64,000 bases of DNA from Thermoanaerobacter wiegelii Rt8.B1 (GTDB lineage: Bacteria > Bacillota > Thermoanaerobacteria > Thermoanaerobacterales > Thermoanaerobacteraceae). The stretch is taken from assembly GCF_000147695.2 (NCBI RefSeq), contig NC_015958.1, forward strand, positions 660,501-724,500. Direction: 5' to 3'. The notes beneath the pieces were generated by a model that saw only the letters and a program-made list of their open reading frames with translations, was not told the DNA's origin and did no database searches. Shown here piece by piece: positions 1 to 64,000 of this stretch; position 1 is the first letter of the stretch; each line of letters opens with the position of its first letter. The position numbers and the translations under genes were made by a program.

Positions 1-477
<477 letters not shown>

Positions 478-483
478 AATGAA

Positions 484-530
484 AACTGATAAGAGGTTTA
501 TGTTGGTCCTCTTGTCAGTTTTTTAATTTT
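484..530 (+). terminator. Rho-independent terminator after buk
   Basis: A 13-bp stem (AACTGATAAGAGG with CCTCTTGTCAGTT, one mismatch) is followed by a T-rich tract at 521-530. It ends the buk transcript and separates it from the agr-like locus. Confidence 0.85.
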
Positions 531-532
531 AA

Positions 533-561
533 TTGACATCATAATTAATAAAAATTACAAT
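533..561 (+). promoter_or_regulatory. SigA-type promoter of the agr-like operon
   Basis: TTGACA (533-538), a 17-bp spacer and TACAAT (556-561) lie about 40 bp before the first gene at 599. This is a near-consensus vegetative promoter, so the kinase, regulator and AgrB genes are probably made without induction. Confidence 0.75.
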
Positions 562-598
562 TATATTTGAGATTATGTAAAGTAGAAAGGCGAGAAAA

Positions 599-1057
599 AT
601 GGATAAGTTGACGATTTGGGAAGTATTTTTGTTTTCAGTGCCAGAGGCAGCAGTTATAATAAGTATTGCTTTTGGTTTAGGGGGAGTAAAGTTTAAGCCA
701 AAAAAGATTTTGTATATAAGCTTACTTACTGGAATCATATTGTACTTTATAAGGCCATTGGTCAGTAGTTATATTGTAAATGTTATACTTTATATCGGGG
801 TATTAATGATTTTGTTTTTGGTATTTAAAGTTATGGACTTTTTTAAAGGTATGATGAGTGTTATTTTATCCGTCTCCATTTATTTAATAATAGAATATCT
901 AAATGTTACGGCAATTCAATTTTTATTTGATATAGATCCTGTAATTTTATTGAAGGACTATGTTTTACGATTTGAGTGTTTTTTACCCCAATTATTAATA
1001 GCAATTTTGGTTTCTTTTGCTATACGCAAATATAAACTTTATCTATTTACAGAGTAA
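599..1057 (+). CDS. Small 5-TM membrane protein at head of agr-like operon
   Basis: 152 residues with five hydrophobic segments (about residues 8-30, 36-56, 58-80, 83-101 and 122-145) and almost no soluble domain. The start is supported by an upstream GAAAGGCGAG. The gene is followed after 21 bp by a LytTR regulator, then a histidine kinase and AgrB. Five N-terminal TM helices are what a normal AgrC sensor domain has, and the kinase in this locus has only two. The inference is that this protein supplies all or part of a split peptide receptor. I recognise no family motif, so the function is unproven. It could also be an unrelated exporter or immunity-type protein. Confidence 0.7.
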   Translation: MDKLTIWEVFLFSVPEAAVIISIAFGLGGVKFKPKKILYISLLTGIILYFIRPLVSSYIVNVILYIGVLMILFLVFKVMDFFKGMMSVILSVSIYLIIEYLNVTAIQFLFDIDPVILLKDYVLRFECFLPQLLIAILVSFAIRKYKLYLFTE

Positions 1058-1078
1058 TGTATTGGGAGATGAATTTAT

Positions 1079-1789
1079 ATGTTAAGAATAGTCATTGCAG
1101 AAGACGATATAAATTTTAAAAAAGAACTCATAAAAATTCTTTTAACAATGGAAGGTGTAAGTGTTGAATATTCTACGGGAGACGGAAATGACGCATTAGA
1201 AGCATTAATTAAAATTAAACCGGACGTTGCCATTTTAGATATAGGATTACCAGGAATATCGGGCATTGAGGTGGCGAAAAAGATTAGAGAATACATGCCT
1301 TTTTTGGAAATAATTTTTATTACTTCTTTTGAGGAATACATAAAAGATGCTGTAAAGCTTTATGCTTCTGATTATATTGAGAAACCCCTTGATGAGAAGA
1401 GGCTGAGAAAAACTTTAGATAGGATAAAGAAAAAACTTTTGGAAGTAGAAAATGTTATCCCTTTTAAGACGGAAGATGGAGTAAAGCTTATCAATCCAAA
1501 GGAAATTTATTGTGTTCAAGCCAGTAAAAAAAGGAGCATAGTTTATACCCAAAAAGAAAAATTTATATGTGATTACTCTTTAAAAGAAATAGAGGAATTG
1601 TTAGATGGTAGCATGTTTTTTAGAACAAATCGGTCTTTTTTAGTGAACCTCTTTAAAGTTGAGCTGTTGAAAGATAACAATAGGACTTCCTTTGAGATAC
1701 GTTTTAAAGGCTCAAATTATAAGGCTTATCTCTCTAAAGAATTGTATGAAGAATTTAGGAGGAGAGTAAAAGCTATTTACAAATCATAG
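1079..1789 (+). CDS. LytTR-family response regulator (AgrA-like)
   Basis: 236 residues. Residues 1-120 form a receiver domain with the acidic pair D9-D10 and phospho-acceptor D54 in VAILDIGLPG. The conserved Thr (FITSF) and Lys (IEKPLDEKR) positions are also visible. Residues 140-236 are a LytTR DNA-binding domain, including the YCVQASKKRSIVYT and FFRTNRSFLVNL segments. Such regulators bind pairs of 9-bp direct repeats spaced one per two helical turns. A matching pair sits before agrD at 3408-3437, so agrD is the likely target. The gene lies inside the operon, 19 bp ahead of the kinase gene. Confidence 0.9.
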   Translation: MLRIVIAEDDINFKKELIKILLTMEGVSVEYSTGDGNDALEALIKIKPDVAILDIGLPGISGIEVAKKIREYMPFLEIIFITSFEEYIKDAVKLYASDYIEKPLDEKRLRKTLDRIKKKLLEVENVIPFKTEDGVKLINPKEIYCVQASKKRSIVYTQKEKFICDYSLKEIEELLDGSMFFRTNRSFLVNLFKVELLKDNNRTSFEIRFKGSNYKAYLSKELYEEFRRRVKAIYKS

Positions 1790-1808
1790 TTAGATTGGAA
1801 GAGGTTTT

Positions 1809-2672
1809 ATGTTTAAGGATAGTTACAAAAATGCGATGATGATTTATGTAGTGCAAATGGTATTGATAGTAATACTAGTAAACAACAATTTTATGAAAAG
1901 TCTTGATGTATTTCAGCCAAAAAATCAAGAGTTGTTTAGGATTTTCATAGGAATTTTAATTTTTATATTGAATGGGTTTTCTATTTTTGTGTTAAGAGAG
2001 CTGTATGCTAAAAATAAAGAAGAACGCCAATTTTTGATAAATAGTATTAGATTTAAATACATAGAAGAGCAAAATCGCATCTATAGGCAAAATCACCATG
2101 ATATTAAAAATCACTTGATAATTATTTCTGAATTAGTCAAGGAAAAAAGATATAGTGAACTGGAGAATTATTTGTCTTCATATATGGAAGAAATTGATAA
2201 AAATTTAGTGACGATAAACACAGGTGTAAATGAAATTGATATATTGCTTTATTCGAAAATAAGTAATGCTAAGAGTAAAGATATTGAAGTGGATTTTAAA
2301 TGTGATACACAAATCCAGTGCAGCAAAAAACACGTGCTTAATTTAGTTTCGGTTTTAGGAAATTTAATAGACAATGCAATAGAGGCTTGTGATGAAATGG
2401 AAAAAGATAAATACATAATTATAGAGATGAAAGAAGACCCAATAGATTACATTTTTTACATAAAGAATAGATATAATTTTCAAACAAATGTAAAACCATC
2501 CATCTTTTTTGAAGAAGGGTTTTCTACAAAAGAGGGTAGAGGCAGAGGAGAAGGATTGTATATTGTCAGAAATATAGTAGAAAAGTATAGCGGTGAAATA
2601 GAAGTACAAACCGATGGAGGTTATTTTGACGTTATTGTAGAAATTCCCAAATTTTCTTTGGAGGGTGATTAA
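1809..2672 (+). CDS. GHKL sensor histidine kinase, short AgrC-like
   Basis: 287 residues. Two N-terminal TM segments (about 10-28 and 44-66) lead to a dimerisation/phospho-acceptor helix with H96-H97-D98 in an NHHDIKNHL motif. A GHKL ATPase follows: N-box NLIDNAIEAC (about residue 180) and G-box GRGEGLYIVRNIV near residue 240. Normal AgrC proteins have five to six TM helices, so the sensor part is reduced; a separate 5-TM protein is encoded two genes upstream. The product should phosphorylate the LytTR regulator encoded just upstream. Its 3' end overlaps agrB by 8 bp, indicating translational coupling. Confidence 0.88.
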   Translation: MFKDSYKNAMMIYVVQMVLIVILVNNNFMKSLDVFQPKNQELFRIFIGILIFILNGFSIFVLRELYAKNKEERQFLINSIRFKYIEEQNRIYRQNHHDIKNHLIIISELVKEKRYSELENYLSSYMEEIDKNLVTINTGVNEIDILLYSKISNAKSKDIEVDFKCDTQIQCSKKHVLNLVSVLGNLIDNAIEACDEMEKDKYIIIEMKEDPIDYIFYIKNRYNFQTNVKPSIFFEEGFSTKEGRGRGEGLYIVRNIVEKYSGEIEVQTDGGYFDVIVEIPKFSLEGD

Positions 2673-3249
2673 AATTAATATCGAAAAGTTAGCTGAGAGG
2701 TTAACACAAAGACTGTTTAAAACGCAAAATTTAACGTATATTGAAATGGCAAAAATACAATATGGTATAAGCTTAATTTTAGGGGTAATAATTGAATTTA
2801 CTTTAGTTTATGCTATTTCTTTAATATTGGGATTTGGCTTTTACACTGTAGTAATAATGCTTTCTGCTCTTTTTTTGAGAATAAATACAGGAGGAGCTCA
2901 TTGTTCAACCTATAATAGATGTGTAACTTTTACGGCAGTTTATTTCATACCTTTTGCTGCTTTAGCAAAATTTGTAGATATACATTTTCCTTTAGAATTT
3001 AAAGTTTTTACAAGCCTATTGTTATATTTTATAGTTTTAGCGATAGTGAAGGATAATAAATTTTACAGGGTTATAATTCTGAGTTTAGTTGGTATAAATA
3101 TTTTTTTATTTTTCGCCAATTCAATAGTCTATATTAAAATATTGTTTTTAGTATCTATAGGTTTTACACTACAAGCTGTTATGAGGACTACATTAGGAGA
3201 AACTATAGTAAAAATTGCAGATACGTTGTTTAAAAAAGCAGGGATATAA
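2665..3249 (+). CDS. agrB: AgrB-like peptide-processing membrane endopeptidase
   Basis: 194 residues with about six TM segments. The AgrB signature GGAHCSTYNRC is present. H79 and C86, seven residues apart, correspond to the catalytic His and Cys of the family, which cleaves AgrD at its C-terminal side and forms the thiolactone. The start is GTG at 2665, overlapping the end of the kinase gene, with GGAGG just upstream. The substrate is almost certainly the 43-aa AgrD encoded at 3502. No terminator is evident immediately after it. Confidence 0.92.
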   Translation: MIKINIEKLAERLTQRLFKTQNLTYIEMAKIQYGISLILGVIIEFTLVYAISLILGFGFYTVVIMLSALFLRINTGGAHCSTYNRCVTFTAVYFIPFAALAKFVDIHFPLEFKVFTSLLLYFIVLAIVKDNKFYRVIILSLVGINIFLFFANSIVYIKILFLVSIGFTLQAVMRTTLGETIVKIADTLFKKAGI

Positions 3250-3404
3250 AAATTTTTTTATTTTTTTCAGCCTTTTTATGTAAATCTAAGCAAAGAATAT
3301 ATTTTTATACAAAAAATTAATGGTTTTTAAAGGAATATATTGTATTTATTACATAAAAAAATGGGATTTTGTGTAAATATTTGGATATATTTAGGTGAAA
3401 AATG

Positions 3405-3472
3405 CATTTTCGTTCCCAAAAATGACACTTTCGTTCCGAAATCCACACAAAGCGTTTTAAATGTTGTATAAT
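3405..3472 (+). promoter_or_regulatory. LytTR-type tandem operator and activated promoter of agrD
   Basis: Two copies of CAYTTTCGTTCC occur at 3405-3416 and 3426-3437, exactly 21 bp apart: 9-bp cores TTTCGTTCC with 12-bp spacing, the classic layout for AgrA/LytTR proteins. A perfect -10, TATAAT, is at 3467-3472. The -35 position reads CACACA and is poor. That combination is expected of a promoter needing an activator, so agrD should be autoinduced. Confidence 0.82.
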
Positions 3473-3501
3473 TAGATAAAGATGAGTGGGAGGTGAAGTG
3501 A

Positions 3502-3633
3502 ATGAAAAAAATTAACCCACTATCACTATTAGGAACGCTGCTTACATTTATAGGCACATTGGGACTTGCAACTTCTGCTTGCATCGGCTGGTTCTATAAG
3601 CCGCAAGTTCCTGATGTTTTGTTGAAAAAGTAA
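3502..3633 (+). CDS. agrD: AgrD-like cyclic lactone autoinducer precursor
   Basis: 43 residues, too short for a standard ORF call. It has the three-part AgrD layout: a charged start (MKKIN), an amphipathic/hydrophobic helix (residues 6-24), then TSACIGWFYKPQVPDVLLKK. C27 is the expected thiolactone cysteine and the PxxP-containing charged tail is the segment removed by AgrB. Ring size (CIGWF or CIGWFY) cannot be fixed from sequence. The start is strongly supported by GGGAGGTGAAG at 3488-3498. It is transcribed separately from agrB, from the LytTR-controlled promoter upstream, and ends before a terminator at 3715. Confidence 0.9.
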   Translation: MKKINPLSLLGTLLTFIGTLGLATSACIGWFYKPQVPDVLLKK

Positions 3634-3714
3634 TACATCTCAAAGATCTTTTCTACCCTTCCCTCGTGGGTTTCAACATTTTCCTGAGTTTTTACATAGA
3701 TTTAAATTGATTTT

Positions 3715-3737
3715 GTGCCGAGTTTTCGGCACTTTTT
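3715..3737 (+). terminator. Rho-independent terminator after agrD
   Basis: A 7-bp stem GTGCCGA/TCGGCAC with a 4-nt loop is followed by TTTTT (3733-3737). It lies about 80 nt past the agrD stop codon. Confidence 0.8.
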
Positions 3738-3929
3738 ATTTTGGTATTTTAAGAAATTATTGGTATAATTTTTGCTTAAATAATAGAATTTATGAAAGAG
3801 ATTTAAGGGGATAGTCTTGACTTTAAAATAGTAAGAAAGTTATAATAAGCTTTGTAGGGGTATAGGATAGGGGGGTATATATTGCTGATTTTTTCTATAA
3901 CATGCTGAAGCAATACATATTTTTTGTGA

Positions 3930-3957
3930 TTGAAAAATTTATATAAAACCGTATAAT
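3930..3957 (+). promoter_or_regulatory. Likely promoter for the P-loop gene and nfnAB
   Basis: TTGAAA (3930-3935), a 16-bp spacer and TATAAT (3952-3957) lie about 70 bp before the start at 4027. No other strong promoter is seen before nfnA. Confidence 0.55.
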
Positions 3958-4026
3958 TAATATTGTAAAACAATTCAAAAGATTATTAGCTGGTTTTTTA
4001 TATTGCATTTTTAGGGGGTTACTCTG

Positions 4027-4857
4027 TTGAAGGTTTATTCTTTAGTAGGAGAAAGTGGGACGGGTAAAAGCCATCATGCTTCTTTTATTGCTGGCAAGTA
4101 TGGCATTAGGTATATCATTGATGATGGAATTTTAATAAAAGGTAATAACATTATTGCGGGGGTTTCTGCTAAAAAAGAGGCTACAAAAATTGGAGCGATA
4201 AAAAGAGCATTATTTACTGATCCTACGCATGTAGAGGAAGTAAAAAAAGCTATTGAAGAAGCGAAACCGGATAAAATCCTTATAATAGGCACTTCTGATA
4301 AAATGGTGGATGCTATAGCTGAAAAGTTAGGGCTTCCGCCAGTGAGTGTAAGGATATATATTGAAGATGTAGTCCCACCTAAACAGATTGAAATAGCCCG
4401 TGAAAAACGGTTGTTAGAAGGAAAACATGTTATCCCTGTTCCAACTTTCGAAGTTAAAAAGCAGTTCTCAGGCTATTTTTTAGACCCTCTCAGGATTTTT
4501 AGGAGGAATAACAAAGGGTATTTTGAAAAAACCATTGTAAGGCCTAATTATAGTTATTTAGGTAAATATACCATTTCTGAAAGCGTTATAAATTCAATAG
4601 TGGCTCATGAACTTATTTTATTTAATGAAGTTTACAAAGTTAATAAAGTTTTGACAGAAAAAAGGCCTGAAGGTATAATTTTAAAAGTAGACGTTACAAT
4701 GAGGTATGGGTACAAAATTATCCCTGTATTAAAAGAAGCTATGAAAAATATAAAAAAACAATTGGAGTATATGACGGCCATAAATGTCCTGCAAATGGAC
4801 ATTTATGTAAAAAATTTGTATATAGAAAAAACAAATATTAGAGAAAAGGGTGTGTGA
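4027..4857 (+). CDS. P-loop protein with Asp23/Gls24-like C-terminal domain
   Basis: 276 residues. The N-terminus has a Walker A motif GESGTGKS (residues 8-15), so it should bind a nucleotide. The middle part (about 25-170) looks like a kinase/ATPase-type alpha/beta domain. The C-terminal ~100 residues (GKYTISESVINSIVAHEL ... VDVTMRYGYKI ... VLQMDIYVKNL) resemble the Asp23/YloU (DUF322) fold found in cell-envelope stress proteins. The start is TTG at 4027 after AGGGGG at 4013. It is adjacent to nfnA with no gap, suggesting one transcript, but no functional link to transhydrogenase is known to me. The pairing of domains is inferred from pattern only. Confidence 0.65.
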   Translation: MKVYSLVGESGTGKSHHASFIAGKYGIRYIIDDGILIKGNNIIAGVSAKKEATKIGAIKRALFTDPTHVEEVKKAIEEAKPDKILIIGTSDKMVDAIAEKLGLPPVSVRIYIEDVVPPKQIEIAREKRLLEGKHVIPVPTFEVKKQFSGYFLDPLRIFRRNNKGYFEKTIVRPNYSYLGKYTISESVINSIVAHELILFNEVYKVNKVLTEKRPEGIILKVDVTMRYGYKIIPVLKEAMKNIKKQLEYMTAINVLQMDIYVKNLYIEKTNIREKGV

Positions 4858-4858
4858 T

Positions 4859-7091
<2,233 letters not shown>

Positions 7092-7118
7092 AGACAAAAA
7101 TTATGACTTGTATTAATA

Positions 7119-7143
7119 AAAAAGCCGGTTTCGGCTTTTTTTT
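7119..7143 (+). terminator. Terminator after nfnAB
   Basis: The A-rich arm AAAAAGCCG pairs with CGGCTTTTT around a GTTT loop, followed by more T residues. Confidence 0.85.
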
Positions 7144-7214
7144 GTACAGAAAAAATTATATAATAATAATTAACAGGATAGAGAAATATGATAGTTAGTA
7201 AGTAAATAAACTCA

Positions 7215-8123
7215 ATGTGGATGAGGAAGATGAAATATAGTGTGGAAGAAAAGGGGACAAAGGTAATTGTAAGGGGGATTGAAGATTTTAACCTTAAAGA
7301 GACTTTTGAGTGTGGGCAGTGTTTTAGATGGAATGAGGAAGAGGATGGAAGCTATACAGGAGTTGCTTACGATAGAGTGATAAACGTGAAATTGGAAGGA
7401 GACGTGTTGATAATTGACAATACAGATTTAAATGACTTTTATGACATTTGGTTTGACTATTTTGATTTAGGAAGAGATTACAAGCAAATAAAAGAAAATC
7501 TTTCAAAGGATCCTATATTAAAAGAAGCAATTCAATATGGGCAAGGTATAAGGATTTTGCGCCAAGATACTTGGGAAACTCTTATTTCATTTATAATCTC
7601 TCAAAATAACAGAATACCACAGATAAAGAAAGTAATAGAAAATCTTGCTAGTTCTTTTGGAAATCCAATTGAGTATAAAGGCAGAGTATATTATACTTTT
7701 CCCAAAGCAGAAGAATTAGTTATGTTTGATGTTGAGACGATTGCCCAAACAAAATGTGGCTTTAGAGCGAAATATATACTTGATGCTGCTTCCAAAGTTT
7801 TTTCCGGAGAAATAGACCTGTTAAAGTTGTTTGAATACAGTACTAATGAGATAAGAGATATTCTTATGAGTATAAATGGGGTAGGTCCAAAAGTTGCAGA
7901 TTGTGTTATTTTGTATTCTATAGGCAGATACGATACTTTTCCTACAGATGTATGGATAAAAAGAATTGTTGAGTATCTGTATTTAAAAAGAGAAGGGACC
8001 CCTTTGGAGATTCAACTGTTTGCAATAGATAAATTTGGAGATTTGTCTGGATTTGCTCAACAGTATTTATTTTACTATGGCAGGGAGATGGGGAAAAAAA
8101 TCTTTAACGAAAGGAAGAAATAA
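7215..8123 (+). CDS. 8-oxoguanine DNA glycosylase / AP lyase (Ogg family)
   Basis: 302 residues. An OGG-type N-terminal domain (about 1-110) precedes a HhH-GPD domain. The helix-hairpin-helix is SINGVGPKVADCV (about 219-231), whose Lys is the expected Schiff-base nucleophile, and the catalytic Asp lies downstream in FPTDVWI. It should excise 8-oxoguanine and nick the resulting abasic site. The start is uncertain: ATG 7215 has no clear ribosome site and ATG 7230 has a GAGGA too close. The gene abuts the DUF554 gene directly, so the two are co-transcribed. Confidence 0.88.
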   Translation: MWMRKMKYSVEEKGTKVIVRGIEDFNLKETFECGQCFRWNEEEDGSYTGVAYDRVINVKLEGDVLIIDNTDLNDFYDIWFDYFDLGRDYKQIKENLSKDPILKEAIQYGQGIRILRQDTWETLISFIISQNNRIPQIKKVIENLASSFGNPIEYKGRVYYTFPKAEELVMFDVETIAQTKCGFRAKYILDAASKVFSGEIDLLKLFEYSTNEIRDILMSINGVGPKVADCVILYSIGRYDTFPTDVWIKRIVEYLYLKREGTPLEIQLFAIDKFGDLSGFAQQYLFYYGREMGKKIFNERKK

Positions 8124-8819
8124 ATGTTAGGAACTGTTGTAAATTCAATTGCAATAATTGTGGGTGGTACTATTGGCACTCTTCTTAAAGTAGGAATTCC
8201 GGAAAGGTTTAAAAATATAGTCATGCAGGGTGTCGCCTTAAGTGTGATGATAATAGGGATTTCCAGTGGCCTTCAGTTTAATAATTTGATGGTAGCAATT
8301 GTAAGTCTTGTGATAGGCGGTGTTATAGGAGAGGCTTTAGACATTGAAGGGTATCTTAATAAGTTAGGGGATGTGTTGCAAAAAAAATTGAGTAAAGATA
8401 ACAGTTCTACAATAAGTAAAGGATTTGTAACAGCTAGTTTAGTTTATTGCATCGGTGCAATGGCGATTGTTGGTTCTTTGAAAGATGGACTTTCAGGAGA
8501 CCATAGTATATTATTTGCTAAATCTGTGCTAGATGGCATTTCCTCAATAATTTTTGCTTCTACTTTTGGAATAGGTGTTGTTTTTTCAGCTATTTCGGTA
8601 TTTTTGTATCAAGGTTCTATTTCATTAGGTGCATCTTTTTTGCAAGGGCTTTTGACAAAACCAGTGATTGACGACATGACAGCTGTAGGAGGAGTATTGA
8701 TATTTGCGATTTCTTTGAATATGTTAGAGATTAAGAATATAAAAGTGGGGAATTTGTTGCCAGCTATTTTTATACCTATTTTTTATCAGATTTTACTAAA
8801 CATGATAAAAGGATTTTAG
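8124..8819 (+). CDS. DUF554 family membrane protein
   Basis: 231 residues with about six to seven TM segments, many glycines and the opening MLGTVVNSIAIIVGGTIGTLLK characteristic of the DUF554 (YdfK-like) family. Conserved internal segments include GFVTASLVYCIGAMAIVGSL and GLSGDHSILFAKSVLDG. It probably acts as an inner-membrane carrier, but the family has no established substrate. It starts one base after the glycosylase stop, with the ribosome site inside that gene, and is followed closely by hutP. Confidence 0.85.
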   Translation: MLGTVVNSIAIIVGGTIGTLLKVGIPERFKNIVMQGVALSVMIIGISSGLQFNNLMVAIVSLVIGGVIGEALDIEGYLNKLGDVLQKKLSKDNSSTISKGFVTASLVYCIGAMAIVGSLKDGLSGDHSILFAKSVLDGISSIIFASTFGIGVVFSAISVFLYQGSISLGASFLQGLLTKPVIDDMTAVGGVLIFAISLNMLEIKNIKVGNLLPAIFIPIFYQILLNMIKGF

Positions 8820-8830
8820 GCGGTGTGAAT

Positions 8831-9244
8831 ATGAAGCCAATGAAAAGCATTGATGTGGCAAGAATTGCAATAAAAATGGCTATGTGTACAAGGGAAGAGG
8901 AAGAAATACTAAAAAACAAATATTGGCAACAAGGAGTAAAAGTTGCAGCTGTTGACTATGGTGGAGAATACGTAAATTCTATATCTAAAATTATTGAAAG
9001 AGCGGTAGTAGCGGCTAAAAGAGAAGGAATTATAGAAGACACACACGCTGCAGAAGGAGCTGTAGCAGGAGCTGCGCATGAAGCTGCTATACAAGTCATG
9101 AACAAAGCTATGGGACTTAATGTAGGTGGAAAAATAGGCATTGCCTATGCTGATGAGCATCTTTGTGTTTGTGTGTTTTTTGCTGTAGGGATGCTAAACT
9201 TAAATGAAGTGGCAATTGGACTAGGACATAGGTCATTAAAATGA
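8831..9244 (+). CDS. hutP: HutP family RNA-binding protein
   Basis: 137 residues from ATG 8831, preceded by AGGCGGTG; a GTG at 8825 is the alternative. The sequence matches HutP: an N-terminal helix (SIDVARIAIKMAM), an EGAVAGAAHEAAIQVMNKA helix, and a C-terminal strand region with DEHLCVCVFFAVGMLN. In Bacillus HutP, with histidine and Mg2+, binds mRNA and prevents termination of the hut operon. No hut catabolic genes are in this window, so the target here is unknown. Its stop codon lies inside the terminator stem that follows. Confidence 0.85.
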   Translation: MKPMKSIDVARIAIKMAMCTREEEEILKNKYWQQGVKVAAVDYGGEYVNSISKIIERAVVAAKREGIIEDTHAAEGAVAGAAHEAAIQVMNKAMGLNVGGKIGIAYADEHLCVCVFFAVGMLNLNEVAIGLGHRSLK

Positions 9245-9270
9245 GGGGGCTAGCCCCTCATGCTTTTTTT
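9241..9270 (+). terminator. Terminator between convergent hutP and protease genes
   Basis: ATGAGGGG (9241-9248) pairs with CCCCTCAT (9254-9261); TTTTTTT follows at 9264. The hairpin contains the stop codons of both convergent genes: hutP TGA at 9242-9244 and the protease stop at 9258-9260. On the minus strand the T tract is weak. Confidence 0.8.
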
Positions 9271-10496
9271 AAAGCTTCTTCTATATTTATCATTCCACTT
9301 CCTTGTGTCCATAATCCTGCATCGTCAATTTTTACTGCTGTCGATTTTAAAATATTTTTTATTTGTACATTAGTCAAATTAGGATTTTTTTCAAGGAGTA
9401 GTGCTGCTGCACCTGCTACGATTGGAGTTGCCATAGAAGTTCCTGTAGCGCTTCTGTAGGCCTTATTTATCATTATTTCATCTGCTCCAAAAGGTACATT
9501 TCCTGAAGCAGTTGAGATTATTTTTACTCCTGGAGCTACTACGTCTGGTTTGTATAGATAAGGTGAGCCTCTTCCAGAAAATTGAGCTATTTCATCATCG
9601 CTTATATCAGAAGTTCTTTTGTCATCCACTGCTCCCACTGTTATTGCATTTTTACTGGTACCCGGAGAAGTTATTGTATTGTAATTAGGTCCGGAATTTC
9701 CTGCTGCAACAGTTACTACTAATCCATTTCTCCAAAGAGTATCTACTCCTCTTACCAAAGGATCTAAGAAAGTAGGGAGAGAGGGCGTTTCTCCTATTGA
9801 TAGGGAAACTATTCGTATATTGTATTTGTCTTTATTGTCTAAAACCCATTGCATCCCCGCTAATATGTCAGAGGACAAGCCTCTACCATAAGCATCTAAT
9901 ACTTTTACTGCTACTATATTAGCTTCAGGGGCTACTCCTTTGTATTTTCCATTAGAAGTGTATCCATTTCCTGCTGCATCTCCAGCTACGTGAGTGCCGT
10001 GGCCGTTGTCGTCATAAGGCTGTTTTTTTCCGTTTACTACATCGTGAAATGCCACTATGCGATTTTTTGGTTTGGTAAAATCAGGATGAGGATATATTCC
10101 TGTATCTAAAAAGGCAATTGTTACTCCTTTTCCTGTATAGCCTAAATCGTTGACTTTTCGAGAGGCAATTTCTTGTGTAGCGATGTTAAGCTGAAGCTTC
10201 ACAGTTGAATCTTCTGCTATGAAATGAACTCCTTTTAGTGCTGCAAAATTTTTTAATTTGTCACAGGGCAAATTCACTGACCAAGCTTTTATAATCGGCA
10301 GTTCAAATTTTATGCTGCCACCTAATTTTTCAACTCTTTTTTTTAAGACCTCATAAGGAAGGTGGGAATATAAAATCACTGGAACACATTCGCTTCTCAA
10401 GTACATAGCTTTATATAAAAGTCTTTTGTCAATTTTGTTTGTTACATAAATTTCTTTTGCGATTTTTGAAAAAGCAAATATAGGAATTAAATTCAT
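9258..10496 (-). CDS. Subtilisin-like (S8) serine protease, probably intracellular
   Basis: 412 residues from the ATG at 10496, chosen because GAGGAGGT precedes it at the right distance; a longer frame to 10532 runs through that ribosome site. The catalytic triad is visible: Asp in AFLDTGIYPHPDF, His in NGHGTHVAG, Ser in GTSMATP, plus oxyanion Asn in AAGNSGP. An inhibitor-like propeptide (about residues 30-110) precedes the catalytic domain. No signal peptide is seen, which together with the C-terminal GSGMINIEEAL suggests an AprX/ISP-type cytoplasmic enzyme. It is transcribed opposite to almost everything else here. Confidence 0.9.
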   Translation of the reverse strand: MNLIPIFAFSKIAKEIYVTNKIDKRLLYKAMYLRSECVPVILYSHLPYEVLKKRVEKLGGSIKFELPIIKAWSVNLPCDKLKNFAALKGVHFIAEDSTVKLQLNIATQEIASRKVNDLGYTGKGVTIAFLDTGIYPHPDFTKPKNRIVAFHDVVNGKKQPYDDNGHGTHVAGDAAGNGYTSNGKYKGVAPEANIVAVKVLDAYGRGLSSDILAGMQWVLDNKDKYNIRIVSLSIGETPSLPTFLDPLVRGVDTLWRNGLVVTVAAGNSGPNYNTITSPGTSKNAITVGAVDDKRTSDISDDEIAQFSGRGSPYLYKPDVVAPGVKIISTASGNVPFGADEIMINKAYRSATGTSMATPIVAGAAALLLEKNPNLTNVQIKNILKSTAVKIDDAGLWTQGSGMINIEEALKKA

Positions 10497-10621
10497 TAGC
10501 TTACCTCCTCGTATAATTAATTTTAAAGGCAATAAATTTGTCTCACTTCTTAAAATTTAATAAAGCAAATTTATAACTGGAAATCTTTAATATTCTCATC
10601 TTGTCTAAAATCTTATCTATT

Positions 10622-10663
10622 GCCATGAATCCGTAATATTGCGCAATATGCAGGATTCATGGC
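10622..10663. repeat. 42-nt near-perfect palindrome
   Basis: GCCATGAATCC (10622-10632) pairs perfectly with GGATTCATGGC (10653-10663). The interior is itself nearly palindromic (ATATTGCGCAATAT, 10636-10649). It lies between the protease promoter side and the IS110 leader. There is no T tract. It could be an extragenic palindrome of the sort IS110-group elements often target. Confidence 0.7.
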
Positions 10664-10700
10664 GCGGCCGTCTCATCTTTTTTCGGCCTTATTATTTACT

Positions 10701-10930
10701 TTTGAGATAACTTGTAGCATTATTATACTGTAAAGTTAATGTGGGACAGGCTTTCGTCCTCCATGCGGCTTGACCGCTCTTTTAAGTGTGGTCCCTACAC
10801 CAGATTTGCCTTTTCTTACGCGAAATCTGCTTTGTCATATATAAGCCCCTGGCAGCAGAGGATTCAGGCTTATATATTAAGAGCTAATTGCGAGGTTGCT
10901 ACATAATCTGGTTGCTAGGGTTATCTCAAA
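10701..10930 (+). ncRNA. Candidate IS110 bridge RNA region
   Basis: A 230-nt stretch just upstream of the IS110 transposase is closed by an 11-bp inverted repeat (TTTGAGATAAC 10701-10711 with GTTATCTCAAA 10920-10930). Inside are several hairpins: GCGG/CCGC near 10765-10777, CAGATTT/AAATCTG (10801-10829), and an 11-bp stem ATATATAAGCC/GGCTTATATAT (10837-10877) around a 19-nt loop. IS110-group elements encode a bridge RNA in the non-coding left end, and the position and loop-bearing stems fit. The exact ends and guide loops are not determined. Confidence 0.5.
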
Positions 10931-10976
10931 TTAACTTTTACTTACTTTATCACTTTTGAAAGGAGGTGTAACAATC

Positions 10977-12235
10977 TTGAATAAGCTTTTTGTTGGTATG
11001 GATGTAAGCCTGAATGATGTCAAGGTTCATATTCTCGACCAGGAGGGTAATGATGCTTCCTCTCGTTTTTCTGTAGAAAATAACCCTCATGGTTGTGATG
11101 TTATAGTATCACGTATCTTGGAGTGTTGTAATAAATACAATATCCAAAAGGTCTTTATTGGTTTGGAATCTACCTCAGTCTATGGCTGGCACCTCCAGTA
11201 TTATTTGGCTGATCATTTTGCTCTTAAGCCTTATCAACCTTCTATTACTACTTTTAATGCTAATATTATTAATGCTTTTAAAAAGTCTCTCGGCAATTTG
11301 CCTAAAAATGACTGGATGGATGCCTTTGCTATTGCTGAAAAACTGAGATTCGGTAGACTCCCTAAATCTTGTTCTGTAGATTTTAGATATCTTGCTCTCC
11401 AGAGGCTTACTCGCCATCGCTTTCACATTGTTAATAGTATTGTTAGAGAAAAAATTATTTACTCAGCAATTTGTTCCTTAAGTTTAGCGGTTTGTGCCAA
11501 AATAAAGTCTTTAGTAATAATTTTGGAGCAACTGCTACTGAAATGTTTAATGAGTTTTTCACCCTTGATGATATTGCGGCTCGACCGCTTGATGAGCTTG
11601 CCGGCTTTTTGGTTGATAAGAGTAAAGATCGCTTTGATGATCCAGAAGCTACAGCTAAATTGCTTCAAGAGGCTGTTCGCAAGTCTTATAGAATTAATGC
11701 TACTGTAGATGATTCTTTAAACTTTGTTATCAAGTCTTGCTTTGATAATCTACAGTCCCTTGAAAAACAGAAGAAAGCTGTAGAAAAAGCCATTATTAAT
11801 GAGGTAAAAGGATTTAACAATGAATTTCTTTGTCTTACATCAGTAAAAGGTATTGGCCCAACCATCGCAGCCGGCTTAATATCTGAGATAGGCGGAATTT
11901 CAAGGTTTGATAATGATAATGCCCTTGCAAAGTTTTCCGGCCTTTATTGGTCAGAATACCAGTCTGCTGATTTTAAAGCGGAGGACACATATCTCAAGCG
12001 TACTGGTAATGAGTATCTCAGATATTATTTTATTCAAGCAGCTGACCAACTCAGGAAGTATTTACCTGAGTTCTCACAATACTATGCTCGCAAATTTAAA
12101 GAAAGCAAAACTCACAAGCATAAACGTGCTCTTGTATTGACTGCACGTAAAACTGTAAGGTTAGTCTTCGCTCTGCTGCGCGAAGAAAAACTTTATAAAT
12201 CCCCAATAATGAAAGGAGATGATTGTATAAGTTAA
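10977..12235 (+). pseudogene. IS110 family transposase, one frameshift
   Basis: The start is TTG 10977 after AAAGGAGGTG (10959-10968). The N-terminal DEDD domain opens with LFVGMDVSLNDVKVHILD, and the first frame runs through RHRFHIVNSIVRE. There the frame is lost at a run of six A (11449-11454); one more A restores the expected continuation. The rest is encoded in the frame of 11471-12235, including the Transposase_20 region SVKGIGPTIAAGLISEIGG (about 11840-11900) and TGNEYLRYYFIQAADQLRKY. The gene is otherwise full length. Possibilities are a true one-base loss, a sequencing undercall, or slippage on the A-run. IS110 transposases do not normally use frameshifting. Confidence 0.85.
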
Positions 12236-12527
12236 CATATTATCCCATAACCATATTTTACATTAATTTCCATCAGCTTATTGCGTGATGGTTAGCTTTG
12301 CTATGCCCTTTTTTAGGTTATTTTATTAAATTTTTTTTGAATTTTTTTTATCACCCTCTTGACATATTACCGAAATACTTTCATGCTATTAACACAATAT
12401 GTGAAATATAAAAATTTGTTAGTGGAAATTTAAAAAGTGTCACCATATGAAGTTATGTCATATTATGTAGTAGGTCTGAAAAGACCTCCATATAAAAAGG
12501 TTGAAGCTTGAAAGGAGGAAAATATTT

Positions 12528-12638
12528 ATGCCAGTAGATAAAAGCGGAGCAGGATTTGGGTGGTTTTGGATTATAATCATAATACTTTTAATCCTCTTGT
12601 TTGTTCCAGGTTTCATTGTTGAAGAACCAAAGGCTTGA
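12528..12638 (+). CDS. 36-aa hydrophobic protein, YjcZ-like
   Basis: MPVDKSGAGFGWFW opens a 36-residue protein with a single TM helix (about 12-30) and a short acidic tail. The start is strongly supported by AAAGGAGGAAA at 12511-12521. The Gly-rich start followed by an Ile/Leu-rich helix recalls the YjcZ sporulation family of tiny proteins, but the similarity is only in general character. A paralogue lies at 22190. The next gene encodes another small hydrophobic protein 34 bp downstream, so the two form a small operon. Confidence 0.72.
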   Translation: MPVDKSGAGFGWFWIIIIILLILLFVPGFIVEEPKA

Positions 12639-12672
12639 TTAGGTGTTAAAAATTGCTTAAAGGGGGATCAAT

Positions 12673-12858
12673 ATGGCAGGAACAAGTTCAGTTTTTGGCG
12701 AAAGCAATTTGTTGTTTTTCTTCTTGATACTTGTATTAGCGCTTGGTGGAGGCTGGCTTAATGTAACATGGTCTTTAGAGACATTGCTGTTCTTTTTCAT
12801 ACTCCTTGTAATAATAATGGATGGCGGATTAGGCTGGTTTTTCAATGAACTCAAGTAA
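12673..12858 (+). CDS. 61-aa 'LLFFF' double-repeat membrane protein
   Basis: 61 residues made of two similar hydrophobic units, ESNLLFFFLILVLALGGG and LETLLFFFILLVIIMDGG. Each is a TM segment beginning LLFFF and ending in Gly-rich or acidic residues; the protein should be a membrane hairpin. The start is supported by AAGGGGGATC. A paralogue with the same two-unit design is at 18055. Short proteins with an LLFFF core are common in spore-forming Firmicutes, usually unannotated. A sporulation role is inferred from the company of YjcZ-like proteins. Confidence 0.68.
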   Translation: MAGTSSVFGESNLLFFFLILVLALGGGWLNVTWSLETLLFFFILLVIIMDGGLGWFFNELK

Positions 12859-12865
12859 TTTTAAA

Positions 12866-12896
12866 GGGCTCTATCCTGCGATAGAGCCCTGTTTAC
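12866..12896 (+). terminator. Terminator that is the insertion site of intron copy 1
   Basis: GGGCTCTATC (12866-12875) pairs with GATAGAGCCC (12880-12889), followed by TGTTTAC and then the intron 5' end GTGCG. Insertion just past a terminator stem is the known preference of group IIC introns. Confidence 0.85.
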
Positions 12897-13782
12897 GTGC
12901 GCCCGGCATGGGCGATAACTAGGCGGTGAAAGTCCGCTGTGGGCTTGGTAGTGGGAACCACTAGCCAAGAGCAAGGGTGTCCATCGTGAGGTGGAATCTG
13001 AAGGAAGCTTAAGGCAAAATCTCGGTCTGATGAACAAGAACCAGATAAGAGGCTGAATTGGGATGGATGAGTTTGCGTAACAAAACGAAGTCCAACACTA
13101 CCCGAATCCCATACAGTAAATCTGGCAGATATATGAGATGAAAGTTATCGTTCTTACCCGGGGAGGTCTCAAGGATAAGTCATGGAAGTAAAATCTGAAG
13201 TGACAACCCATGCAGTGATGTATGGCTGAACCTTGAGAAGTCAGCAGAGGTCATAGTACTTATCTAGACATGAATAGATAAGGAAGGACCGAACGTTAGG
13301 AGGTTTTGGAAATCTTATGGACTCGAAAGATATGCGAAGACTGCAGACAACTCAACAAAGAGGCTATCCGTTGAATAGAGAAATGGAATTTCAAAAGACA
13401 ACGGAAGTGCATAGTATATCATCGGCGTCGGAAGATGGAAGAAACGAAGTACAAAGATATACCGGCAAGATGCTTGAAATGATAGTAGAACGAGGGAACA
13501 TGGAAGCAGCATACAAGCGCGTTGTTGCAAATAAAGGAAGCCATGGAGTCGATGGGATGGGAGTAGATGAACTTCTACCGTATCTCAAAGAAAACTGGGC
13601 AACCATAAAACAACAACTGCTGGAGGGGAAATACAAACCACAACCAGTGCGAAGAGTAGAAATTCCCAAACCTGATGGAGGAAAAAGACTACTAGGAATA
13701 CCTACAGTACTAGACAGACTAATACAACAAGCAATAGCCCAAATACTAAATAAAGTCTACAACCATACATTTTCTGATAGCA

Positions 13783-13805
13783 GTTATGTGTCATTTCTCA
13801 AATTA
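13783..13805. repeat. Left target duplication and terminal inverted repeat of the transposon
   Basis: The target duplication GTTATG is at 13783-13788. The terminal repeat TGTCATTTCTCAAATTA is at 13789-13805 and matches the right end with one mismatch. The ends are TGT...ACA. Confidence 0.92.
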
Positions 13806-13853
13806 ATTCAGCCCAAAACCGATAAAATTTTTCAGATTAAATAATCTTGTGAT

Positions 13854-13911
13854 AAAATTAATGCTAAAGGAATGTGAAAAAAATTCATCACATTCTTTTA
13901 GCATTAATTTT
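13854..13911 (+). terminator. Long hairpin at transposon left end
   Basis: AAAATTAATGCTAAA ... AATGTGA pairs with TCACATT ... TTTAGCATTAATTTT, about 23 bp with one mismatch, ending in a T-rich run. It should block read-through from the host into the transposon genes and could act in either direction. Confidence 0.7.
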
Positions 13912-13931
13912 TTAATTGGAGATGTTGTTTT

Positions 13932-14513
13932 ATGCAAATAATTTTTCATGTTGATAACATTGAAGAATATTTGCAAAGAAGTAAAGATTACAATTTTCCT
14001 GACCCACCAGACAGATGCCCTCATTCTGACTGCAAGTGCAGAGTAAAACTAAAAAAGCACGGTTTTTACTACCGTTACTATTTAGATGGACCTAACTGTG
14101 TAAAAATAGCCATAAGAAGGTATATATGCCCTGTGTGCAAAAGGACTCTTTCCTACCTCCCTGATTTCTGTATTCCTCATTTTCAGTATTCTTTCAATAT
14201 GATTGTAAAGTCTTTAAAAGAGACACTTACAAGAGAAAAAACTCTCAGTTCTTTCATAAATGACTTAAAAAGAAACTTCCCTACCATACTATTTTCAAGA
14301 CAGCATATATATTTTTACACCAAAAGGATAATGAATAATTTAAGTTTTATCATATATGGATTAAGGCAAATAGACCCTTACATAAAGTTATTCGAGGTTA
14401 GTTCTCAAAGAGAGAGGGCCAGAGAGATTTTGGACATAATAAACATTGTACCACTCTTTTCCCAACGGTTTTATGCTCATTGCCAAAAATCATTTCTGGC
14501 CCCTCTCACATAA
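13932..14513 (+). CDS. Transposon zinc-ribbon protein (DUF6431-like)
   Basis: 193 residues. An N-terminal Zn-ribbon is formed by RCPHSDCKCRV (about 35-45) and YICPVCKRTLSYLPDF (about 66-81). A basic helical region follows (residues 95-190). This kind of protein accompanies rve integrase plus ExeA-type ATPase genes in Firmicute transposons and is probably a DNA-binding helper for end or target recognition. The start ATG 13932 has GGAG 12 nt upstream. It is intact, unlike the integrase. Confidence 0.7.
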   Translation: MQIIFHVDNIEEYLQRSKDYNFPDPPDRCPHSDCKCRVKLKKHGFYYRYYLDGPNCVKIAIRRYICPVCKRTLSYLPDFCIPHFQYSFNMIVKSLKETLTREKTLSSFINDLKRNFPTILFSRQHIYFYTKRIMNNLSFIIYGLRQIDPYIKLFEVSSQRERAREILDIINIVPLFSQRFYAHCQKSFLAPLT

Positions 14514-14649
14514 TTTTAGCATTAAACATGAAAGATTTAAATAAAAATTTTGATTTTTTCTTAGCAACATAGCTTTTTCCTTTAATGTCTCCCAGATATG
14601 AGCTAAAATTACGATTAAGAAATCAAAAAAGTGAAGGGGGAACATATAA

Positions 14650-15965
14650 ATGCTTGATGAAAAAGCGAGAGAAGCTATAGCATTAAAGAGATTTTCACTG
14701 ATAAGTCCGGTGTTAAACGGACAGGTAAAAAATCAGAAAGAATATTTTGATGCTCTTTCCGATAAACCTATTGAGATACCTTATCTTGGAATGAGAAGAT
14801 ATACTCCTAAGACACTTAGAGGGTGGCTGTATCAGTATTTAAGAGGTGGTATAGAAGCGTTAAAGCCGGGTTATCGAAGTGACAGAGGCAAATACAGAAA
14901 GATAGACTTTGAACTTTCAGAGAGAATAAAGCAAAAGAAGCTTGAACATCCTGAAATGCCCAACAAACTTCTTTATGAGACATTGATAGGAGAAGGAATA
15001 ATATCACCGAATAAAGTATCCCTTTCGACATTCTATAGGTTTTTGAAAAACATTCCTGTAAAATCTCTAGATAAAGAAAAAGAGGGTAAAACAAAGAGAT
15101 TTTCCCATGAATACATCAATGAACTGTGGCAAACTGATGTCATGTATGGGCCATATATTAAAGAAGGTAAAACAAAAAGACAAACGTACCTTATTGCCAT
15201 ATATAGATGATGCTTCAAGGCTTTGTACCTATGCTCGCTTTTACTATACCCAGAATTTTTTAGCTTTAAGAGACTCATTTAAAGAGGCGGTGCTAAGAAG
15301 GGGGATACCCAAAATGCTTTACACTGACAACGGAAAGATATATAGAAGCACTCAATTGGAATATATCTGTGCTTCACTAGGCACATCTCTTATTCACGCT
15401 GAGCCTTTTTCACCTCATTCAAAAGGAAAAATAGAAAGATTCTTTCATACGGTGAGAATGAGATTCTTAAGCACAATAGATCCTACCTCCGTAAAGAGTA
15501 TAGATGAACTCAACATGATGTTTTTTAAATGGCTGGAGGAAGATTACAACAGAAAAGAACACAGCAGTATTGGCATGAGTCCTTTAGATTTTTTCATGTC
15601 ACAAATATCAAGAATAAATATGTGTAACATAGATATGTTGAATGAATGTTTTCTCATAAGAGTAAATCGTAAGGTAAATAAGGATGCTACACTTAAAGTG
15701 GAAAATATACTTTATGAAACAGAAGAAAAGTTTAAAAATAATGCACTTAGAAGTCAGATATGACCCTGAGTGGCTTAAGGATAATACACCGCTTCTACTT
15801 TATTATGAGGGCAAAAAAGTGGGGGAAGCGTATAAAGTGAACTTTCATGAGAATGCTAAAATTCCTGCTGCGTATATAAAAGGCAAAAATGACGTAAACG
15901 AAAATGAAGAAATAAGTGATTTTACCAAGCATAAAGTAATCTCTTTTAACGATATCATTGATTGA
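14650..15965 (+). pseudogene. Mu/Tn552-type DDE integrase (transposase) with two frameshifts
   Basis: The start ATG 14650 has GAAGGGGGAAC upstream. The N-terminal helix-turn-helix part (about 1-150) precedes the rve core. The first catalytic Asp is in ELWQTDVMYGP (about 15120). An extra T near 15201 shifts the frame just before IDDASRL. The second Asp (LYTDNGKIY, about 15320) and the Glu (KGKIERFFHTV, about 15425) are in the next frame. An extra A near 15750 shifts it again before VRYDPEWLKDNTPLLLYY. Removing both extra bases gives exactly 1314 nt, one 437-aa protein. Two independent insertions suggest decay rather than programmed shifting. Confidence 0.88.
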
Positions 15966-15982
15966 AAGAGAGGTGCCTTAAA

Positions 15983-16783
15983 GTGTTTACCCAATATTTT
16001 GGAATGAAATTTAATCCATTTTCTAAAGAGATAAGTGTAAACGACCTTTACATAAGTGAAGACATTGCTGAATTAAATGCCAGGTTAAAATATTTACAAG
16101 AAACAAGGGGTATAGGACTTATCGTTGGGGAGGCCGGTTCAGGTAAATCTACTGCATTAAGAAGATATGCTGAAGGCCTCAACCGTTCTACATTTAAACC
16201 ATGTTATTTCGCTTTATCTACACTTACAGTGAGAGAATTCTATCAAGCATTGGCTATGATTTTAGGCGAAACACCCTCATACAAAAAAGTAACGCTCTTT
16301 TACCAGATACAAAGAGCGATAACAGAACTTTACTATAGCCAGAAAATAACTCCTGTCATAATATTAGATGAAATACAACTGGTTTCTAATGATGTTCTTG
16401 AAGATTTGAGAATAATATTTAACTTTAATATGGATTCTCAAAACCCGTATATATTGATACTTTCAGGACAACCACACATAAGAAACAAACTAGCTCTCAA
16501 TGTAAACAGTGCACTAAGGCAAAGAATTTCTATAAAGTATGTGATGCAAGGGCTAAAAAAAGAAGAAATTCAAGATTATATAAAAACAAGAATGAAAATA
16601 GCCGGAATGATGGATGATATATTTACACCATCAGCATATGAAGCAATATATTCCCTAACAAAAGGGCTCCCAAGGATAATAAATAACCTGGTAACAGCTT
16701 CTTTACTCTATGCGTATTCTAAAAGGCTAAGAGAAATAGACGAAGAAGTAATATACCAGGCACAAAATGAAATCAGTTTATGA
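15983..16783 (+). CDS. AAA ATPase of transposon (ExeA/TnsC-like)
   Basis: 266 residues from GTG 15983, chosen because AGAGAGGTG lies 8 nt upstream and the family starts MFTxYFGMKFNPF; a TTG at 15962 is possible. Walker A GEAGSGKST is near residue 41 and Walker B VIILDEIQL near 126. An arginine-rich sensor region SALRQRISIKYVMQGL and a C-terminal lid with TKGLPRIINNL follow. In such transposons this ATPase selects the target and activates the integrase. It is intact and closely follows the integrase gene. Confidence 0.88.
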   Translation: MFTQYFGMKFNPFSKEISVNDLYISEDIAELNARLKYLQETRGIGLIVGEAGSGKSTALRRYAEGLNRSTFKPCYFALSTLTVREFYQALAMILGETPSYKKVTLFYQIQRAITELYYSQKITPVIILDEIQLVSNDVLEDLRIIFNFNMDSQNPYILILSGQPHIRNKLALNVNSALRQRISIKYVMQGLKKEEIQDYIKTRMKIAGMMDDIFTPSAYEAIYSLTKGLPRIINNLVTASLLYAYSKRLREIDEEVIYQAQNEISL

Positions 16784-16815
16784 GAGTAGCACTTTTTGTG
16801 TTACTCTCAATTTTA
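16782..16815 (+). terminator. Terminator after transposon ATPase gene
   Basis: GAGAGTAGCAC pairs with GTGTTACTCTC (one mismatch) and the tail is AATTTTATT. The stem begins inside the stop codon of the ATPase gene. Confidence 0.75.
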
Positions 16816-16978
16816 TTATATATTAATTAAATAAAATTTCAATAACAGATATTAACATATTTTGGCGGTAATGCTCTTGGAAGGTGAAAAAAATTTTTAA
16901 TCAGGCTGTAATAATTTGAGAAAAAATACTTTTATGCACTTAAAAAATGCCATTATAATTTGAAAATCTTTGGAGATT

Positions 16979-17001
16979 TAATTTGAGAATTGACAGTTAT
17001 G
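16979..17001. repeat. Right terminal inverted repeat and target duplication of the transposon
   Basis: TAATTTGAGAATTGACA (16979-16995) is the inverted match of the left end; the second GTTATG target copy is at 16996-17001. Confidence 0.92.
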
Positions 17002-18054
17002 GATTCAGACCAGGACGCAGTGCAAAAGACGCAATAAAAGCCGCAGAAGCATACATAAATGAAGGATACACATGGGTTGTAGATATGGACTTAGAAAAGT
17101 TCTTTGACAGAGTAAACCACGACATAATAATGTCCAAACTAGAAAAGCGGATAGGAGATAAAAGGGTACTAAAGTTAATACGAAGATACCTAGAATCAGG
17201 AGTAATGATAAACGGAATCAAAGTATCAACAGAAGAAGGGACACCCCAAGGAGGGCCATTAAGTCCCCTATTAGCAAACATAATGTTGGACGAACTAGAC
17301 AAAGAACTTGAGAAACGAGGGCATAAATTCTGCCGATATGCAGATGACTGCAACATATATGTAAAAAGCAGGTCTGCAGGAAACAGAGTAATGAAGAGCA
17401 TAAAGAAATTCATAGAAAGCAAATTAAAACTAAAAGTCAACGAAGCAAAAAGTGCTGTAGATAGACCATGGAGAAGAAAATTTCTTGGATTTTCATTCTA
17501 TACAAAAGAAAACGAAGTAAGAATAAGAATCCATGAAAAATCCATCAAAAGGTTTAAGGAAAAAGTAAGAGAAATAACCAATCGGAACAAGGGAATAAGC
17601 ATGGAAAACAGAATAAAAAGACTAAATCAAATAACAACAGGATGGGTCAACTATTTTGGATTAGCAGACGCGAAAAGCATAATGAAAACCCTTGACGAAT
17701 GGATAAGGCGAAGACTAAGGGCATGTATATGGAAACAATGGAAGAAGATAAAAACGAAGCATGATAACTTAGTAAAACTAGGAGTAGAAGAACAAAAAGC
17801 CTGGGAATACGCCAATACAAGGAAAGGCTACTGGAGAATATCCAATAGCCCAATCCTAAATAAGACTCTTACAAATAAATACTTTGAAAGCATAGGTTAT
17901 AAGAGTTTATCCCAAAGATATCTAATTGTACACAATTCCTAATGAACCGCCGTATACCGAACGGTACGTACGGTGGTGTGAGAGGACGCTGAATAAAATA
18001 ATTATTCAGCTCCTACTCGATTTAAAAAATTTGATGCGTGTGGAGTGATAATAT

Positions 18055-18249
18055 ATGTCTTTTTCTGGAGATACACTGCTCTTCTTTTTTGTAATTTTAA
18101 CTTTGCTGTTGGATGTAAGATTTGAGCTTGAAAGTCTACTATTTTTCTTTTTAATACTTGTAATTTTGCAGGAAGAAAAACCGCGAAAAAAAGCAAAGCG
18201 ATTTTTGTGGTCATTAACAGGCATTAATTTTGGTAACACAAATTCTTAA
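18055..18249 (+). CDS. 64-aa 'LLFFF' double-repeat membrane protein, paralogue
   Basis: Two hydrophobic units, GDTLLFFFVILTLLLDVRF and LESLLFFFLILVILQEE, repeat the design of the protein at 12673. A basic, less hydrophobic tail follows (KPRKKAKRFLWSL). The start ATG 18055 has GTGGAGTGAT upstream, in the 3' flank of intron copy 1, so before the intron arrived this gene followed the 12673 terminator by about 40 bp. The role is unknown. The repeated unit and neighbours suggest a sporulation-linked membrane protein family. Confidence 0.62.
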   Translation: MSFSGDTLLFFFVILTLLLDVRFELESLLFFFLILVILQEEKPRKKAKRFLWSLTGINFGNTNS

Positions 18250-18390
18250 AATTACGTATTATATATTAGCTAAATATGAAAAGCTTTATTTTACTACCAT
18301 TTACCTATTTGAAGGGAGGTCAAAACAGTTAAAATTGGTAGTAAAAAATGATATAATTTTAATTAGATGATGATGAATGTTATTAACTAT

Positions 18391-18970
18391 AAAAAAGGTT
18401 AAATAGCTATATGATATAAGCAGAATTACATTAATAAACTGGGAAAAGGAAGGATTAATAACCCCAGTTAGAACAGCAAAAGGAAGAAGAAGGTAGAAAA
18501 AAGAAGATATAGAGAAGTTATTAGGCATGCTGGAAGAAAAACCAAAACCTAAAGTAGTTTTGTATGCAAGAGTGTCCAAAAAGAAACAAGAAGAATATCT
18601 TAAGAATCAAATTAGAAGGCTTGAAGAATACGCTGATTCCCAAGGATGGCAGTATGAAGTCATATCCGAAATAGCAAGTGGAGTAAATGAAAATAGAAGA
18701 GGCTTATTAAAGCTTTTGAACAAGATAAAAAGAGGAGAAGTTGAAAAAGTTGTAATAGAATATCCTGATAGACTAACGAGATTTGGCTTTGAATATCTCA
18801 AATTTTTCATGGAAAGCTTTGGAGTGGAGCTTATAGTTTTAGACGGGAAAGAAGACGAAGAAGATATAAATAAAGAGCTAGCAGAGGACTTGATAGCAAT
18901 AGTAACATCTTTCGCAGCAAGAATTTACGGACAACGGGGTGGCAAAAAGCATGATAGTAATACAGGCTAA
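18391..18970 (+). pseudogene. tnpA: IS607 TnpA serine recombinase, decayed N-terminus
   Basis: The catalytic domain from 18527 on is intact: VVLYARVSKKKQEEYLKNQ carries the nucleophilic Ser, with YPDRLTRFGFEYL downstream. The upstream MerR-type HTH (ISRITLINWEKEGLITPVR) is in the same frame. It is cut by a TAG at 18494-18496 where a Tyr codon is expected, and the first helix region near 18391-18420 has further lesions. The protein cannot be made whole. An internal start at 18527 would give only the catalytic domain. Its end overlaps tnpB by 32 bp, as usual in IS607. Confidence 0.85.
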
Positions 18971-19586
18971 ACTCATTTTTCTAAACCAACAGGACAAACA
19001 AATAGTATTAGACTTAATGAGAAGATGGTCATCCTGCATGAGATTTGCATACAAAAGGCTTCTAGAAGGTTATGATAGAAAAACATTAAAAAGAGAGCTT
19101 CAAGGGATTTTTAACTTAAACTCAAGATACGTAGATGATGCAATAATGAAAGCAAGAAGCACATTAGAATCCTCTAAAGAATTAGGGAATAATCCAAAGA
19201 AAGTAATTTTTGGAGGGAAAGATTTATTTAAAAAACTTCAAAAGCGCCATATAAATGAGAAAGAATATCAAAAACTAAAAACAAAGTGGCAAGAAAGAAG
19301 AAAAGGAAACTTTTATTCAAGAGGAGATAAAAGCAAAAAAGGAAATCTCAACACAAGAATAGAAATAAAAGAAAATGGCACTTTCTTAAGGATAAATGTA
19401 GGAGAAAGAAAATATGTATATGCCAGAATAGAAGCAGGATATAAAAAGAATAAGAGAAGAGAAGAGCTCCTTCAGGAAATCGCTGAATCAAACATACCCT
19501 ACTCTGTAGAATTAAAACTCAAAAATGGCAATATATACGCCTATTTTGCTATTGAAGAAAAATATCCAGAAATAAAAATAACAAAA

Positions 19587-21230
19587 TAGGGATGTGCAAA
19601 ATTAAATAAAATAATCATAATCAAAAGCCAAAATATGTATGACATACAATATATAGTAATCAAGACTGACAATCAAACATAAAGGAAGTGGTAAGGGAAA
19701 AGAAAAGATAAAAAGAGGGCTAAAAAAGGGCATAAATATCCTGTAGGAGTCAAATGTTAAAAAATGGCATGAAATAGATTCAGTAAAAATTAGGCCGATT
19801 GCATCAAAGCAACAAGAGATCTAAACTCATCATATTTGCCCAACTTAATAGCTACAATAGCGACAGTAAGCAAAGTAATATGGCCAAAAGTATTAAGGTT
19901 GCTCACAGAATTAATATTTCTAACATAAGCCTTTTCAAAATCCAGAGCTTTAAAGCGGGAATTATATCTTTCTGATTCAATTCTCAATCTATAGACAGCC
20001 TTAAAATATAGGGAGTCTCTATTAATAGAGGACCTATAATCAGAAGATATAATAGCATACTTAGTACAGCCTCTATGCTTTTTGCCATTAAAATATTTAG
20101 GATGCTTTATAGGGCAGGCAGAATCATCTTTAGAATTACAGAACTTGCAAACAAATTTTTGCTTAATAAAACCATTAAAATACTGTTTGCCATCTTTAAG
20201 CATTTTAATACCCGCTTCACAAACCATATAACCATCATCAGTCAGAGGGGGATTTTTAGAATTACGCTTGTTAAGAGGGATAAAGCAATGACCGTGGAGA
20301 GTATCTCTAACATAATTATAGAGTTTCTTAACGTCATAACCTTTATCAGCGATAAAATTAGTACCAGTCAGTTTAAACCAATTATTAGTCTTTTCAAGTA
20401 AAGACAAAGCAACTTCAAAATCAGGGACATCAGCGGGAGTAGTAGTTTCAGCGATAGGTAAACCAGAGATAGCATCAACAATAATATGATTTTTATATCC
20501 CCAATAAAACTTATAACGTTTATTAGAAGAATCATTAGAAGCAGAATAAACGCCTAATTTACAATCCTTATCAGACTTAGGCTGATTATCTTTAGAGAAT
20601 TTATTTTTAGAAAAAGACTTAGGGTTATTTAACTTAGTGTTAGCTTTAATAGGAGTAGAATCCATGGAAATAAACTCACCAGAGATAATACCCATATTTT
20701 TGAGGATATTGACTTGATTTTGAAAGATAGTGGTTAAATAATCATGAGAGAAGTCATTAATAAAACGGCGAAAAGTCCAATAAGAAGGAAGAGGTTTAGA
20801 AATATCGAAGCCACAAAGATGAGCAATGATAAGATTATTGCGGAGATAATCTAAAAGGTCAGAAATTGTACCGAATCTTTCAGCTTTCATAACAATAAAA
20901 GCTCTAAAAAGTGCATGATGAGAATAACCCTTACGGCCAGGACTAGAGGAAGGGAATTCAGGTATTGAAGACAGGTCAAGATTTTCAAACATAGAAGAAT
21001 AGAAATCAATTTTAGACTGAGAGGTAAAGAGTTCAGGTATATTTAAAAGTAATTGAAGCTGGTACATGTAGGAATTCCTCCTCCTTAAAAAAATTTTTAT
21101 AGTGTATATATAATAATTCGACAAATGGGAGGGGAAATCCTACATAAAAGATAAAAAATTCAAGAGTGATAGAAAAAAAGCATGTCTATGAAATGGCTTA
21201 AATGAAGGCTTTTGAATTTTGCACAAGTCT
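19587..21230 (-). mobile_element. 1.64-kb insertion sequence (DUF772 + DDE transposase) inside tnpB
   Basis: The limits are set by a 10-bp direct duplication AATAACAAAA (19577-19586 and 21231-21240) and by the uninterrupted tnpB frame. The ends are related inverted repeats: TGTGCAAAATTAAA inside the left end and TGTGCAAAATTCAAA in the right end, each preceded by five or six less conserved bases. One transposase gene is on the minus strand. The long duplication and intact gene suggest a recent insertion. Confidence 0.88.
19790..21067 (-). CDS. IS transposase with DUF772 and DDE_Tnp_1 domains
   Basis: 425 residues from the ATG at 21067, preceded by GGAGGAGGAAT. The N-terminal DUF772-like domain includes SHHALFRAFIVMKAERFGTI (about 63-82). 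The DDE core has the first Asp in FISMDSTPIKANTK, a second in FIADKGYDVKKLYNY, and the Glu in YRLRIESERYNSRFK. The family is in the IS5/IS1182 range of DDE elements; the exact group is not assigned. It is intact and reads opposite to the interrupted tnpB. Confidence 0.85.
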   Translation of the reverse strand: MYQLQLLLNIPELFTSQSKIDFYSSMFENLDLSSIPEFPSSSPGRKGYSHHALFRAFIVMKAERFGTISDLLDYLRNNLIIAHLCGFDISKPLPSYWTFRRFINDFSHDYLTTIFQNQVNILKNMGIISGEFISMDSTPIKANTKLNNPKSFSKNKFSKDNQPKSDKDCKLGVYSASNDSSNKRYKFYWGYKNHIIVDAISGLPIAETTTPADVPDFEVALSLLEKTNNWFKLTGTNFIADKGYDVKKLYNYVRDTLHGHCFIPLNKRNSKNPPLTDDGYMVCEAGIKMLKDGKQYFNGFIKQKFVCKFCNSKDDSACPIKHPKYFNGKKHRGCTKYAIISSDYRSSINRDSLYFKAVYRLRIESERYNSRFKALDFEKAYVRNINSVSNLNTFGHITLLTVAIVAIKLGKYDEFRSLVALMQSA

Positions 21231-21989
21231 AATAACAAAAGACAAAGGAGTCATAGCAATAGATATAAATGCATATCCAGACAACATATCATGGACAGAA
21301 GTAGATGAAAAAGGGAAGCTAATAAGCTATGGCAGTATACCAATGCCAGAGCTTGCAACTGGAAATAAAGACAAAAAAGAATATTTCAGATGGCAGTATG
21401 CTCACAAGATAGTAAAAATAGCAAAAAAGAAAGGAAAAGCAATTGTAATTGAAGAATTAGAAATAAAAGAAAAAGGCAAAAGAGGAGACTTTTCAGGGAG
21501 AAAATCAAGGAGAATAAGGCATAGCTTTAGCTACAAATCACTTCTTTCAAAAATAAAAACAATAGCAAAAAGAGAAAAGATAGAAGTAATAGAAGTCAAT
21601 CCTTCTTATACCTCAATAATAGGCATGTTAAAATATGCACCACAGTATATGATAACAAAAGATATAGCAGCAGCCTATGTAATAGCAAGAAGGGGATTAA
21701 AACTGCAAGAAAAAATACCAGACAATTATATAAAGTTTCTCAACGCATTGACTGTAGAAGAATTAGAAGAATTAAAAGAGCACGTAAAGAAAACAGTCAG
21801 GAACAAGCATATAAAGAAAAAGCACATAAGGGAAATAAATAAAGCAATAGAATTTTTACAAAGCCTTGAGAGTGAGCCAGGAAGGGTGCTAGAACCTCTG
21901 GATGGAACAAGTTTTAGTGCCTATAATTTCTGGCGAGTTCTCAAGGTAGCGGTGGTAACGCCACTCTCCCCTGAGAAGGTACCAAGAGA

Positions 21990-22181
21990 CTTCTCTGCCC
22001 TGAAGGAATTACTAATTCAGGGCAAGTGGGGAGATCCGTAAAGGCGCAAGTTCCTGCTTCTTGGGGCAGGGGCTATGGCTTTCCCAAATACCGCCTGCTG
22101 GGGCTGGGAAAGCCTGAAAGGCGGACTACAAATACCCCAGCTATCTAAACTGTACATTTTTGTACAGTTTGGGTAACCAGG
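21990..22181 (+). ncRNA. Candidate TnpB guide RNA (reRNA/omegaRNA) scaffold
   Basis: The 3' end of tnpB and the right end of IS607 are GC-rich and highly structured. GCCCTGAA/TTCAGGGC is near 22000-22024. GGCTTTCCCA (22077-22086) pairs with TGGGAAAGCC (22105-22114), and its loop sequence CCGCCT (22091-22096) pairs with downstream AGGCGG (22119-22124), an H-type pseudoknot. GCTGGGG (22097-22103) can alternatively pair with CCCCAGC (22135-22141). A 9-bp hairpin at 22147-22170 is near the end. TnpB guide RNAs come from exactly this place, with the guide read from the flanking DNA (here from about 22182). Confidence 0.6.
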
Positions 22182-22189
22182 TAGTATTT

Positions 22190-22300
22190 ATGCCAGAAGA
22201 AAAAGGAGCAGGTTTTGTTGCAGGATGGTTTTGGATTTTCATAATAATAATTTTAATACTTCTATTTGTTCCAGGAATAATTATTTGGGAAAAAAATTAG
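22190..22300 (+). CDS. 36-aa hydrophobic protein, YjcZ-like, paralogue of 12528
   Basis: MPEEKGAGFVAGWFW opens the protein, followed by an Ile/Leu TM helix ending LLFVPG, very close to the 36-mer at 12528 (shared GAGF, GWFWI and LLFVPG). IS607 has inserted 8 nt before the start codon and moved the original GAAGGGAGG ribosome site nearly 4 kb away; only a weak CCAGG remains. Expression is therefore probably reduced. A hairpin at 22311 follows. Confidence 0.72.
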   Translation: MPEEKGAGFVAGWFWIFIIIILILLFVPGIIIWEKN

Positions 22301-22310
22301 ACAAAAAATA

Positions 22311-22340
22311 GGGGTGGTCTATAATAATAGACTAGCCCCT
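22311..22340 (+). terminator. Possible terminator after the small gene
   Basis: GGGGTGGTCTA pairs with TAGACTAGCCCC apart from a 2-nt internal mismatch. The following sequence TTACATATATTT is only moderately T-rich, so termination may be partial. Confidence 0.5.
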
Positions 22341-22382
22341 TACATATATTTAGTAAGAGATTAAAAATAGGGGGAATTTGTT

Positions 22383-23357
22383 TTGCAAAAGGAGATTTTA
22401 TTAAAAATACTTGCTGTAGAACTTTTGATAGTAGCATTTGTGAGATTTCAGGTAATGGGTATAGAAAAGGAAAGAGAAAAAGAAGAAGTTACAGAAGAAG
22501 ATAAAGATGAATTATCTTCACCGCAGGAAAATAAAAAAACTTCAATAGATGTGTACGAAGTGATAACAAAGGGAAAAGATTTTGTAGGTAGCATAAAGCC
22601 TTATCTAAACAAGAGAGACCAATATTATGTAGATATTTTCTCTAAAATAGCCGAAATAATTGAAATACAAAAAAAATTGATGAGCCTTTCAGAAGAAGAA
22701 ATTGAAATGGCAGAAAAAATAGAAGTAGATAAAATAGGAATTTTGAAAGCGATAAAACCCTACATAACGGAAGATAAAAAAATTGTGATAGATAAGTTTT
22801 TAAAATTTCATGAAGCGTTGAAGAATTTGCAAGAAAAAATGGAGAAATATTCAAAAGAAGAAGATAAAGACAATATTTTCGACAAAATAATTGATATTTA
22901 TGAGGCCCTAAGGCCTATAATTCCTGAAGAAAAGTTAGAAGAAACTGATAAGCTGGCAAAGAATATAAAATTGTTGGAAGTATTAAACAAAGCAGAGGGT
23001 ATTATGAACAGCATGAAAGAGGAGAAAAAACAATTACAATCTTCTACTAGGAGTATGGAGGAAGAAGAGCAAAAAGCAGAAGAAAATAAAGAGGAAATAG
23101 AAAGAATAGAAGATAAAGGGGAAATATCGAAAATAGAGGAAGGAGATAAAATTTTAGATACCAATAAAAAAGAAACAGAGGAACAATTAGAGAAAGAAGA
23201 AAACAATTCATTACCTCAAGGATTATCTGACCAGCAGGTAGCAATTATAGACAATCTAAAATCTATGTTGACAAAGGAACAGCAGCAGTATATGTATAAT
23301 ATGATTAATTATCTTAAACAACAAGGATTAGTTAAATCTGAAGGTAAAGGGGAATAA
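22383..23357 (+). CDS. Acidic coiled-coil protein with N-terminal TM anchor, unknown
   Basis: 324 residues from TTG 22383 (AGGGGGAA at 22369). Residues 5-23 (LLKILAVELLIVAFVRFQV) form one TM segment. The rest is Glu/Lys-rich and mostly helical, with related segments about residues 57-78 (VGSIKPYLNKRDQYYVDIF) and 117-140 (LKAIKPYITEDKKIVIDKF) that look like a short repeated unit: '(I/L)KPY/RP(Y/I)...', seen again at YEALRPIIPEEKLEETDKL. A low-complexity Glu stretch and a conserved-looking C-terminal QQQYMYNMINYLKQQGL follow. I recognise no family. The position after tiny sporulation-like proteins suggests a membrane-attached spore or envelope role. Confidence 0.65.
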   Translation: MQKEILLKILAVELLIVAFVRFQVMGIEKEREKEEVTEEDKDELSSPQENKKTSIDVYEVITKGKDFVGSIKPYLNKRDQYYVDIFSKIAEIIEIQKKLMSLSEEEIEMAEKIEVDKIGILKAIKPYITEDKKIVIDKFLKFHEALKNLQEKMEKYSKEEDKDNIFDKIIDIYEALRPIIPEEKLEETDKLAKNIKLLEVLNKAEGIMNSMKEEKKQLQSSTRSMEEEEQKAEENKEEIERIEDKGEISKIEEGDKILDTNKKETEEQLEKEENNSLPQGLSDQQVAIIDNLKSMLTKEQQQYMYNMINYLKQQGLVKSEGKGE

Positions 23358-23498
23358 ATATTTTCCCTGTATTTTTTATTTTTAAATACAAAATACAGAA
23401 ACATAGTCTAAATCGATAAATAATGGCATAAAATCATAATATTTGGGCAAAATCATAAATAATCAGATTATATGGCCTAAAATTGGCTATAATAAGGT

Positions 23499-23527
23499 TT
23501 GATATGTTTTACCACTTAAATTAATAT
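23499..23527 (+). promoter_or_regulatory. groESL promoter
   Basis: TTGATA (23499-23504), a 17-bp spacer and TAATAT (23522-23527) lie just upstream of CIRCE. Confidence 0.75.
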
Positions 23528-23538
23528 AGAGATTGGGA

Positions 23539-23565
23539 TTAGCACTCACATAAGTTGAGTGCTAA
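23539..23565 (+). promoter_or_regulatory. CIRCE operator (HrcA site)
   Basis: TTAGCACTC, a 9-bp spacer and GAGTGCTAA form the exact CIRCE inverted repeat. HrcA bound here represses groESL until heat shock. It lies in the transcribed leader, 27 bp before the groS start. Confidence 0.97.
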
Positions 23566-23591
23566 CAAATGAAGGAGGAGGGATAAAGAGT

Positions 23592-23876
23592 ATGAGATTA
23601 AAACCGCTCGGAGACAGAGTTGTGGTCAAAGTAATCCAGGCAGAAGAAGTTACAAAAGGTGGAGTCATTCTACCTGGTACAGCAAAAGAAAAACCACAAC
23701 AAGGTGAAGTAGTTGCAGTAGGAACAGGGGAATACATAGACGGCAAAAAGGTAGAATTAGAAGTTAAAGTCGGTGATAGAGTAATCTTCTCCAAGTATGC
23801 TGGGACAGAAGTTAAATTAGATGGTGAAGAATATTTACTTTTAAGAGAAAGCGATATTCTAGCAATTATCGAATAA
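23592..23876 (+). CDS. groS: Co-chaperonin GroES
   Basis: 94 residues from ATG 23592, with GAAGGAGGAGGG upstream; an upstream in-frame TTG at 23559 lies in CIRCE and is not used. The Hsp10 pattern is clear: [19 protein letters not shown], the mobile loop [21 protein letters not shown] and a terminal [13 protein letters not shown]. It forms the heptameric lid for GroEL in the cytosol. groL follows 14 bp downstream, under HrcA/CIRCE control. Confidence 0.98.
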
Positions 23877-23884
23877 GGAGGTAG

Positions 23885-25516
<1,632 letters not shown>

Positions 25517-25518
25517 TC

Positions 25519-25551
25519 AAAAAAGGCTGAGTTGAGGCTCAGCCTTTTTTA
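25519..25551 (+). terminator. Terminator after groESL
   Basis: AAAAAAGGCTGA pairs with TCAGCCTTTTTT around a 9-nt loop. Confidence 0.92.
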
Positions 25552-25563
25552 AGCTTTTTAAAC

Positions 25564-25592
25564 TTGACACTTTTGCGATTGTCTGATAAAAT
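25564..25592 (+). promoter_or_regulatory. Promoter of tRNA-Arg
   Basis: TTGACA (25564-25569), 17 bp and TAAAAT (25587-25592) lie 20 bp before the tRNA: a strong stable-RNA promoter. Confidence 0.82.
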
Positions 25593-25611
25593 ACTTTTGT
25601 AATAATATTAA

Positions 25612-25688
25612 GCGCCCGTAGCTCAGCAGGATAGAGCAGCAGTTTCCTAAACTGCGTGCCGGAGGTTCGAGTCCTCTCGGGCGCACCA
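25612..25688 (+). tRNA. tRNA-Arg (anticodon CCT)
   Basis: 77 nt with encoded CCA. The acceptor stem is GCGCCCG/CGGGCGC. The D arm contains AGCTC...GAGC. The anticodon stem GCAGT/ACTGC holds loop TTCCTAA with anticodon CCT (reads AGG), and the T arm has GGTTCGAGTCC. It stands alone between its own promoter and terminator. Confidence 0.96.
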
Positions 25689-25711
25689 TTACCATAGAAA
25701 TTAGTAATATC

Positions 25712-25750
25712 AAGGATTCTAACTATCTTATAGTTAGAATCCTTTTTTAC
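25712..25750 (+). terminator. Terminator of tRNA-Arg; insertion site of intron copy 2
   Basis: A 13-14 bp stem (AAGGATTCTAACTA / TAGTTAGAATCCTT) with a 5-nt loop is followed by TTTTAC and directly by the intron 5' end. Confidence 0.9.
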
Positions 25751-27662
25751 GTGCGCCCGGCATGGGCGATAACTAGGCGGTGAAAGTCCGCTGTGGGCTT
25801 GGTAGTGGGAACCACTAGCCAAGAGCAAGGGTGTCCATCGTGAGGTGGAATCTGAAGGAAGCTTAAGGCAAAATCTCGGTCTGATGAACAAGAACCAGAT
25901 AAGAGGCTGAATTGGGATGGATGAGTTTGCGTAACAAAACGAAGTCCAACACTACCCGAATCCCATACAGTAAATCTGGCAGATATATGAGATGAAAGTT
26001 ATCGTTCTTACCCGGGGAGGTCTCAAGGATAAGTCATGGAAGTAAAATCTGAAGTGACAACCCATGCAGTGATGTATGGCTGAACCTTGAGAAGTCAGCA
26101 GAGGTCATAGTACTTATCTAGACATGAATAGATAAGGAAGGACCGAACGTTAGGAGGTTTTGGAAATCTTATGGACTCGAAAGATATGCGAAGACTGCAG
26201 ACAACTCAACAAAGAGGCTATCCGTTGAATAGAGAAATGGAATTTCAAAAGACAACGGAAGTGCATAGTATATCATCGGCGTCGGAAGATGGAAGAAACG
26301 AAGTACAAAGATATACCGGCAAGATGCTTGAAATGATAGTAGAACGAGGGAACATGGAAGCAGCATACAAGCGCGTTGTTGCAAATAAAGGAAGCCATGG
26401 AGTCGATGGGATGGGAGTAGATGAACTTCTACCGTATCTCAAAGAAAACTGGGCAACCATAAAACAACAACTGCTGGAGGGGAAATACAAACCACAACCA
26501 GTGCGAAGAGTAGAAATTCCCAAACCTGATGGAGGAAAAAGACTACTAGGAATACCTACAGTACTAGACAGACTAATACAACAAGCAATAGCCCAAATAC
26601 TAAATAAAGTCTACAACCATACATTTTCTGATAGCAGTTATGGATTCAGACCAGGACGCAGTGCAAAAGACGCAATAAAAGCCGCAGAAGCATACATAAA
26701 TGAAGGATACACATGGGTTGTAGATATGGACTTAGAAAAGTTCTTTGACAGAGTAAACCACGACATAATAATGTCCAAACTAGAAAAGCGGATAGGAGAT
26801 AAAAGGGTACTAAAGTTAATACGAAGATACCTAGAATCAGGAGTAATGATAAACGGAATCAAAGTATCAACAGAAGAAGGGACACCCCAAGGAGGGCCAT
26901 TAAGTCCCCTATTAGCAAACATAATGTTGGACGAACTAGACAAAGAACTTGAGAAACGAGGGCATAAATTCTGCCGATATGCAGATGACTGCAACATATA
27001 TGTAAAAAGCAGGTCTGCAGGAAACAGAGTAATGAAGAGCATAAAGAAATTCATAGAAAGCAAATTAAAACTAAAAGTCAACGAAGCAAAAAGTGCTGTA
27101 GATAGACCATGGAGAAGAAAATTTCTTGGATTTTCATTCTATACAAAAGAAAACGAAGTAAGAATAAGAATCCATGAAAAATCCATCAAAAGGTTTAAGG
27201 AAAAAGTAAGAGAAATAACCAATCGGAACAAGGGAATAAGCATGGAAAACAGAATAAAAAGACTAAATCAAATAACAACAGGATGGGTCAACTATTTTGG
27301 ATTAGCAGACGCGAAAAGCATAATGAAAACCCTTGACGAATGGATAAGGCGAAGACTAAGGGCATGTATATGGAAACAATGGAAGAAGATAAAAACGAAG
27401 CATGATAACTTAGTAAAACTAGGAGTAGAAGAACAAAAAGCCTGGGAATACGCCAATACAAGGAAAGGCTACTGGAGAATATCCAATAGCCCAATCCTAA
27501 ATAAGACTCTTACAAATAAATACTTTGAAAGCATAGGTTATAAGAGTTTATCCCAAAGATATCTAATTGTACACAATTCCTAATGAACCGCCGTATACCG
27601 AACGGTACGTACGGTGGTGTGAGAGGACGCTGAATAAAATAATTATTCAGCTCCTACTCGAT
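25751..27662 (+). mobile_element. Group IIC intron copy 2 (intact)
   Basis: 1912 bp from GTGCG to CTACTCGAT. The 5' ribozyme region is about 410 nt, followed by one maturase ORF and domains V-VI (27585-27662). The domain V strand CCGCCG carries the CGC triad typical of class C. The intron starts immediately past a terminator hairpin, the class C target rule. It is nearly identical to copy 1 outside that copy's transposon, and probably the active source. Confidence 0.95.
26171..27583 (+). CDS. ltrA: Group IIC intron reverse transcriptase/maturase
   Basis: 470 residues. RT domains 0-7 cover about 30-330, with GFRPGRSAKDAI, VVDMDLEKFFDRVNHD, GTPQGGPLSPLLANIMLDELD and the YADD active site (FCRYADDCNIYVK). 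Domain X (about 360-440) has the GIIM-type region LNQITTGWVNYFGLADAK. There is no HNH endonuclease domain, as expected for class C. The protein helps the intron splice and copies it into new terminator sites. A GGAGG lies about 14 nt before the ATG. It is full length, in contrast to the split and deleted genes in copies 1 and 3. Confidence 0.96.
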   Translation: MDSKDMRRLQTTQQRGYPLNREMEFQKTTEVHSISSASEDGRNEVQRYTGKMLEMIVERGNMEAAYKRVVANKGSHGVDGMGVDELLPYLKENWATIKQQLLEGKYKPQPVRRVEIPKPDGGKRLLGIPTVLDRLIQQAIAQILNKVYNHTFSDSSYGFRPGRSAKDAIKAAEAYINEGYTWVVDMDLEKFFDRVNHDIIMSKLEKRIGDKRVLKLIRRYLESGVMINGIKVSTEEGTPQGGPLSPLLANIMLDELDKELEKRGHKFCRYADDCNIYVKSRSAGNRVMKSIKKFIESKLKLKVNEAKSAVDRPWRRKFLGFSFYTKENEVRIRIHEKSIKRFKEKVREITNRNKGISMENRIKRLNQITTGWVNYFGLADAKSIMKTLDEWIRRRLRACIWKQWKKIKTKHDNLVKLGVEEQKAWEYANTRKGYWRISNSPILNKTLTNKYFESIGYKSLSQRYLIVHNS

Positions 27663-27700
27663 TTTATATGAAAAGTTAGTTTTTTGCTGTTTTTGTGCTG

Positions 27701-27729
27701 TTGACAGAGACATGTAAATTTGATATATT
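27701..27729 (+). promoter_or_regulatory. Promoter of guaBA
   Basis: TTGACA (27701-27706), 17 bp and TATATT (27724-27729) lie about 40 bp before the riboswitch. Confidence 0.8.
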
Positions 27730-27769
27730 GAATAATAAATTATTTAGACAAATTAATAACTTTTTAAGA

Positions 27770-27895
27770 AAGTCCATATAATCCTGTGGATATGGCACGG
27801 GAGTTTCTACAAAGCAGCCGTAAACTGCTTTACTATGGGCGGAATTTGCCATTTGTTTTGGCCTGAGGAAATTCTGCCCTCAGGCCTTTAATTTA
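27770..27895 (+). promoter_or_regulatory. Guanine riboswitch with terminator, upstream of guaB
   Basis: The purine aptamer at 27770-27842 has P1 GTCCAT/ATGGGC, the conserved ATATAATCC, GATATGGC, GTTTCTAC and CCGTAAA segments, and ACTAT with a C at the ligand-reading position, so it is guanine type. The terminator stem is GGCCTGAGG (27860-27868)/CCTCAGGCC (27878-27886) plus T's. The P1 3' strand and what follows (GGGCGGAATTT, 27837-27847) can instead pair with AAATTCTGCCC (27869-27879), an antiterminator. Guanine should therefore switch guaBA off. Confidence 0.93.
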
Positions 27896-27993
27896 TTCAA
27901 GTGTATAAACTGTAAAGTTTTGAAGTAATCTAATTATTTAGCAAAGATTTTATTTGCTAAGTGTGTTATAATAATACTAAAAGGGAGATGTAA

Positions 27994-29451
<1,458 letters not shown>

Positions 29452-29466
29452 AAGAGGAGGATTTTA

Positions 29467-31005
29467 ATGGGGATTAAACGTGAAGTAGTGCTTATTTTAG
29501 ATTTTGGAGGGCAGTATACCCAATTAATTGCCAGAAGAATAAGAGAAGCAAATGTCTTTTGTGAAATTGTTCCTTACAATATTTCTCCAGAGGAAATACG
29601 AAAAAAAGAGCCAAAGGGAATTGTGCTTTCTGGAGGGCCAGCCAGTGTCTACGTACAAAATGCTCCTAAGTGTGATAAAGAAATTTTTGAATTGGGCTAT
29701 CCTGTATTAGGGATATGTTATGGCGCACAGCTTATGACAGAGCTTTTAGGTGGAAAAGTGGCTCCAGCCCCTGTAAAGGAATATGGCAAGACAGAAATTG
29801 TATTAAACAATACTATTCCTTTGTTTAAAGGCATAGAAAGAGACACTATTGTTTGGATGAGCCATACTGATCAAATAGAACTTCCTCCTCCAGATTTTAA
29901 GGTAGTAGCTTCTACTGACAATTGCCCTATCGCAGCGATTGCGAATGTAGAGAAAAAGTTGTATGCGGTTCAATTCCACCCTGAAGTTTCACACACTCAT
30001 AGAGGGACAGAGATTATAAGAAATTTCCTCTTTGAAGTATGTGATTGCGCGGCAGATTGGACAATGGATTCTTTGATTGAGCAGACAGTAAAGGAAATAA
30101 AAGCGAAAGTGGGAAAACACAAAGCTGTATGTGCTCTGTCTGGTGGTGTAGATTCTTCAGTTGCTGCTGTTTTAGTAGACAGAGCCATTCACGACCAATT
30201 GGTGTGCATTTTTGTTGATACAGGGCTTTTAAGGAAAAATGAAGGAGATATGGTTATTGAAACCTTTAGAAAAAATTATGACATGAACATAATCCGGGTA
30301 GATGCAAGGGATAGATTTTTGTCCCGCCTTAAAGGAGTTACGGATCCAGAAGAAAAGAGAAAAATTATTGGTAATGTTTTTATAGAAGTTTTTAAAGAAG
30401 AGGCTTTAAAGATAGGAGATGTGAAATTTTTGGTGCAAGGTACTTTGTATCCTGATGTAATAGAAAGTGGCAATGGCGTGTCTTCTACTATTAAAAGTCA
30501 CCACAATGTTGGAGGTTTGCCTGAAGATATAGGTTTTGAACTTATTGAACCTTTGAGGATGCTCTTTAAAGATGAAGTAAGGCAAGTAGGAAAAGAATTA
30601 GGAATCCCTGAGGAGATATTATATAGGCAGCCTTTCCCTGGACCAGGCCTTGCAGTCAGAATTCTTGGAGAAGTTACAGAAGAAAAGTTAGAAATTTTGA
30701 GACAAGCTGACAGCATAGTTTTAAGGGAAATGAAAAAGTTTGGCTGGTACAATAAAGTATGGCAATCTTTTGCGATTTTGCCTGGCATAAAAAGTGTTGG
30801 AGTTATGGGGGATGAAAGGACTTACGCCTATGCGATAGTTTTGAGAGTAGTAGATAGCTACGACGGGATGACGGCGGATTGGACAAAGCTTCCTTATGAA
30901 ATTTTGGAGAGCATATCTACAAGCATTACTAATGAAGTGCCAGGAGTAAACAGAGTGCTTTACGATATTACTTCGAAACCACCAGCTACCATAGAGTGGG
31001 AATAA
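29467..31005 (+). CDS. guaA: GMP synthase (glutamine-hydrolysing)
   Basis: 512 residues. The class I glutamine amidotransferase domain (1-190) has Cys84 in GICYGAQ and the His/Glu pair in [11 protein letters not shown]. The ATP pyrophosphatase domain has the P-loop [12 protein letters not shown] (about 223). The C-terminal dimerisation domain carries [17 protein letters not shown]. It converts XMP to GMP in the cytosol. Co-transcribed with guaB; AAGAGGAGG upstream. Confidence 0.97.
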
Positions 31006-31053
31006 AAATCCGAACATTAATTTAATTTTTTATAAAAAAATTCACAAATGAGG

Positions 31054-31082
31054 TTGACTAATATCAAAAAAGTTGATAAGAT
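31054..31082 (+). promoter_or_regulatory. Promoter of permease/pur operon
   Basis: TTGACT (31054-31059), 17 bp and TAAGAT (31077-31082), about 25 bp before the tandem riboswitch. Confidence 0.7.
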
Positions 31083-31099
31083 ATAAGTGGGACAATTGA

Positions 31100-31181
31100 A
31101 TAAAAATCACTCATATAATCTCGAGAATATGGCTCGAGAGTCTCTACCGAACAACCGTAAATTGTTCGACTATGAGTGAAA
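31100..31181 (+). promoter_or_regulatory. Guanine riboswitch (first half of a tandem)
   Basis: P1 is TCACTCAT (31107-31114) with ATGAGTGA (31172-31179). The conserved core ATATAATC, GAATATGGC, GTCTCTACC, ACCGTAAA and GACTATG, with the guanine-specifying C, is present. It has no terminator of its own; the next aptamer follows at once. Confidence 0.92.
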
Positions 31182-31330
31182 GTGTACCTAGGGTTCCAGC
31201 CTATTTATAGGTGTTCGGACCGAGCGGTACAGGTATATGTTTATATACCACACCTTAGGGACAAAAGCCCGGGAGGATAGGTTTCACTCTATGTTTTGCT
31301 AAAGAAATCTATTCTTCCCGGGTTTGTTTG
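31174..31330 (+). promoter_or_regulatory. PRPP riboswitch (ykkC subtype 2b) with terminator
   Basis: The ykkC hallmarks TACCTAGGGTTCC (31185-31197), CGGACCGAG and AGGGACAAAAGCCCGGGAGG (31254-31273) are present. GAGTGAAA (31174-31181) can pair with TTTCACTC (31282-31289) to close the aptamer. CCCGGGAGGATAG (31268-31280) can instead pair with CTATTCTTCCCGGG (31309-31322) followed by TTTGTTTG, a terminator. Its location before purine genes and a guanine aptamer points to PRPP, which would turn expression on. Confidence 0.85.
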
Positions 31331-31377
31331 TTTTAAAGTTTCAAAAAAATGTAAAATACTTAGATAGGAGGATTATA

Positions 31378-32760
31378 ATGGAAAAAGTGAGTAAATTGCA
31401 GCCGAAGACATCTTTTTACGCATTAGCAAATAGGATTTGGAAACTTGAAAATTACAAGACAAATGTAAAAACAGAAATATTAGCAGGTATTACAACCTTT
31501 ATAACAATGGCCTACATTATGTTTGTGAATCCCATTATACTAAAAGAAACAGGAATGGATCCAGGAGCCGTTTTTGTAGCTACTTGTCTTTCAGCGGCCA
31601 TTGGAACTCTCATGATGGCTTTTTACGCTAATTATCCTTTTGCACAAGCTCCAGGTATGGGACTTAACGCTTTCTTTACTTATACTGTCGTTTTAACAAT
31701 GGGATACAGTTGGCAAGAGGCTCTAGCTGCAGTTTTTTTCTCAGGAATTATATTTATTTTGATTACTTTGTCTGGAATACGGGAAATGATTGTTGATGCT
31801 ATACCTATGTCTTTAAAATATGCAGTAAGTGGAGGAATAGGTTTATTTATAGCTTTTATTGGACTTAAAAATGCTGGTATAATCGTGGCAAATCAAGCAA
31901 CTTACATTGGATTTGGCGATTTGACTAATCCTGGGACACTTCTTGCCATTGCGGGACTTTTTATAACAGCGATATTGATGTCAAGAAACGTAAAAGGTTC
32001 AATACTTCTTGGCATATTGATAACTACAGTATTGGGACTTTTTACTGGAATAGCGAAATTACCCTCTGATTTTAGTATAATTAAAATGCCACCAAGTCTT
32101 GCACCCACATTTCTCAAATTGGATATAAAAGGGCTTTTGGGAATTGGCAAGGATATAGGTTTTCTCTCACTTTTCACCAGTATGTTATATGTAGTTTTAT
32201 CTTTTACTTTTGTAGATTTATTCGATACTATTGGTACTTTTATAGGAACAGGTTCAAAAGCTGGAATGTTAGATGAAAACGGCAAAATGCCTAATATGAA
32301 AAAAGGACTTATGTCAGATGCTATTGCCACCACGATAGGCTCTCTTTTAGGAACTTCTACTGTTACTACTTATGTTGAAAGTGCTGCAGGTATTGCAGAA
32401 GGCGGAAGAACAGGTCTTACTGCTTTTGTGACAGGTATTTTGTTTTTAGTGGCACTGTTTTTCTCACCAATAGCTTTGCTGGTGCCTACGCAAGCTACTG
32501 CTCCTGCCCTTATTATTGTTGGTGTATTAATGATGGGCTCCATTAAAAACATAAATTTTGAAGATTTTACAGAAGCTATGCCTGCTTTCCTTGCTATAAT
32601 TGCTATGCCTTTCACCTTTAGCATTGCTAATGGTATTGCTGCAGGGCTTATTGCGTATCCTATTGTAAAAATTGCAGCAGGAAGAGCAAAAGAAATTCAT
32701 CCTATTGTGTACATTCTTGCGTTTTTATTCATATTACGTTTTGCTACACTTGCTGGTTAA
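31378..32760 (+). CDS. NCS2-type purine permease (guanine/hypoxanthine, AzgA/PbuG-like)
   Basis: 460 residues from ATG 31378, chosen for TAGGAGGAT just upstream. About 12-13 TM segments; family motifs are ITTFITMAYIMFVNP (about 35), FAQAPGMGLNAFFTYTVV (about 80-97) and VDLFDTIGTFIGTGSKAGM (about 281). It should import purine bases by proton symport. It lies directly behind the tandem riboswitch and ahead of the purine operon, so salvage and synthesis are regulated together. The exact base is inferred. Confidence 0.9.
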   Translation: MEKVSKLQPKTSFYALANRIWKLENYKTNVKTEILAGITTFITMAYIMFVNPIILKETGMDPGAVFVATCLSAAIGTLMMAFYANYPFAQAPGMGLNAFFTYTVVLTMGYSWQEALAAVFFSGIIFILITLSGIREMIVDAIPMSLKYAVSGGIGLFIAFIGLKNAGIIVANQATYIGFGDLTNPGTLLAIAGLFITAILMSRNVKGSILLGILITTVLGLFTGIAKLPSDFSIIKMPPSLAPTFLKLDIKGLLGIGKDIGFLSLFTSMLYVVLSFTFVDLFDTIGTFIGTGSKAGMLDENGKMPNMKKGLMSDAIATTIGSLLGTSTVTTYVESAAGIAEGGRTGLTAFVTGILFLVALFFSPIALLVPTQATAPALIIVGVLMMGSIKNINFEDFTEAMPAFLAIIAMPFTFSIANGIAAGLIAYPIVKIAAGRAKEIHPIVYILAFLFILRFATLAG

Positions 32761-32764
32761 AAAT

Positions 32765-32798
32765 AAGACCCCAATTAGTACTTACTAATTGGGGTCTT
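32765..32798 (+). terminator. Hairpin between permease and purE (weak terminator or processing site)
   Basis: AAGACCCCAATTAGTA pairs perfectly over 16 bp with TACTAATTGGGGTCTT, but only TTAAAAG follows, so no real U-tract. It may reduce read-through or protect the upstream mRNA end. No new promoter is obvious before purE. Confidence 0.55.
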
Positions 32799-32834
32799 AA
32801 AAGATAAAAGTAAAGTATAGGAGGTATATAAAAA

Positions 32835-33299
32835 ATGACGCCTAAAGTTGCGATAGTAGTTGGCAGCAAATCTGATTTGCCTGTGGTTGAAAGATGCACA
32901 AAAATTCTTGAAGAATTTGAAATTTCCTATGATGTTAAAGTGCTGTCTGCCCATAGAACTCCCTTTGAGACACAAGAGTTTGCTGTAAATGCAGATAAAT
33001 ATTATGATATAATCATTGCAGGTGCTGGAAAAGCTGCTCATCTGCCTGGTGTTATTGCTTCTTATACACTCTTGCCTGTTATTGGCCTTCCAATAAAGTC
33101 TTCTATTTTAGATGGTCTTGACTCCCTTTTATCAATTGTTCAAATGCCCAAAGGTGTGCCTGTTGCAACAGTAGCCATAGATGGAGCAGAAAATGCAGCA
33201 CTTTTAGCTTGTCATATTCTCTCTTTGAAATATACTTATTTAAAGAAGACCTTAGCTGATTATAGGGAGAAAAAGGCTGAAGAAGTGTTAAACAATTAA
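32835..33299 (+). CDS. purE: N5-carboxyaminoimidazole ribonucleotide mutase, class I PurE
   Basis: 154 residues. The class I features are [46 protein letters not shown] and [22 protein letters not shown]. The enzyme moves the carboxyl group of N5-CAIR to make CAIR. Class I PurE normally works with PurK, but no purK is in the window. Start ATG 32835 has AGGAGGTAT. First gene of the purECSQLFMNHD run. Confidence 0.94.
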
Positions 33300-33318
33300 G
33301 AGATTGGAGGAGATAAAT

Positions 33319-34026
33319 ATGGAAAAAAGAGAATTGCTTTATGAAGGAAAAGCTAAAAAAGTTTATAAGACAGATGAAGAGAATTTTTATATCATCGAAT
33401 ACAAAGATGATGCAACTGCTTTTAATGGTTTAAAGAAAGGCACAATTGCCGAAAAAGGTATAGTAAATAACAAAGTTTCTGCAATTTTATTTGCATTATT
33501 AGAAAAAAATAATGTACCCAACCATTATGTGGAAAAACTTAGTGACAGGGAAATGTTGGTTAAAAAGGTTGAGATTTTCCCTTTAGAAGTTATCGTGAGA
33601 AATTACGCAGCAGGAAGTATTTGTAAAAGATTAGGTCTTGAAGAAGGACTAAAGTTTAAAACGCCTGTATTAGAATTCTCATATAAAAATGACGAATTAG
33701 GAGACCCAATGATTAATGAATATCACATACAAGCTCTCGAATTAGCCACCAAAGAAGAGGTTGAAATTATGACAGGAATGACGTTTAAAGTCAACAAAAT
33801 TTTGTCAGAATATTTTTTATCTAAAGACATTATCTTGGTAGATTTTAAATTAGAATTTGGTAAAAGTAATGAAGGAATATTATTAGCTGATGAAATTTCT
33901 CCTGATACTTGCAGATTTTGGGACAAAAACACTATGGAAAAACTTGATAAAGATAGATTTAGAAAGGATTTGGGCAAAGTAGAAGAAGCATATTTAGAAA
34001 TTTTAAAAAGACTTGGAGGTATGTAA
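33319..34026 (+). CDS. purC: SAICAR synthase
   Basis: 235 residues from ATG 33319 (TTGGAGGAGAT just before it; the longer frame from 33304 runs through that site). Family signatures are [53 protein letters not shown] and [14 protein letters not shown]. It joins aspartate to CAIR using ATP. Closely followed by purS. Confidence 0.96.
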
Positions 34027-34027
34027 A

Positions 34028-34275
34028 GTGCTAATTGCAAAAGTCTATATAACTTTAAAAAAGGAATACTTGACCCTCAAGGAAAAGCAGTAAAGGGAGC
34101 TTTGTACTCATTAGGATACGAAGAAGTAAAAGAGGTGCGGGTTGGGAAATATATAGAATTAACTTTTGAGGATGGCGATTTATCCCTCTTAAAGGACAAA
34201 GTAGATGAGATGTGCAAAAGGATACTGACAAACCCAATTATTGAAGATTACACCTTTGAAATTGTGGAGGGATAA
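34028..34275 (+). pseudogene. purS: PurS subunit of FGAM synthase, frameshifted in an A-run
   Basis: GTG 34028 opens LIAKVYITLKK. The frame then breaks at a run of six A (34057-34062) and would stop about 30 nt later. With one more A it continues as GILDPQGKAVKGALYSLGY, then EVKEVRVGKYIEL and a C-terminal [14 protein letters not shown], giving 82 residues, the normal PurS length. No alternative start exists in the second frame. PurS bridges PurL and PurQ, both intact here, so a dead purS would cause purine auxotrophy. A sequencing undercall or slippage on the A-run is at least as likely as a real mutation. Confidence 0.88.
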
Positions 34276-34277
34276 AG

Positions 34278-34952
34278 ATGAAATTTGCTGTTATAGTTTT
34301 TCCAGGGTCCAATTGCGATGCGGACTGCTATTATGCTGTTAAAGATGGGCTTGGTGAAGAAGTAGAATATGTGTGGCATCAAGAAAAAAATTTGAGTAAG
34401 TACGATGTTATAATGTTACCAGGAGGATTTTCTTATGGTGATTATTTGAGGGCAGGAGCTATTGCTAGGTTTTCGCCTGTCATGGAGGCTGTCAGGGAAG
34501 AAGCAGAAAAAGGAAAATTTATTATAGGCATATGCAACGGATTTCAGATACTTACAGAAGCAGGGCTTTTGCCGGGAGTTTTGAGAAAAAATGAAGGTCT
34601 GAAATTTATTTGCAATACTGTCAGCATAATAGTTGAAAATGACAAAACTCCTTTTACTACAAGGCTTAAAAAAGGGCAGGAGATTTTACTTCCAATTGCT
34701 CATGGAGAAGGCAATTATTATGTAGATGACAAAACTTTAAAAGAACTAAAAGAAAACAATCAAATTGTTTTTAGGTACAAAGAAAATATCAACGGCTCTG
34801 TTGAGAGAATAGCCGGAGTTATAAATAAAAAAGGAAATGTTTTAGGAATGATGCCTCATCCAGAGAGAGCTTATGCCCCCTTGCTGGGTAATACTGACGG
34901 GCTTTATATCTTAGGGTCAATAGTGGATAATTTTGTAAAAGGCGGGGTTTAA
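34278..34952 (+). CDS. purQ: FGAM synthase glutaminase subunit PurQ
   Basis: 224 residues. Triad-type glutamine amidotransferase: [14 protein letters not shown] at the start, nucleophile Cys in [17 protein letters not shown] (about residue 87), and the His/Glu of MMPHPERA near the end. It supplies ammonia to PurL. Start ATG 34278, with GTGGAGGGATAA overlapping the purS end. Confidence 0.96.
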
Positions 34953-34954
34953 GG

Positions 34955-37156
34955 ATGGATAAAATATGGAGAGAATTAGGACTTACTGATGAGGAGTATG
35001 AGAAGATTATTTCGATATTAGGAAGAGAGCCTAATATAACTGAATTAGGTATGTATAGTGTTATGTGGTCTGAACATTGTGCCTATAAAAATTCTAAACC
35101 TCTTTTAAAATATTTACCTACAAAAGGCGAAAGAGTAATACAAGGACCGGGAGAAAATGCAGGAGTATTGGATATTGGAGATAATTTGGCAGTTGTGATG
35201 AAGATAGAAAGCCATAACCACCCTTCTGCAATTGAACCCTATCAAGGAGCAGCTACAGGTGTTGGGGGAATAATAAGAGATATATTCACAATGGGGGCAA
35301 GGCCAATTGCTCTTTTAGATTCTTTAAGATTTGGAATTCCTGATGATAAAAGGACTAAATATCTCATCGAAAACGTGGTAGCAGGTATAGCGGATTATGG
35401 AAATTGCATAGGAATTCCTACAGTGGGTGGGGATACCTATTTTGAAGAAAGTTACAAAGGAAATCCTTTAGTAAATGCGATGTGTGTAGGAATAGTAGAA
35501 AAAGACAAGATAAAAAAAGGGATAGCAAAAGGTGTAGGTAACCCTGTTATGATAGTAGGTGCTACTACGGGGAGAGACGGTATTGGAGGTGCAAGTTTTG
35601 CTTCTCAGGAATTAAGCGAGGAATCAGAAGAAAAAAGACCTTCTGTTCAAGTTGGCGACCCCTTTATGGAAAAACTGCTTTTGGAGGCTTGTTTAGAACT
35701 TTATGAAACAGATGCCGTAGTTGCTATACAAGATATGGGTGCGGCAGGTCTTACCTCTTCTTCTTGCGAGATGGCTTCCCGCGGTGGAACTGGAATGGAG
35801 CTTGACCTTGATAAAGTGCCTTTGAGAGAAGAGGGAATGACACCTTATGAAATAATGCTTTCTGAATCTCAAGAGAGGATGTTGGTTGTAGTAGAGAAAG
35901 GCAAGGAAGAAGATGTACAAAAGGTATTTAAAAAATGGGGACTGAATGCCGCCACAATAGGGAAAATTACTGATGATGGAATGATAAGAGTGATTAAAGA
36001 TGGAAAAGTAGTTGCGGAAGTTCCAGCCAAGTCTTTGACAGAAGATGCTCCACAATATGTGAGAGAAGAAGAAGTACCTAAATGGCAAGAAGATGTCAAT
36101 AAGTTGGATATAAATGAAATAAAACCTCCAGAGGATATGAATAAAGCTCTAAAAGATGTAATTTCTTCTTTAAATATTGCAAGTAAAGAATGGATATACA
36201 GTCAATATGATTATATGGTGAGGACAGACACAGTAATAACTCCGGGAATGGATGCGGCTGTTGTGAGGATAAAAGGTACAAAAAAAGCTGTTGCATTGAC
36301 AACTGATTGCAATGGTAGATATTGTTATTTAGATCCCTATATAGGCTCTCAAATTGCTGTAGCAGAGGCAGCTCGAAATCTTTGTATGGTTGGTGCTAAG
36401 CCTATAGGGGTTACGGATTGTTTGAATTTTGGCAATCCGGAAAAGAAAGAAATATATTGGCAGTTAAAAAATTCTATATTTGGAATAGCTAAAGCCTGTG
36501 AAACACTTCAAATCCCTGTGGTAAGCGGAAATGTCAGTCTTTACAATGAAAATGAGGGAGAGGCCATTTATCCTACTCCTGTAATAGGAATGGCAGGTCT
36601 TATAGAGGATGTATCAAAAATTTGTACAATGGACTTTAAAAAAGAAAGAGATGTAATTATAATTTTAGGTGAGAATAAAGGAGAGATTGGAGGAAGTGAG
36701 TATCTTAAAGTTTGCTTTGGAATGGTAAAAGGGCAACCACCTCAAATAGACTTAGAAGAGGAAAAAAGATTGCAAGAATTGGTGTTAAAACTTATTGATA
36801 AAAGCTTAATTAATTCTTCTCATGACATATCAGAGGGCGGTTTTGCGGCTGCTTTGGTTGAAAGTGCAATTTCAGGCAAAAAAGGTGCAAAAATTTCGCT
36901 ACAAACTTCTCTGAGAGAGGATATAGAGTTGTTCTCTGAATCTCAACCAAGAGCATTAATTGCTGTAAGTCCTGAAAAAGTAGAGGAAGTATTAAAAATA
37001 GCTTATGAACACCAAGTTCCAGCGCAAAAAGTAGGAGTTGTAGAGGGTAAAGATATTGTAATTGATGTAAATGGTAAAAGAATAATAGACCTTCCTTTAG
37101 AAGTCTTAGAGGAAAGCTGGAGAGGGAGAATAAAATGGGAAATGGAGAGAAATTAA
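34955..37156 (+). CDS. purL: FGAM synthase synthetase subunit PurL (small type)
   Basis: 733 residues, the size of the PurS/PurQ-dependent form. Motifs include [57 protein letters not shown] and the second-half [22 protein letters not shown]. It converts FGAR to FGAM with ATP and ammonia from PurQ. The last 22 bp overlap purF. Confidence 0.97.
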
Positions 37157-38532
37157 AAGAGGAATGTGGTGTTTTTGGTGCCTTTAGTTTGTCCACTTCA
37201 GTTACTTCTTATATCTATTATGGCTTACAAGCCTTGCAGCACAGAGGGCAGGAAAGTTCAGGTATAGCTATTTATGATGGCGAAAAAATAAATTGTATTA
37301 AGGGGTTGGGACTTGTCAGCGAGGTCTTTAATAAGGAAAATTTAAAGACATTAGAGGGGAAAATGGGGATAGGCCATGTAAGGTATTCTACTACAGGCAG
37401 CAATAGCATTATAAATGCTCAACCCCTTGTTGGTAATTTTAAAAACAAATATATAGCTCTTGCCCATAATGGCAATTTGATAAACGCAGGAGAGTTAAGA
37501 GACCAATTAGAGAAGGACGGTAGAATATTTCAAACTACAACTGATAGTGAAATAATTCTCCATCTAATTGCAAAAAATTTTCAAGAAAACTTAATCGGAG
37601 CTCTTTTAGAAACAATGAAACAAATAAAAGGTTCATATGCTTTGGTGATTTTAACAGACAATAAATTAATAGGGATAAGAGATGTAAACAGTATAAGGCC
37701 TCTTTGCATAGGTAAAAAAGATGACACTTATTTTTTATCTTCTGAATCTTGTGCCTTTGACGTAATAGGAGCAGAGTTGATACGAGATGTAGAAGCAGGA
37801 GAAATAGTTATAATTGATGGAAAAGGAATAGAGTCTGTTAAGTTAGAAGTAGAAGAAAAAAAGATGCCTTGTGTTTTTGAATACATCTATTTTGCTAGAC
37901 CTGACAGTGTCATAAATGGAAGAAGTGTTTATTTTACACGATTGGAGATGGGCAAAAGATTAGCTGAAGAAGCACCTGTAGATGCAGACTTGGTAGTACC
38001 AGTTCCAGATTCAGGCATTGCTGCTGCAAGAGGTTACTCTCTCAAAACAGGACTACCAATGGGTGAGGGACTTATAAAAAATAAATACATTGGAAGGACT
38101 TTTATTGCTCCCGACCAAAGGGATAGAGAGACAGGTGTGAGGATAAAGCTAAATGTCTTAAAAGAATTGGTTCAAGGCAAGAGGATAGTTTTAATAGATG
38201 ATTCAATTGTTAGAGGTACTACTATGAAGAGATTGGTGAGTTTATTAAAAAATGGGGGAGCAAAAGAGGTTCATGTGAGGATAAGTTCACCTCCTGTTAA
38301 ATATTCCTGCTACTTTGGAATTGATACTCCGACAAAAAAAGAATTGATAGGAGCAAGGATGTCAGTTGAAGAGATGTGCAAATTAATAGGAGCTGACAGC
38401 CTACAGTTTTTAAGTATTGAAGGGCTTATAAAAAGTGTAGGACTTAAATCTATTTGCACAGGTTGCTTTGATGGCAACTATCCTATGTATGTTCCAAAAG
38501 AAGGAAGTAAATATCTTTTTGAGAAAAAATAA
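37135..38532 (+). CDS. purF: Amidophosphoribosyltransferase
   Basis: 465 residues. A 10-residue propeptide precedes catalytic Cys11 ([10 protein letters not shown]), which becomes the N-terminus after self-cleavage. NTN-glutaminase segments are [15 protein letters not shown] and [11 protein letters not shown]. The PRPP site is [12 protein letters not shown] (about 355). Cysteines in [15 protein letters not shown] and [15 protein letters not shown] fit the Fe-S cluster of the Bacillus type. First committed purine step. The start at 37135 has GGAGAGGGAGA upstream and overlaps purL by 22 bp. Confidence 0.97.
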
Positions 38533-38549
38533 AAAGTAGGTGTATAATT

Positions 38550-39560
38550 ATGAATTATAAGGATGCTGGGGTAAATATAGATGAAGGCAATAAACTGGTG
38601 GAAATGATAAAGCCAATAGCTAAGCAAACCTTAAATGAATATGTTTTAGAAGGGATAGGAGGTTTTGCTGGTCTTGTTGAGATAAAAAATTATAAAAATC
38701 CTGTGCTTGTGTCAAGCACTGATGGGGTTGGGACAAAACTTAAAATAGCCTTTATGATGGGAAAACATGATACTATAGGGATAGACCTTGTAGCTATGTG
38801 TGTAAATGACATTATTGTAACTGGGGCTAAGCCTTTATTTTTTCTTGACTATTTTGCTACTGGAAAGTTAAAAAGTGAGGTTGCAGTAGAAGTAATCAAA
38901 GGAATAGCAGAAGGTTGCAAAATAGCCGGGTGTGCTTTGATAGGAGGAGAGACAGCAGAACTTCCAGGTTTTTATAAAGAAGGAGAGTACGATTTAGCAG
39001 GCTTTTGTGTAGGAGTTGCAGAAAAAGAAGAGCTGATTGATACAAAATTAATAAAAGAAGGAGATGCCATAATTGGGCTTGCCTCTTCTGGAATTCACAG
39101 CAATGGCTATTCTTTAGTGAGGAAAGTGTTTTTTGAGAAAAACAATTTTTCAGTAAAAGACTTTATACCAGAGCTTGGGATGGATTTAGGAGATATACTC
39201 CTTACTCCTACAAAAATATATGTCAAGTCAATAGAGGCTTTAAAAGGGTTAAAAATTAAAGGGATGGCTCATATTACTGGGGGAGGTTTTATTGATAATA
39301 TTCCAAGAATACTAAGAAAAAGTATAGATGCAAAAATAAATAAAGGAAGTTGGGAAATTCCAGCTATTTTTGAATTAATTCAAAGATTGGGAGATATTGA
39401 AGAAAGAGAAATGTATCGTACTTTTAATATGGGGATTGGCATGGTAGTTATAGTAGACCCATCTGATGTAGATAAGGCTTTAGAAAAATTAAACGGCATG
39501 GGTGAAAAAGCTTATGTAATAGGGGAGATAGTAGAAGGCGAAGGCGGTGTAATTTTATGA
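38550..39560 (+). CDS. purM: AIR synthase (phosphoribosylformylglycinamidine cyclo-ligase)
   Basis: 336 residues. Signatures are YKDAGVNIDEGNKLVEMIKP, SSTDGVGTKLKIA, LVAMCVNDIIVTGAKPLFFLDY, ALIGGETAELPGFY and MAHITGGGFIDNIPRIL. It closes FGAM to AIR with ATP. purN starts 4 bp before its end (ATGA overlap). Confidence 0.97.
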   Translation: MNYKDAGVNIDEGNKLVEMIKPIAKQTLNEYVLEGIGGFAGLVEIKNYKNPVLVSSTDGVGTKLKIAFMMGKHDTIGIDLVAMCVNDIIVTGAKPLFFLDYFATGKLKSEVAVEVIKGIAEGCKIAGCALIGGETAELPGFYKEGEYDLAGFCVGVAEKEELIDTKLIKEGDAIIGLASSGIHSNGYSLVRKVFFEKNNFSVKDFIPELGMDLGDILLTPTKIYVKSIEALKGLKIKGMAHITGGGFIDNIPRILRKSIDAKINKGSWEIPAIFELIQRLGDIEEREMYRTFNMGIGMVVIVDPSDVDKALEKLNGMGEKAYVIGEIVEGEGGVIL

Positions 39561-40171
39561 ACCTTGTGGTGATGGCATCAGGTAACGGGACTGATTTGCA
39601 GTCAATAATTGATGCCATTGAAGCAGGATATATCAATGCCAGGATAATTGCCGTCATTAGCGATAAAAAAGGAGCTTATGCTCTTGAAAGGGCAAAAAAA
39701 CACGGAATTGCTACTTACTGCCTTCCCAAAAAAGAATTGAAAGAAAATTTTCAAAGAGAGTTATTAAAGCTTCTTGAAAAATTGAATCCGGATGGAATAA
39801 TTCTTGCAGGGTTTTTGACAATTCTCAGTGGAGAAATTGTAGAAAGATTTGAAAACAAGATAATAAATATACATCCCTCACTTATTCCTGCCTTTTGTGG
39901 CAAAGGATTTTATGGAATGAAGGTACATCAGGCGGTCTATGAATACGGAGTAAAATACACCGGCTGTACCGTTCACTTTGTGGACAGTGGTGCTGATACT
40001 GGACCTATTATTTTTCAAGAAGTTGTGAAAATCGATGAAGAGGATATGCCAGAGACCATTGCTAAAAAAGTGCTGGAAGTAGAACACAAAGTTTTACCTT
40101 ATGCAGTTAAGCTTTTTACAGAAGGGAAGTTAAAAATCGAAGGTAGAAAAGTGAAAATATTAGAGTTTTAA
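39557..40171 (+). CDS. purN: GAR transformylase (folate-dependent)
   Basis: 204 residues. MNLVVMASGNGTDLQSIIDA is the phosphate-loop start. NIHPSLIPAFCGKGFYGMKV carries the catalytic Asn/His pair, and VHFVDSGADTGPIIFQE carries the Asp. It uses 10-formyl-THF. Start overlaps purM by 4 bp. Confidence 0.96.
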   Translation: MNLVVMASGNGTDLQSIIDAIEAGYINARIIAVISDKKGAYALERAKKHGIATYCLPKKELKENFQRELLKLLEKLNPDGIILAGFLTILSGEIVERFENKIINIHPSLIPAFCGKGFYGMKVHQAVYEYGVKYTGCTVHFVDSGADTGPIIFQEVVKIDEEDMPETIAKKVLEVEHKVLPYAVKLFTEGKLKIEGRKVKILEF

Positions 40172-40206
40172 AAGGGATTATAAAACTGTAAAAAGGAGGC
40201 AATTCT

Positions 40207-41733
40207 ATGGCCAAAAAAGCGTTAATAAGCGTTTCAAAAAAAGAAGGCATAGTGGAATTTGCCAAAAAGCTTAATGAATTAGGATATGAAATAATATCAA
40301 CAGGTGGGACTTATAATCTTCTTAAAGAAAATAGAGTAAATGTAGTAAAGGTATCAGAGATAACAGGTTTCCCTGAAATTATGGATGGTAGAGTAAAGAC
40401 GCTTCATCCTAAAATTCATGGAGGGCTTCTTGCAATAAGAGACAATGAAGAGCACATTAAAGCTTTAAAAGAACATGGCATTGAGCCAATAGATATAGTT
40501 GTCATAAATTTATATCCTTTTAAAGAGACAATCCTAAAAGAAAATGTGACTTTAGAAGAAGCGATAGAAAATATAGACATTGGCGGACCTTCAATGATAA
40601 GGGCTGCAGCTAAAAACTACAAATATGTGACTATTCTTGTAGATCCAAAGGATTATGATACAGTCATTGAAGAAATAAAACAATATGGCAATACAAAAGA
40701 AGAGACGAGATTTTATCTGGCAGCAAAAGCTTTTGGTCATACAGCCCTTTACGATTCTTTGATATACAACTATTTGATACAAAAAAATAACATAGAGTTT
40801 CCCGAAGTTATGGCCTTTGCCTATGAAAAAGCTCAAGACATGAGATATGGTGAAAATCCTCATCAAAAGGCGGCTTTTTACAAAAATCCTATTAAAGCCT
40901 ATGGTATTGCAGAATGTGAGCAGTTGCACGGCAAAGAGCTCTCTTTTAACAATATAAACGATGCAAATGCGGCAATAGAGCTCTTAAGAGAGTTTAAAGA
41001 GCCTGCAGCAGTTGCCGTAAAGCACACAAATCCTTGTGGAGTAGCTATTGCAGATAATATATACAATGCTTACTTAAAAGCTTATGAGAGTGACCCTGTT
41101 TCTATTTTTGGGGGAATTGTAGCATTAAATAGAACTGTAGATGTTAAAACAGCTGAAGAACTTATAAAAATATTCTTAGAAATAGTAATTGCTCCAGACT
41201 TTGAAGAAGAGGCCTTAGAGATTTTAAAGAAAAAGAAAAACTTAAGGATATTGAGGTTAAAAGAAGGATATGAAAAAGAATATGATTTAAAGAAAGTAGA
41301 AGGCGGACTTTTAGTACAAGAAAAAGATGAAATAGATTTAGATGAGAATAATTTGAAAGTAGTTACTAAAAAAGCACCTACTCAAAAAGAGATGGAAGAT
41401 TTAAGGTTTGCCTGGAAGGTAGTAAAGCACGTAAAATCCAATGCGATTGTTTTAGCAAAAGATGGAGCTACAGTAGGTATTGGCGTGGGACAAGTCAACA
41501 GGATATGGCCGACAGAACAAGCAATCAAACAAGCAGGCGAAAAAGCAAAGGGAAGTGTCCTTGCATCAGATGCCTTTTTCCCATTTCCAGATGTTGCGGA
41601 AGCGGCTGTAAAAGGCGGTATAACTGCCATAATCCAACCAGGCGGCTCACAAAACGATGCTTTATCAATTGAAGCTGCAGACAAAGGCGGTATATCAATG
41701 ATATTCACTGGCATAAGGCACTTTAAACATTGA
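40207..41733 (+). CDS. purH: AICAR transformylase / IMP cyclohydrolase
   Basis: 508 residues. The MGS-like cyclohydrolase domain (1-190) has [31 protein letters not shown] and [16 protein letters not shown]. The transformylase domain has [10 protein letters not shown] (about 275-284) and, near the end, DAFFPFPD ... [11 protein letters not shown]. It performs the last two steps to IMP. AAAAAGGAGGC precedes the ATG. Confidence 0.97.
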
Positions 41734-41745
41734 GGAGGAATTTGT

Positions 41746-43005
41746 ATGAAGGTTTTAGTCATAGGGGGCGGAGGAAGAGAACATGCAATTGTTCACAAAC
41801 TTTCACAAAGTCCCAAAGTGGATAAAATCTACTGTGCTCCCGGAAATGCTGGCATAGGTCTTTTGGCAGAATGTGTTGACATAAAAGTTGGAGATATTGA
41901 AAAGCTTAAAGAATTTGCCATAAAAAATAACATTGATTTAACAGTGGTAGGGCCAGAGATGCCACTGGTACAAGGTATTGTGGATGAATTTGAGAAAGTA
42001 GGGCTTAAAATCTTTGGGCCTAATAAAAGTGCTGCGGCTATTGAGGGAAGCAAATATTTTACTAAACAGCTTCTTTCTAAATACAATATTCTTACTGGAA
42101 GGTTTAAAGCCTTTGACAAATATCAGGAGGCTTTGAAGTTTTTAAAAGAGACATGGTATCCTGCTGTGATGAAAGCAGATGGACTGGCACAAGGTAAAGG
42201 AGTGTTTATTGTAAAAGACTTTATAGAAGCAAAAGAAGCTCTAGACTTAATGATGAAAAAAAGGATATTTGGTGCATCAGGAGATATCATAATAATAGAA
42301 GAGATGCTTTTTGGAAAAGAAGCGTCAGTATTCGCATTTACAGATGGAGAAAATATTTTACCTATGGTTTCTGCTATGGATTATAAAAAGATCTATGAAG
42401 GAGACAAAGGTCCTAACACTGGAGGTATGGGAAGCATTGCACCAAATCCTTATCTTGAGGAAGAAACTTTAAAAGAAGTGATGGAAAGCATTTTAAAACC
42501 AATGGTAAAGGCACTTCAAAAAGAAGGCATTGTATATAAAGGAGTGTTATACGCAGGTTTAATGCTTACAAAAGAAGGACCTAAGGTTTTAGAATTTAAT
42601 GCAAGATTTGGAGACCCTGAAACACAAGTTGTACTGCCTCTTTTAAAAACAGACCTTATTGATATAATGGAAGCTACCATAGAAGGAAAACTTGATAAAA
42701 TACAAATTGAATGGGAAGACAAAAAGGCTGCATGTGCCGTTGCGGTATCAAACGGTTACCCAGGGGAATATCAGACTGGTTTTGAGATAACAGGGTTAGA
42801 AAAAGTAAAAGAAGCATTTGTATATCATGCAGGGACGGTATTAAAAGATGGTAAAATTGTCACATCAGGAGGAAGAGTGCTTGCTGTTACCTCAATAGGG
42901 GATTCATATGAAGAAGCGAGAGAAAAAGTTTATAGAGAAATTAAAAAAATAAGCTTTAAAGGGATGTACTATAGAAAAGATATTGCTTTGGTAAGCCAGG
43001 TGTAA
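41746..43005 (+). CDS. purD: GAR synthetase
   Basis: 419 residues. The ATP-grasp enzyme opens with MKVLVIGGGGREHAIVHKL. VKADGLAQGKGVFIV is the nucleotide site, and GPNTGGMGSIAPNP and LEFNARFGDPETQVVLPLL are family signatures. It joins glycine to phosphoribosylamine. Last gene of the purine run; its stop codon lies in the loop of the terminator. Confidence 0.97.
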   Translation: MKVLVIGGGGREHAIVHKLSQSPKVDKIYCAPGNAGIGLLAECVDIKVGDIEKLKEFAIKNNIDLTVVGPEMPLVQGIVDEFEKVGLKIFGPNKSAAAIEGSKYFTKQLLSKYNILTGRFKAFDKYQEALKFLKETWYPAVMKADGLAQGKGVFIVKDFIEAKEALDLMMKKRIFGASGDIIIIEEMLFGKEASVFAFTDGENILPMVSAMDYKKIYEGDKGPNTGGMGSIAPNPYLEEETLKEVMESILKPMVKALQKEGIVYKGVLYAGLMLTKEGPKVLEFNARFGDPETQVVLPLLKTDLIDIMEATIEGKLDKIQIEWEDKKAACAVAVSNGYPGEYQTGFEITGLEKVKEAFVYHAGTVLKDGKIVTSGGRVLAVTSIGDSYEEAREKVYREIKKISFKGMYYRKDIALVSQV

Positions 43006-43018
43006 ACCTGGCGTTTTT
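42995..43018 (+). terminator. Terminator of the purine operon
   Basis: GCCAGGT/ACCTGGC stem, GTAA loop (contains the purD stop) and TTTTT. Confidence 0.85.
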
Positions 43019-43088
43019 AATCAGTTTAAAGTTATGGTATAATATCTACTAACATATGCCTTAATTTTTTAAAAATGGGGGAGAAGTT

Positions 43089-43688
43089 ATGCCCAAAGAC
43101 CATGTAAAACTTTTTGATATTATATCTCCAATTTATGGGTGGTTTTTTAATTCTCAAGTGGAATATTATAGGAAAGTTTTAGCTATTTTGAAAGAACATA
43201 TTGATTTAGGAAATTACATAAAATTTTTAGATGTCGGATGTGGTACAGGTGCATTGTGTTATGTATTAAGGGAAGCTGGCTTTGAGGTTTCTGGGGTGGA
43301 AGTTTCCGCAGGTATGTTAGCACAAGCGATGAAAAGGCTGAAAAACATGGATATTAAGACATATAAGATAAATCCAGGTGAAGGGTTTCCCTTCGAAGAT
43401 AATTTTTTTGATGTGGTTACAGCTTCTTATGTGGCTCATGGTATTAAAAAGAATGAGCGGGAAATATTATATAAAGAGATGTCAAGGGTCGCAAAGCATT
43501 ATGTAATTCTTCATGACTACAATCAAAACAGAGACTTTTTTACTTCATTTGTGGAATGGTTGGAAGGTGGAGATTATTTTAATTTTGTAAAAGAAGTTAA
43601 AAAAGAACTAAAAGAAAACTTTAAAGAAGTAAAAATGGTAGATGTCAGTTCAAAAGCTTCTTTATACATCTTACAACCTAATAAATAA
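43089..43688 (+). CDS. Class I SAM-dependent methyltransferase
   Basis: 199 residues. Motif I is FLDVGCGTGALCYVL (about residue 47) and the acidic end of strand 2 is VSGVEVSAGMLAQA. Motif IV is DNFFDVVTASYVAHGI. It belongs to the Methyltransf_11/25 range, which includes small-molecule and menaquinone methylases; the substrate cannot be told. It has its own TATAAT at about 43038 and GGGGGAG ribosome site, and stands alone. Confidence 0.85.
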   Translation: MPKDHVKLFDIISPIYGWFFNSQVEYYRKVLAILKEHIDLGNYIKFLDVGCGTGALCYVLREAGFEVSGVEVSAGMLAQAMKRLKNMDIKTYKINPGEGFPFEDNFFDVVTASYVAHGIKKNEREILYKEMSRVAKHYVILHDYNQNRDFFTSFVEWLEGGDYFNFVKEVKKELKENFKEVKMVDVSSKASLYILQPNK

Positions 43689-43756
43689 ATTATGATATAA
43701 TAAATACCATGGTGTGAATAATTAATTGGCTTAAATTTTTATTAGGGTGTGGTGAA

Positions 43757-44551
43757 ATGGACTCAAGACCAATAGGTGTTTTTGACTCTGGAGTAGGAGG
43801 ACTTACAGTACTAAAAAGACTTGTTGAGGTTTTACCAGGAGAAGACTATATTTACTTTGGTGATACAAAAAGAGTTCCCTATGGCGATAGAAGTGAAGAA
43901 GAGATAAAAAAATTTGCAAAACAGATTTTAAATTTTATGAGAGAGCAAAAAGTAAAAGCTGTAGTAATAGCTTGTAATACTACTTGTGCAGTTATAAATA
44001 AAAGCGAATATGATGTGGTTCTTTTTGATGTTTTAAAAGCAGGGGCAGAGAGCGCTGCCCTATACACTATAAATAAAAAAATAGGTGTTATTGCAACTAC
44101 AAGAACTGTTGAAAGCAAAAGCTATGAAAAGAATATAAAAATTATTGATAAAAATATTGAAGTTTACCAAAAGGCATGTCCTGAGTTTGTCCCACTTATT
44201 GAAAAAGGGCTATATAATTCGCCAATAGCCTATGAAACTGCTAGCAAGTGTTTAAAAGAATTGAAAGAAAAAGATATAGATACTCTTGTTTTAGGTTGTA
44301 CCCATTATCCTTTAATGGCTTCAGTTATAGAAGAGATAATGGGGGAAAATGTAAAAATAGTAGACCCTGCAATTAAATTAGCCTATGATGTGAAAGATTA
44401 TTTATTAAAGAAAGATTTATTAAATCCTCAAATCAGGGGTAAGGCAGAATTTTTTGTAAGTGGAGATAAAGATAATTTTATCAAAACGGCAGAAATGCTA
44501 TTAGGCGAGAAAATTGAGAATGTTTTGCATGTAGACATAGAAAAATATTAA
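43757..44551 (+). CDS. murI: Glutamate racemase
   Basis: 264 residues. IGVFDSGVGGLTVLKRL opens the protein. The catalytic cysteines are C73 (VIACNTTCAV) and C181 (VLGCTHYPL). It makes D-glutamate for peptidoglycan. Start ATG 43757 follows GGGTGTGGTG. An M20 amidohydrolase gene follows after about 20 bp and is probably co-transcribed. Confidence 0.96.
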   Translation: MDSRPIGVFDSGVGGLTVLKRLVEVLPGEDYIYFGDTKRVPYGDRSEEEIKKFAKQILNFMREQKVKAVVIACNTTCAVINKSEYDVVLFDVLKAGAESAALYTINKKIGVIATTRTVESKSYEKNIKIIDKNIEVYQKACPEFVPLIEKGLYNSPIAYETASKCLKELKEKDIDTLVLGCTHYPLMASVIEEIMGENVKIVDPAIKLAYDVKDYLLKKDLLNPQIRGKAEFFVSGDKDNFIKTAEMLLGEKIENVLHVDIEKY

Positions 44552-44570
44552 AAAACAGGTGGGATTTAGG

Positions 44571-45743
44571 ATGGATATTCTCAAAGAGGCTGAAAAAGTA
44601 GAAAAAGAAGTAATAGAATTAAGGCGAAAAATACACATGTACCCTGAATTAGGTTTTGAAGAAACAAAAACTTCTGAAATTGTTTATGATTATTTAAAAA
44701 ATTTAGGGATTGAAGTAAAGAGAATTGCTAAAACTGGCGTTGTGGGGACCCTTAAAGGCAATGGAAGCAAGACGATAGCTATAAGAGCAGATATGGACGC
44801 TCTTCCAATTCAAGAAGAAAATGATGTAGAATATGCATCTAGAATTCCAGGAAGAATGCATGCTTGTGGGCATGATGTTCATACAGCTATACTTCTTGGT
44901 ACTGCTAAACTTTTGGCAAATATGAGAGATAAGTTAAAGGGAAATGTTAAGTTTATATTTCAACCAGCGGAAGAAACAACGGGGGGAGCTCTTCCGATGA
45001 TTGAAGAAGGAGTTTTAGAAAATCCTAAAGTTGATGCTATAATAGGACTACATGTAGACCCAGAACTTCAAGTAGGGCAAATAGGGATAACCTATGGAAA
45101 AGCCTATGCTTCATCAGATATGTTTGACATAATTGTAAAAGGCAAAAGCAGTCATGGGGCTGAGCCTCATAAATCGGTGGATGCCATAGTGATTGCTGCT
45201 AATATTGTAAATATGCTCCAAACTGTTGTTAGCAGAAAAGCTAATCCATTAAGCCCTATAGTGCTAACTATTGGGACTATTGAAGGAGGATATGCACGAA
45301 ATATAATAGCGAACAAAGTGAGGATGTCTGGAATTATAAGAATGATGGAAGAAGAAAAAAGAGACGAGATAGTTGAGATGGTGGAGAAGATTTGCGATAA
45401 CACAGCAAAAGCTATGGGAGGGGAAGTGGAATTTAAAAGAACAAGAGGGTATCCTTGCCTTGTAAATCACAAAGGTATGACAGACCTCATAAAGAAAACT
45501 GCTTTTTCTTTGTTAGGGGAAAGTAATGTGATAGAAGTTGCCCCAACAATGGGAGTAGAAGATTTTGCTTATTTTTTACAAAAAGTCCCTGGCAGTTTTT
45601 ATAAATTAGGATGTGGCAATAAAGAAAAAGGAATAGATAAACCTATACATAACAACCAATTTAATATCGATGAGGACTGTATTAAAATGGGCCTTGCTGT
45701 ACACGTCTCTACAGTTTTAAAATATTTAAACTCAAATGGTTAA
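44571..45743 (+). CDS. M20 family amidohydrolase (metallo-aminoacylase/carboxypeptidase type)
   Basis: 390 residues from ATG 44571 (AGGTGGG upstream; GTG 44559 possible). Metal-site motifs are ADMDALPIQEE, GRMHACGHDVHTAILLG, FQPAEETTGGALPMIEEG and GLHVDPE. The lid domain has SSHGAEPHKSVDAI. The family hydrolyses N-acyl amino acids or removes N-acetyl from diaminopimelate. Next to murI, a wall-precursor or peptide-recycling role is possible, but the substrate is not shown. Confidence 0.9.
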   Translation: MDILKEAEKVEKEVIELRRKIHMYPELGFEETKTSEIVYDYLKNLGIEVKRIAKTGVVGTLKGNGSKTIAIRADMDALPIQEENDVEYASRIPGRMHACGHDVHTAILLGTAKLLANMRDKLKGNVKFIFQPAEETTGGALPMIEEGVLENPKVDAIIGLHVDPELQVGQIGITYGKAYASSDMFDIIVKGKSSHGAEPHKSVDAIVIAANIVNMLQTVVSRKANPLSPIVLTIGTIEGGYARNIIANKVRMSGIIRMMEEEKRDEIVEMVEKICDNTAKAMGGEVEFKRTRGYPCLVNHKGMTDLIKKTAFSLLGESNVIEVAPTMGVEDFAYFLQKVPGSFYKLGCGNKEKGIDKPIHNNQFNIDEDCIKMGLAVHVSTVLKYLNSNG

Positions 45744-45915
45744 AAAATTTTTTGAAGGATTAAAAAATATTTGGAAAAAATGACGGGGATTTATTTATAA
45801 ATATTCTTTTAAAACTTACGAAAAAGGTTTACTGCAGTTTTATTTATTTGCAGTGATTAATAATTTTACAAAACTGCAGGAAAAATTTCATGTAAAAAAA
45901 TATTTAAATCAAATC

Positions 45916-45944
45916 TTGACATTTTTCATCAAATGATGCATAAT
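45916..45944 (+). promoter_or_regulatory. Promoter of a candidate small RNA
   Basis: TTGACA (45916-45921), 17 bp and CATAAT (45939-45944): close to consensus, with no coding gene starting within 190 bp. Confidence 0.78.
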
Positions 45945-45950
45945 ATTTGT

Positions 45951-46099
45951 CGGAAGAGAGGTAATGTGAATTTATCACCTCTGCCAATAGGTGAGAGGAA
46001 GCCTTAGGAATGTGTAAATCTTAACCCCCTCAATTTTATGTACTTAAAAATTTCTCCCCCTAATCCCCCTTTACTGCCGGCATACTGCCGGTTTTTTTT
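45951..46099 (+). ncRNA. Candidate ~150-nt C-rich small RNA or leader
   Basis: The segment lies between a strong promoter and a strong terminator (CCGGC 46077-46081 / GCCGG 46087-46091, then T8). It contains a 5' hairpin AGAGGT...ACCTCT (about 45956-45981) and unpaired C-rich tracts ACCCCCTC (about 46023) and CTCCCCCTAATCCCCCTTT (46054-46072). C-rich loops are typical of Firmicute sRNAs that block Shine-Dalgarno sequences. No riboswitch class is recognised. It could also be an attenuator leader of spoVB. Confidence 0.55.
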
Positions 46100-46103
46100 C
46101 ATA

Positions 46104-46180
46104 TATAAAAAGCACTGCGAATAAACTATTGTGAGGTGTTGTTTATGCACAATAGGTCTTTTATTCGCGGTGCTTTTATA
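46104..46180 (+). repeat. Long hairpin presenting the spoVB ribosome site and start codon in its loop
   Basis: TATAAAAAGCAC.GCGAATAAA (46104-46125) pairs with TTTATTCGC.GTGCTTTTATA (46160-46180). CTATTGTG (46126-46133) pairs perfectly with CACAATAG (46148-46155). A 4-nt bulge separates the two parts. The loop at 46134-46147 contains most of GAGGTG and the ATG at 46145. Confidence 0.85.
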
Positions 46181-47701
46181 TTAACTATTGCCAATATTAT
46201 AGACAGAGGCATTGGATTTATCTTTAGAATAATTTTATCAAATATGTTAGGCCCGGAAGGTACGGGTATTTATCAATTAGTTCTTCCTATATATTTTGTT
46301 TCAATAACTTTTTTAACCTCTGGTACGATGGCTGTCACTTCTCGCTTTATTTCAGAAGAAAGAGCAAAAGGAAACAAAAAAAATATGTTTAAAATTTTAA
46401 AAATTACTTTTTTGATAGTATTGATAATTGCTTTTATCATTTCTTCGTTGCTATTTTTTAATGCTAAGTACGTAGCTGAAAAGTTACTTCACGAACCGAG
46501 AGCACTTTTATCAATTCTCATTTTTGCACCGGTGCTTATCATTGTTGCTTCTTCATCAGTGTTTAAGGGTTTTTTTCAAGGAGTTATAAATATGATACCT
46601 GCTTCAGTTTCAGAAATTGTTGAACAGATAGTACGGGTATCAACAACTTTATATTTAATACAGCTTTTTACAGGAGCTACACTTGAATATTTAGTAGCGA
46701 TAGCTATATTTGGCATATCTGCAGGTGAAATTGTCAGTTTTCTTATGTATATACTTTTTTACAGAAGGGAAGTAAAAATTATAAACAAAGAAATACCTTA
46801 TGATGGAAAAGAATGGGATGCTTTTTCTATAGCAAAAACGTTAGTTATTACTTCCATACCTATAACTTTTTCAAAATTAATTGTAAATGTGTTGGATTTA
46901 GCGGAATCTTTAATAATTCCTTCAAGACTTGTTGTCTCAGGTCTCACTCACAGTGAAGCGATGTCTGAATTTGGCAAAATGTTGGGTATGGCAGTACCTC
47001 TTGCTTACATGCCAGCAGTTATAACTTCAAGTCTTTCCACTACTGTACTTCCTGCAGTTTCTGAAGCAGCTGCTCTAAAAAAGTGGGATACAGTAAGACT
47101 TAGGATTAACCAAGCAATTGGCTATACTACTTTAGTAGCTTTTCCTGCTATAATTTTATTTTTAGCTCTTCCTGAGCAAATTTCTCAGCTTTTGTATCCT
47201 TCTTCCCCAGGAGTAGGGGCTTTTGTGAGAGCGATTTCCATGGGAAGTATATTCGCATTTTTAGAAGCGGTGGTGGCTAGCATTCTCCATGGATTAGGAA
47301 AGCAAAATGTGGTTTTAAAAAATTCTATTATATGGTTGGGAGTCTGTATTATAGGTATGTATTACTTAACCGCCATGCCACAACTTAAACTTTTTGGATA
47401 TGTATACAGCTTTATATTTGCCGATGCTCTTATTTTAATGCTAAATATGTTTGAGCTCATAAAAATGACAGGATTAAGAATAGACTATTTAAATTGGTTT
47501 ATAAAACCGATAACAGCATCAACAATTATGGGAATAATTGTTATAATTATCCACAGTAAATTGTTGACAATTAATGTTAATATGTGGATAAATATTTTTT
47601 TATCAATTTTTACAGGAATTCCTGCCTATTTACTGCTTTGCTCTGCGCTGAAACTACCTTATATTGAGGATTTAAGAAAAATAATTTTGTTGAAAAATTA
47701 A
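46145..47701 (+). CDS. spoVB: Stage V sporulation protein B-like flippase (MOP superfamily)
   Basis: 518 residues from ATG 46145 (GAGGTG upstream; GTG 46136 possible). About 14 TM helices and the MurJ/SpoVB-type start SFIRGAFILTIANIIDRGIGFIFR. Internal features are RIILSNMLGPEGTGIYQLVLP and AVPLAYMPAVITSSLSTTVLP. SpoVB proteins are thought to move lipid-linked wall precursors for the spore cortex. Paralogues (YkvU, YtgP) look alike, so the exact paralogue is not certain. The start codon is inside a long hairpin. Confidence 0.88.
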   Translation: MHNRSFIRGAFILTIANIIDRGIGFIFRIILSNMLGPEGTGIYQLVLPIYFVSITFLTSGTMAVTSRFISEERAKGNKKNMFKILKITFLIVLIIAFIISSLLFFNAKYVAEKLLHEPRALLSILIFAPVLIIVASSSVFKGFFQGVINMIPASVSEIVEQIVRVSTTLYLIQLFTGATLEYLVAIAIFGISAGEIVSFLMYILFYRREVKIINKEIPYDGKEWDAFSIAKTLVITSIPITFSKLIVNVLDLAESLIIPSRLVVSGLTHSEAMSEFGKMLGMAVPLAYMPAVITSSLSTTVLPAVSEAAALKKWDTVRLRINQAIGYTTLVAFPAIILFLALPEQISQLLYPSSPGVGAFVRAISMGSIFAFLEAVVASILHGLGKQNVVLKNSIIWLGVCIIGMYYLTAMPQLKLFGYVYSFIFADALILMLNMFELIKMTGLRIDYLNWFIKPITASTIMGIIVIIIHSKLLTINVNMWINIFLSIFTGIPAYLLLCSALKLPYIEDLRKIILLKN

Positions 47702-47773
47702 CAATTATAGTATATAATAAAAATAAAACTAAGCCCAAGGGGATTTTCCTGAGGGCGAGGGAGGAGATAAAGT

Positions 47774-49174
47774 ATGATAAAAGAAAAAGCGGATTTTATT
47801 GATGATGAAAAGATAAGACAGGATTTGGAAAAGGCTAAAAAAGCGACAAGTAAAGATGCATTAGAAATTATAGAGAAAGCTAAAAAACTAAAAGGCATTA
47901 CTCCTGAAGAAGCAGCGGTACTTTTAAATGTAGAAGATGAGGATTTGCTCAATGAGATGTTTAAAGTAGCAAGGTATATAAAAGAAGAAATATATGGAAA
48001 TAGGATTGTAATATTTGCTCCCCTTTATGTAAGTAACTACTGTGTAAACAACTGTAGATATTGTGGTTACAGACATTCTAATGAGCAGGAAAGAAAAAAG
48101 CTTACAATGGAAGAAGTGAGAAGAGAAGTTGAGATTTTGGAAGAGATGGGACATAAGAGATTAGCAGTTGAAGCTGGAGAAGACCCTGTAAATTGCCCTA
48201 TAGATTATATTATCGATGTAATAAAGACGATATACGATACAAAACTTAAAAACGGAAGTATTAGAAGAGTAAATGTCAATATAGCGGCGACTACTGTAGA
48301 AAATTACAAAAAACTTAAAAAAGTAGGAATAGGGACTTATATTTTATTCCAAGAAACTTACCATAGGCCTACGTATGAATACATGCATCCACAGGGACCA
48401 AAATACGATTACGACTATCATTTGACTGCCATGGACAGGGCTATGGAGGCAGGTATTGACGACGTAGGATTAGGGGTTTTGTATGGGCTTTATGATTACA
48501 AATACGAAACTGTTGCAATGCTTTATCATGCGAACCATTTAGAGGAGAAATTTGGAGTTGGGCCACATACTATTTCAGTACCGCGACTTAGACCAGCTCT
48601 TAACACTTCAATAGATAAATTTCCATATATTGTATCAGATAAAGACTTTAAAAAATTAGTAGCAGTCATAAGAATGGCAGTGCCCTATACTGGAATGATT
48701 TTGTCTACAAGAGAAAAGCCTAAATTTAGAGAAGAAGTAATAAGCATTGGCATTTCTCAGATTAGTGCCGGTTCTTGTACAGGAGTAGGTGGATATCATG
48801 AAGAGATATCCAAAAAAGGTGGTTCAAAGCCACAATTTGAGGTAGAAGATAAAAGAAGCCCTAATGAAATTTTAAGGACTTTGTGTGAACAAGGGTATCT
48901 TCCAAGTTATTGTACTGCTTGCTACAGAATGGGACGTACAGGAGACAGGTTTATGACCTTTGCGAAATCAGGGCAAATACACAACTTCTGTCTACCTAAT
49001 GCGATACTAACCTTCAAAGAGTTTTTGATTGATTACGGGGATAAAAAAACTAAGGAAATTGGAGAAAAAGCAATATTGGTAAATTTAGAGAAAATTCCAT
49101 CAATAACTGTAAGGGAAGAGACAAAGAGAAGACTAAAAAGAATAGAAAATGGAGAAAGAGATCTTTTCTTTTAA
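47774..49174 (+). CDS. hydG: HydG: radical SAM tyrosine lyase for [FeFe] hydrogenase H-cluster
   Basis: 466 residues. The radical SAM cluster motif CX3CX2C is C90-C94-C97 in YCVNNCRYCGY. The C-terminal auxiliary cluster motif begins YCTACYRMGRTGDRFM and ends with C in NFCLPN, which separates HydG from ThiH. It cleaves tyrosine to p-cresol, CO and cyanide, the H-cluster ligands. GGGAGGAGAT lies upstream. hydE and hydF are not in this window, so the gene stands alone. A structured repeat follows it. Confidence 0.95.
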   Translation: MIKEKADFIDDEKIRQDLEKAKKATSKDALEIIEKAKKLKGITPEEAAVLLNVEDEDLLNEMFKVARYIKEEIYGNRIVIFAPLYVSNYCVNNCRYCGYRHSNEQERKKLTMEEVRREVEILEEMGHKRLAVEAGEDPVNCPIDYIIDVIKTIYDTKLKNGSIRRVNVNIAATTVENYKKLKKVGIGTYILFQETYHRPTYEYMHPQGPKYDYDYHLTAMDRAMEAGIDDVGLGVLYGLYDYKYETVAMLYHANHLEEKFGVGPHTISVPRLRPALNTSIDKFPYIVSDKDFKKLVAVIRMAVPYTGMILSTREKPKFREEVISIGISQISAGSCTGVGGYHEEISKKGGSKPQFEVEDKRSPNEILRTLCEQGYLPSYCTACYRMGRTGDRFMTFAKSGQIHNFCLPNAILTFKEFLIDYGDKKTKEIGEKAILVNLEKIPSITVREETKRRLKRIENGERDLFF

Positions 49175-49226
49175 ACTTAAAACCTCGTGAAAAGGAGGCT
49201 TTAGCTTGTTGACAAAATATTATCGT

Positions 49227-49498
49227 TGTTGGCATTTTGCATAGTTTGCTCCGGTGATATCGCAGACTAAACTAGCGCTCGGCCTCGGGCTCAAGCGGGG
49301 TTCCGGGCACATTCGTCATCCTTGACTTAGTGCCCGCCTCCGCCATCACAAGGCTACGGCCCCGCTTTCGCCTCTCAGCCTCGCTAAGTTTCCCGGCACT
49401 CAACTGAACGGGCTGGTCTTTTCTCTTATTCTCCTTTTTTAACATTTTCGGTTGAGTGCCGGGCTATCAAGTCGCTACACTTATGCAAAATGCCAACA
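49227..49498 (+). repeat. Structured ~270-nt element, copy A
   Basis: The outer 17-bp perfect inverted repeat is TGTTGGCATTTTGCATA / TATGCAAAATGCCAACA. Inside are several nested stems: AGCGGGG/CCCCGCT, CGGGCAC/GTGCCCG, GTCA(TCCT)TGAC, and a long variable stem CCCGGCACTCAAC/GTTGAGTGCCGGG. Its base composition is far more GC-rich than the surroundings. Copy B at 62839 has the same plan with compensatory changes. No ORF fits. The type of element is unknown. Confidence 0.8.
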
Positions 49499-49528
49499 TG
49501 TTATATAAAAGGTTTGTCTACAGTTTGA

Positions 49529-49555
49529 GACCTCGCTTTCACGAGGTCTTATTTT
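49529..49555 (+). terminator. Terminator at right flank of structured element A
   Basis: GACCTCG/CGAGGTC stem, then TTATTTTATA. A decayed relative of the same hairpin lies left of the element at 49190-49200 (ACCTCGTGAAAAGGAGGC). Confidence 0.75.
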
Positions 49556-49616
49556 ATATATTTTTACAATTAAAAATATGACACAATGCTAATGTCAGAA
49601 GATTTACATCTTCTCC

Positions 49617-49644
49617 TTGTTAATTTAGCGATTAGGTGTATAAT
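49617..49644 (+). promoter_or_regulatory. Promoter of the PTS regulator gene
   Basis: TTGTTA (49617-49622), 16 bp and TATAAT (49639-49644), 60 bp before the start. A small hairpin AGAAGA/TCTTCT lies at about 49597-49614 just upstream. Confidence 0.6.
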
Positions 49645-49703
49645 ATAGACGTAAAAAGAGATACTATTATTAAATTAATGTCACAGAAAAGTGATGATGT
49701 AAA

Positions 49704-51785
49704 ATGAATAAGCTAAGTGGGCGCCAGCTGCAAATTTTAAGAAAAATACTGTCCTCTTCAAATACAAGAATGGAAGACATTATGAAAGAATTTGATATAA
49801 GCAAAAGGACAGTATACAGAGAAATTGCTTCTATAAATGAATTTGTTAAAAATTACAACTCAAAAATTGTAAATAAAACTGATGGGTTGGTTATAGAAGG
49901 CAATGTTGCTGATATTGAGAAGCTAAAGCTGGATATAGTAGGATATCGTTCAGAGTTTGAAACAGAAGAGAGAAGAAAAATGATATTGTCAGAGCTTTTG
50001 CAGCTAAATGAGCCTGTTAAATTAGAGTATTTCAGCAAAAAATTTGGCGTTACCACTTCTACAATAAGTTATGACCTTAAAGAGTTGGAAAAGTGGATTG
50101 AAAAACAGGGATTAACTTTAATAACAAAGCCGGGTTATGGCGTTTATATATCGGGAAGCGAAAACTCTTTTAGAAAAGCTATAGCTAACTTTTTGTATGA
50201 GAATTTTGATACTGCAGATTTGATTGATTTCTTAAAAACAGGATATCTCGCAAAAAACAATATTGAAAAAAACATAGATTTGAGGCTTTTAAACTTAATT
50301 GACTACGATACTGTCTTGAAAATAGAAAAGGCAATTTTAAAATTAAAATCGCAAATTGACTATGAAATTGTAGAAAGTTCCTATTTAGGCCTTGTCGTTC
50401 ACCTTGCCTTGGCTATAAAAAGGCTTCAAAATGGTGAAACTATTGAAATGGGTGAAGACAATTTACAGGAACTTAAAAAAACTAATGAATACAAATTTGC
50501 TAAAAAGTTAGCTAAATATTTACAAGAAGAATTGGATATACCTATACCTGAAGATGAGATTGGCTATGTGACAATACACCTTATAGGTGCAAAGTACAGG
50601 TCAACTACTCAAAATTACAATGACAAAGACATAGAGATTATTGCCCGGGACATGATAAAGGAAGCAGAAAAAATTTTTGATGTCAGTTTTTCAGAAGATG
50701 AGTTTTTGGAAGATGGCTTAAAGAGTCATTTAGTTCCGGCGGTGTACAGATTGGAGATGGGGCTTGACATAAGAAACCCTTTGTTGGAGGATATAAAAAC
50801 AAAATATCCTTTGCTCTTTGAAAAAAGCAATAGAGTTTGCGATGTTTTGCGAAAAAAATTAAACATGGATATTCCAGAAGATGAAGTTGGATATATTGCT
50901 ATGCATTTTGGTGCAGCTTTAGAGAGGAAAAAAGAGGCTGCAAAAAGGTACAACATAATGGTGGTATGTGCTAGTGGTATTGGAACATCAAGGATGCTGA
51001 TGTCAAAACTTCAGATGTTTCCACAAATAAACATAGTGGATGTTACCTCCAGCATAAAACTAAAAGATTTAAAAGTAAGAGATGATATAGACTTAATTGT
51101 TTCTACAATACCTCTTGACATAAAAGACAAAAAAGTCGTTGTGGTAAATCCCTTGCTTTTAAAGGAAGATGTAGAAAAGCTAAAAAATGCATTAAATACA
51201 GACTTTATTATGGAATATGGAATAAAAAAAGAAGAAGAAGGCAATTTTAAAAAAGAGGCTTTACACATAGCCAATTATGGTAAGAGAATTTTGGAGCTAT
51301 GCGACACCATAACTTACATGACTGCAAAAGGTGAAAATTCTTCTCAAATAATAGAATATATTCTTAAGAATTTGATAGATGAAAATTTAATTAATGAAAA
51401 TCAAAAGGAGCAAATAAAAGGAAGACTTTTAAAAAGAGAAAGCTTAGGTAAAATAGTATTACCAAACAAAGGATTTGTTATATACCATTGCACAATTGAA
51501 AATATAGATTTTCCATTAGTAGTTGTAGGAAAAGTTATAGAGGAAGTAAAAATGAAAAATCTTGTAGGAGATTATGAAAAGATAAGGACAGCTTTTTTAA
51601 TGGTAGCACCAGAAGGTGATAGAGAAGGAATTGAAGTTTTGGGAGATTTAAGTATGTCTTTAATTGAAAGAGAAGATTTAGTGAATACTCTTAACGAAGC
51701 ACAGTCCCAAAAGGAGGTCAAAGAAAAAATAAAAGAAGTTTTATTGAAAAAATTTTATGAAGAAATAAAAAGGATAATTACTTAG
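49704..51785 (+). CDS. PTS-regulated transcriptional activator (LicR/MtlR type, PRD domains)
   Basis: 693 residues. Two N-terminal HTH domains (LSGRQLQILRKIL ... ISKRTVYREIASI; then SKKFGVTTSTISYDLKELEKW) are followed by two PRDs (about 190-400, with conserved His in VVHLALAIKRLQ, TIHLIGAKYR and AMHFGAALERK). A EIIB-like domain follows with VVCASGIGTSRMLMSKL, where Cys is the phosphorylation site. A C-terminal EIIA-type domain is at about 550-690. Such proteins activate the adjacent sugar-PTS genes according to phosphorylation state. The EIIB-EIIC-EIIA genes follow in the same direction. Confidence 0.92.
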   Translation: MNKLSGRQLQILRKILSSSNTRMEDIMKEFDISKRTVYREIASINEFVKNYNSKIVNKTDGLVIEGNVADIEKLKLDIVGYRSEFETEERRKMILSELLQLNEPVKLEYFSKKFGVTTSTISYDLKELEKWIEKQGLTLITKPGYGVYISGSENSFRKAIANFLYENFDTADLIDFLKTGYLAKNNIEKNIDLRLLNLIDYDTVLKIEKAILKLKSQIDYEIVESSYLGLVVHLALAIKRLQNGETIEMGEDNLQELKKTNEYKFAKKLAKYLQEELDIPIPEDEIGYVTIHLIGAKYRSTTQNYNDKDIEIIARDMIKEAEKIFDVSFSEDEFLEDGLKSHLVPAVYRLEMGLDIRNPLLEDIKTKYPLLFEKSNRVCDVLRKKLNMDIPEDEVGYIAMHFGAALERKKEAAKRYNIMVVCASGIGTSRMLMSKLQMFPQINIVDVTSSIKLKDLKVRDDIDLIVSTIPLDIKDKKVVVVNPLLLKEDVEKLKNALNTDFIMEYGIKKEEEGNFKKEALHIANYGKRILELCDTITYMTAKGENSSQIIEYILKNLIDENLINENQKEQIKGRLLKRESLGKIVLPNKGFVIYHCTIENIDFPLVVVGKVIEEVKMKNLVGDYEKIRTAFLMVAPEGDREGIEVLGDLSMSLIEREDLVNTLNEAQSQKEVKEKIKEVLLKKFYEEIKRIIT

Positions 51786-51798
51786 GAGATGATCAAAA

Positions 51799-52044
51799 AT
51801 GTTTAGCATATCGAGAGTTCAAAGAAAAATATTTTATTTGCTTTTGGGGGTAGTATGGTTTTCTACAGGATTTTATGCCATGTTTCATGATAGCTTCCTT
51901 AATGGCTTAAAAATAATGGCTTTTGGAAGTGCCTTTATGTTAATAGTGTTTGCAATACAGACTTATGTCATAAAAATGATACAACTTTATGATAGCAACC
52001 TACAAAAACAACATAAAAAGCTTAAAAAGAAAAAAATGAAATAA
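51799..52044 (+). CDS. 81-aa two-TM protein in PTS operon, unknown
   Basis: Two TM segments (about 10-28 and 34-56) lead to a highly basic tail (LQKQHKKLKKKKMK). Start ATG 51799 has TAGGAGATG upstream, overlapping the end of the regulator gene. It sits between the regulator and EIIB with tight spacing, so it is part of the operon. I recognise no family. A membrane accessory of the PTS is possible but unsupported. Confidence 0.7.
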   Translation: MFSISRVQRKIFYLLLGVVWFSTGFYAMFHDSFLNGLKIMAFGSAFMLIVFAIQTYVIKMIQLYDSNLQKQHKKLKKKKMK

Positions 52045-52066
52045 TCTTTGAAAGGAGGTGTTAAAA

Positions 52067-52393
52067 ATGGCAATAAGAGGAGTAATACTCTGCAGCTGGG
52101 GAGCAACTTCCAGTGCTCTTGCTAAAAAGGTAACAGATGAAGCTAAAAAGCAAGGATTGGATGTTGTAGTAGATGCCGGCGGTACAGGAGAGTTTAAAAA
52201 GAAGGCAGAGGAATACGATGTAGCATTATTAGAACCACAAGTAAGGCATCTCAAAAAAGAAATTGAATCAATCGCTTCTAAATACAATATCCCTGTTGAT
52301 ATAGTCGACATGCAGGCCTTTGCTATGATGGATGGCAAAAAAATATTAAATCAAATAATTGAGCTTGCTAAAAAAAGTGGAAAAGAAGTTTAA
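52067..52393 (+). CDS. PTS EIIB, lactose/cellobiose family
   Basis: 108 residues from ATG 52067 (AAAGGAGGTG at 52050). MAIRGVILCSWGATSSALAKK has the phosphorylated Cys9 at the P-loop of the fold. It receives phosphate from EIIA and gives it to the sugar carried by EIIC. Followed by EIIC after 12 bp. Confidence 0.92.
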   Translation: MAIRGVILCSWGATSSALAKKVTDEAKKQGLDVVVDAGGTGEFKKKAEEYDVALLEPQVRHLKKEIESIASKYNIPVDIVDMQAFAMMDGKKILNQIIELAKKSGKEV

Positions 52394-52405
52394 GGAGGGA
52401 ATAAA

Positions 52406-53722
52406 ATGAACGATAGGCTTTCAAACAATTGGTTTATGAAGTGGATGGAAGAATCTTTAATGCCAGTTCTTGCTCGTATAGCACAAAATGTGTATTTGCA
52501 GTCAATTAGAGACGCATTTTCAAGCTTTGCTTTGCCTGTGATTTTGACTGGTGCCCTTTTCTTAATTATAGCAAATCCACCAGAGGGAATTAATTGGGCA
52601 CCTATACATGCATGGGCAAAAGCAGTAAAACCTATTGCAGCTCAAATCATGATACCTTTCCAACTTACTTTTGGGATAATGGCTATGATGGTAGCCTTTG
52701 GTACAGCTTATAGCCTTGCTACACGATGGGACCTCGACGAGACGATGACAGGAATTATTTCAATGTTGGCATTTTTTATAACAAGCTTTCCTGCAACAGA
52801 TGTGACAAAAGTTACTTTTGGAGATGTACTAAATTACCTCGGCGGTCAAGGCTTGTTTGTAGCAATAATAATAGGCATAATTACAGCAATAGTTGTGAGA
52901 TTCTTTAACAAAAGTGGTTTGGTAATAAAAATGCCTGAAGGTGTACCACCTTATGTGGTAAGAAGCTTCTTAGCATTAGTTCCTATGTTTGTAATGATAG
53001 TGTCAGCGTGGATTGTAGAATGGATTGTATGGGCAAACTTCCATATAACATTGCCACAATTGGTGCTTGACTTATTTAAGCCCCTTGTTGCTGCATCAAA
53101 TAGTTATCCTGCAGCTTTAGCTGAAATAATACTCATGATGCTTTTGTGGTCATTAGGAATTCACGGTATGAATGTTGTTTCCTCAATTGCTTATCCTTTC
53201 TGGATGGCTCAATTGGCTGCAAATGCAGAGGCTGCAGCAAAAGGACTGCCTTTACCAGGTATTGTAACTGAACCTTTCTTCCATGTGTTTACCCACTTAG
53301 GCGGTTCAGGTACTACATGGCCTTTGACAATAATGTTTTTACTCTCTGCTTCTGCACAACTTAGAACAATTGGAAGAGCTGAGCTTATACCTGCAATATT
53401 TAATATAAACGAACCATTGATTTTTGGTGCTCCTATTGTGTTAAATCCAATACTAATTATTCCGTTTATATTAGCTCCAGCAGCTGTTGTAACAATAAAT
53501 TACTTTGCCTTTGCTGTAAACTTAGTACCCAGACCTTTAATACAATTGCCTTTTACAGTTCCAGTTTTTATAAGCGGATTTTTATCTTCCGGTGGCCATT
53601 GGCAAGGAGCTTTGTTGCAGCTGGTAAATTTAATTGTAACAGCGATTATATATTATCCCTTCTTTAAAATGTATGAAGCTCAACTTTTAAAGAACGAAAA
53701 AGAAGTAAAAGACCAAGAATAA
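52406..53722 (+). CDS. PTS EIIC, lactose/cellobiose family
   Basis: 438 residues with about ten TM segments. Family features are SIRDAFSSFALPVILTGALFLI near the start and, in the substrate region, GSGTTWPLTIMFLLSASAQLRTIG and FNINEPLIFGAPIVLNP. It imports and phosphorylates a disaccharide such as cellobiose, chitobiose or lactose. No phospho-glycosidase is nearby, so the sugar cannot be told from context. Confidence 0.93.
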   Translation: MNDRLSNNWFMKWMEESLMPVLARIAQNVYLQSIRDAFSSFALPVILTGALFLIIANPPEGINWAPIHAWAKAVKPIAAQIMIPFQLTFGIMAMMVAFGTAYSLATRWDLDETMTGIISMLAFFITSFPATDVTKVTFGDVLNYLGGQGLFVAIIIGIITAIVVRFFNKSGLVIKMPEGVPPYVVRSFLALVPMFVMIVSAWIVEWIVWANFHITLPQLVLDLFKPLVAASNSYPAALAEIILMMLLWSLGIHGMNVVSSIAYPFWMAQLAANAEAAAKGLPLPGIVTEPFFHVFTHLGGSGTTWPLTIMFLLSASAQLRTIGRAELIPAIFNINEPLIFGAPIVLNPILIIPFILAPAAVVTINYFAFAVNLVPRPLIQLPFTVPVFISGFLSSGGHWQGALLQLVNLIVTAIIYYPFFKMYEAQLLKNEKEVKDQE

Positions 53723-53743
53723 TTTGTGATGGGAGTGAAACTA

Positions 53744-54061
53744 ATGGACTTAGAACAAATAATATACAACTTAGTATTGCATGGAGGAAATGCAAGAGCG
53801 GAAGCTTATGAAGCATTGGATGCAGCCGAAAGAGGAGATTTTGAAGAAGCTGAGAAGCATCTTGAAAAAGCAGATGAAGAGTTTTATGAAGGGCATAAAT
53901 ACCAAAATATGCTGACACAAGGAGAGCAAAGTGAAGCTCCTAATTTCCTAGTAATTCATGCTCAAGACCAGCTTATGACAGCTCTTGCTGAAAAAAACTT
54001 AATAAAAAGAATGATTGAACTCTATAAAAGAGTCAATCAATTAGAAAAAAGACAAAAATAA
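53744..54061 (+). CDS. PTS EIIA, lactose/cellobiose family
   Basis: 105 residues from ATG 53744 (GGGAGTGAAA before it; a longer frame from 53726 lacks a site). All-helical, with HGGNARAEAYEALDAAERGDFEEA and the phosphorylated His in FLVIHAQDQLMTA. It passes phosphate from HPr to EIIB. A strong terminator follows, ending the PTS operon without a hydrolase gene. Confidence 0.93.
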   Translation: MDLEQIIYNLVLHGGNARAEAYEALDAAERGDFEEAEKHLEKADEEFYEGHKYQNMLTQGEQSEAPNFLVIHAQDQLMTALAEKNLIKRMIELYKRVNQLEKRQK

Positions 54062-54070
54062 ACAGCTGCT

Positions 54071-54102
54071 TACTACCCGGAAATCCGGGTAGTATTTTTT
54101 AT
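54071..54102 (+). terminator. Terminator of the PTS operon
   Basis: TACTACCCGG/CCGGGTAGTA stem with a short loop, followed by TTTTTT. Confidence 0.92.
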
Positions 54103-54346
54103 AATTATACCATCATTTTTCATTTTTGTCATCTACTCTTGCTATTCTAAACAATCCTTTTACTTTGCCTTCTTAAGGGGTGGCAAAGCAAAGCCATGAA
54201 ATTCACTATCTGATATTGGAAATAATGCCCTTTTGTCTACAATATCACTTACATCTTAATTTTGTATACGTTATAAAAAATCACTTTAAAGTATTGAAAT
54301 TTGTCTGTGTATTAAGTACAATATATTTGTAAACAATTAATTATTT
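54103..54346. other. Intergenic region, no gene recognised
   Basis: AT-rich. On the minus strand a short open stretch with no start reads DIVDKRALFPISDSEFHGF and then ALPPLKKAK before a stop (about 54244 down to 54160). It looks protein-like but is too short and has no start or ribosome site; it may be a remnant of a deleted gene. Confidence 0.4.
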
Positions 54347-54364
54347 TTGAAAGAGGGATTGGTT

Positions 54365-54667
54365 ATGTATGAATCCAAAATTAAGGATGAACTGGTAGAC
54401 CAGTTATTTGAGGCCATTTTAAAACTTAGAAATTTAGAGGAATGTTACAGGTTTTTTGAAGATATTGCTACAATAAATGAAATAAAGGCATTAGCGCAGA
54501 GATTGGAAGTTGCAAAAATGCTTGGCCAAAAGAAGACTTACATAGAAATTGCAGAAAAGACAGGAGCAAGTACTGCTACCATAAGCAGAGTAAATAGGGC
54601 ATTGAATTATGGAGCAAATGGATATAAAATTATATTAGACAGATTAGAAACAGAATCCCGGGACTAA
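54365..54667 (+). CDS. YerC/YecD family TrpR-like DNA-binding protein
   Basis: 100 residues from ATG 54365, with GAAAGAGGGA upstream (TTG 54347 possible). The TrpR-type HTH is AQRLEVAKMLGQKKTYIEIAE, then TGASTATISRVNRAL. In Bacillus the homologue yerC sits just before pcrB/pcrA, and here it also precedes pcrA. The regulated genes are unknown. A terminator overlaps its stop codon. Confidence 0.88.
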   Translation: MYESKIKDELVDQLFEAILKLRNLEECYRFFEDIATINEIKALAQRLEVAKMLGQKKTYIEIAEKTGASTATISRVNRALNYGANGYKIILDRLETESRD

Positions 54668-54680
54668 AACCGGGCTTTTT
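54657..54680 (+). terminator. Terminator after the yerC-like gene
   Basis: CCCGG/CCGGG short stem around an 8-nt loop holding the stop codon region, then CTTTTT. Confidence 0.7.
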
Positions 54681-54717
54681 AAATGATTTTTTAAATGATT
54701 GAATTGGAGTGAAAAAA

Positions 54718-58859
<4,142 letters not shown>

Positions 58860-58933
58860 AAACACTACCCTTCAAAAAATATGTTTTTGTGGTAAACTAT
58901 AAGATGTGAATAATAAAGGAAAGGTGTGGTAAC

Positions 58934-59221
58934 ATGGCTATTAGTAGGAGCGAAGTTGAGCATGTGGCTAAACTGGCCCGTCTCAAATTTTCGCAAGAGG
59001 AAATAGAAGAGTTTACAGTGCAACTGAGCAAAATTATCGACTATGTAAACAAATTAAACGAATTGGACACTGAAAATGTAGAGCCTACAGCTCATATAGT
59101 GCCAATCCATAATGTATTTAGAGAAGACGAAGTAAAGCCTTCAATGGACAGAGACAAAATATTGATGAATGCACCTTATAAAGAGAACGGCTGTTTTAAA
59201 GTGCCAAAGATTATAGAATGA
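58934..59221 (+). CDS. gatC: Asp/Glu-tRNA amidotransferase subunit C
   Basis: 95 residues: ISRSEVEHVAKLARLKFSQEE, IIDYVNKLNELDTENVEPT, and FREDEVKPSMDRDKILMNAP. GatC stabilises the GatA/GatB complex. The GAAAGGTGTGG ribosome site is upstream. First of the gatCAB operon, 12 bp from gatA. Confidence 0.95.
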   Translation: MAISRSEVEHVAKLARLKFSQEEIEEFTVQLSKIIDYVNKLNELDTENVEPTAHIVPIHNVFREDEVKPSMDRDKILMNAPYKENGCFKVPKIIE

Positions 59222-59233
59222 GGAGGTACATAA

Positions 59234-60700
59234 ATGGAATTATATAGTTTGACAATTCACGAACTTAGAGAACTTCTCAAAAAGAGAGAAGTCAGCGCTT
59301 TGGAAGTGACAAAATCCTATCTTGAAAGAATAAAAGAAGTAGAACCTAAAATAGATGCTCTTATCACAATTACAGAGGATTTTGCCTTGCAAAAAGCAAA
59401 AGAGGCAGATGAGAAAATCAAAAAGGGAGAGGACACGGCCCTTACAGGCATTCCTGTCATAATAAAGGACAACATTTCTACTGAGGGAATAAAAACCACT
59501 TGTTCTTCTAAGATGCTAGAAAACTATATTCCTCCCTATAATGCCACAGTAGTGGAAAAATTACTAGAAGAAGGAGTGATAATTTTAGGAAAATCCAATT
59601 TAGACGAATTTGCAATGGGGTCTTCTACAGAAAATTCCGCTTTTAAAACTACAAAAAATCCTTGGGACTTATCCCGTGTTCCAGGAGGGTCTTCTGGTGG
59701 TTCTGCAGCAGCTATAGCGGCAGACGAGGCGGCTTTTGCTTTGGGTTCAGATACAGGTGGTTCTATAAGACAACCAGCTTCTTTATGCGGTGTAGTAGGG
59801 ATGAAACCTACTTATGGATTGGTGTCAAGATATGGCCTTGTAGCTTTTGCTTCTTCACTTGACCAGATTGGGCCCTTTACAAAAGATGTTACAGACTGTG
59901 CTATTGTATTAAATACAATTATAGGGCATGACCCAAAAGACTCTACTTCTTTAAAAATAGACAAGCCTGATTACACTTCTTATCTCAAAGAAGATATTAA
60001 AGGTTTGAGGATAGGAGTGGCTAAAGAATTTTTTGGCGAGGGAATAGAAGAAGGGGTAAAAGAAACTGTACAAGAATCCATAAAAGTTTTACAGGATTTA
60101 GGAGCAGAAATCATAGATATATCTATTCCTTATGTAGAATATGCTCTTCCAGCTTATTATATAATCGCTTCGGCAGAGGCTAGTTCCAACCTTGCAAGGT
60201 ATGATGGCATAAGATACGGCCATATTGCAGAAAAATATGAAGATTTGATTGACATGTACATGGTTACGAGAAGCGAAGGATTTGGCAAAGAAGTAAAGAG
60301 AAGGATAATGCTAGGGACTTATGCTTTAAGCTCTGGTTATTATGATGCTTATTACAAAAAAGCATTAAAGGTCAGAACTCTCATTAAAAATGACTTTGAA
60401 AAAGCTTTTGAAAAATGCGATGTAATAATAGGTCCAACAAGTCCTACTGTAGCTTTTAAAATTGGAGAAAGGGCAAACGACCCGTTAGCCATGTACTTAG
60501 CGGATATATACACTGTATCGGTTAACATAGCGGGGCTCCCTGGCATATCCATACCTTGTGGTCTTTCAGATGGCTTACCTGTTGGACTTCAGATAATTGG
60601 CAGACATTTTGACGAAGGGAAAATATTAAATGTCGCTTATGCCTTTGAACAAGCTCACAAATTTAATGCTAAACCACAGGCCATAGGAGGTGCAAGATAA
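59234..60700 (+). CDS. gatA: Asp/Glu-tRNA amidotransferase subunit A
   Basis: 488 residues of the amidase-signature family. Catalytic Ser-cisSer-Lys residues lie in [12 protein letters not shown] (Lys) and [20 protein letters not shown] / [16 protein letters not shown] (Ser pair). It releases ammonia from glutamine for amidation of misacylated tRNA. Its stop overlaps the gatB start (TAATG). Confidence 0.97.
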
Positions 60701-62127
60701 TGAAGTACGAAGCAGTGATTGGCTTAGAGGTCCATGCCGAACTTTTGACAGAGAGCAAAATCTTTTGTAGCTGTACTACCAAATTTGGCGGTGAACCTAA
60801 TACCCACGTATGTCCGGTATGTCTTGGACTTCCCGGCACTTTACCAGTTTTAAATAAAAAAGTTGTAGAATATGCTGTAAGAGCGGGACTTGCTTTAAAC
60901 TGCACAATTGCAAACTTCAGCAAGATGGACAGAAAAAACTACTTTTATCCTGACTTACCCAAAGCTTATCAGATTTCTCAATATGACCTTCCCTTGTGCA
61001 GCAACGGGTATGTAGAAATTGAAGTAGATGGGCAGACAAAGAAAATAGGAATAAAGAGGATACACATTGAAGAAGATGCTGGAAAGTTGCTACATGAAAA
61101 TACAGATGGTTCTTTAGTAGATTACAACCGTGCAGGAGTGCCTCTCATTGAAATAGTTTCTGAACCAGATATGTCTACACCTGAAGAAGCTTATCAATAC
61201 TTAACAAAATTAAAGAGCATTTTAGAGTACACCGAAGTTTCTGACTGCAAAATGCAGGAAGGTTCTTTAAGAGTTGATACAAATGTGTCTGTGAGGCCTG
61301 TGGGAAGTACTGAATTAGGGACAAAAATAGAGCTTAAAAATTTAAACTCTTTTAAAGCTGTTCAAAAGGCGTTGGAATATGAAATAAAAAGACAGATAAA
61401 AGTCTTAGAAGAAGGCGGAACAATAGTACAAGAGACAAGAAGATGGAATGAGTCAAAAGGAATTACTGAGCCTATGAGGACAAAAGAGGAAGCTCATGAC
61501 TACAGGTATTTCCCTGAACCAGATTTAGTTCCAATAATTGTAACAGATGAGTGGAAAGAAGAGATTAGAAAGTCTTTGCCTGAAATGCCACACCACAAGA
61601 GAGAAAGATTTATTGCTGAGTACGGTTTGCCTGAATATGATGCTAAAATTATAACTTCTTCAAAGAAAATGGCGGACTTTTTTGAAAAGTGTGCTCTCGA
61701 ATATGATTCTCCAAAGACTGTAAGCAATTGGCTTATGGGAGAATTTTCTCGCCTCATGAATGAGACAGGGAAAGAAATAGACGAAGTACCCGTAACACCG
61801 CAAATGTTAGTAAAGTTGCTTAAATTAATTGATAACGGTGTGATAAGCGGATCCATCGCTAAAACTGTTTTTGAAGAGATGTTTGGTACAGGGAAAGAGC
61901 CAGAGGTAATAGTAGAAGAAAAAGGATTGAAACAGATAGCTAATGAGGATGAATTAAGAGAAATTATCAAAAAAGTCATAGCAGAAAATCCTAAATCAGT
62001 AGAGGATTACAAAAACGGCAAAGAGAAAGCAATGGGCTTTTTAGTAGGGCAAGTTATGAAGGCGACAAAAGGAAAAGCAAATCCTCAGCTTACTAATCAA
62101 ATCTTAAAAGAAGAATTGTCGAAATAA
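60700..62127 (+). CDS. gatB: Asp/Glu-tRNA amidotransferase subunit B
   Basis: 475 residues. [20 protein letters not shown] and [20 protein letters not shown] carry the metal-binding Cys residues. [36 protein letters not shown] and [14 protein letters not shown] are family signatures, and the C-terminal YqeY-like domain binds tRNA. It activates the misacylated residue with ATP. A terminator and an intron follow. Confidence 0.97.
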
Positions 62128-62159
62128 GTAGCCTACACAAAGTGTAGGCTACAGTTTGT
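62128..62159 (+). terminator. Terminator after gatCAB (first copy); insertion site of intron copy 3
   Basis: GTAGCCTACAC/GTGTAGGCTAC with an AAA loop, then AGTTTGT and the intron. The same hairpin is repeated at 63075. Confidence 0.88.
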
Positions 62160-62817
62160 GTGCGCCCGGCATGGGCGATAGCTAGGCGGTGAAAGTCCGC
62201 TGTGGGCTTGGTAGTGGGAACCACTAGCCGAGAGCAAGGGTGTCCATCGTGAGGTGGAATCTGAAGGAAGCTTAAGGCAAAATCTCGGTCTGATGAACAA
62301 GAACCAGATAAGAGGCTGAATTGGGATGGATGAGTTTGCACATCAAAACAAAGTCCAACACTACCCGAATCCCATACAGTAAATCTGGCAGATATATGAG
62401 ATGAAAGCTATTGTTCTTACCCAGGGAGGTCTCAAGGATAAGTCATGGAAGTAAAATATGAAGTGACAACCCATACAGTGATGTATGGCTGAACCTTGAG
62501 AAGTCAGCAGAGGTCATAGTACTTATCTAGACATGAATAGATAAGGAAGGACTGAACATTAGGAGGTTTCGGAAATCTTATGAACTCGAGAGATATGCGA
62601 AGACTGCAGACAACTCAACAAAGAGGCTATCCGTTGGATAGAGAAAGGGAATTTCAAAAGACAACGGAAGTGCATAGTATATCATCGGCGTCAAGGGATG
62701 GAAGAAACGATGTACTAAGAATTGTACATAATTCCTAATGAACCGCCGTATACCGAACGGTACGTACGGTGGTGTGAGAGGACGCTGAATAAAATAATTA
62801 TTCAGCTCCTACTCGAT
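62160..62817 (+). mobile_element. Group IIC intron copy 3, maturase deleted
   Basis: 658 bp with the same GTGCG start and CTACTCGAT end and scattered substitutions compared with copies 1 and 2. The maturase ORF start (ATG 62580) is kept for about 45 codons. About 1254 bp are then missing, with GTAC shared at both deletion edges. The ribozyme ends and domains V-VI remain, so it could still splice or move with help from the copy 2 maturase. Confidence 0.93.
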
Positions 62818-62838
62818 TGACCAAGTTAAAAAATATTC

Positions 62839-63053
62839 AAAGGAGATATTTTGCATCGTCGCTCCGATGTTCCAAAGCGACAAAACTAAAGCTCGTCCTT
62901 CGGGCTCCGGCAGGGTACCGGGCACAATCGGCATCCATGCCTTAAGGTGCCCGCCTTCGCCATCCATGGCTTCGGCCCTGCCTCCACGCTTGGTCTCGCT
63001 AAGTTTTGTTACCGCTTTGTAACAAGTCGCTCCTTATGCAAAATATCTCCTTT
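62839..63053 (+). repeat. Structured ~215-nt element, copy B
   Basis: The outer 18-bp perfect inverted repeat is AAAGGAGATATTTTGCAT / ATGCAAAATATCTCCTTT. Inside are GTCGC/GCGAC, GCTCG(TCCTT)CGGGC, GGCAGGG/CCCTGCC, CGGGCAC/GTGCCCG, GGCA(TCCA)TGCC, GCCA(TCCA)TGGC and TGTTAC/GTAACA. It shares blocks CTCGCTAAGTTT and CAAGTCGCT with copy A while the stems differ by compensating changes. Confidence 0.8.
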
Positions 63054-63074
63054 ACGAAAGTTTGTCTACAGTCT

Positions 63075-63103
63075 GTAGCCTACACAAAGTGTAGGCTATT
63101 TTC
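63075..63103 (+). terminator. Second copy of the gatCAB terminator
   Basis: GTAGCCTACACAAAGTGTAG continues to GGCTA and TTTTCTATTTTA. The T tract here is better than at the first copy, suggesting this is the original position. Confidence 0.85.
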
Positions 63104-63574
63104 TATTTTATTCGCAATAAAATGACAATTACAAGTAAATTTGATTGATTCAATAATTTTCACTGAATTCGTAAAATAATATTGTATATGTAAACATTAG
63201 ATGATATAATTATGTAAAGCTGTTTTTTCTCGAGATTGCTGAAATATTGCTTATTTGCTGGATTTGTCCGTATTTTATTTTTACTAAACAAATTGATTAA
63301 TTGTTGAAGGGGTTAAATTTTTTTGTTAATTAGTGAATAGTCAAATAATATTTTATTCTTTTGGATTTGCAATTAGAATAATAAAAAATTCATAAAATTT
63401 TAGGAGGAATTTTGTAGATTTTATCTAATATATATAATTGTAGACAAGAAAAATAATTTTAATTTTACTGATAATTTTTATAAGGGCTAAGGGGGGGGAG
63501 GTGAGGCATGAAATTGTAATAGAAGGTAAGAGAGATGAAATTTTAAAAAAATATTAATAAGAGGGGGGTTTTTG
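63104..63574. other. AT-rich leader region before the opp-type gene, nothing identified
   Basis: About 470 bp, very AT-rich, without a convincing ORF. A GGGGGGGGAGGTGAGGC at about 63491-63507 is a very strong ribosome-binding-like sequence, but the ATG that follows (63509) is stopped after two further codons. No riboswitch or terminator is recognised. Confidence 0.5.
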
Positions 63575-64000
63575 ATGAGAAAAAGAATTTTAGTATTAGC
63601 ATTAGCTGTTTTATTTATTTTATCTTCGGTGCTTTTTGTAGGATGTTCAAAACAATCAACGTCTCCAACTGATAAATCTTCTGAATCTCAACCTGCAGAT
63701 GAACAAGTATTGAATATTAACTTAGGGGAAGAACCACCAAACCTTGACCCACAACTGGCGACAGATACTGTGTCTTTTGATATTTTGAATGCTACATTAG
63801 AAGGTCTAGTTAGACTAAATAAAGATGGCAGAGTGGAAAAAGGTTCTGGACTTGCTTTGGATTGGGAGATTTCAGATGATGGATTGAGATATGTTTTCCA
63901 TCTAAGAGATGCTAAATGGAGTGATGGCACTCCTATAACTGCTCATGACTTTGAATACGCGTGGAAGAGAGCCCTTGCTCCAGAAACAGCTTCACAGTAC
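63575..64000 (+). CDS. oppA: Oligopeptide ABC transporter substrate-binding lipoprotein (3' end outside window)
   Basis: 142 residues visible from ATG 63575, with GAGGGGGG upstream. The N-terminus is a lipoprotein signal (RKRILVLALAVLF, lipobox LFVGC with Cys24). SBP_bac_5 features follow: GEEPPNLDPQLATDT, LEGLVRLNKDG and RDAKWSDGTPITAHDFEYAW. It binds peptides outside the cell for an ABC importer whose other genes should lie beyond the window. Confidence 0.92.
   Translation, partial: MRKRILVLALAVLFILSSVLFVGCSKQSTSPTDKSSESQPADEQVLNINLGEEPPNLDPQLATDTVSFDILNATLEGLVRLNKDGRVEKGSGLALDWEISDDGLRYVFHLRDAKWSDGTPITAHDFEYAWKRALAPETASQY

Follow-up and report, generated by a model that had tools for sequence, protein, structure and literature searches.

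Gene order and genome setting

The genome of Thermoanaerobacter wiegelii Rt8.B1 is a single contig of 2,785,056 bases, in which the element described here lies between guaA and a purine permease gene (Table 1; positions are those of the window, i.e., the whole stretch of 64,000 nucleotides that was analyzed). The permease gene is followed by a run of purine synthesis genes from purE to purD, in which purC and purQ are separated by a short open frame, probably purS, judging by position only. The promoter candidate ahead of the element is weak, since one such match was found where 1.6 were expected in shuffled sequences. In a genome-wide search, the tandem element was the only PRPP-type element returned, and its guanine aptamer and the guaB switch were the only purine switches. 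The window also holds several near-identical group II intron copies (12980-13289, 17945-18021, 25834-27662, and 62243-62817); the copy at 25834-27662 has a maturase gene and stops some 90 bases short of the guaB guanine riboswitch.

Table 1. Features of the tandem element and its surroundings, in window coordinates
Feature	Position	Strand	Basis or remark
Single guanine switch of guaB-guaA	27754-27855		Rfam; upstream of the tandem element
guaA	29467-31005		Upstream of the 5' leader of the tandem element
Candidate sigma-70-type promoter, TTGACT-17-TAAGAT	31054..31082	+	Pattern match
Guanine aptamer	31107..31179	+	RF00167 and fold
Guanine aptamer P1, UCACUCAU/AUGAGUGA	31107-31115/31171-31179		9 bp in MFE fold
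Guanine aptamer P2	31119-31125/31133-31139		Fold
Guanine aptamer P3	31148-31154/31162-31168		Fold
Shared strand, GAGTGAAA	31174..31181	+	31174-31179, P1 3' strand; 31174-31181, P0 5' strand
PRPP (ykkC 2b) aptamer core, inner P0 to inner P0	31178..31285	+	RF00442, model R1, PRPP-site residues
G96 equivalent, PRPP versus ppGpp specificity base	31272..31272	+	Rule from PMC6031431
P0 3' strand, TTTCACTC	31282..31289	+	Sequence and fold
Intrinsic terminator	31258..31334	+	Fold; 5' arm 31258-31285, loop 31286-31303, 3' arm 31304-31334
Purine permease gene, Xan_ur_permease family	31378..32760	+	PF00860, E 3.7e-50; first gene of the putatively controlled cluster
purE, purC, purQ, purL, purF, purM, purN, purH, purD	32835..43005	+	NCBIfam

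The element combines a guanine aptamer with a PRPP aptamer

The preliminary description had proposed a guanine aptamer, followed without a gap by a ykkC subtype 2b aptamer and a single terminator, and both the Rfam matches and the fold bear out this architecture. The folding energy of the 241-nt element is -86 kcal/mol, compared with -55.6 +/- 4.75 kcal/mol for shuffled sequences (z = -6.4). The first domain matches the Rfam Purine family (RF00167) at 31091-31192 with 99.7 bits (E 1.8e-17; gathering score 37) and has the three-way junction with the conserved loops and core of that family. Its J3/1 segment at the P3/P1 junction reads GACTA, with a C at the ligand-pairing position that points to guanine rather than adenine, so that guanine as the ligand of the first aptamer is supported by the sequence.

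The second domain matches ykkC/Guanidine-I (RF00442) at 31177-31277 with 68.9 bits against a gathering score of 63; a separate PRPP family was not among the families returned by the Rfam search of the element. Our own search model, R1, gives E 4.6e-27 for the element, a match that is not independent because the window is among the training sequences of R1. Numbering was transferred from the T. mathranii crystal structure (window position = 31176 + n), and all 12 of the PRPP-site residues checked (A5, G6, G48, C49, C75, A76, C77, G96, A101, A103, G104, and G105) match T. mathranii. A G at position 96 distinguishes PRPP aptamers from ppGpp aptamers, and ykkC subtype 2 is told apart from guanidine-I by a pyrimidine at position 49, here C at 31225 (PMC6031431). 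Since all these residues, including G96, are present, the PRPP call holds at the level of sequence. That the domain instead senses ppGpp, guanidine, or another ligand, as its Guanidine-I label in Rfam might suggest, is extremely improbable given C49, G96, the other PRPP-site residues, and a gene context of purine synthesis; the residues rule out ppGpp and guanidine as candidates. As such, the sequence supports PRPP as the ligand, and the ligand assignment put forward in the preliminary description is upheld.

One strand can pair in both aptamers

GAGTGA and its putative partner TTTCACTC were found exactly where the preliminary description had placed them (Table 1), and the strand pairs in two ways, either with the 5' strand of guanine P1 or, together with AA at 31180-31181, with TTTCACTC as an 8-bp closing helix of the PRPP aptamer, P0. 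All eight pairs of GAGTGAAA/TTTCACTC are Watson-Crick, P1 has 8-9 bp, and a derivation of P0 from the two ends of the aptamer gives GAGUGAAA/UUUCACUC, likewise with eight Watson-Crick pairs. The six letters of the P1 5' strand at 31107-31112 recur unchanged at 31284-31289 (TCACTC), and the isolated duplex energies of P1 and P0 are close (-9.3 and -8.5 kcal/mol).

The terminator overlaps the same region. Its 5' arm takes in the 3' part of the PRPP aptamer, the inner P0 strand, and the PRPP-site residues at 31277-31281, and its 3' arm ends in a U-rich tract; adjacent aptamers with one terminator overlapping the PRPP aptamer are the arrangement of the tandem IMPLY gate. In terms of secondary structure only, the complete terminator is about 20 kcal/mol more stable than the P0 state. 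Therefore, going by these equilibrium energies, the decision would have to be made before about 31314-31318 is transcribed.

Strand sharing recurs across tandem loci

A DNA pattern combining the guanine core with the ykkC start matched at least 120 loci, and the loci surveyed are a sample. Twenty-one pattern loci were left out because no ykkC 3' motif could be detected in the stretch searched; these are guanine switches standing alone, with GGTTCC present by chance, or ykkC domains that are cut off or interrupted. Five further loci were removed by eye. Together with relatives and model-derived loci, the tandem set comprises at least 97 distinct loci, at least 94 of which are evaluable, i.e., have at least 3 contiguous P1 pairs; three are too poor in such pairs, two of them from Ktedonobacterales. 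The evaluable loci are mostly from Bacillota, with a few from Chloroflexota. Among the matches listed, the named organisms with the most closely related elements are Thermoanaerobacter and Caldanaerobacter, and the T. wiegelii element is 94% identical to that of T. thermocopriae (L056/L123). Caldanaerobacter subterraneus carries two tandem guanine-PRPP elements in one genome (L126/L103 and L131/L097). In a plasmid search, guanine-aptamer matches were partial only.

Strand sharing was found in all evaluable distinct tandem loci among the matches listed (94/94), with at least 2 and typically 5 bases shared. For the 54 distinct standard loci among those matches, P1 pairing at s1-s5 is 98, 100, 98, 96, and 76%, and P0 pairing is 93, 100, 94, and 70% at s2-s5 and 100% at s6-s9, where the P0 residues adjoin A5/G6 of the PRPP site. 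P1 pairing at s6-s9 is 28-48%, about the level of an unconstrained position. Since s6-s9 thus lie outside the conserved P1 in most lineages, the universal conflict concerns the outer P0 pairs, and by sequence the strand common to all lineages is s2-s5 (31174-31177 in T. wiegelii); 31178-31179 are shared as well in T. wiegelii because its P1 is long. With the exclusion resting on the outer P0 pairs, a partial state in which both ligands are bound is conceivable.

To quantify the match between strands, we swapped 3' strands among 51 distinct variants. Observed pairing was 211, compared with a null of 194.1 +/- 3.8 and a maximum of 207 over 2000 swaps, and the likeness of the P0 3' strand to its own P1 5' strand was 171, compared with 149.9 +/- 4.4 (maximum 168); both comparisons include shared ancestry. 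Recurrence and the swap tests, neither of them corrected for ancestry, rule out chance pairing of GAGTGA.

The recurrence also bears on a different account, put forward by Sherlock et al. (PMC5912903), in which steric crowding is the main interference between the aptamers and the overlap of strands is incidental. With P1 conserved at s1-s5 and the inner P0 at s6-s9, the two helices lie side by side and could be drawn as compatible, and the outer P0 of singlet PRPP aptamers is often GAG/GGG too. However, the outer P0 and P1 pairs vary together: GTG faces CAC in both partners (GUG/CAC in the RNA) in L022, L150, L170, and L205, with a G-T pair in P1 of L094, and GAGA faces TCTC (UCUC) in L155. 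The GTG set may reflect one or two events only. The P0 variant GAAT with ATTC in L018 (GAAU/AUUC) likewise counts against an incidental overlap, and at all loci evaluated, P1 alone is computed to be more stable than the combined partial state. We therefore consider crowding as the main interference very unlikely. The direct competition of guanine P1 with P0 that the preliminary description had proposed is backed by the overlapping pairings and by their recurrence across loci.

Other loci depart from the standard arrangement. In L153, L191, L166, and L235, the PRPP aptamer follows a purine-type aptamer with GGCTA in place of GACTA at J3/1, some with an extra base, and possibly of altered specificity or inactive. 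PRPP aptamers with no Rfam purine match where tested (L137, L169, L140, L149, L158, L198, and L202) are directly preceded by a short related stem and by ACGAGGG or TGAGGG, which may be what is left of guanine aptamers that eroded while the shared strand was kept. Singlet and tandem labels come from a strict guanine-core pattern, and at least 9 "single" loci carry an Rfam purine aptamer; consequently, the singlet set is contaminated, and we give no singlet-versus-tandem statistic.

Proposed mechanism

Altogether, the element is very probably a tandem guanine-PRPP riboswitch with one expression platform, which controls purine synthesis and the permease through competition of P1 and P0 for a strand. 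Sequence and comparison show both aptamers, the overlapping helices, the overlap of terminator and P0, and the recurrence with correlated changes. We infer the following order of strand displacement. The guanine aptamer would fold first during transcription, and guanine would lock P1. As TTTCACTC emerges, it would start pairing at the unpaired AA and displace the P1 5' strand to form P0 with GAGTGAAA. The PRPP site, with A5/G6 and G104/G105, would lie beside P0, such that PRPP stabilizes the P0 state; P0 and the PRPP pocket would then keep 31258-31285 from the terminator, and transcription would continue. With P1 held by guanine, P0 would be weak, the terminator would form, and transcription would stop. 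Ligand binding and IMPLY output have been published for relatives (PMC6031431, PMC5912903), and we found no experiment on this RNA in the literature.

Gate logic

The preliminary description had the gate ON solely when PRPP is high and guanine is low. This rule conflicts with the output measured for B. megaterium codA, where guanine alone terminates, PRPP overrides guanine, and the behavior is IMPLY-like, i.e., OFF in the single case of high guanine and low PRPP (PMC5912903); the two rules differ in 2 of the 4 ligand states. For the T. wiegelii element, the putative truth table was approached through computed energies.

Before the terminator is complete, the energy of the P0-formed minus the P1-formed state comes to +2.0 to +2.8 kcal/mol at 37 C; at 70 C, it is +1.0 to +1.7 kcal/mol. 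These calculations leave out tertiary contacts, and the choice of 3' end moves the values by 1-3 kcal/mol. The corresponding difference for L106 ranges from +2.3 to -1.5 kcal/mol, depending on the 3' end used, and the median over 94 loci is -0.15 kcal/mol (IQR -1.7 to 1.3), with the two states computed at nearly the same energy. In a simple two-state model, saturating ligands were assumed to contribute 4.7 kcal/mol for guanine and 3.8 kcal/mol for PRPP, values based on background knowledge and on the published Kd of PRPP; the P0 fractions predicted for T. wiegelii are 0.04 with no ligand, 0.95 with PRPP, 0.00 with guanine, and 0.01 with both. In this model, a difference of +2.0 yields AND-NOT-like fractions and one of -0.9 yields IMPLY-like fractions.

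AND-NOT-like behavior of the T. wiegelii element is therefore possible on modeling grounds. Since the uncertainty of the energies is as large as the difference, the assignment to AND-NOT or IMPLY is offered as a hypothesis only. A gate of the same anatomy that requires high PRPP and low guanine to be ON, P1 beating P0 unless PRPP is bound, would agree with energies that favor P1 at both temperatures and with fractions in which P0 is high with PRPP alone. Nevertheless, we regard it as somewhat unlikely, given that the measured relative, B. megaterium, is IMPLY, that the model contains neither apo tertiary stabilization nor kinetics, and that the sign flips with the 3' end for L106.

Relation to known systems

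The preliminary description had implied that the P1/P0 mechanism was new, but the same exclusion was published in 2018: for the tandem element of T. mathranii, P1 and P0 were predicted to be mutually exclusive, with PRPP binding disrupting P1 (Knappenberger et al. 2018, PMC6031431, eLife 7:e36381). That switch (NC_014209.1 657606-657841; PDB 6CK5) is from the same genus, and its numbering fits the T. wiegelii element at every PRPP-site residue checked; hence, the mechanism is already known. We found no logic assay of either element in the literature.

In the order and spacing of its parts and in having one terminator, the B. megaterium codA tandem switch resembles the T. wiegelii element (Sherlock et al. 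2018, PMC5912903). In B. megaterium, the 5' end of the PRPP aptamer is cleaved more with guanine and less with PRPP; the authors left the two-input mechanism open, proposing alternative pairing or steric clash (PMC5912903), and a 2022 review still held the structural changes in the tandem switch not to be established. It is for B. megaterium that IMPLY logic was measured. Priestia aryabhattai is a close relative of B. megaterium. Its locus, L106, shows strand sharing too, with P1 CTCA/TGAG and P0 GAGTAAAAA/TTTTTGCTC; compared with T. wiegelii, its P1 is shorter, and its P0 is longer and A/U-rich. Singlet PRPP riboswitches of the H. modesticaldum purB type share the PRPP core, the inner P0 GAAAG/GGTTTC, and the overlapping terminator but, unlike T. 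wiegelii, have no guanine aptamer, and their outer P0 is freer, e.g., CAGG/CCTG (L143) and ATTGCTT/AAGCAAT (L164).

What we add is small, namely, the survey of about a hundred bacterial loci and the refinement to s2-s5; no later paper with such a survey was found in the literature outside subscription journals. The shared strand is kept across distant lineages while both helices change, which argues for the alternative pairing of Knappenberger et al. A single anatomy might also be tuned by lineage, a stronger P1, as in T. wiegelii, giving PRPP-AND-NOT-guanine and a stronger P0 giving IMPLY, although we think this rather unlikely. If the P1/P0 balance does differ by lineage, the natural switches would form a graded series of gates.
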